DNA of 33,282 nt from Desulfobacteraceae bacterium (GTDB taxonomy: Bacteria > Desulfobacterota > Desulfobacteria > Desulfobacterales > RPRI01): positions 1-33,282 of the forward strand of contig RPRI01000045.1 in NCBI GenBank assembly GCA_003818505.1, in the 5' to 3' direction. The position numbers and the translations under genes are program-made. This document shows, in pieces, positions 1 to 33,282 of this stretch; within the stretch, counting starts at the first letter, position 1, and every line of letters begins with the position of its first letter. The notes below the pieces were generated by a model. It worked only from the letters and a program-made list of their open reading frames with translations. It ran no database searches and had not been told where the DNA came from.

Positions 1-80
1 CATTGGAGCATATGGACCAGGTTATGGAAGCAAGAGATTGGTTTAATCAGTACTATGCCAAATATCCGACAGATCTCTAA
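1..80 (+). CDS. 3' end of an upstream CDS truncated by the window (…LEHMDQVMEARDWFNQYYAKYPTDL*)
   Basis: Frame 3 is open from position 3 to TAA at 78-80; the tail looks protein-like. Family not identified. Confidence 0.45.
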   Translation, partial: LEHMDQVMEARDWFNQYYAKYPTDL

Positions 81-165
81 AAACAAACCCGCTTAGCTCC
101 GGACAACAGGGAAGATCAGCAAATAAGTTAAGCTAACATTTGGACTACACGAAAGGGAAATTGAT

Positions 166-681
166 ATGACCGGAGAACTCCTAGTTTTGACCGGTAACGG
201 CAAAGGCAAAACCACCTATGCCTTGTCTTTGTGCATTAAAGCGGCCAGCGCCGGGAAAAAAGTGTTTATCGGCCAATTTATTAAAGGCGGTGAATACAGT
301 GAAATCAAAGCGCTGAAAAGGCTCGATGACCTGATCGTGGTGGAACAATTCGGCCGCGGCCGCTTTATCGAGGGTGTGCCTCACCCGGAGGATAGAATGG
401 ATGCGCAAAAAGGGTTTGAAAGAATTGCGGCCATTTTGAGAACCAATGCCTTTGATCTTGTTGTTCTGGATGAGGCGAATGTGGCCCTTAAATATAACCT
501 CTTTTCAATCAGCGATTTTCTTGCCGTCATTCGCAACCGGGCAACAGGTGTATCTGTCGTAGTCACCGGTCGGGAGGCTCACCCGGATATGATCGAATCA
601 GCGGATGAAGTAATCGAAATGAAGGAGATCAAACATTATTTTCATGCAGGTGTTCCAGCCAGGGTCGGTATTGAAAAATGA
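166..681 (+). CDS. cobO: Corrinoid (cob(I)yrinic acid a,c-diamide) adenosyltransferase, CobO/CobA(BtuR) type
   Basis: N-terminal P-loop GNGKGKTT, then the typical FIGQFIKG…, LVVLDEAN and VVTGREAHPDMIESADEVIEMKEIKHYFHAGVPARVGIE C-terminal signature; 171 aa. Confidence 0.9.
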   Translation: MTGELLVLTGNGKGKTTYALSLCIKAASAGKKVFIGQFIKGGEYSEIKALKRLDDLIVVEQFGRGRFIEGVPHPEDRMDAQKGFERIAAILRTNAFDLVVLDEANVALKYNLFSISDFLAVIRNRATGVSVVVTGREAHPDMIESADEVIEMKEIKHYFHAGVPARVGIEK

Positions 682-700
682 CCCCGGTTTTTCAACCCGA

Positions 701-726
701 TTCACCATGAGCGGGTGAAGGTTTTC
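701..726. terminator. Possible hairpin between convergent genes
   Basis: TTCACC…GGTGAA inverted repeat (701-706/714-719) followed by a short T-rich stretch, between convergent cobO and the 775-1617 gene. Weak. Confidence 0.3.
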
Positions 727-774
727 TGTCCGTCAACCGAGATGAACTGAAATCCTTGTTGATTCTGGCGATTG

Positions 775-1617
775 TCACATGAAAGGCTTGCCGACAGGAC
801 AGGCGAGTTCACAGCGCCGACAATATTTTATGATCTTTACCGGCTCCTCAAAGCCATCCACAAGATGTTTCTGCGCAACCTCGTTGTCAGCCTCCATCTG
901 CCGGTTACAGACAGGTCGAGAATAAACTCCTTCACGACCAGGCAAAAAATTCTGGCCATAATCATCGGCAGAATATATTTTCTTATCGAAAACTTTCTGC
1001 GGACAGGCTTTTCTGCACATTTCACTGCACAGTTTACAGGGATCAAAGGCCAAGGGGCCGGTGGACGGCAATTCGATATCCAGAGTAAGCGCACGAAGCC
1101 GCACTCTGGGGCCGTACTCCGGAGTAACGAGAAGATTGTTCTTGCCCACAGTGCCGATGGCAGCGAGAACCGCAGCATCTTTTAAATATGTCCCCCCTTT
1201 TTCCACATGATAGGGCAGGTGAAAAACCTGGATTCCGAATTGATCCGGAATCCAGGAGCAGAGTTCTCCGACCACTTTAGCCAAAACACGATTGCCGGGG
1301 GGATCAACTCGACCGAACCACCAGTCCATCTCTGGTTTGTCTTCCGGATGATGAACGGCGACGACCATTACTGTTTTTGCAGTCTCGGGCCACGATACTT
1401 CACCGGGTTTCAACCCAAGGTCATTGTTGCGGGTACCGATGCCTTCACCCGCTCCCGGCATCTGTGGGGCAAAGGTAAAAGACGGTGCCTTTTTCAGATC
1501 CGCCGCAGCGGCAAAACCAACCAGGTCTGCCCCGAGCTTTCTTGCCTTGCTGAGCATTGCGGATGATACCCGCAATGCGTCTTGGTTTGTCATGTTCTTA
1601 TCGTCCTCGCTGATCAT
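775..1617 (-). CDS. 4Fe-4S protein, epoxyqueuosine reductase (QueG)/reductive-dehalogenase-like
   Basis: C-terminal ferredoxin-like cysteines CKLCSEMCRKACP…CRRCELACPVG; QueG-like layout. ATGA overlap with the preceding BCCT stop. Confidence 0.65.
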   Translation of the reverse strand: MISEDDKNMTNQDALRVSSAMLSKARKLGADLVGFAAAADLKKAPSFTFAPQMPGAGEGIGTRNNDLGLKPGEVSWPETAKTVMVVAVHHPEDKPEMDWWFGRVDPPGNRVLAKVVGELCSWIPDQFGIQVFHLPYHVEKGGTYLKDAAVLAAIGTVGKNNLLVTPEYGPRVRLRALTLDIELPSTGPLAFDPCKLCSEMCRKACPQKVFDKKIYSADDYGQNFLPGREGVYSRPVCNRQMEADNEVAQKHLVDGFEEPVKIIKYCRRCELACPVGKPFM

Positions 1618-3209
1618 AATGATTTTTTGATTTGTTCCGGCGCAATGACAATCATTTTCCGGCCCAGAATTTCACCATAATCTTCCTTTACCCATTTCAT
1701 CAGTGAAAAGACCATGATCAGCAATATTGGCATCAGCGGCAGAGCGACGATAATAGACGAGAGTTGAACCGCCTTCAACTGACCGGTTGAAAGCAAGCCG
1801 ACGGCAAAGAGTCCCAAAATAATTCCCCACAGCGTTCTGTTCCAGCGCGGGGGTTCTTCATCGCCGGTCAGTGTCCGGGTAACCTGAGAAGAAAGCGTAT
1901 AGGCCGCTGAATTGAGCGTTGTGGCCAGAAAAATAAAGCACAGAATGGTAAAAATCGGAATAAAAAGATATTTTGCGCCCGGAATCGTATTGAGAATGGC
2001 AACGATGGTGACGTCATTAGACCATTTGGAAGCCTTTAGAATGCCATATACATCGAGTGTTCCGGACGTCTGCAGGTTGATGGCATACCCGCCCCAGATT
2101 GCGAAAAATATCCAGCATCCGAGCGAGCCGTAAACCAGTTCTCCAAAAATTACCTGGCGAATGGTTCTGCCCCTTGAAATACGGGCCACGAAAAGTCCCA
2201 TCATCGGGGCATAGGCCACCCACCACGCCCAATAAAAGACGGTCCAGGATTCCGGGAAATTGCCGTTTGTTATCGGATCTGTCCAAAGGCTTATTTTAAA
2301 GAAATCATTGAACATGAGCCCCAGGCTGTTGCACCATGTGTTGAGTATAAAAGTTGACGGGCCAATCAAGAAGACATAGATCAGCAGAATATAGGCGACA
2401 TAGGTATTGAGATCGGCAAGCATGGATATTCCTCTTTTCAAGCCCGCCCAGACAGTATAGGTAAAAAGAGCGGTCCAGACAAAAAGAACTGCCATTTGCA
2501 GGGCAAACGATCCTGGAATGCCGGTGATTGATGAAACCAGACTTGTGACCAGTGGCACGGCCAGTCCCAGTGAGGTCCCGACGCCGCCGATCATGGCAAA
2601 GATCACGATCGTATCAATACTTTTACCGACAATTCCATCTGCCTGGGGGCCAATAACGCCGCGGCAGGCGGCGCTGAGACGCAGCGCGGGTATTTTTTTG
2701 ACATGGATCGCGTAGGCTATCGGCAATGTCGGGAGGGCATAGATCGCCCAGGGGGTGATGCCCCAGTGAAACTGACCGTACATGCCCGCCAGTTCTCCGG
2801 CCAGTCCTTTCTGCGCGCCCACATCCGTATGCAGGATGCTGGTGTTTAGATAATATACAGGCTCGATAAATGCCCAGTAGACAATAGCTATACCGATGCC
2901 GGCACAAAATATCATTGCTGCCCAGGCGTAGGTTGAAAACTCCGGCTGATCGTCTGGGGAGCCAAGTTTAATATCTCCCCAGCGGCTGATTGCCAGCCAT
3001 ACCAGAAAAATGACACAAAACAAGCCAAAAAGCAAAAAAGACCATTTGAAATTGTGGGTCAAAACAGCAAAAAGCGAATTAACCACAGCCTTTCCCTTTT
3101 CAGGAAAAAGAGACAGCAATACCCCTACAAGCAACGTAATTATGACTCCGGGATACATTAAAGAATTATCTATTCTGTTCGATTTCTCTTCCATCTTTTG
3201 TCCTTTCAT
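1614..3209 (-). CDS. BCCT-family (betaine/carnitine/choline) transporter; start may be the internal Met at MEEKSNRID
   Basis: ~12 hydrophobic segments; BCCT-type motifs including YAWAAMIFCAGIGIAIVYWAFIEPVYY, MYGQFHWGITPWAIYALPTLPIAYA and FYWAWWVAYAPMMGLFVARISRGRTIRQ. Confidence 0.93.
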   Translation of the reverse strand: MKGQKMEEKSNRIDNSLMYPGVIITLLVGVLLSLFPEKGKAVVNSLFAVLTHNFKWSFLLFGLFCVIFLVWLAISRWGDIKLGSPDDQPEFSTYAWAAMIFCAGIGIAIVYWAFIEPVYYLNTSILHTDVGAQKGLAGELAGMYGQFHWGITPWAIYALPTLPIAYAIHVKKIPALRLSAACRGVIGPQADGIVGKSIDTIVIFAMIGGVGTSLGLAVPLVTSLVSSITGIPGSFALQMAVLFVWTALFTYTVWAGLKRGISMLADLNTYVAYILLIYVFLIGPSTFILNTWCNSLGLMFNDFFKISLWTDPITNGNFPESWTVFYWAWWVAYAPMMGLFVARISRGRTIRQVIFGELVYGSLGCWIFFAIWGGYAINLQTSGTLDVYGILKASKWSNDVTIVAILNTIPGAKYLFIPIFTILCFIFLATTLNSAAYTLSSQVTRTLTGDEEPPRWNRTLWGIILGLFAVGLLSTGQLKAVQLSSIIVALPLMPILLIMVFSLMKWVKEDYGEILGRKMIVIAPEQIKKSL

Positions 3210-3311
3210 TCAGTCTTCATCTTTTCCTGCGGGGATTTCTGCAGAATACCCCTCAGGTCCGGTGCGTTATGGTAATATCCAAAGCTGTATCGACATAGCA
3301 TGTAGATATTG

Positions 3312-3327
3312 AGCAAGAATGGGGCCA
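3312..3327 (-). promoter_or_regulatory. Sigma54 -24/-12 promoter for the BCCT gene
   Basis: Reverse complement reads TGGCCCCATTCTTGCT: matches TGGCAC-N5-TTGCW with invariant GG and GC at correct spacing. About 100 nt upstream of the BCCT start and next to a sigma54 activator gene. Confidence 0.75.
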
Positions 3328-3335
3328 ACCGGTAA

Positions 3336-3364
3336 ATCTTAATATTGTGTCTTCATATTAAGAT
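3336..3364. promoter_or_regulatory. Perfect inverted repeat just upstream of the sigma54 promoter
   Basis: ATCTTAATAT-N9-ATATTAAGAT, perfect 10-bp arms. Confidence 0.6.
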
Positions 3365-3402
3365 ATTAACAATAATCTGAATTATGGGAGGATGAATACT
3401 TG

Positions 3403-3418
3403 CGCAAATAAATTTGCG
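3403..3418. promoter_or_regulatory. Candidate enhancer (UAS) palindrome for the sigma54 activator
   Basis: CGCAAAT-AA-ATTTGCG, followed by a related imperfect site AGCAAATATGCTTGCG at about 3423-3438; about 75-110 bp upstream of the -24 element. Confidence 0.5.
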
Positions 3419-3557
3419 AAATAGCAAATATGCTTGCGGTCACAAAATGACTTCTGTTGGAATGGGCAAGAAAAAAATTACAGCAAGAATTACTTGTTGT
3501 CGGGGTGCAAGCGCCGCAAATATCGTGAGGCGAATGAGGAACAACGGTCAATGAGAT

Positions 3558-5069
3558 TCATATTGTTGAAGTATTTCTGATTCCGTTCAGGAAAGACCGG
3601 AGATTGAATTTGTTGATTTTATGGCCGAGAAGCTGCCTTGATATGGATAGTATCCTGGCTGCCGCTGCGATATTGCCACCGCTCATGGTCAAAGCATCAA
3701 TTATCTTTTCCTTTTCCAAAGATGTGGTTGCGGCACTCAGGGACTGACGTTCAGCGTTTCCATCTGCAGGGCTGCGATGCGGATAGGCAAAACTGGGATT
3801 CGGGCGATTCTCAGGGGATGCAGCAGCAGTTTCGTCTGAAATTCCCAGTAGGTTGGCAAAATAACAGTGCTCAAGTTTTAATGTGTCGTCACTGTCACTC
3901 GCCATATTGACTGCGCTTTCTATGATATGCTCCAATTCGCGCACATTTCCCGGCCAGGAATAGCTCCAGAAAAAGTCGATGACCTCTGCTGAAATATTTT
4001 TGAGATTTTTACCAAGCATACGACTGAACTTCTGCAGGAAATAACGCCCGAGTTCCTCAATGTCAACCAGCCGCTCCCGCAATGGCGGGATATGGACATA
4101 AACAACTGCCAGCCGGTAGAACAAATCCATTCTGAATCTGCCACTTTTTACAATTTGCTGGGGTTCTTCATTGACGGAACAGATCACTTTGCAGTCCAGT
4201 GGCGTATTCTCCAACGATCCGACTCGCCGATTTTTTTTCTCCTGCAACACTCTGAGAAGTTTACCTTGCAGGGCGAGCGGCATGGAGTTGATCTCGTCCA
4301 AATAGATAGTCCCACCGTTGGCAGCTTCAAGGAGACCGGCCCTGTCAACAGCCCCTGTGTATGCCCCTTTTACAGTACCAAACAGCAGCCCCTCCATCAG
4401 CGATTCGGGAATTGCGGCACAGTTGATGTCAACATACGCTTTCTGCTTGTCATGATAAAAATTATGAATGGCCTGTGCAAACAACTCCTTGCCGGTCCCT
4501 GTCTCTCCGTACAACAAGACCGGAGAAGGCGAGTTGGCTGCCATCTTGGCCGTTTTCAAAGCGTTGATAAAGACAGGGGCTGATCCGATGATACTTGCGA
4601 AAGTGTACTTGGTGCCTTCTGCGAACTTTTCATTGTTTTTCGGCGCCAAAAAGGAAGGGATACTGCGTTCGAGAATGTTGTAATCTTTCACAAAACAGAT
4701 GGTTCCGGCTATTCTGCCATCTTTAAACAGCGGAAAAACACTGTGGATGGTATTGCCGACATTGGTATTTCTCGACTCATAGGACAAGGCATAATTGATA
4801 ATTGGGCGCTGATGTTTCAGTACCCGCATACAGGTACTGCTGTCATTGTGGTAACGATAGACATCGGTTATTTTTTTACCCAGCACATCCGAGGGGTTTA
4901 AATTGTCAATATTGGCCTGAACCGCGTTGTAGAAGATCATGACTCCTTTCGCATCGGTCATGAGCACTCCCTGATCAAGATCGCTGAGCAACTGGAGAAA
5001 ATTGAACTGATCGAAATCAAAGCGTTCAAGAAGAAAAGAAGATATATCTGTTGCTCTGTGTTTGTTCAT
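3558..5069 (-). CDS. Sigma54-dependent transcriptional activator (PAS + AAA+ + Fis-type HTH)
   Basis: PAS-like N-terminus (DQGVLMTDAKGVMIFYN), Walker A GETGTGKE, L1-loop GAYTGA, Walker B GGTIYLDEI, WPGNVRELEH, C-terminal NIAAAARILSISRQLLGHKI. Confidence 0.95.
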   Translation of the reverse strand: MNKHRATDISSFLLERFDFDQFNFLQLLSDLDQGVLMTDAKGVMIFYNAVQANIDNLNPSDVLGKKITDVYRYHNDSSTCMRVLKHQRPIINYALSYESRNTNVGNTIHSVFPLFKDGRIAGTICFVKDYNILERSIPSFLAPKNNEKFAEGTKYTFASIIGSAPVFINALKTAKMAANSPSPVLLYGETGTGKELFAQAIHNFYHDKQKAYVDINCAAIPESLMEGLLFGTVKGAYTGAVDRAGLLEAANGGTIYLDEINSMPLALQGKLLRVLQEKKNRRVGSLENTPLDCKVICSVNEEPQQIVKSGRFRMDLFYRLAVVYVHIPPLRERLVDIEELGRYFLQKFSRMLGKNLKNISAEVIDFFWSYSWPGNVRELEHIIESAVNMASDSDDTLKLEHCYFANLLGISDETAAASPENRPNPSFAYPHRSPADGNAERQSLSAATTSLEKEKIIDALTMSGGNIAAAARILSISRQLLGHKINKFNLRSFLNGIRNTSTI

Positions 5070-5283
5070 AAGTAAGACCCATTCAGCGGTGGTCGGGATT
5101 GCTTGAACAGCAAAAAAAGAAGAGATAAGCTGCTCTTGTTAAAGCTGCTGCCTCTTTCTTAGGAAGTGTTATCCAGTAAACTACAGCTGGTGTTCTCTTG
5201 TCAAGTCTTTGATGCCGCAGCCGATAGTTATACAATTCAAAAGGCCGGCTTCAAAGGACATGTCATGCGAGGTCTCGCGGCTT

Positions 5284-6060
5284 CTAAGACGGCGGACGGA
5301 CGGCTGCCGAGGCATTGAGCAATTGAAGAATATCGCTTTTGATTCGGTTCTCTTCTTTTCCAGTCCTGTTTCTGGGCCGATCCAGACCGACATCGAAGAT
5401 TTTCAAAATGCCGGCGGGGCGCGGAGATAAAACGGCAATCCGGTCGCCGACATACACCGCCTCGTCCACGTTATGGGTGACAAACAGGATCGTATCTTTT
5501 CTTTCTTCCCAGATTTTCAGAAGAAATTCCTGCATGACGTTTCGGGTCTGACTGTCGAGTGATCCGAACGGTTCATCCATCAGCACCACCTGCGGGTTGG
5601 CGATCAGGGTGCGCGCGATGGCCACGCGCTGCTTCATGCCGCCGGAAAGCTCTTTGGGAAAAGCGTTTTCAAATCCTTCAAGGCCAAAATCCCGGACATA
5701 CTGCATTGCCATGGTCCGGCGGACCGCGGCATCCACGCCCTTGATTTCAAGGGCCACTTCAATGTTTTCCACCAATTTTCGCCAGGGAAACAGCGCGTAC
5801 TCCTGAAACACCATCCCAACCTGCTCATCACATCCGGTAAGGGATTTTCCGTCCAACAGGATTCCGCCCGAAGTCTTTTCTTCCAACCCGGCTATCAGAC
5901 GCAGGAGCGTGGTTTTGCCGCAGCCGCTCGGTCCGACAATGGAGAAAATCTGCCCCTGTTGAATCGAGAAGTTCATCCCGTCAAACACGTCGATGACGGT
6001 TTCGGGCGTATTGCCGGCGTATACTTTTTTTAGGTCGGTTATTTCAAGTCGAATGCTCAT
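5284..6060 (-). CDS. ABC transporter ATPase, SsuB/TauB/NrtD-like
   Basis: Walker [11 protein letters not shown]-loop, [14 protein letters not shown] signature, Walker [10 protein letters not shown]-loop [10 protein letters not shown]. Confidence 0.93.
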
Positions 6061-6069
6061 AAGCTTCTA

Positions 6070-6825
6070 TTATCGCCACCGGATCAGATATCTTTCGGCC
6101 AGTTGCAGGCAGGCATCAATTCCAAGGCCGATCGCGCCGATAACGAGCATGCCCGCGATAATCTCATCGGAACGTTGAATATCCCGCGCCGTCATGATCA
6201 TGTAGCCCAAACCATAGCCCTGTCTGACGCCGGTAAATTCGGCCGCCACCAGAGACATCCACCCCACGCCGATACCGATGCGCATGCCGGTCAATATGGA
6301 GGGCATGGCGCCGGGGACGAGGACATTGAGGAAGAAAAAGCGCCGGCCGGCATTGAGCATTCTGGCCGCCTCGATCAATACCGGTTCAATTCCGCGAACC
6401 CCATTGATGGTGTTCAGGAGAATCGGAAAAAAGGCGCCGAGAAAGATAATAAACGCCGCGGATTTGATGCCGATGCCGAACCAGAGGATGGAAAGGGGAA
6501 TCCAGGCCAGCGGCGGAATCGGGCGCACGATTTCCACCAACGGCTCGATCATGGCGCAAACGGTTCGGGACCATCCCATGAGAAGTCCCAGGGGAACGGC
6601 GGTCGCCAACGCCAGCGCATACCCCAAGAGAACGCGTTGCAGGCTGTAGTAAACGTGCAGATGCAGCAGATGCCCCGGAGGCATTCCCGTACCGATCAGA
6701 TCCGCCAGCCCGGCCGCCACCTGAACAGGTGAGGGCAGTTTAAATGCAGGTATAACGCCGGTGGCGGACAAAAGCTGCCACAACAGCAGCAACATGATGG
6801 GCGGAATAATTCTCTTGCCTTTCAT
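6070..6825 (-). CDS. ABC transporter permease, SsuC/TauC-like
   Basis: Hydrophobic protein with the EAA-type segment EAARMLNAGRRFFFLNVLVPGAMPSILTGMRIGIGVGWMSLVAAE; ATGA overlap with the upstream SBP gene. Confidence 0.92.
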   Translation of the reverse strand: MKGKRIIPPIMLLLLWQLLSATGVIPAFKLPSPVQVAAGLADLIGTGMPPGHLLHLHVYYSLQRVLLGYALALATAVPLGLLMGWSRTVCAMIEPLVEIVRPIPPLAWIPLSILWFGIGIKSAAFIIFLGAFFPILLNTINGVRGIEPVLIEAARMLNAGRRFFFLNVLVPGAMPSILTGMRIGIGVGWMSLVAAEFTGVRQGYGLGYMIMTARDIQRSDEIIAGMLVIGAIGLGIDACLQLAERYLIRWR

Positions 6826-7793
6826 TGATGCAGGATGTCCCGTAAGATTTTCGGTTGAAGAAATTGATCCACAAATCCGTCCGGATTATCGATCCGAATT
6901 AGGCCGAGTTCCGAGAGAAACCGGACATATTCTTTTTCTCCCTCTACGTTTATTTCATAGGTAAAGTGAACGTTTTGCATGGCCTTTCGAACCGTGGCCT
7001 CATCCATGCCCGTGGATTTAACGCCGATGGTAATCGCCTCCTCAGCGTTATGGTAAATGTAATCGGTTGCCTGAACATGCGCTGCCACGACGGCCCGGAC
7101 TTTTTCCGCCTGTTTGGCGATAAATCCCTTATCGGTCACCAGCACGCAACACGGATGCCCCGGCCACATGCCGCCGGATGTCGCCAGGTTTTGCCCCACG
7201 CCCATGGTGGCGGCTTTGGACGGATGGGGTTCCCAGGCAATAAAAGCATCGATCTGACCGGTGCGGAGCGCGCTGATCATTTCCGGTGGCTTTAGCACGA
7301 TAATATTGACCGACGCCGGGTTGAGCCTAGCATTTTTGAGCGCCTTTCGAAGTAAAAAATCCTGAACCGTGGAATGGCCCGGTATAGCCACCATCTTGCC
7401 CTTTAGATCGGCCAGGCTTTTGATCGCGGTGTTATCTTTCGCTATCACCAGGGCCGAGCCTTCGGTGTTGACCTGGGCCACCACAACCACATTGGCGGCC
7501 TTGTTGGCAACAGCTGTTGTTGCGGGTGCTTCCCCCACATAGGCCATATCCAGCTCTCCGGCAGAAAAGGCTGTCATAATTTCCGGCCCTGCCTTGAATA
7601 CGCCCACAAGATCGACGGAAACGCCGTTCTTTGTAAAGAAGCCTTTTTCCAAAGCCACCCAGAACGCCAATTGGTGAATATCACTTTGCAGCACGGCCAT
7701 ACGAATCGGCGACTCGGACGCCCCGGCAAAATGAGCTGCAGGGCCAACTACCAACAGCGCAAGGAAAAGCAGCATGAGTACCGATCGTTTCAT
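6822..7793 (-). CDS. ABC transporter periplasmic substrate-binding protein, SsuA/NMT1-like
   Basis: Signal peptide; AFWVALEKGFFTKNGVSVDLV…FSAGELDMAYVGEAPA; ATGA overlap with the AIR-synthase-like gene. Confidence 0.92.
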   Translation of the reverse strand: MKRSVLMLLFLALLVVGPAAHFAGASESPIRMAVLQSDIHQLAFWVALEKGFFTKNGVSVDLVGVFKAGPEIMTAFSAGELDMAYVGEAPATTAVANKAANVVVVAQVNTEGSALVIAKDNTAIKSLADLKGKMVAIPGHSTVQDFLLRKALKNARLNPASVNIIVLKPPEMISALRTGQIDAFIAWEPHPSKAATMGVGQNLATSGGMWPGHPCCVLVTDKGFIAKQAEKVRAVVAAHVQATDYIYHNAEEAITIGVKSTGMDEATVRKAMQNVHFTYEINVEGEKEYVRFLSELGLIRIDNPDGFVDQFLQPKILRDILHQ

Positions 7794-8788
7794 TCAAATC
7801 CTCCTGTCCCGTTGTAGCGAATGCCTGTAATTTCGTCCTTTCGAAAATCGAACAGGATGATTAACTCCTGTTTCTGTTTCAATGTAACGATCTGCTCCTC
7901 AGAGACTTTGCCGATGATTCTTGAAGAAATCATTCTCCTGCTGAAAATCGCCTGAACTTCTTTAGATTTTTCAGGTTTTACCGAGAGAATAAAACCAAAA
8001 CTCTGGAAACAGCGGAGCCAGTCAATCAAAGCGATTTCGGAGGGCCTGGGAATAGTATCAAGATCAATACATCCTCCTTTGCCGGAATTTTCAAGCATTA
8101 TGGAGATCGTGCCTAGAATACCGGCATTGCTGATGTCCTTGGCGGCACACGAAAGCCCCTGTTCAGCAATCAGGGGCAATGCCTCCAGGCGATACAGCAG
8201 TTCCTCAGAGGTTTTTCCCGAATTGGCATCCCAGCTGACAACGGAACGACACCCCTTTTGTCCATTCAGATCCACGGCCAGAATAAGGTCATCCCCGGCT
8301 TCGGCAAGATGACATCTCAAAAGCTTTTTTGCAGACCCCAGAATAGCCACACTTAGTGAAGGGGATGAAGGAGATGCATCAGGATGCAAATGTCCGCCGA
8401 GCATGGGAACTCTGAGCTTTTGGCATCCCTTTTCAATACCTTCCACAATAAGGGCTCGCTGTTCCTCGCCACCGCTTGCCAGAACGTTTACCATTCCAAT
8501 GGGCCTTCCGCCCATGGAATAGATGTCATTCACCGTTACCATTACCGAAGCCTTGCCCGCTGCATAGGGTTCATTGATCAGCAGGCCTGTCATCATGCCG
8601 TCGGCAGCTAAAAGCAGATACTCCCCTTTCCATGGAATAACTGCAGCGTCATCACCAAAATTCGGGAGCTGTGAACCATACTGATGGGTAAGCTTCAATT
8701 TTTCAACAACTTTTTTTATGGGCTGTTTGCGCAATACCCCCGCATAATTTCTAACCTCTTCAACGATATCGATTAAGCTTGTTTCCAT
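7790..8788 (-). CDS. AIR synthase-related protein, sll0787-like family
   Basis: PurM/ThiL-like fold motifs (NFGDDAAVIPWKGEYLLLAADGM, MVTVNDIYSMGGRPIGMVNVLASG, KDISNAGILGTISIMLENSGKGG). Start set at METSLIDIVEE (8788) because the longer ORF start (8857) lies inside a MITE-like repeat. Confidence 0.85.
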   Translation of the reverse strand: METSLIDIVEEVRNYAGVLRKQPIKKVVEKLKLTHQYGSQLPNFGDDAAVIPWKGEYLLLAADGMMTGLLINEPYAAGKASVMVTVNDIYSMGGRPIGMVNVLASGGEEQRALIVEGIEKGCQKLRVPMLGGHLHPDASPSSPSLSVAILGSAKKLLRCHLAEAGDDLILAVDLNGQKGCRSVVSWDANSGKTSEELLYRLEALPLIAEQGLSCAAKDISNAGILGTISIMLENSGKGGCIDLDTIPRPSEIALIDWLRCFQSFGFILSVKPEKSKEVQAIFSRRMISSRIIGKVSEEQIVTLKQKQELIILFDFRKDEITGIRYNGTGGFE

Positions 8789-8804
8789 AACAGTTATGAT
8801 GCTC

Positions 8805-8945
8805 TCGTAAAAAGTCGAATTTTTCTCTTTTATGTCATTCCCGCGAAAGCGGGGCACATGTGAATCGCCAGCGCTATCCAGGTTTTTAAACTATTTCTGG
8901 ACTCCCGTTTTCACGGGAGTGACGGGATTTTGGATTTTTTACGAA
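8805..8945. mobile_element. MITE-like repeat (TCGTAAAAAGTC…TTTTTTACGAA termini, internal CCCGCGAAAGCGGG-type hairpins)
   Basis: Terminal inverted repeats TCGTAAAAAGTCSAA / TTGGATTTTTTACGAA; internal hairpins ATTCCCGCGAAAGCGGGG and ACTCCCGTTTTCACGGGAGT; termini shared with the element at 13771-14040. Confidence 0.7.
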
Positions 8946-8953
8946 GCCGTCAG

Positions 8954-10480
8954 TTATAAGTCACCTGGAACAAGACTCAAGTCCGCCTGCATGTGTTGAT
9001 GGGGAAATCCAAAATGCTCTATAACCTGCCCTATAGGCTGCCAGCCGAGTTTTTTAAAAAACCGGACATTCCTTTCCTGAATTTCCGCCGTAAAAACAGT
9101 ACATCCATTTTTCTTTACCCGTTTCATGGCCTCTTTGACCAGGAGAGATCCGGTTCGACCGGTGCGATACTCTTTTTGAACCGCAAGCCTGCCGCCGATC
9201 CAGTGCCCGATTTCAGCTTTTACGGGAAAAACCCTGACAGTTCCGATAATCTTGCCATCCTTTTTTGCCACCAGGAAGATGCTTTCCGAATCGTTTTCAT
9301 CCCTGTCCGAATCGCTGAACATCCTCTGCTCATTAACGAACACCTCTCTTCTGATTTTGAAGGCCTCATTCCGTTCGTGGGTATTTCTAGCACTGTGACA
9401 AACGATTCCGGATTCATTTTTTTCATAAGCGCCAAGCGCTGAACAGGCGCCGCATCGCACACATCCCGCTAATGTCTCTTTCGTTGAAACCTCTTTTTTC
9501 TGGAGAATCACTGCAACGGCATCGTAGATACGCTTCATTCTTTCCGGGTCAGGCGGAACGGCGTTCTCAAGGGTTGATCCGGGTAGGGGGCGTAGGGGAA
9601 CGACAAATGGGTATACTCCCAAATCTGCAAGGACTTCACTGCCCCATGCAATGGATTCGGAAGATTCTCCCATACCGGCAATCAGAAAACTGCTTACCCT
9701 GCTTGGTCCAAACAGCTCAACAGCTTTTTTCCACGCTCTTTCATATCGATTCATTCCGATTTCTGCTTTGGCAGGAGCGATACGAGCAAGCACTTTCAAA
9801 TCAAAACTTTCCACATGAATGCCTACGGCATCCACACCTGCATCCTTTAACGCATCAATGAGATCAAGATTCCCCGGGGGAGCAAATTGGACCTGAACAG
9901 GCATATTCACAACGGCCTTCACTGCGCGAACGCAATCGGCAAGATACGTAATTTCACTTCCAGCCGGATCACCCGTGCCGGAAGTTAAAACCATATGAGA
10001 TACGCCATCCATATCCCAAGCGGCCCTGGCTACTTCGGCAAGCTGTTCCGGAGACTTTCTCGCAATGGTCTCCTTGTTTCTCAGGGATGTTTCAGTGGAG
10101 CAGAAGCCGCACTTTTTAAATTGTTTCCAGTGAACGCATTGTTGAAGAACGGTTGTAGCCAGACAATCCCTGCCGTGGAGAAGGGCGATATTTCTGAAGC
10201 CGACACCATCCCGTGTGGATTGGGTATAGAACGCCGGGTCAGGAACCACTTCCAGTGACGAAACTACTTTCCCATGCTTTACAAGAACATAGGAATTATC
10301 CATGGACTCCAGGCTGAAAGGAGAATGCGAGACATAGTGACCGGCAATGGGTGCATTAACCGGGATGCCGCCTATGAGAAAAGATTTCCCTTCGGCCGGA
10401 CCTGCGCCGCCTTTTCGCCCTTGAATATCCTTATGAACCCTGATTCCCAGGCTTTGTATCTCGGTGATAAGATGACGCAT
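8954..10480 (-). CDS. MSMEG_0568-like radical SAM domain fused to MSMEG_0567/Sll0786-like GNAT N-acetyltransferase
   Basis: N-terminal half: CVHWKQFKKCGFCSTE (CX3-type cluster context), HMVLTSGTGDP, CVRCGACSALGAYE. C-terminal half (~140 aa): RREVFVNEQRMFSDSDRDEND…GTVRVFP…RLAVQKEYR…NVRFFKKLGWQPIG…FGFPHQHMQADL. Confidence 0.85.
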   Translation of the reverse strand: MRHLITEIQSLGIRVHKDIQGRKGGAGPAEGKSFLIGGIPVNAPIAGHYVSHSPFSLESMDNSYVLVKHGKVVSSLEVVPDPAFYTQSTRDGVGFRNIALLHGRDCLATTVLQQCVHWKQFKKCGFCSTETSLRNKETIARKSPEQLAEVARAAWDMDGVSHMVLTSGTGDPAGSEITYLADCVRAVKAVVNMPVQVQFAPPGNLDLIDALKDAGVDAVGIHVESFDLKVLARIAPAKAEIGMNRYERAWKKAVELFGPSRVSSFLIAGMGESSESIAWGSEVLADLGVYPFVVPLRPLPGSTLENAVPPDPERMKRIYDAVAVILQKKEVSTKETLAGCVRCGACSALGAYEKNESGIVCHSARNTHERNEAFKIRREVFVNEQRMFSDSDRDENDSESIFLVAKKDGKIIGTVRVFPVKAEIGHWIGGRLAVQKEYRTGRTGSLLVKEAMKRVKKNGCTVFTAEIQERNVRFFKKLGWQPIGQVIEHFGFPHQHMQADLSLVPGDL

Positions 10481-10520
10481 ATCAAGGTCTCCGGTAATTC
10501 ATTCAGGATATTTGAAGATT

Positions 10521-10566
10521 CCCTGTAGCAAGCTACGGGGATTGCGCTCGCTATTTCGGTTCAACG
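10521..10566. repeat. Extragenic repeat, copy 1 (CCCTGTAGCAAGCTACGGGGATTGCGCTCGCTATTTCGGTTCAA)
   Basis: Imperfect hairpin CCCTGTAGC-AA-GCTACGGGG; the CGGGGATTGCKCTCGCTRTTTCGGTTCAA portion recurs at 12601-12629. Confidence 0.65.
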
Positions 10567-10595
10567 TTGTTTTTCTCCCATTTAGTCGGGAAAAA

Positions 10596-10755
10596 GGGGT
10601 CAAGGATTCGAGGATTCAAGGGTTTATTACCCATTTTTTACAGCATTTAGAGGTTTGAATATCCTGAGTATTTAGCGCTGATGGTTAGCGCTTACGCTTC
10701 ACTCCGTGTCATTTTGAGTCACTTGGACCCTTGAACCCTTGACCCCTTGAATCCT
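10596..10755. repeat. Element bounded by inverted GGGGTCAAGGATTC.GAGGATTCAAGGG-type repeats
   Basis: GGGGTCAAGGATTCGAGGATTCAAGGGT near 10596-10622 versus GGACCCTTGAACCCTTGACCCCTTGAATCCTC near 10725-10755 in opposite orientation. Confidence 0.5.
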
Positions 10756-10789
10756 CATTGAATCACCAATTCTTTTTGAGATAATCTTT

Positions 10790-12385
10790 CTATTTTAACT
10801 TATGTTTATCCGGCATGGAAGAGATCGTTCCATCCCAGGTATCAACTTTGCCTGATGCCTGATCGGTTTCCGGAAACCAGGTATGGGTCACGCATTTGGA
10901 TTCTGTAAAGAACGAGAATCCATCTTTCCCCATGACATGGAGATCGCCAAAGAATGAGTTCTTATGACCTGTAAAACCGAAAATTCCCAGAGGAACGGGA
11001 ATCCCGACATTGATGCCCACCATTCCGGCATCCGTGCGTGCGGCAAATTGACGGGCAAAATGTCCGTTTTGAGTATAAATCACAGAACCGTTGGCAAAAC
11101 GGCTTTTATTCATTAAGGTTAAACCTTCTTCAAAGGAATTCACTCTCTTGATACAGAGCACAGGACCGAATACCTCTTCATCTCCGATGGTCATTTTCTC
11201 TGTAACATGATCAAAAATCGAGGGCGCCAGATAAAATCCATTCTCATAGCCTGGCACTACCGGATTGCGGCCGTCAACAATTAGTTTGGCTCCTTCTGCA
11301 ATGCCTTTTTCAATCCAGTCCGTAATGAATTTCCTGTGACCGGCATTCATGATTGGACCCATGCCAGTTGTAGGATCATAGGCCGGTCCCAGAGTCATCT
11401 CAGCAACAAACTTTTTGAGATAACCGATGAGCTCATCAGCAATGCAATTTTCAACAACAATAACCGGGCAGGCCATGCACCTGGCTCCCGCGCATCCGCA
11501 ATAGGCATTGATGATGCCTCTTGCTGTTCTTTCAAGCTTGGCATCCCGCAATACAAGGGCATGGTTTTTGGCTTCGGTTAAAGCCTGAACGCGCTTGCCA
11601 TGAGCAGCGGCAGTCTTATAGATGTGTCTGCCGACTGAAGTGGATCCGACAAAAGAGACTCCTTTAATATCCGGATGTTTCAGAAAAATTTCAGCTTCAT
11701 TACGTCCTGCTGTTACAATATTGAGCACTCCATTGGGGAGCCCGGCCTCTCGCCAAAGCTCTGCAAGCCGCAGTGATGACTGGGGCACAAAGCTGGCCGC
11801 CTTGAGAACCATGCAGTTTCCGGTGGCCAGGCAGATGGGAGTCATCCATCCGTGGGGAATCATGGCCGGGAAATTCCAGGGCGCGATTCCAGCAAAAACT
11901 CCTATGGGATGATGGTACAGGACTGTATCATATCCTTTACTTGCATTCATAAGAGATTCGCCCTTCATAAGATGGGGTGCCCCGCATGCAAATTCAACCA
12001 CCTCATTTACCTTTAACACGTCACCCATCGATTCCGTCCAGTTTTTGCCCTCCTCCTGGCATAGAAGATAGGTCAGTTCCTCAAGATGCTGGTCAACAAG
12101 AGCCTTAAACTTGTACAACACCTGCACCCTCTTGCTTACGGGCGTTTCCGACCAGGCTGGGTACGCTTTTTTTGCACTCTCTATGGCGGACTCTACCTCA
12201 GCCTGAGTACATTGCGGAGCATGCGCAATTACAGCCCCGGTTGAGGGATTGAAGCAATCCATGTACTTTTCGGATTTGGAGACGCGAAATTCACCATCCA
12301 CAAAATATTTCAGTTTTTTTATGGGACTTCCTGCAGAAGAATCTTCAATATCAAAATATCTATTTTCGTCTTTTTCTGGCAACAT
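10790..12385 (-). CDS. mmsA: CoA-acylating methylmalonate-semialdehyde dehydrogenase family protein
   Basis: Aldehyde dehydrogenase fold; FAGIAPWNFPAMIPHGWMTPICLATGNCMVLKAASFVPQS, GVSFVGSTSVGRHIY, catalytic-loop CGCAGARCMA, GFTGHKNSFFGDLHVMGKDGFSFFTESKCVTHTWF, typical of MmsA. Confidence 0.9.
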   Translation of the reverse strand: MLPEKDENRYFDIEDSSAGSPIKKLKYFVDGEFRVSKSEKYMDCFNPSTGAVIAHAPQCTQAEVESAIESAKKAYPAWSETPVSKRVQVLYKFKALVDQHLEELTYLLCQEEGKNWTESMGDVLKVNEVVEFACGAPHLMKGESLMNASKGYDTVLYHHPIGVFAGIAPWNFPAMIPHGWMTPICLATGNCMVLKAASFVPQSSLRLAELWREAGLPNGVLNIVTAGRNEAEIFLKHPDIKGVSFVGSTSVGRHIYKTAAAHGKRVQALTEAKNHALVLRDAKLERTARGIINAYCGCAGARCMACPVIVVENCIADELIGYLKKFVAEMTLGPAYDPTTGMGPIMNAGHRKFITDWIEKGIAEGAKLIVDGRNPVVPGYENGFYLAPSIFDHVTEKMTIGDEEVFGPVLCIKRVNSFEEGLTLMNKSRFANGSVIYTQNGHFARQFAARTDAGMVGINVGIPVPLGIFGFTGHKNSFFGDLHVMGKDGFSFFTESKCVTHTWFPETDQASGKVDTWDGTISSMPDKHKLK

Positions 12386-12574
12386 TCAAACCTCCTTAAC
12401 AGTTTAAAATCATGAAATTCATTTTATCAAACAGTAAACGCATTTTAATAGAATCCGACTTTATCGGTCGCCGCTTTCTTTGCAGGTCTTTTTTTGAAGC
12501 TCCCGCAGCAAGCTACAGGGAATCCTCGACCGTAAGGAACAGCGTCTATTGAAAATTTGCTCGCTAACCCAGTA

Positions 12575-12598
12575 GCAAGTCCGCCGCGGCGGACTTGC
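12575..12598. repeat. Perfect 24-bp palindrome GCAAGTCCGCCGCGGCGGACTTGC
   Basis: Exact self-complementarity; intergenic, 28 bp beyond the 3' end of the arginase-family gene. Confidence 0.85.
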
Positions 12599-12600
12599 GG

Positions 12601-12629
12601 CGGGGATTGCTCTCGCTGTTTCGGTTCAA
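12601..12629. repeat. Extragenic repeat, copy 2 (CGGGGATTGCTCTCGCTGTTTCGGTTCAA)
   Basis: Near-identical to 10537-10565 (two substitutions). Confidence 0.65.
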
Positions 12630-13702
12630 AGACCAAACCCTATCTTCTTGATCAGATTTGCTGCGATTCTAAAGGTTTGATCTCTGCCGGCAGGATAATC
12701 TTCTCCGGCTCTTCTCTGGTCAATTTCCGTGATATCCATTCCTGCAAGGTGAATTTTCCGGTTGAACAGGATTTTAAGTGTGTCCGCAATATTATAAATC
12801 TTTGACTCTGTTAAGCCCTTCCAATTCCGAAATCTGACGCCCTCAACAGCGCTCATCGCACCAATGTCCATATCAATTGAGATATACACATAAGGTGTAG
12901 ATATCATCTGCAACAGCGTATTTAGCCTTTGAGGAGCCATCGTGCACTCCTTTTTTGTCATTATTGTGGATCCTCTGCGTTTCAGTTCTGCGTAGGCGTC
13001 TGTGTATCTGGAAATACGTGGATCTTTAATTCGGAACGATTTTTTTTCCGGGTAGTCGCTCACACCAAAAATATAGAGATTTTTCAGATTAATTATCCCT
13101 TCAGCAGCCATGTGATGGATAAAGGAACTGGCATTGTATGAATCCGGACGGTTATATAAATAAGGATCCCTAGGGTCATGAACAGAACCGGGATTCGTTT
13201 CAATATCGTATTGAATGGCATCGGAAAGAACAGACATGGGAATAGCATCGGTATGACTGTCAATAATAATCAGCGATACATTATCCCTGCCATAAAATTC
13301 CGTTAAAGATTTATACGCACCTCCGGTCAATGAGTGATCTATTCCGATCATACAGGGAATATCGGGCAGTATCTTTTTTGAGACAATATCTGCGACCTCC
13401 TCCGCTATTCTTCTGCAGCCGTCACCATCAATGAATGCGATAAAATTTTCGGTGTTGATCTTCAAAATATCCTCACCACGGGGTTTTGGGCGAAGCCAAG
13501 TTGGAATATTCACAGAACCAAGCTCCCTCCATAAATCCTGTTGGACTTCCGGACGAATAAGCATCATAACCTCATTAAAAGGATCGTCACTTTTCCCCGC
13601 TGTCCATAAGCTGTTGCGTTTTTCATAAATTGAATCAAATTGTTCATCGCAGTCCAGGGGGCAGCCAAAAAAAACCAGTTTTTTATCAGTCATGCCATTC
13701 AT
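12626..13702 (-). CDS. Arginase/agmatinase/formiminoglutamase (ureohydrolase) family protein
   Basis: Metal-binding-type motifs IGIDHSLTGGA, LIIIDSHTDAIP and YISIDMDIGAM, plus LAGMDITEID. Confidence 0.75.
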   Translation of the reverse strand: MNGMTDKKLVFFGCPLDCDEQFDSIYEKRNSLWTAGKSDDPFNEVMMLIRPEVQQDLWRELGSVNIPTWLRPKPRGEDILKINTENFIAFIDGDGCRRIAEEVADIVSKKILPDIPCMIGIDHSLTGGAYKSLTEFYGRDNVSLIIIDSHTDAIPMSVLSDAIQYDIETNPGSVHDPRDPYLYNRPDSYNASSFIHHMAAEGIINLKNLYIFGVSDYPEKKSFRIKDPRISRYTDAYAELKRRGSTIMTKKECTMAPQRLNTLLQMISTPYVYISIDMDIGAMSAVEGVRFRNWKGLTESKIYNIADTLKILFNRKIHLAGMDITEIDQRRAGEDYPAGRDQTFRIAANLIKKIGFGL

Positions 13703-13770
13703 TGCCTGTGGCCATCGCTTCCCTTTAAAACGAGTTTCCTTTCAATTGTTCCACAACTATCGATGATACC

Positions 13771-14040
13771 TTCGTAAAAAGTCATAAAAACACTTTTTAC
13801 TTGGCGGTAAATCCGCTTGAGCCGGACTGGTGCTTAACCGCCCTCGGCTTGTTGTAAGTAAGTTAGAAATTATTTCCGGACGGAAATAATTTCGTAAACT
13901 TACTTACACCCCTCAAGGGGGTACTTAAAAAGAGTCCCGTTTATCGTGGCTAAGAGAGCATATTAAGACTTCCAACGAGTTCGTCGAATATAGATTGCCG
14001 CAAAGCGGCATAAAACTGCTTTTTACGAGTCTATCATAGA
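13771..14040. mobile_element. MITE-like element with TCGTAAAAAG terminal inverted repeats
   Basis: Left ATGATACCTTCGTAAAAAGTC; reverse complement of right end ATGATAGACTCGTAAAAAGCAG; same termini as the 8805 element. Confidence 0.6.
13854..13907. repeat. Long hairpin within the 13771-14040 element
   Basis: GTAAGTAAGTTAGAAATTATTTCCG / CGGAAATAATTTCGTAAACTTACTTAC; arms ~25 bp with a small internal bulge. Confidence 0.75.
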
Positions 14041-14190
14041 AACATTAAAACAAAATAATTACCACGTCAACATTAATGATTAAAACATCTGATGTTTAAT
14101 TATTTGAACATTATCGCTCCTATTGAATGTCAAACCCGGTTTTTGGTAGGAGAGAAAACAATTCAGGATTATCTGCAAATACATTCACAA

Positions 14191-14228
14191 CAGTTCAAAT
14201 TCCCTTTTTAAAAAGAGAATTTGAACTG
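14191..14228. repeat. 38-bp near-perfect palindrome (CAGTTCAAATTCCCTTTTT|AAAAAGAGAATTTGAACTG)
   Basis: 19-bp arms, one mismatch, no spacer. Confidence 0.8.
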
Positions 14229-14322
14229 AGGATATTGGGCTGTCGTGATGATGAAAGCGGATCATCCAAAACCAGCAGAATGGGAAATATCAGGGTCAAG
14301 CTGCCATTCGCCATCTCCAATA

Positions 14323-15345
14323 CTACCCTCTGGCTTTATAAAAATCGTCTCTGGCTTTTTTAAGCTGTTTGACGTTCTCAAGGGGGGATCCCGGTGCAAC
14401 GCCACAACCCGGTGTTAGGAAATCGGTTCCATTTTCCAGGCTCGAGATCGATTCCTCATAACATTTTTCCGGAGTGCCCATGAACAGGGTTGTTGCCGTC
14501 GCCACATTACCAAAAACGCGTACGTTTTTAGCATGCGCCACATCAACGGCTTTTTTCATATCGGCTTTCTCCTCAATGCTGATTCCAGCTACACCGGTTT
14601 CACACATCATCGGAATAATGAGATCTGTGTTGGCACAAATATGCAAAACAATCGGACCTTTGGCCTTGGAACAAATCTCGGTCATCATGGGCTGAACGAA
14701 TTTTTTCCAGGTTTTGGGGCTCATCAGCGCTGGTCCCGATGAAGGCTCGGCCAGACAATAATAATCGGCCCCTTGGTCAAAGGCCCAGTTTATAACATCG
14801 ATGGTAACTGCCTTAGTAACATCGAGGACCTGTTGTATCTTGGCCTGTTCCTTGAAAGTCCATCTCATGAACTTCTCGGTTCCGACCAGGTTGCAGGCAC
14901 AGGTCCAGGCTCCCTCACTCTCACCAAAAACAACCAGTTCTTCACCGAAACGTTTCTTCAATATTTCAAATTGCTTCTTATAGGCGGGAAACCGTCCCTT
15001 TTCAAAAATATTGTCCGGGTACGCAAGCCCATCCAGGCTGTCGGCAAGCGGATGTTCCTTGATGTAATATTGAAGATCGATCTTGGGTTCACCCAATGTA
15101 CAGCCCATCACCTGACTGATCGGAGTGATATCCCAACCCATGGCTTTGACCCATTCGAACCCTGCGATTTCATACCCGGCAATTGCCAGTTTGGCCATGG
15201 CTTCCGGATCTGTGTCAGCCAAGGGGCGTTCGGCGCCGCATATTTTCATGATTTCCACGATGCCGTAAGTGGTGGTGGAGCCCACCGGCGTCATGTCCAC
15301 TTCCTTTCCCTCCAGACGTCTCATAAAACGTTCTTTTAAATTCAT
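14323..15345 (-). CDS. Uroporphyrinogen decarboxylase-fold corrinoid methyltransferase (MtaA/MtbA/CmuA-like)
   Basis: UroD-family sequence with the Zn-type HxC motif (VLHICANTD) and downstream Cys (LTPGCGVAPGSPLENV). Start set at MNLKERF with AAGGAGAG RBS upstream. Confidence 0.85.
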   Translation of the reverse strand: MNLKERFMRRLEGKEVDMTPVGSTTTYGIVEIMKICGAERPLADTDPEAMAKLAIAGYEIAGFEWVKAMGWDITPISQVMGCTLGEPKIDLQYYIKEHPLADSLDGLAYPDNIFEKGRFPAYKKQFEILKKRFGEELVVFGESEGAWTCACNLVGTEKFMRWTFKEQAKIQQVLDVTKAVTIDVINWAFDQGADYYCLAEPSSGPALMSPKTWKKFVQPMMTEICSKAKGPIVLHICANTDLIIPMMCETGVAGISIEEKADMKKAVDVAHAKNVRVFGNVATATTLFMGTPEKCYEESISSLENGTDFLTPGCGVAPGSPLENVKQLKKARDDFYKARG

Positions 15346-15395
15346 TTTATCTCTCTCCTTTTCGCCCAAACCGCCTGCTTCCGGCGACGGCTGAA

Positions 15396-16118
15396 TTATA
15401 CCGCCAGATGATCAAGAATAATCTGTTGATTATCGATCAATTCCTGAGTCGTTGCGATACCGGTAATTTTTCCTTTGGTGCTCATTAAATAATGTCGACT
15501 GGCGACTTTCAGGGCCATTCGGTAATTCTGCTCCACGACCAGCAGCGTCATTCCCGAACCAACACAAAAATCTTTCACAATTTCGGTGATCGAAACTACC
15601 AGCAATGGGGACAGCCCCTGGGAGGGCTCATCCATAATGATAATCTTGGGATTACTGATTAGCGCCCGACCGATTGCAAGCATTTGCTGCTCGCCGCCGC
15701 TGAGCGTAGATCCATCCTGGTTGATGCGATCGGCCAGTACCGGAAAATAGTCGTAAACCCGCTCCAGAGTGCAGGGCTCTCCCCCGTTACCGGGACGCGA
15801 GGCAATCGTCAGATTTTCTTTCACGGTCAAGCCAGGGAAGATATGCCGTTCCGCCGGAACATAGGCCACTCCCAGCCGGGAAACCCGGTGCGCGGGCCAG
15901 CGAATGGTTTTTTGGCCGTCAATGGTGATCGATCCGGAGCGCGGCGGGGTGAGTCCCATGATGGATCGAAGAGTCGTGGTCTTGCCGACACCGTTTCTCC
16001 CCAGAATGGAGACGGCCTCGTGAGCATTGACGAATAAAGAGAGTCCCTGAATGGCGTGGCTTTCTCCGTAATAGGTGTGAATATCTTCTATCTCCAGAAT
16101 TCTATTCGTCTTTTCCAA
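15396..16118 (-). CDS. livF: Branched-chain amino acid-type ABC transporter ATPase LivF; likely TTG start inside the livG end
   Basis: GRNGVGKTT, LSGGEQQMLAIGRAL, IIIMDEPSQGLSP; in-frame TTG GAA AAG… start overlapping livG; the ORF track start at 16199 appears too long. Confidence 0.9.
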   Translation of the reverse strand: MEKTNRILEIEDIHTYYGESHAIQGLSLFVNAHEAVSILGRNGVGKTTTLRSIMGLTPPRSGSITIDGQKTIRWPAHRVSRLGVAYVPAERHIFPGLTVKENLTIASRPGNGGEPCTLERVYDYFPVLADRINQDGSTLSGGEQQMLAIGRALISNPKIIIMDEPSQGLSPLLVVSITEIVKDFCVGSGMTLLVVEQNYRMALKVASRHYLMSTKGKITGIATTQELIDNQQIILDHLAV

Positions 16119-16848
16119 GATAGGCCTCCCTGACCAACTGGTTCGTCCTGATTTCTTCGGGCGCGCCCTCAGCGATGATACTGCCGTAATGAAGCACATT
16201 GATTGTATCCGAGATTCTCATGACCATATCCATGTCGTGCTCGACCAGCACGATCGATATTTCCCTGGAAAGACCCTTGATCAGCTCGGAGATATGGTTG
16301 GTTTCCGCGGGCGACATACCGGCCGTGGGCTCATCCAGAAAGAGAATTTTCGGATCTCCTGCCAGGGCGATAGCCACCTCCAGGATCCGCTGGTCGCCGT
16401 AAGACAGGTTTTTGGCGGGTAGACCGGCAAGATCCTGAAGGCCGAGCCGCTCCAGAATCACCCATGCATCGCTTGCCACTTTTTTCAGGCTCATTTTGGT
16501 GGAAAATATTCTTAAAGAGCCGCCGGAGCGGGCCTGTTTGGCGATCCTTACATTTTCAAACACTGTCAGATTGCTAAAGATGCTCGTAATTTGAAAGGTT
16601 CTGCAGATTCCCTTTTTGACCAGTTCATGGGTCGGCTTGTTGGTGATTTCGGCGCCTTGAAAATACACTTTCCCGGAGCTGGCCGGTATTCGGCCGGTAA
16701 TGATGTTGATAAATGTGGTTTTACCAGCGCCATTTGGCCCGATAATGGATCTCAACCCGGTTTTTTCAAATTCTATGCACACGCAATTCGTTGCCATGAC
16801 TCCGCCGAAATGCCGACACAGATTATCGGTGCATAAAAACGCATCCAT
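16102..16848 (-). CDS. livG: Branched-chain amino acid-type ABC transporter ATPase LivG
   Basis: GPNGAGKTTFINIITG, LSYGDQRILEVAIALA, ILFLDEPTAGMSPAE, LVEHDMDMVMRISD. Confidence 0.93.
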   Translation of the reverse strand: MDAFLCTDNLCRHFGGVMATNCVCIEFEKTGLRSIIGPNGAGKTTFINIITGRIPASSGKVYFQGAEITNKPTHELVKKGICRTFQITSIFSNLTVFENVRIAKQARSGGSLRIFSTKMSLKKVASDAWVILERLGLQDLAGLPAKNLSYGDQRILEVAIALAGDPKILFLDEPTAGMSPAETNHISELIKGLSREISIVLVEHDMDMVMRISDTINVLHYGSIIAEGAPEEIRTNQLVREAYLGKDE

Positions 16849-16857
16849 GATATTGAA

Positions 16858-17853
16858 TTAACTCCTTCGCAGACGTTTGAAAAGGTTGCCGAGGCCGACA
16901 AATCCCGACGGCATGAACAAGACCAGAAAAATCACCACGAGACCGAGGAAGATTTCCCAATGCTCGGTCATGGTGCTGATATAATCCTGAATATAGATGA
17001 AGATGCCCGCCCCGATAATTGGTCCCCAGAGTGTTCCCAAACCGCCTAAAAGAACCATCATCAAGACCCCGGCGCCGGCAAAAGCGCTCATCGTGGTGGG
17101 ACCGATATAGCCCTTGTATAGAATAAAAAGCGCGCCGGATGTTCCGGCAAGAATGCAGGCCAGTACCCATCCGAAAAGCTTGTAGCGTCTGACAGCGATG
17201 CCGACAAACGCAGCGCGTTCCTCATTTTCACGAATGGCTTCCAGCACGGCGCCAAAGGGGGAGCGTATAATTCGGCGGGTCAGGACAAGCGCGATGGCGA
17301 CCACAAACAGGGTCAACAGATACATATGCGTCGGGTTGCCGGCGTTCCCGACGGACCATCCGAAAACCTGAATATCGGGACTAGGCACGCCCATTAGTCC
17401 GTCATCTCCACCGGTGAGGCCATACCACTTCCAGACGATGGTATAAAACATCATCCCGAAGGCTAGTGTCAGCAGGGCAAAGGCGAGCCCGCCTGTGCGC
17501 ACCTGAATCCAGCCGACCGGCAGGGCTATTAACCCCGTGACAACGATGCCGATCAGGCATGCCAGCCAGAGCGATGTGGGTGATACGTGAATCAGAAACA
17601 GTCCCACCACATACGCGCCGATGCCCAGATAGGCATTGTGCATGAAGGAGAGCAGTCCGGTGTATCCCAGCAGCACGTCCAGGCTCATGGCCAGCAGCCC
17701 GTAAATCATGATTTCTGTGATCAAGCTGATATAAAACCGGTTGCTCCACACAAAAGGCAGCAATGAAAGTGAGATGAAAAGCGCCGCCAGGCCGATGAGT
17801 TTAAGGGGCGATAGCGAGGTGCGCTCGTTGGGCATTGAGGGTGAGCCACTCAT
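16858..17853 (-). CDS. livM: Branched-chain amino acid-type ABC permease LivM
   Basis: Polytopic membrane protein; GYTGLLSFMHNAYLGIGAYV, AIRENEERAAFVGIAVRRYKLFGWVLACILAGTSGALF, GGLGTLWGPIIGAGIF. Confidence 0.93.
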   Translation of the reverse strand: MSGSPSMPNERTSLSPLKLIGLAALFISLSLLPFVWSNRFYISLITEIMIYGLLAMSLDVLLGYTGLLSFMHNAYLGIGAYVVGLFLIHVSPTSLWLACLIGIVVTGLIALPVGWIQVRTGGLAFALLTLAFGMMFYTIVWKWYGLTGGDDGLMGVPSPDIQVFGWSVGNAGNPTHMYLLTLFVVAIALVLTRRIIRSPFGAVLEAIRENEERAAFVGIAVRRYKLFGWVLACILAGTSGALFILYKGYIGPTTMSAFAGAGVLMMVLLGGLGTLWGPIIGAGIFIYIQDYISTMTEHWEIFLGLVVIFLVLFMPSGFVGLGNLFKRLRRS

Positions 17854-18728
17854 TATTCAAATTTTCCTTCTCCGAAAAGTCCGCGGGGCATAAATGCCAG
17901 AATTACCGCCATCAACATGTACACGATCACCATAGCCAGATCCGTTATAAAAAATTCCGCCAGAGTCTGCACGATGCCGATCAAAAGAGCCGCAAACACC
18001 GCGCCGCGCAGGCTGCCCAGGCCGCCGATGACGATTACCACAAAGGAGCTGATCAGCATTTCATGGCCCATGAGCGGGTCAATCGTCGTTAAGGGACCTG
18101 CGATAATGCCGGCAACACCCGCCAGGGAACAGCCTAAAATGAACGCGCCGATATGAACATAATTCATATTGATCCCCAGGCAGGAAACCATTTCCGGAAT
18201 CGTGCTGGCGGCCTTGAGAATCATGCCGATGCGTGTTTTATTCAAAAAAAGCATCAGGCCGATCATGACTGCGGCAGTGGTTGCCAGGGTAGCCAGGCGG
18301 AAGACCGGGTAATGAGTGCCGAAAATCGACAGGGTCTCGCGCATAAAGGCAGGAATAGCGACAAACCGGGGTTCGTTGCCCCAGCTGTACTTGATCAGGC
18401 CGTCTAGAAAAAACATCAGGCCATAGGTCAGAATGAGGGTGTAGATCATCGAGCGCTTTCGCATGGGCGCAATTACGATGCGCTCTATAATAAGCCCCAT
18501 GACGCCAACGATGACCGGCGCGAGCAGCAGGGCAGCAAAAAAGTTGACGCCAAGAGAAACGATCGTATATCCGGTATAGGCGCCGATGGCATACAGCGAA
18601 CCGTGCGCCAGATTCATCACCCGGCTGAGCCCGTAGATGATATTCAGGCCTACGGCCACAATTAAAAAGACGCCGCCCAGAACGAGACTGTTGAGCGTAA
18701 TGTCGACAGCGGTAGCAATTCCACTCAT
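17853..18728 (-). CDS. livH: Branched-chain amino acid-type ABC permease LivH
   Basis: YGLSRVMNLAHGSLYAIGAYTGYT, ASTIPEMVSCLGINMNYVHIGAFILGCSLAGVAGIIAGPL, GGLGSLRGAVFAALLIG. Confidence 0.93.
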   Translation of the reverse strand: MSGIATAVDITLNSLVLGGVFLIVAVGLNIIYGLSRVMNLAHGSLYAIGAYTGYTIVSLGVNFFAALLLAPVIVGVMGLIIERIVIAPMRKRSMIYTLILTYGLMFFLDGLIKYSWGNEPRFVAIPAFMRETLSIFGTHYPVFRLATLATTAAVMIGLMLFLNKTRIGMILKAASTIPEMVSCLGINMNYVHIGAFILGCSLAGVAGIIAGPLTTIDPLMGHEMLISSFVVIVIGGLGSLRGAVFAALLIGIVQTLAEFFITDLAMVIVYMLMAVILAFMPRGLFGEGKFE

Positions 18729-18793
18729 TTCGATATCTTCTATGTATGTTTTGCCCCGCCGCGCGGGGAATTCGTTGCTGAGGTGTTCAGGCT

Positions 18794-18842
18794 GAAGACT
18801 GAAGGGGAAAGCGATGACATTTACTCTCTTCCTTCAGTCTTC
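18794..18842. repeat. Intra-operon hairpin between the livK-like and livH-like genes
   Basis: GAAGACTGAAGG…CCTTCAGTCTTC, perfect 12-bp arms; a second GC hairpin CCCCGC-CGC-GCGGGG lies at 18754-18768. Confidence 0.7.
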
Positions 18843-18870
18843 TTTCTATGCTCCTATCCTGTTTGTCTAA

Positions 18871-20061
18871 TCACTCAGGCGGTCCCAGCTCTGCCGCTTT
18901 AAATGTTTTCAGAACTTTCATGGAAACCTTGGCACCGTAAGGATTCTTCGGAGCGGCCACGGTTTCTGTCCAGACTGCGTCATTGCGTGCACAGTTGTCT
19001 TTGGCCGCGATACGCACCGTTCCGTAGGGGCCGTTAAAACTGATGCCTTTGAGCGCCGCAGAGATGGCCTTGGCATCCGTGCTGCCAGCCTTATCAATAG
19101 CGTTAAACAGGTTCATGGCGCCCACATAGCTGTGAACCGCCGCATCGGAGGGGATCGTCTTATATTTGTCGAAGAAAGCTTTTTCCCATTTGTCCGAGAT
19201 GGGAGTGTTGACATCCCAGGACCAGTCAGATGCGCCGTAAATGCCGTAGCAGGCCTCTCCTCCGGCTTCCAGTTCAAGGGGCCCCGGCGCCGCCGCTGAA
19301 ACAAGTTTCATGCCTTTGGCCTGAAGTCCGAAATCAGACGCCTGTTTGGCAAAGATGGGAATGACGTTGGTGATGAATGCCATGTAGACGGCGTCGGCGC
19401 CGGAAGCCTTGATTTTGCTGATATAGGAAGACCAGTCTTTTGTTGAAGTAGGCGCCTTGTCATAAGCCTCGTTGTAGATCTTGATGCCTTTTTGCTTGGC
19501 AAGGGCAATAAAGCGGTCTCCTGCGTCATGGCCCCAGGCATAGTCATGAACAATGACATAATAGGTACGATTTTTAAGCTCCGGGTTGGACAGGATGCCC
19601 TGCACGTTTCCGATAGCGGTTTGATCATTTGCCAGCTGGCCGCTTCTGAAGACCAGCGGGTTGAGGTTATAAAACTCGGTCGTCATAACATGGGTGGTAA
19701 CAAAGGGAACTTTGAGTTTGTCAATATTTTCCGCAATGGCAAGCCCCACACCACTTGAAAAAACACCGATCAACGCAATGCAGCCGTCTTTGTAAACCAG
19801 TTTTTCAGCCTTTGTCACCCCAACTGGCGGCTTCAACTGGGTATCCTCTACCAGCAGTTCGATCGGCCGGCCCAATATCTTGCCTTTTTCCTCGGCCGCC
19901 ATTTCCATGCCATACTTCATTTCCAAACCACCCTGCGCAACAATACCGGTCAGCGGAACCAGCACACCGATTTTTACCGGCTCGATCGCTGCAGCAGGCT
20001 GAGCCATGATCATCAAAACCGAAAAAAACAGACTAATCGCTACTACCAATAGCTTCTTCAT
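18871..20061 (-). CDS. Branched-chain amino acid-type ABC substrate-binding protein (LivK-like)
   Basis: Signal peptide; VKIGVLVPLTGIVAQGGLEMKYGMEMAAEE, typical Peripla_BP_6 layout. Confidence 0.92.
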   Translation of the reverse strand: MKKLLVVAISLFFSVLMIMAQPAAAIEPVKIGVLVPLTGIVAQGGLEMKYGMEMAAEEKGKILGRPIELLVEDTQLKPPVGVTKAEKLVYKDGCIALIGVFSSGVGLAIAENIDKLKVPFVTTHVMTTEFYNLNPLVFRSGQLANDQTAIGNVQGILSNPELKNRTYYVIVHDYAWGHDAGDRFIALAKQKGIKIYNEAYDKAPTSTKDWSSYISKIKASGADAVYMAFITNVIPIFAKQASDFGLQAKGMKLVSAAAPGPLELEAGGEACYGIYGASDWSWDVNTPISDKWEKAFFDKYKTIPSDAAVHSYVGAMNLFNAIDKAGSTDAKAISAALKGISFNGPYGTVRIAAKDNCARNDAVWTETVAAPKNPYGAKVSMKVLKTFKAAELGPPE

Positions 20062-20248
20062 CTACGCCCCCTTTTCTCTTTTAAAAGATGTTTGGATGTA
20101 TGAATGTTATTGACGCACACAAGGTAAAACTGGCGCGCCAGGATAGTAATCGACTTGAAGTGTTTCATTGGCATTAAATGCCGCTTTAAAATATTTTCTT
20201 TATCTGTCGTCTAAGCCGTCATAAAAGAATAATCATACAACGGCATAT

Positions 20249-20299
20249 GGAGCCGTAACGAAATAGTGAAAAAAGTTATGGTTATTTTGTAACGGCTCC
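20249..20299. terminator. Inverted repeat directly at the end of the HdrD-like gene
   Basis: GGAGCCGTAACGAAATA…TATTTTGTAACGGCTCC, ~17-bp arms with two mismatches; no clear T-tract, so possibly a repeat and not an intrinsic terminator. Confidence 0.4.
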
Positions 20300-21615
20300 T
20301 AATCCGGCAATGCCATGTCAATGAGTTCAACCAGGTCATAAAGTTTCATCGGGCTTTTTATACGTTTCGCACCTTCGTTAAGGTTGAAATGGCAGAAGGG
20401 GCAGATGGAAATCATGTGCTCAGCCCCGGTACTCATACCTTCCTCGATTCTGAGTCCGGCATTTTTTGATGCCCAGTCTCCATAACCGGTCATAACGCCG
20501 CCGCCGCCGCCGCAGCAATAAGAATTGCTCCGGATTCGGTCCATTTCCCTGAAATCGATGCCGGGAAGCGCCTTGAGCATTTCACGCGGAATGTCATACA
20601 GACAATGCTCTTCATTCTTACCAAGATAAGAGCCGATCCACTGCTGGGATCCGTCTTTATCAATTTTATACTCGATCAGATGTCTGCCGGTATGGCATGG
20701 ATCATGATAAGTGACCTTCCATGGAACTTCTCTGGTGAATTTCATCTTTCCTTCTTTAAACAGACTATAGAGAAAGTCAGTCGTATGAATTACCTGGATA
20801 CCGCCAAGAAGCGTCTCGTATTCGTCCGAAAGACTGTAGTCCTTTTTAATCGCTCTGAAGCACCCTGCGCATGAAGTGATAATGGTTTTAACTCCGTGAT
20901 TATCGTGGAGGTCCTTGAAAGTTTTCATGTTGGTTTCCGCAACACGTTTGAATTCATCCACATCTCCAAGCCTCATCGCCGTGGAGCCGCAGCAGATTTC
21001 ATTTTCTCCGAGGATACCAAAATCCAGACCAAGCTTCTGAAAGATGGAAGCGGTTGCCACGGGAAGATTTCTGACAGGAAGATTGAAAGCGCCGGTGCAC
21101 CCGACATAGTAAAGAATCGGCGCATCTTTCTTCATGATATCTTTGATGGGTTTCCCGGCCTTCTTAAACGGGCGGGTCCAGTCGGTTCTCACCCTGCGAG
21201 GCCCTTGGTAGGGGTTATTGTAGCTCCGCATGGACTGGGCAATGACTTTCTGTGTCGGCATGGGTCCCACGCCGTCATTTACAGCTTTTCGCCGCATCGA
21301 TTCGATGATCTCGGGAATAAACGGCTTATGATCGAGTTCGCATTGATTCTGACAACCTCCACATACCGTACATTTATAAATCGCATCCAGAAAATCATCA
21401 TTCCATTCCAGCTCTCCGTCAAGAATTCCTCTGGCAAAGGCGATCTTGCCTTTGGATGCCATGTTTCCGTCAAAGCCAAATTCAACCCCTGCAGGACAGA
21501 TTTCTCCAAATGTAGGAGGAGGACCGAATTCGTAAGTACCCTTACAGTTGCCGCACGCCGTACACTTCCAAACAATGTTTTCCAATTCTTCAAGAGTTGG
21601 TATATCCCACTTCAT
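20299..21615 (-). CDS. Heterodisulfide reductase subunit D-like / GlcF-like Fe-S oxidoreductase
   Basis: CTACGNC…ICPAG and CTVCGGCQNQCE N-terminal motifs; two CCG-type domains (CCGSTAMRLGD…SCAGCF; YHDPCHTGRHL…YCCGGGGGVMTG). Confidence 0.88.
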   Translation of the reverse strand: MKWDIPTLEELENIVWKCTACGNCKGTYEFGPPPTFGEICPAGVEFGFDGNMASKGKIAFARGILDGELEWNDDFLDAIYKCTVCGGCQNQCELDHKPFIPEIIESMRRKAVNDGVGPMPTQKVIAQSMRSYNNPYQGPRRVRTDWTRPFKKAGKPIKDIMKKDAPILYYVGCTGAFNLPVRNLPVATASIFQKLGLDFGILGENEICCGSTAMRLGDVDEFKRVAETNMKTFKDLHDNHGVKTIITSCAGCFRAIKKDYSLSDEYETLLGGIQVIHTTDFLYSLFKEGKMKFTREVPWKVTYHDPCHTGRHLIEYKIDKDGSQQWIGSYLGKNEEHCLYDIPREMLKALPGIDFREMDRIRSNSYCCGGGGGVMTGYGDWASKNAGLRIEEGMSTGAEHMISICPFCHFNLNEGAKRIKSPMKLYDLVELIDMALPD

Positions 21616-21666
21616 AACACCTCCGTAAATATAAGCCTGTTCCTATTGTTTAAATAAATTGTGCCT

Positions 21667-23112
21667 TTACAATGCAAGTTTTCCTGTATTCATAATATCG
21701 TTAGGATCCAGCATGTTTTTTACCTGTTTTAAAAGGGAAATATACCCGGGATGAGCTCGCTTATTTATTTCCAGCGCAAAATCCACCGGTGGTTTGTAAG
21801 GAATTCCGCCGTTATTCAGGTCAACTTTCAGGCACTCGACAATAGCCTGTCTGGCATTTTCTACAGCAATTGGGTCTTGTTTGGGAAATGGGATCATGGC
21901 CCGAAGCATTCCATAGTGGACACCTCGGTAATTGGTCACGCGAACAGAGGGGGAAAGATTACGGGCAACAAGAATTTTTTTCCACGCATCATAAACCGGC
22001 TCCCACTTATTGAGGGGTGTAAAGGTTCCAGGCCAAGAAATACCACCACCCGCCTGTTTTGTATAGTTTTTGGTTGACCCCACGATCTGACTAGGCAATT
22101 GAGTCCTTGCCTTCAGGGCTTCTGCGGGATACTGGGTCTCCTTGAGGGAACTGCCTTTCTTTATCTCCTCATCAAAGGCCATTCTCCAGATCTCTTCCCG
22201 GGCCTCTTTTTCTTTCTCGGTCCAAGAAAAAGTCGTTGCAAATGACACCCATTCCGGAACACCGTCCGGTTTCGGTTTATATGGATAGGGAATGGGTACC
22301 TGAGAAAGCCACCAGGATACACCTGTCAAGTCATCGCAAATTTCGTAATTACCCAGCGTACGAAGGTAAGATGCCATATCTCCAATTTTTTCTGTAGATG
22401 CAGTAAAAACTTTTAGAATCGGAGGAATGGGATGGACCCTGACGCCAATCTTGGTTATGATCCCGGTTGTTCCCAGCCATCCTGTAAACAGACCATCAAC
22501 GCGGGGCAAAGGAAGGCAGCTGTGCCATGCATCCTCCTGGATCGCACATGAGCCGACCCTGACCAGTTCTCCAGAGGGTAACACGACTTCCATGCTGGTG
22601 ATTTCTTCACTGTTCAAACCATACCGCCCGCTCATCCCACCGATACCGTGGCAAATGGCATTGGAAGAGACCGAGCCCGATGGTGGTCCAACCGGCCAGC
22701 TCCATCTCAGTCCGTGTTTATAAAGAGCGCTGGCGAATTTGGCATGTGAAACTCCGGGTTCGATGATTGCATAATGAGACTCTGCATCAATCCGGATGAT
22801 CTGGTTCATTCGTTTGAGATCCAGAAGAATACCACCGTTCTCCGGGATGCAGAGCCCGCCTATATTGGTGCCGGCCGTGAAAGGAGTTACCGATATTTTC
22901 TTCTGGCTGGCAAATTTCATAATTTGCTGAACCTGCCCAACGGTCGTCGGCATCACAACATAATCAGGATTTTTACGCTTTACAAAAGACAAGTCATAGG
23001 AATAGGCGTAACGGATGTGCTTCAAGTCCGTAGCGTTTTTTTCGCCGACAATTTCACATAGCTTTTTTGTGATTTGTGGATCAACTTTTGACTCTTTTGG
23101 TTTTTCGGTCAT
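21667..23112 (-). CDS. FAD-binding oxidoreductase (GlcD/D-lactate dehydrogenase-like)
   Basis: FAD_binding_4-type motif YVVMPTTVGQVQQIMKFASQKKISVTPFTAGTNIGG, IEPGVSHAKFASALYKHGL, SNAICHGIGGMSGRYG, C-terminal LDPNDIMNTGK. Confidence 0.92.
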   Translation of the reverse strand: MTEKPKESKVDPQITKKLCEIVGEKNATDLKHIRYAYSYDLSFVKRKNPDYVVMPTTVGQVQQIMKFASQKKISVTPFTAGTNIGGLCIPENGGILLDLKRMNQIIRIDAESHYAIIEPGVSHAKFASALYKHGLRWSWPVGPPSGSVSSNAICHGIGGMSGRYGLNSEEITSMEVVLPSGELVRVGSCAIQEDAWHSCLPLPRVDGLFTGWLGTTGIITKIGVRVHPIPPILKVFTASTEKIGDMASYLRTLGNYEICDDLTGVSWWLSQVPIPYPYKPKPDGVPEWVSFATTFSWTEKEKEAREEIWRMAFDEEIKKGSSLKETQYPAEALKARTQLPSQIVGSTKNYTKQAGGGISWPGTFTPLNKWEPVYDAWKKILVARNLSPSVRVTNYRGVHYGMLRAMIPFPKQDPIAVENARQAIVECLKVDLNNGGIPYKPPVDFALEINKRAHPGYISLLKQVKNMLDPNDIMNTGKLAL

Positions 23113-23277
23113 TTAATTCCTCCTGATAGTTATTTTAGGCAATTAAACAGCCTGATCTCCAAGCAGCAATCGGATAAGCGCATTCAGATTTTTTGAAAAA
23201 ACAACCCGAGGTATAAGCTGTGTCTTACTATTCTGAAAATTTTTTCGAGGTGAGTTTTTCCAAAAATATAATAATTA

Positions 23278-24066
23278 TCAACTACCCGTATCCGGTTTTA
23301 AAATGCCTGTTTCCGTTAAAACCATATCTCCGTTTTTACAGGCCAGCATCCCCTTTTCAACCTCGATGATATGCTGAAGCATTTCTTTACTGGCCTTCTC
23401 TGGATCACGTTCACACAAGGCTTCAACTATTTTCTTATGGCCATCACAGACCATCATCAAAAAGTCGTGGTTCATTTGCAACATGCGTTTAACATTTATC
23501 AAGGCAGTCTGGACAGTTTCAACAATGAGACTAATGACAGTGTTCTCAGTAATATCAGCAAGCTTTTTATGAAAAGCGCAGTCAAGATCACTCATGAAAT
23601 TTTCACCATCCACCTCTTTTTCCATCTCTAAAATATTGCTTTTCAGATAATCGATATCATTGTCCTTGATTTTTAAAGCGCATATCTTAACAACTTCCGG
23701 TTCAATAAAGGTTCGAATCTGGGTATATTCGCGGATACTGGGATTTTGAAAGAAAAAATAATTTACAAGCCCGTCTTTTATCGTTTTCAGATCGACTTCC
23801 CTGACAAATGCGCCACCGGACATACCTTGCTTTATTTCCAGCAGCCCGTAAGCTTCCAGCACACGGTATGCTTCCCTGAGAGACGACTTGCTTACACCAA
23901 ATTTCATGGCAAGGTCTTTTTCAGACGGGAGTCGGTCTCCAATTTTTAATTCTCCACTCAAAATGGCGCCGCGTATCTGATGAACAATATTTTCTGACAT
24001 CCTGTTAGATTTTACAGTATCAAAAATATCTTTCATATCGTGCATCTTTCGTGCATCATCCCCCAC
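23278..24066 (-). CDS. GntR/FadR-family transcriptional regulator
   Basis: Winged HTH (IRGAILSGELKIGDRLPSEKDLAMKFGVSKSSLREAYRVLEAYGLLEIKQGMSGGAFV) and FCD-type C-terminal domain. Confidence 0.93.
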   Translation of the reverse strand: MGDDARKMHDMKDIFDTVKSNRMSENIVHQIRGAILSGELKIGDRLPSEKDLAMKFGVSKSSLREAYRVLEAYGLLEIKQGMSGGAFVREVDLKTIKDGLVNYFFFQNPSIREYTQIRTFIEPEVVKICALKIKDNDIDYLKSNILEMEKEVDGENFMSDLDCAFHKKLADITENTVISLIVETVQTALINVKRMLQMNHDFLMMVCDGHKKIVEALCERDPEKASKEMLQHIIEVEKGMLACKNGDMVLTETGILKPDTGS

Positions 24067-24122
24067 AATTTTAAATTATCGATTTGGTTTCAGTGAATTG
24101 GGTTCAATAAATCACATATATT

Positions 24123-24136
24123 TTGACCCGAGTCAA
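24123..24136. promoter_or_regulatory. Candidate operator in the divergent intergenic region
   Basis: TTGAC-CCGA-GTCAA inverted repeat with partially symmetric AT-rich flanks, between the GntR gene (-) and ferredoxin/AOR-like operon (+). Confidence 0.4.
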
Positions 24137-24301
24137 GAAATATTTTAATATTTTAAATATCAGATGTTTCAAAATATATCATTGACTTTTGTTTTTGCCT
24201 TGGATAATGGAGAATCGAGTTATTATTCTTAATGGGAGCTTTATTCGTTTATAAAAAGCTTATAATCAGAATTAAATTAAATGGTTAAGTGAGGTAGTTA
24301 A

Positions 24302-24658
24302 ATGGGAATTAAAATTGATGCACTAAAATGTATAAATTGCATGGCCTGTGAAATGGCTTGCAGTTACCATAGAGACGATGGCTTTGCCTTTCTCTCCGCC
24401 TGTATTGTAGCGTATCGAGCTAGGGAAAAGCGGGATTACTTTGGTATTCTTCTTAAAGAAGAGGAATTTCTTAAGGTTGCCCGCCCGGAAGGACTTGAGG
24501 TTAATAGAATTGGGGAAGCGGCAGACCCGAACAAGGAAGCAGATGCTTCAGCCAAGCCCATGCTCCTGAGGGAAGGATGTGACCTTTGTGAAGATATGGA
24601 TGATTACGGGCCGATGTGCATAGTAATTTGTCCTGTAGATGCGATTACCCTTGAATAA
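24302..24658 (+). CDS. 4Fe-4S ferredoxin-like protein (AOR-associated type)
   Basis: CINCMACEMACS near the N-terminus and CDLCEDMDDYGPMCIVICPVDAI near the C-terminus. Confidence 0.85.
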   Translation: MGIKIDALKCINCMACEMACSYHRDDGFAFLSACIVAYRAREKRDYFGILLKEEEFLKVARPEGLEVNRIGEAADPNKEADASAKPMLLREGCDLCEDMDDYGPMCIVICPVDAITLE

Positions 24659-24673
24659 ATAAGGAAAACTAAT

Positions 24674-25987
24674 ATGGAATATTTATCAACAGATAAGATC
24701 CTTGTCATTGACTTGGCAACATCTGAAATTGAAGAAACAGCACTGGATGAATCTCTTGTCAGCGAAAAAATAGGTGGAGCCGGAATAACCAAATACCTCT
24801 ACGATAAATTTCAAAATGATGATCCCATTGTTATTGGAACCGGGTTACTCACAGGCACAACCTGCCCAGCGTCCGCTATAGGGTTGATTACGGCTAAAAG
24901 TCCTGTTACCGGAAAATTGTGCCACTGCCCCATAATATATAAGGTTGGTATAGAGATCAAGTTTTCGGGCTACGATCATATTGTTGTTAAAGGAGTATCA
25001 GATAACCCTGTGTACCTTTGGATCCACGATGGTGTTGCTGATATCTCCGATGCTTCGGAAATCTGGGGTAAGGATGTCTGGGAGTCAACGGATTCACTGC
25101 GTAAGCATGTGGGAGACGACCTTCTCCAGACTATGATAATCGGCAAAGCCGGCGAAAACAGATCTGATTATGCACAAATTTGTTATAACTACTGGAGCAG
25201 CCCTGATCGTTTTGGATTTGGCAAACTTTTTGGCAGCAAAAAGCTTAAAGGCCTGGCCTTCAGAGGCATGGGACTCATAGAGGTCGCTGATCATGAAAAT
25301 TTTGTCAGGCGTTCGCTTGAAATCCTAAAGGAGATTAAAACGAATGATTTCATGACGAAAAAAGGCATCGCAGAGATCGCCTCAGCCCTTGGCGAAGCGG
25401 GTATAAAAGAGTGGCTGGAACCCATTGTGCATAGACACAGCGCTGACTATTTCACTCCCTATGCTACCAATACCGCTGTTTTTCTTGATGAAGATCCAAA
25501 ACGTGTTGAGGAAAGCAAGGTCGCTGAACCTGGAGTGCTTATTTCGGATGTCCCTGCCCTGCTCGCATTTAAAAAGCTGGGGCTTTCGGCTGAAGATACT
25601 GGCCGTGCATTTAAAGCATGTGCAAAATACGGCATTGACCCTGCGGCTGTTGCCGAGCTTTCCGGAAAATCAAGCCTGCAAGAGATTGTCGATTCGTTTG
25701 ATGGATTAAGCGGCACTGTCACCTTGAAAGGCAAGGGCCACTTCAGTTCCTGGTGCCCCTTGAAACCCATTTTTAATAATTTTGGGCTTTCCGGAGACGC
25801 TGCCAAGGACGAAACCTGGTGGGAAAGAAGGCAGGCAATTGCCCTGATATTTGGAATCCAGCCAATTTTTTCTATCATGTGCCCTGAGCTGTCGGAAGAG
25901 AAACTGTTAGAACTATCTCGTATTGGAACAGAACTCGATCTTACTCAGGATATCCTGGACAGGGTTGTAGCCGATCTTTTGAAATAA
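24674..25987 (+). CDS. Short aldehyde:ferredoxin oxidoreductase (AOR)-like protein lacking Fe-S cysteines
   Basis: AOR N-terminal pterin-domain-like segments (IGGAGITKYLYD, GTGLLTGTTCPASAIGLITAKSPVTGKL, IGKAGENRSDYAQICYN…DRFGFGKLFGSKKLKGLAFRG). Only 437 aa, no CxxCxxxC. Confidence 0.8.
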   Translation: MEYLSTDKILVIDLATSEIEETALDESLVSEKIGGAGITKYLYDKFQNDDPIVIGTGLLTGTTCPASAIGLITAKSPVTGKLCHCPIIYKVGIEIKFSGYDHIVVKGVSDNPVYLWIHDGVADISDASEIWGKDVWESTDSLRKHVGDDLLQTMIIGKAGENRSDYAQICYNYWSSPDRFGFGKLFGSKKLKGLAFRGMGLIEVADHENFVRRSLEILKEIKTNDFMTKKGIAEIASALGEAGIKEWLEPIVHRHSADYFTPYATNTAVFLDEDPKRVEESKVAEPGVLISDVPALLAFKKLGLSAEDTGRAFKACAKYGIDPAAVAELSGKSSLQEIVDSFDGLSGTVTLKGKGHFSSWCPLKPIFNNFGLSGDAAKDETWWERRQAIALIFGIQPIFSIMCPELSEEKLLELSRIGTELDLTQDILDRVVADLLK

Positions 25988-26000
25988 CTGAGTTGCTTTA

Positions 26001-33282: not shown

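Follow-up and report, generated by a model that had tools for sequence, protein, structure and literature searches.

What becomes of an aldehyde ferredoxin oxidoreductase (AOR) once the residues that hold its cofactors are gone? The question is raised by a short AOR-like protein, referred to here as sAOR, encoded in a 33,282-nucleotide contig of a Desulfobacteraceae bacterium (the window). A preliminary description of the locus had proposed two answers, a pterin-only enzyme for which the adjacent ferredoxin would serve as cluster donor, or a non-redox binding protein.

An intact, shortened AOR gene

The sAOR gene begins with an ATG and reads through 437 aa with no internal stop. The only Pfam AOR domain found in the product was AFOR_N (residues 8-198, 167.5 bits), and AFOR_C was absent.

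24674..25987, + strand: sAOR (short AOR-like protein), 437 aa, intact; ATG start, 0 internal stops
24695..25267, + strand: AOR N-terminal domain (AFOR_N) of sAOR, Pfam; Arg76 replaced by I69, Asn93-Ser-Gly-Gly by P86-I-I-Y and Gly185 by D178 (P. furiosus AOR numbering given first)

All 34 aligned family members showed the same AFOR_N-only pattern, with an AFOR_C match in 0/34. Besides sAOR, the source genome encodes seven AFOR_N proteins whose open frames span 587-699 aa, or 578-699 aa when counted from the first Met; sAOR is its sole short AOR and lies 141-262 aa below these seven, in agreement with the earlier statement that the protein is shorter than usual. The Class I definition requires AFOR_C domains (IPR001203) together with IPR013983 (PMC13328260); sAOR has the AOR fold and AFOR_N and lacks IPR001203. 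The automatic label "aldehyde ferredoxin oxidoreductase" would be misleading for sAOR genes.

A conserved family under purifying selection

Two other genomes of the genus encode relatives of the same length at 92% identity, and Syntrophaceae encode others of that length at 56-59% identity. In profile searches, 16 of 292 genomes sampled from the order contained the family, as did 31 of 390 from the class, where every reported match exceeded 530 bits, and 35 of 395 from the phylum. The family thus sampled comprises ~60 distinct relatives of 404-535 aa, present in roughly 5-9% of the genomes at these three ranks. A spread into Bacillota gained no support: 300 genomes from the phylum of the L043 genome gave 0 matches at E<=1e-60, a result that is uninformative for want of a known positive in the sample. 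In the tree, 40 family members formed a single clade (support 100/100) separate from the full-length AORs, and the branch linking this clade to canonical AORs was long.

sAOR is under purifying selection, with a within-genus dN/dS of 0.12-0.14 overall and of 0.03-0.07 for residues 201-300, the region of the former cluster motif. The intact frame had been read at the outset as divergence and not decay, and the same-length relatives and the dN/dS values confirm that reading.

Loss of the Fe-S cluster ligands

Ligand positions were mapped by aligning the family jointly with 29 full-length AORs from the source genome and its genus. Four columns were Cys in all 29, and in sAOR they were occupied by D258, T261, T265 and Q396. 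Since these columns fall in the following two stretches, the stretches represent the places of CxxCxxxC and DxxGxC.

25424..25471, + strand: former CxxCxxxC site IVHRHSADYFTPYATN, residues 251-266; Cys positions now D258, T261, T265; H253 invariant in the family
25841..25882, + strand: former DxxGLC ligand site ALIFGIQPIFSIMC, residues 390-403; Cys494 replaced by Q396

The preliminary description had stated that all the cluster cysteines were gone and had quoted two segments as their former sites. The four substitutions establish the first point, and residues 251-266 and 390-403 coincided exactly with the two sites. The [4Fe-4S] ligands, CxxCxxxC plus the distal Cys, were absent from sAOR and kept in 7 of 62 distinct relatives. 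When the positions were read across these 62, four Cys were counted in seven, two in two and one or none in 53. The four-Cys members were L110, L111, L113, L114 and L119 (~500-535 aa) and two short proteins, L073 and L078. The cluster-retaining relatives carried CYNCPYPC or a similar motif at the former CxxCxxxC site, and position 396, which is His or Asp in most other relatives, was Cys in L073, L078 and the ~500-aa group.

sAOR contains several other cysteines. C316 alone was nearly invariant in the family, and therefore no alternative four-Cys cluster site is conserved in the family alignment; on this ground the idea of alternative cluster cysteines was rejected.

In the main clade, former ligands 1 and 4 were mostly Cys258 with His396 or Asp258 with Gln396, a pairing that may reflect either contact covariation or shared ancestry.

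Degeneration of the pterin cofactor site

Alignment with Pyrococcus furiosus AOR (PfAOR) placed I69 of sAOR at Arg76, which we take to contact the pterin in the 1AOR structure, and P86-I-I-Y at Asn93-Ser-Gly-Gly. Of the 29 canonical AORs, 27 have Arg76; all 40 family members carry another residue there. Gly95 and Gly96, which follow Asn93, occurred in 29 and 26 of the 29 canonical AORs, respectively, and were replaced in most family members. All 34 short members lacked the C-terminal RGW..G tail as well as the late domain 2/domain 3 segment. Gly185 corresponded to D178, an Asp that is invariant in the family and lies within the loop of Ala183. In AOR, the Mg2+ bridging the phosphates of the two pterins is held by main-chain contacts of Asn93 and Ala183, and the second shell consists of Thr243, Glu313, Tyr427 and His448 (PMC12096430). 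The sAOR family alignment contained no invariant Tyr or His between residues 254 and 437.

Judged by sequence, the pterin site is damaged in every sAOR family member, the residues expected to bind the tungsto-bispterin (Arg76, Gly95-Gly96 and the conserved domain 3 and C-terminal positions) having been lost. A 2025 review lists a W- or Mo-bis-metallopterin in all known AOR/WOR family members (PMC12096430); the sAOR family, which displays no sign of a working cofactor site, appears to be an exception.

Order of cofactor loss

The four-Cys relatives all shared the damaged pterin site. On the tree, complete cluster loss maps to the root of the main clade, and the other clade shows independent partial losses. 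Because the ~500-aa relatives kept four Cys while their pterin site was already damaged, the cofactor site is likely to have gone first and the cluster second. Degeneration of the pterin site probably predates the diversification of the family; loss of the cluster probably followed, at least twice. This order contradicts the idea of a pterin-only enzyme. The graded series from four Cys to none also offers a way to ask what the large subunit contributes, apart from catalysis, to an AOR-ferredoxin pair.

A predicted reduced AOR fold

The AlphaFold2 model of sAOR, built from the 34-sequence family alignment, had a mean pLDDT of 93.2 and a pTM of 0.93. Foldseek against the PDB gave nine matches at E<=0.001, all from the AOR/WOR/BamB family (TMq 0.64-0.83, the best 0.81-0.83), with 1aor on top (E 4.5e-27, TMq 0.81, 544 columns aligned). 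The alignments to AOR structures were long and gapped and spanned most of the sAOR chain. The model is a miniature AOR (TM ~0.8), and sAOR as modelled is a reduced AOR with the whole-chain fold, not a domain-1 fragment. Relative to full-length AORs, ~10 aa are deleted in domain 1 and ~45 aa ahead of the CxxC position, together with a long stretch that starts late in domain 2 and reaches into domain 3, and the RGW..G-bearing C-terminal tail.

PfAOR (1AOR; AFOR_N + AFOR_C) shares the whole-chain fold, and its N-terminal domain matched at 120 bits (phmmer). sAOR is 168 aa shorter, lacks CxxCxxxC and DxxGLC, and has lost or changed Arg76, Asn93-Ser-Gly-Gly, the domain 3 segment and the C-terminal tail.

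A WorS-like ferredoxin as constant upstream neighbour

The gene directly upstream of sAOR encodes a ferredoxin.

24302..24658, + strand: ferredoxin, 118 aa, two four-cysteine [4Fe-4S] motifs; constant upstream partner of sAOR

A ferredoxin gene occupied this position in every locus examined, typically coding for 112-125 aa, with a longer ORF or a merely partial ferredoxin match at a few loci; this supports the earlier suggestion of the adjacent ferredoxin as a partner. The eight cluster Cys were invariant among 22 aligned sAOR-linked ferredoxins, and the source genome encodes this ferredoxin only once. Among PDB sequences, those that the ferredoxin profile matched best were AmWOR1 WorS (9mqx_E), HDCR HycB3/HycB4, AorA (8c0z_C) and BamC (4z3w_E). 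An adjoining gene of the WorS/AorA/BamC type is what a WorLS-type locus would carry. Given the upstream position and these matches, the two genes are, by their sequences, a WorL-WorS-like pair in which the large subunit lacks cofactor ligands.

WorLS and AorAB (Acetomicrobium WOR1, 9mqx; Aromatoleum AOR, 8c0z) likewise combine a large AOR-fold chain with a small ferredoxin-like subunit, and differ from the sAOR pair in that the large chain of sAOR is without cofactor ligands. The sAOR-linked ferredoxin has two cluster motifs, whereas WorS has four (PMC13328260). No WorABC-type plug or AorC was found among the sAOR-locus genes examined. AOR-fold and ferredoxin-like subunits are also combined in BamBC, part of class II benzoyl-CoA reductase (4z3w). 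BamB (PMC12096430) and sAOR both lack the AOR second-shell residues; BamB, in which Cys322 is a W ligand, retains W-bis-MPT and the cluster, whereas sAOR appears to retain neither.

Gene neighbourhood

The genes flanking the pair in the window were as follows.

20299..21615, - strand: GlcF/TfrB-like CCG iron-sulfur protein, beside the GlcD-like gene
21667..23112, - strand: GlcD-like FAD-linked oxidase, transcribed divergently from the sAOR operon; linkage seen in both clades
23278..24066, - strand: GntR/FCD regulator, between the GlcD/GlcF and sAOR operons
26001..27326, + strand: BPL_N / class-I glutamine-amidotransferase-like protein, 441 aa, GxCAG nucleophile elbow (Pfam BPL_N 44.5 bits)
27386..28267, + strand: multihaem c-type cytochrome (Pfam)
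28267..28968, + strand: cytochrome b561 / formate dehydrogenase gamma-like membrane subunit (domain matches)
28938..30503, + strand: multihaem c-type cytochrome fused to NarI-type membrane cytochrome b (domain matches)
30536..31990, + strand: HdrD/TfrB/TmcB-like protein, two CCG domains and a 4Fe-4S dicluster (domain matches)
31854..32729, + strand: conserved protein, no match in Pfam or NCBIfam; close to the operon or CCG gene in several relatives

In the main clade the order was ferredoxin, sAOR, BPL_N/GATase-like protein (next after sAOR in most of the clade), multihaem cytochromes, NarI-type cytochrome b and HdrD/TmcB-like CCG protein; GntR, GlcD and GlcF genes often lay nearby in divergent orientation. 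The second clade had GlcD, GlcF, GlcD, ferredoxin, sAOR and a CCG protein. Common to both clades were an FAD-linked oxidase and a CCG iron-sulfur protein. This gene linkage suggests that electrons may reach the membrane from an oxidation of the 2-hydroxyacid type; matches to GlcD lay far below the equivalog cut-off, and the families are weak and broad.

The downstream genes resemble the TmcB/TmcC and HdrD/TfrB modules of the Tmc/Dsr/Hdr-type CCG-cytochrome b membrane complexes of sulfate reducers. We know of no AOR-fold subunit in complexes of this type.

The BPL_N/GATase-like protein (26001-27326) yielded no informative solved relative. Relatives of the protein encoded at 31854-32729 (L041, 14979-15695; L042, 15176-15898) contained a CSACLEF-type segment.

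Possible functions of sAOR

We favour, with somewhat more than even confidence, the view that sAOR is a cofactor-free AOR-fold partner of the WorS-like ferredoxin. sAOR would then be a pseudo-AOR, a small version of the AOR/WorL fold that has ceased to bind the tungsto-bispterin and, in the branch of the source gene, the [4Fe-4S] cluster as well. Gene order points to pairing with the neighbouring two-cluster ferredoxin in the manner of WorL and WorS; sAOR would act as a scaffold or docking subunit and electrons would pass via the ferredoxin and not the AOR-like chain. The pair might link a GlcD/GlcF-type FAD/CCG 2-hydroxyacid dehydrogenase to the HdrD-like CCG protein and to a complex of membrane cytochrome b and multihaem cytochrome c. 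The loss of both cofactor sites, as read from the alignments, is firmer than the scaffold role. With the pterin site damaged family-wide, the non-redox or binding protein was the better of the two functions initially proposed.

Short or cofactor-less AORs were not described in the open-access literature searched, and the sAOR family is probably an undescribed electron-transfer module in sulfate-reducing and syntrophic bacteria. We give an even chance to the fuller statement that this is an AOR pseudoenzyme family which lost the tungstopterin site first and the Fe-S cluster afterwards, and whose members either depend on a WorS-like ferredoxin as obligate partner, within a complex that carries electrons from 2-hydroxyacids to the membrane, or have taken on new chemistry in the emptied cavity.

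New chemistry in the emptied AOR cofactor cavity, with sAOR as an enzyme or ligand-binding protein and the ferredoxin as electron carrier, is the main rival but unlikely; an example would be a mononuclear metal site or a CoA/organic-acid site made from invariant His/Trp/Asp residues. Eight residues (H84, H118, H253, E94, D101, D178, W174 and W383) were invariant across the 34 members; H84, H118, H253, W174, D178 and W383 could be part of a new active site, which counts against the scaffold view. The C258/H396 or D258/Q396 pairing in most main-clade members also speaks for new chemistry, though shared ancestry may explain it. However, the old ligand positions do not form a conserved metal set (D/T/T/Q in sAOR), and no conserved set of residues matched any known chemistry.

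A pterin-only tungsten enzyme with the adjacent ferredoxin as its cluster, the other function initially proposed, is highly improbable. AFOR_N is still recognisable, the ferredoxin adjoins sAOR, and the tungsten cofactor is probably made, because the genome has seven full-length AORs. Yet Arg76 (in all 40 members), Gly95-Gly96 (in most) and the conserved domain 3 and C-terminal positions are lost family-wide, even in cluster-retaining relatives, and an invariant Asp178 replaces Gly185 in the loop of Ala183, a main-chain Mg ligand (PMC12096430). Even less credible is a full catalytic AOR whose missing parts are supplied by another gene of the operon: the operon does contain several further conserved genes, but no AFOR_C match was detected in the neighbouring proteins tested, and the model is a complete compact fold without an extra part. 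Misassembly, internal deletion or a decaying pseudogene, which the length relative to the paralogues and the 352-contig assembly might suggest, is refuted by the same length in dozens of independent genomes, the dN/dS values and the conserved gene neighbours.

Other genes in the window

A complete branched-chain amino-acid-type ABC transporter is encoded at 15396-20061 (- strand), upstream of GlcD/GlcF, and may import the substrate of the GlcD/GlcF flavoenzyme. At 8954-10480 (- strand), a radical SAM domain is fused to a GNAT acetyltransferase domain; this gene adjoins an AIR-synthase-related gene and an NMT1/ABC uptake system.
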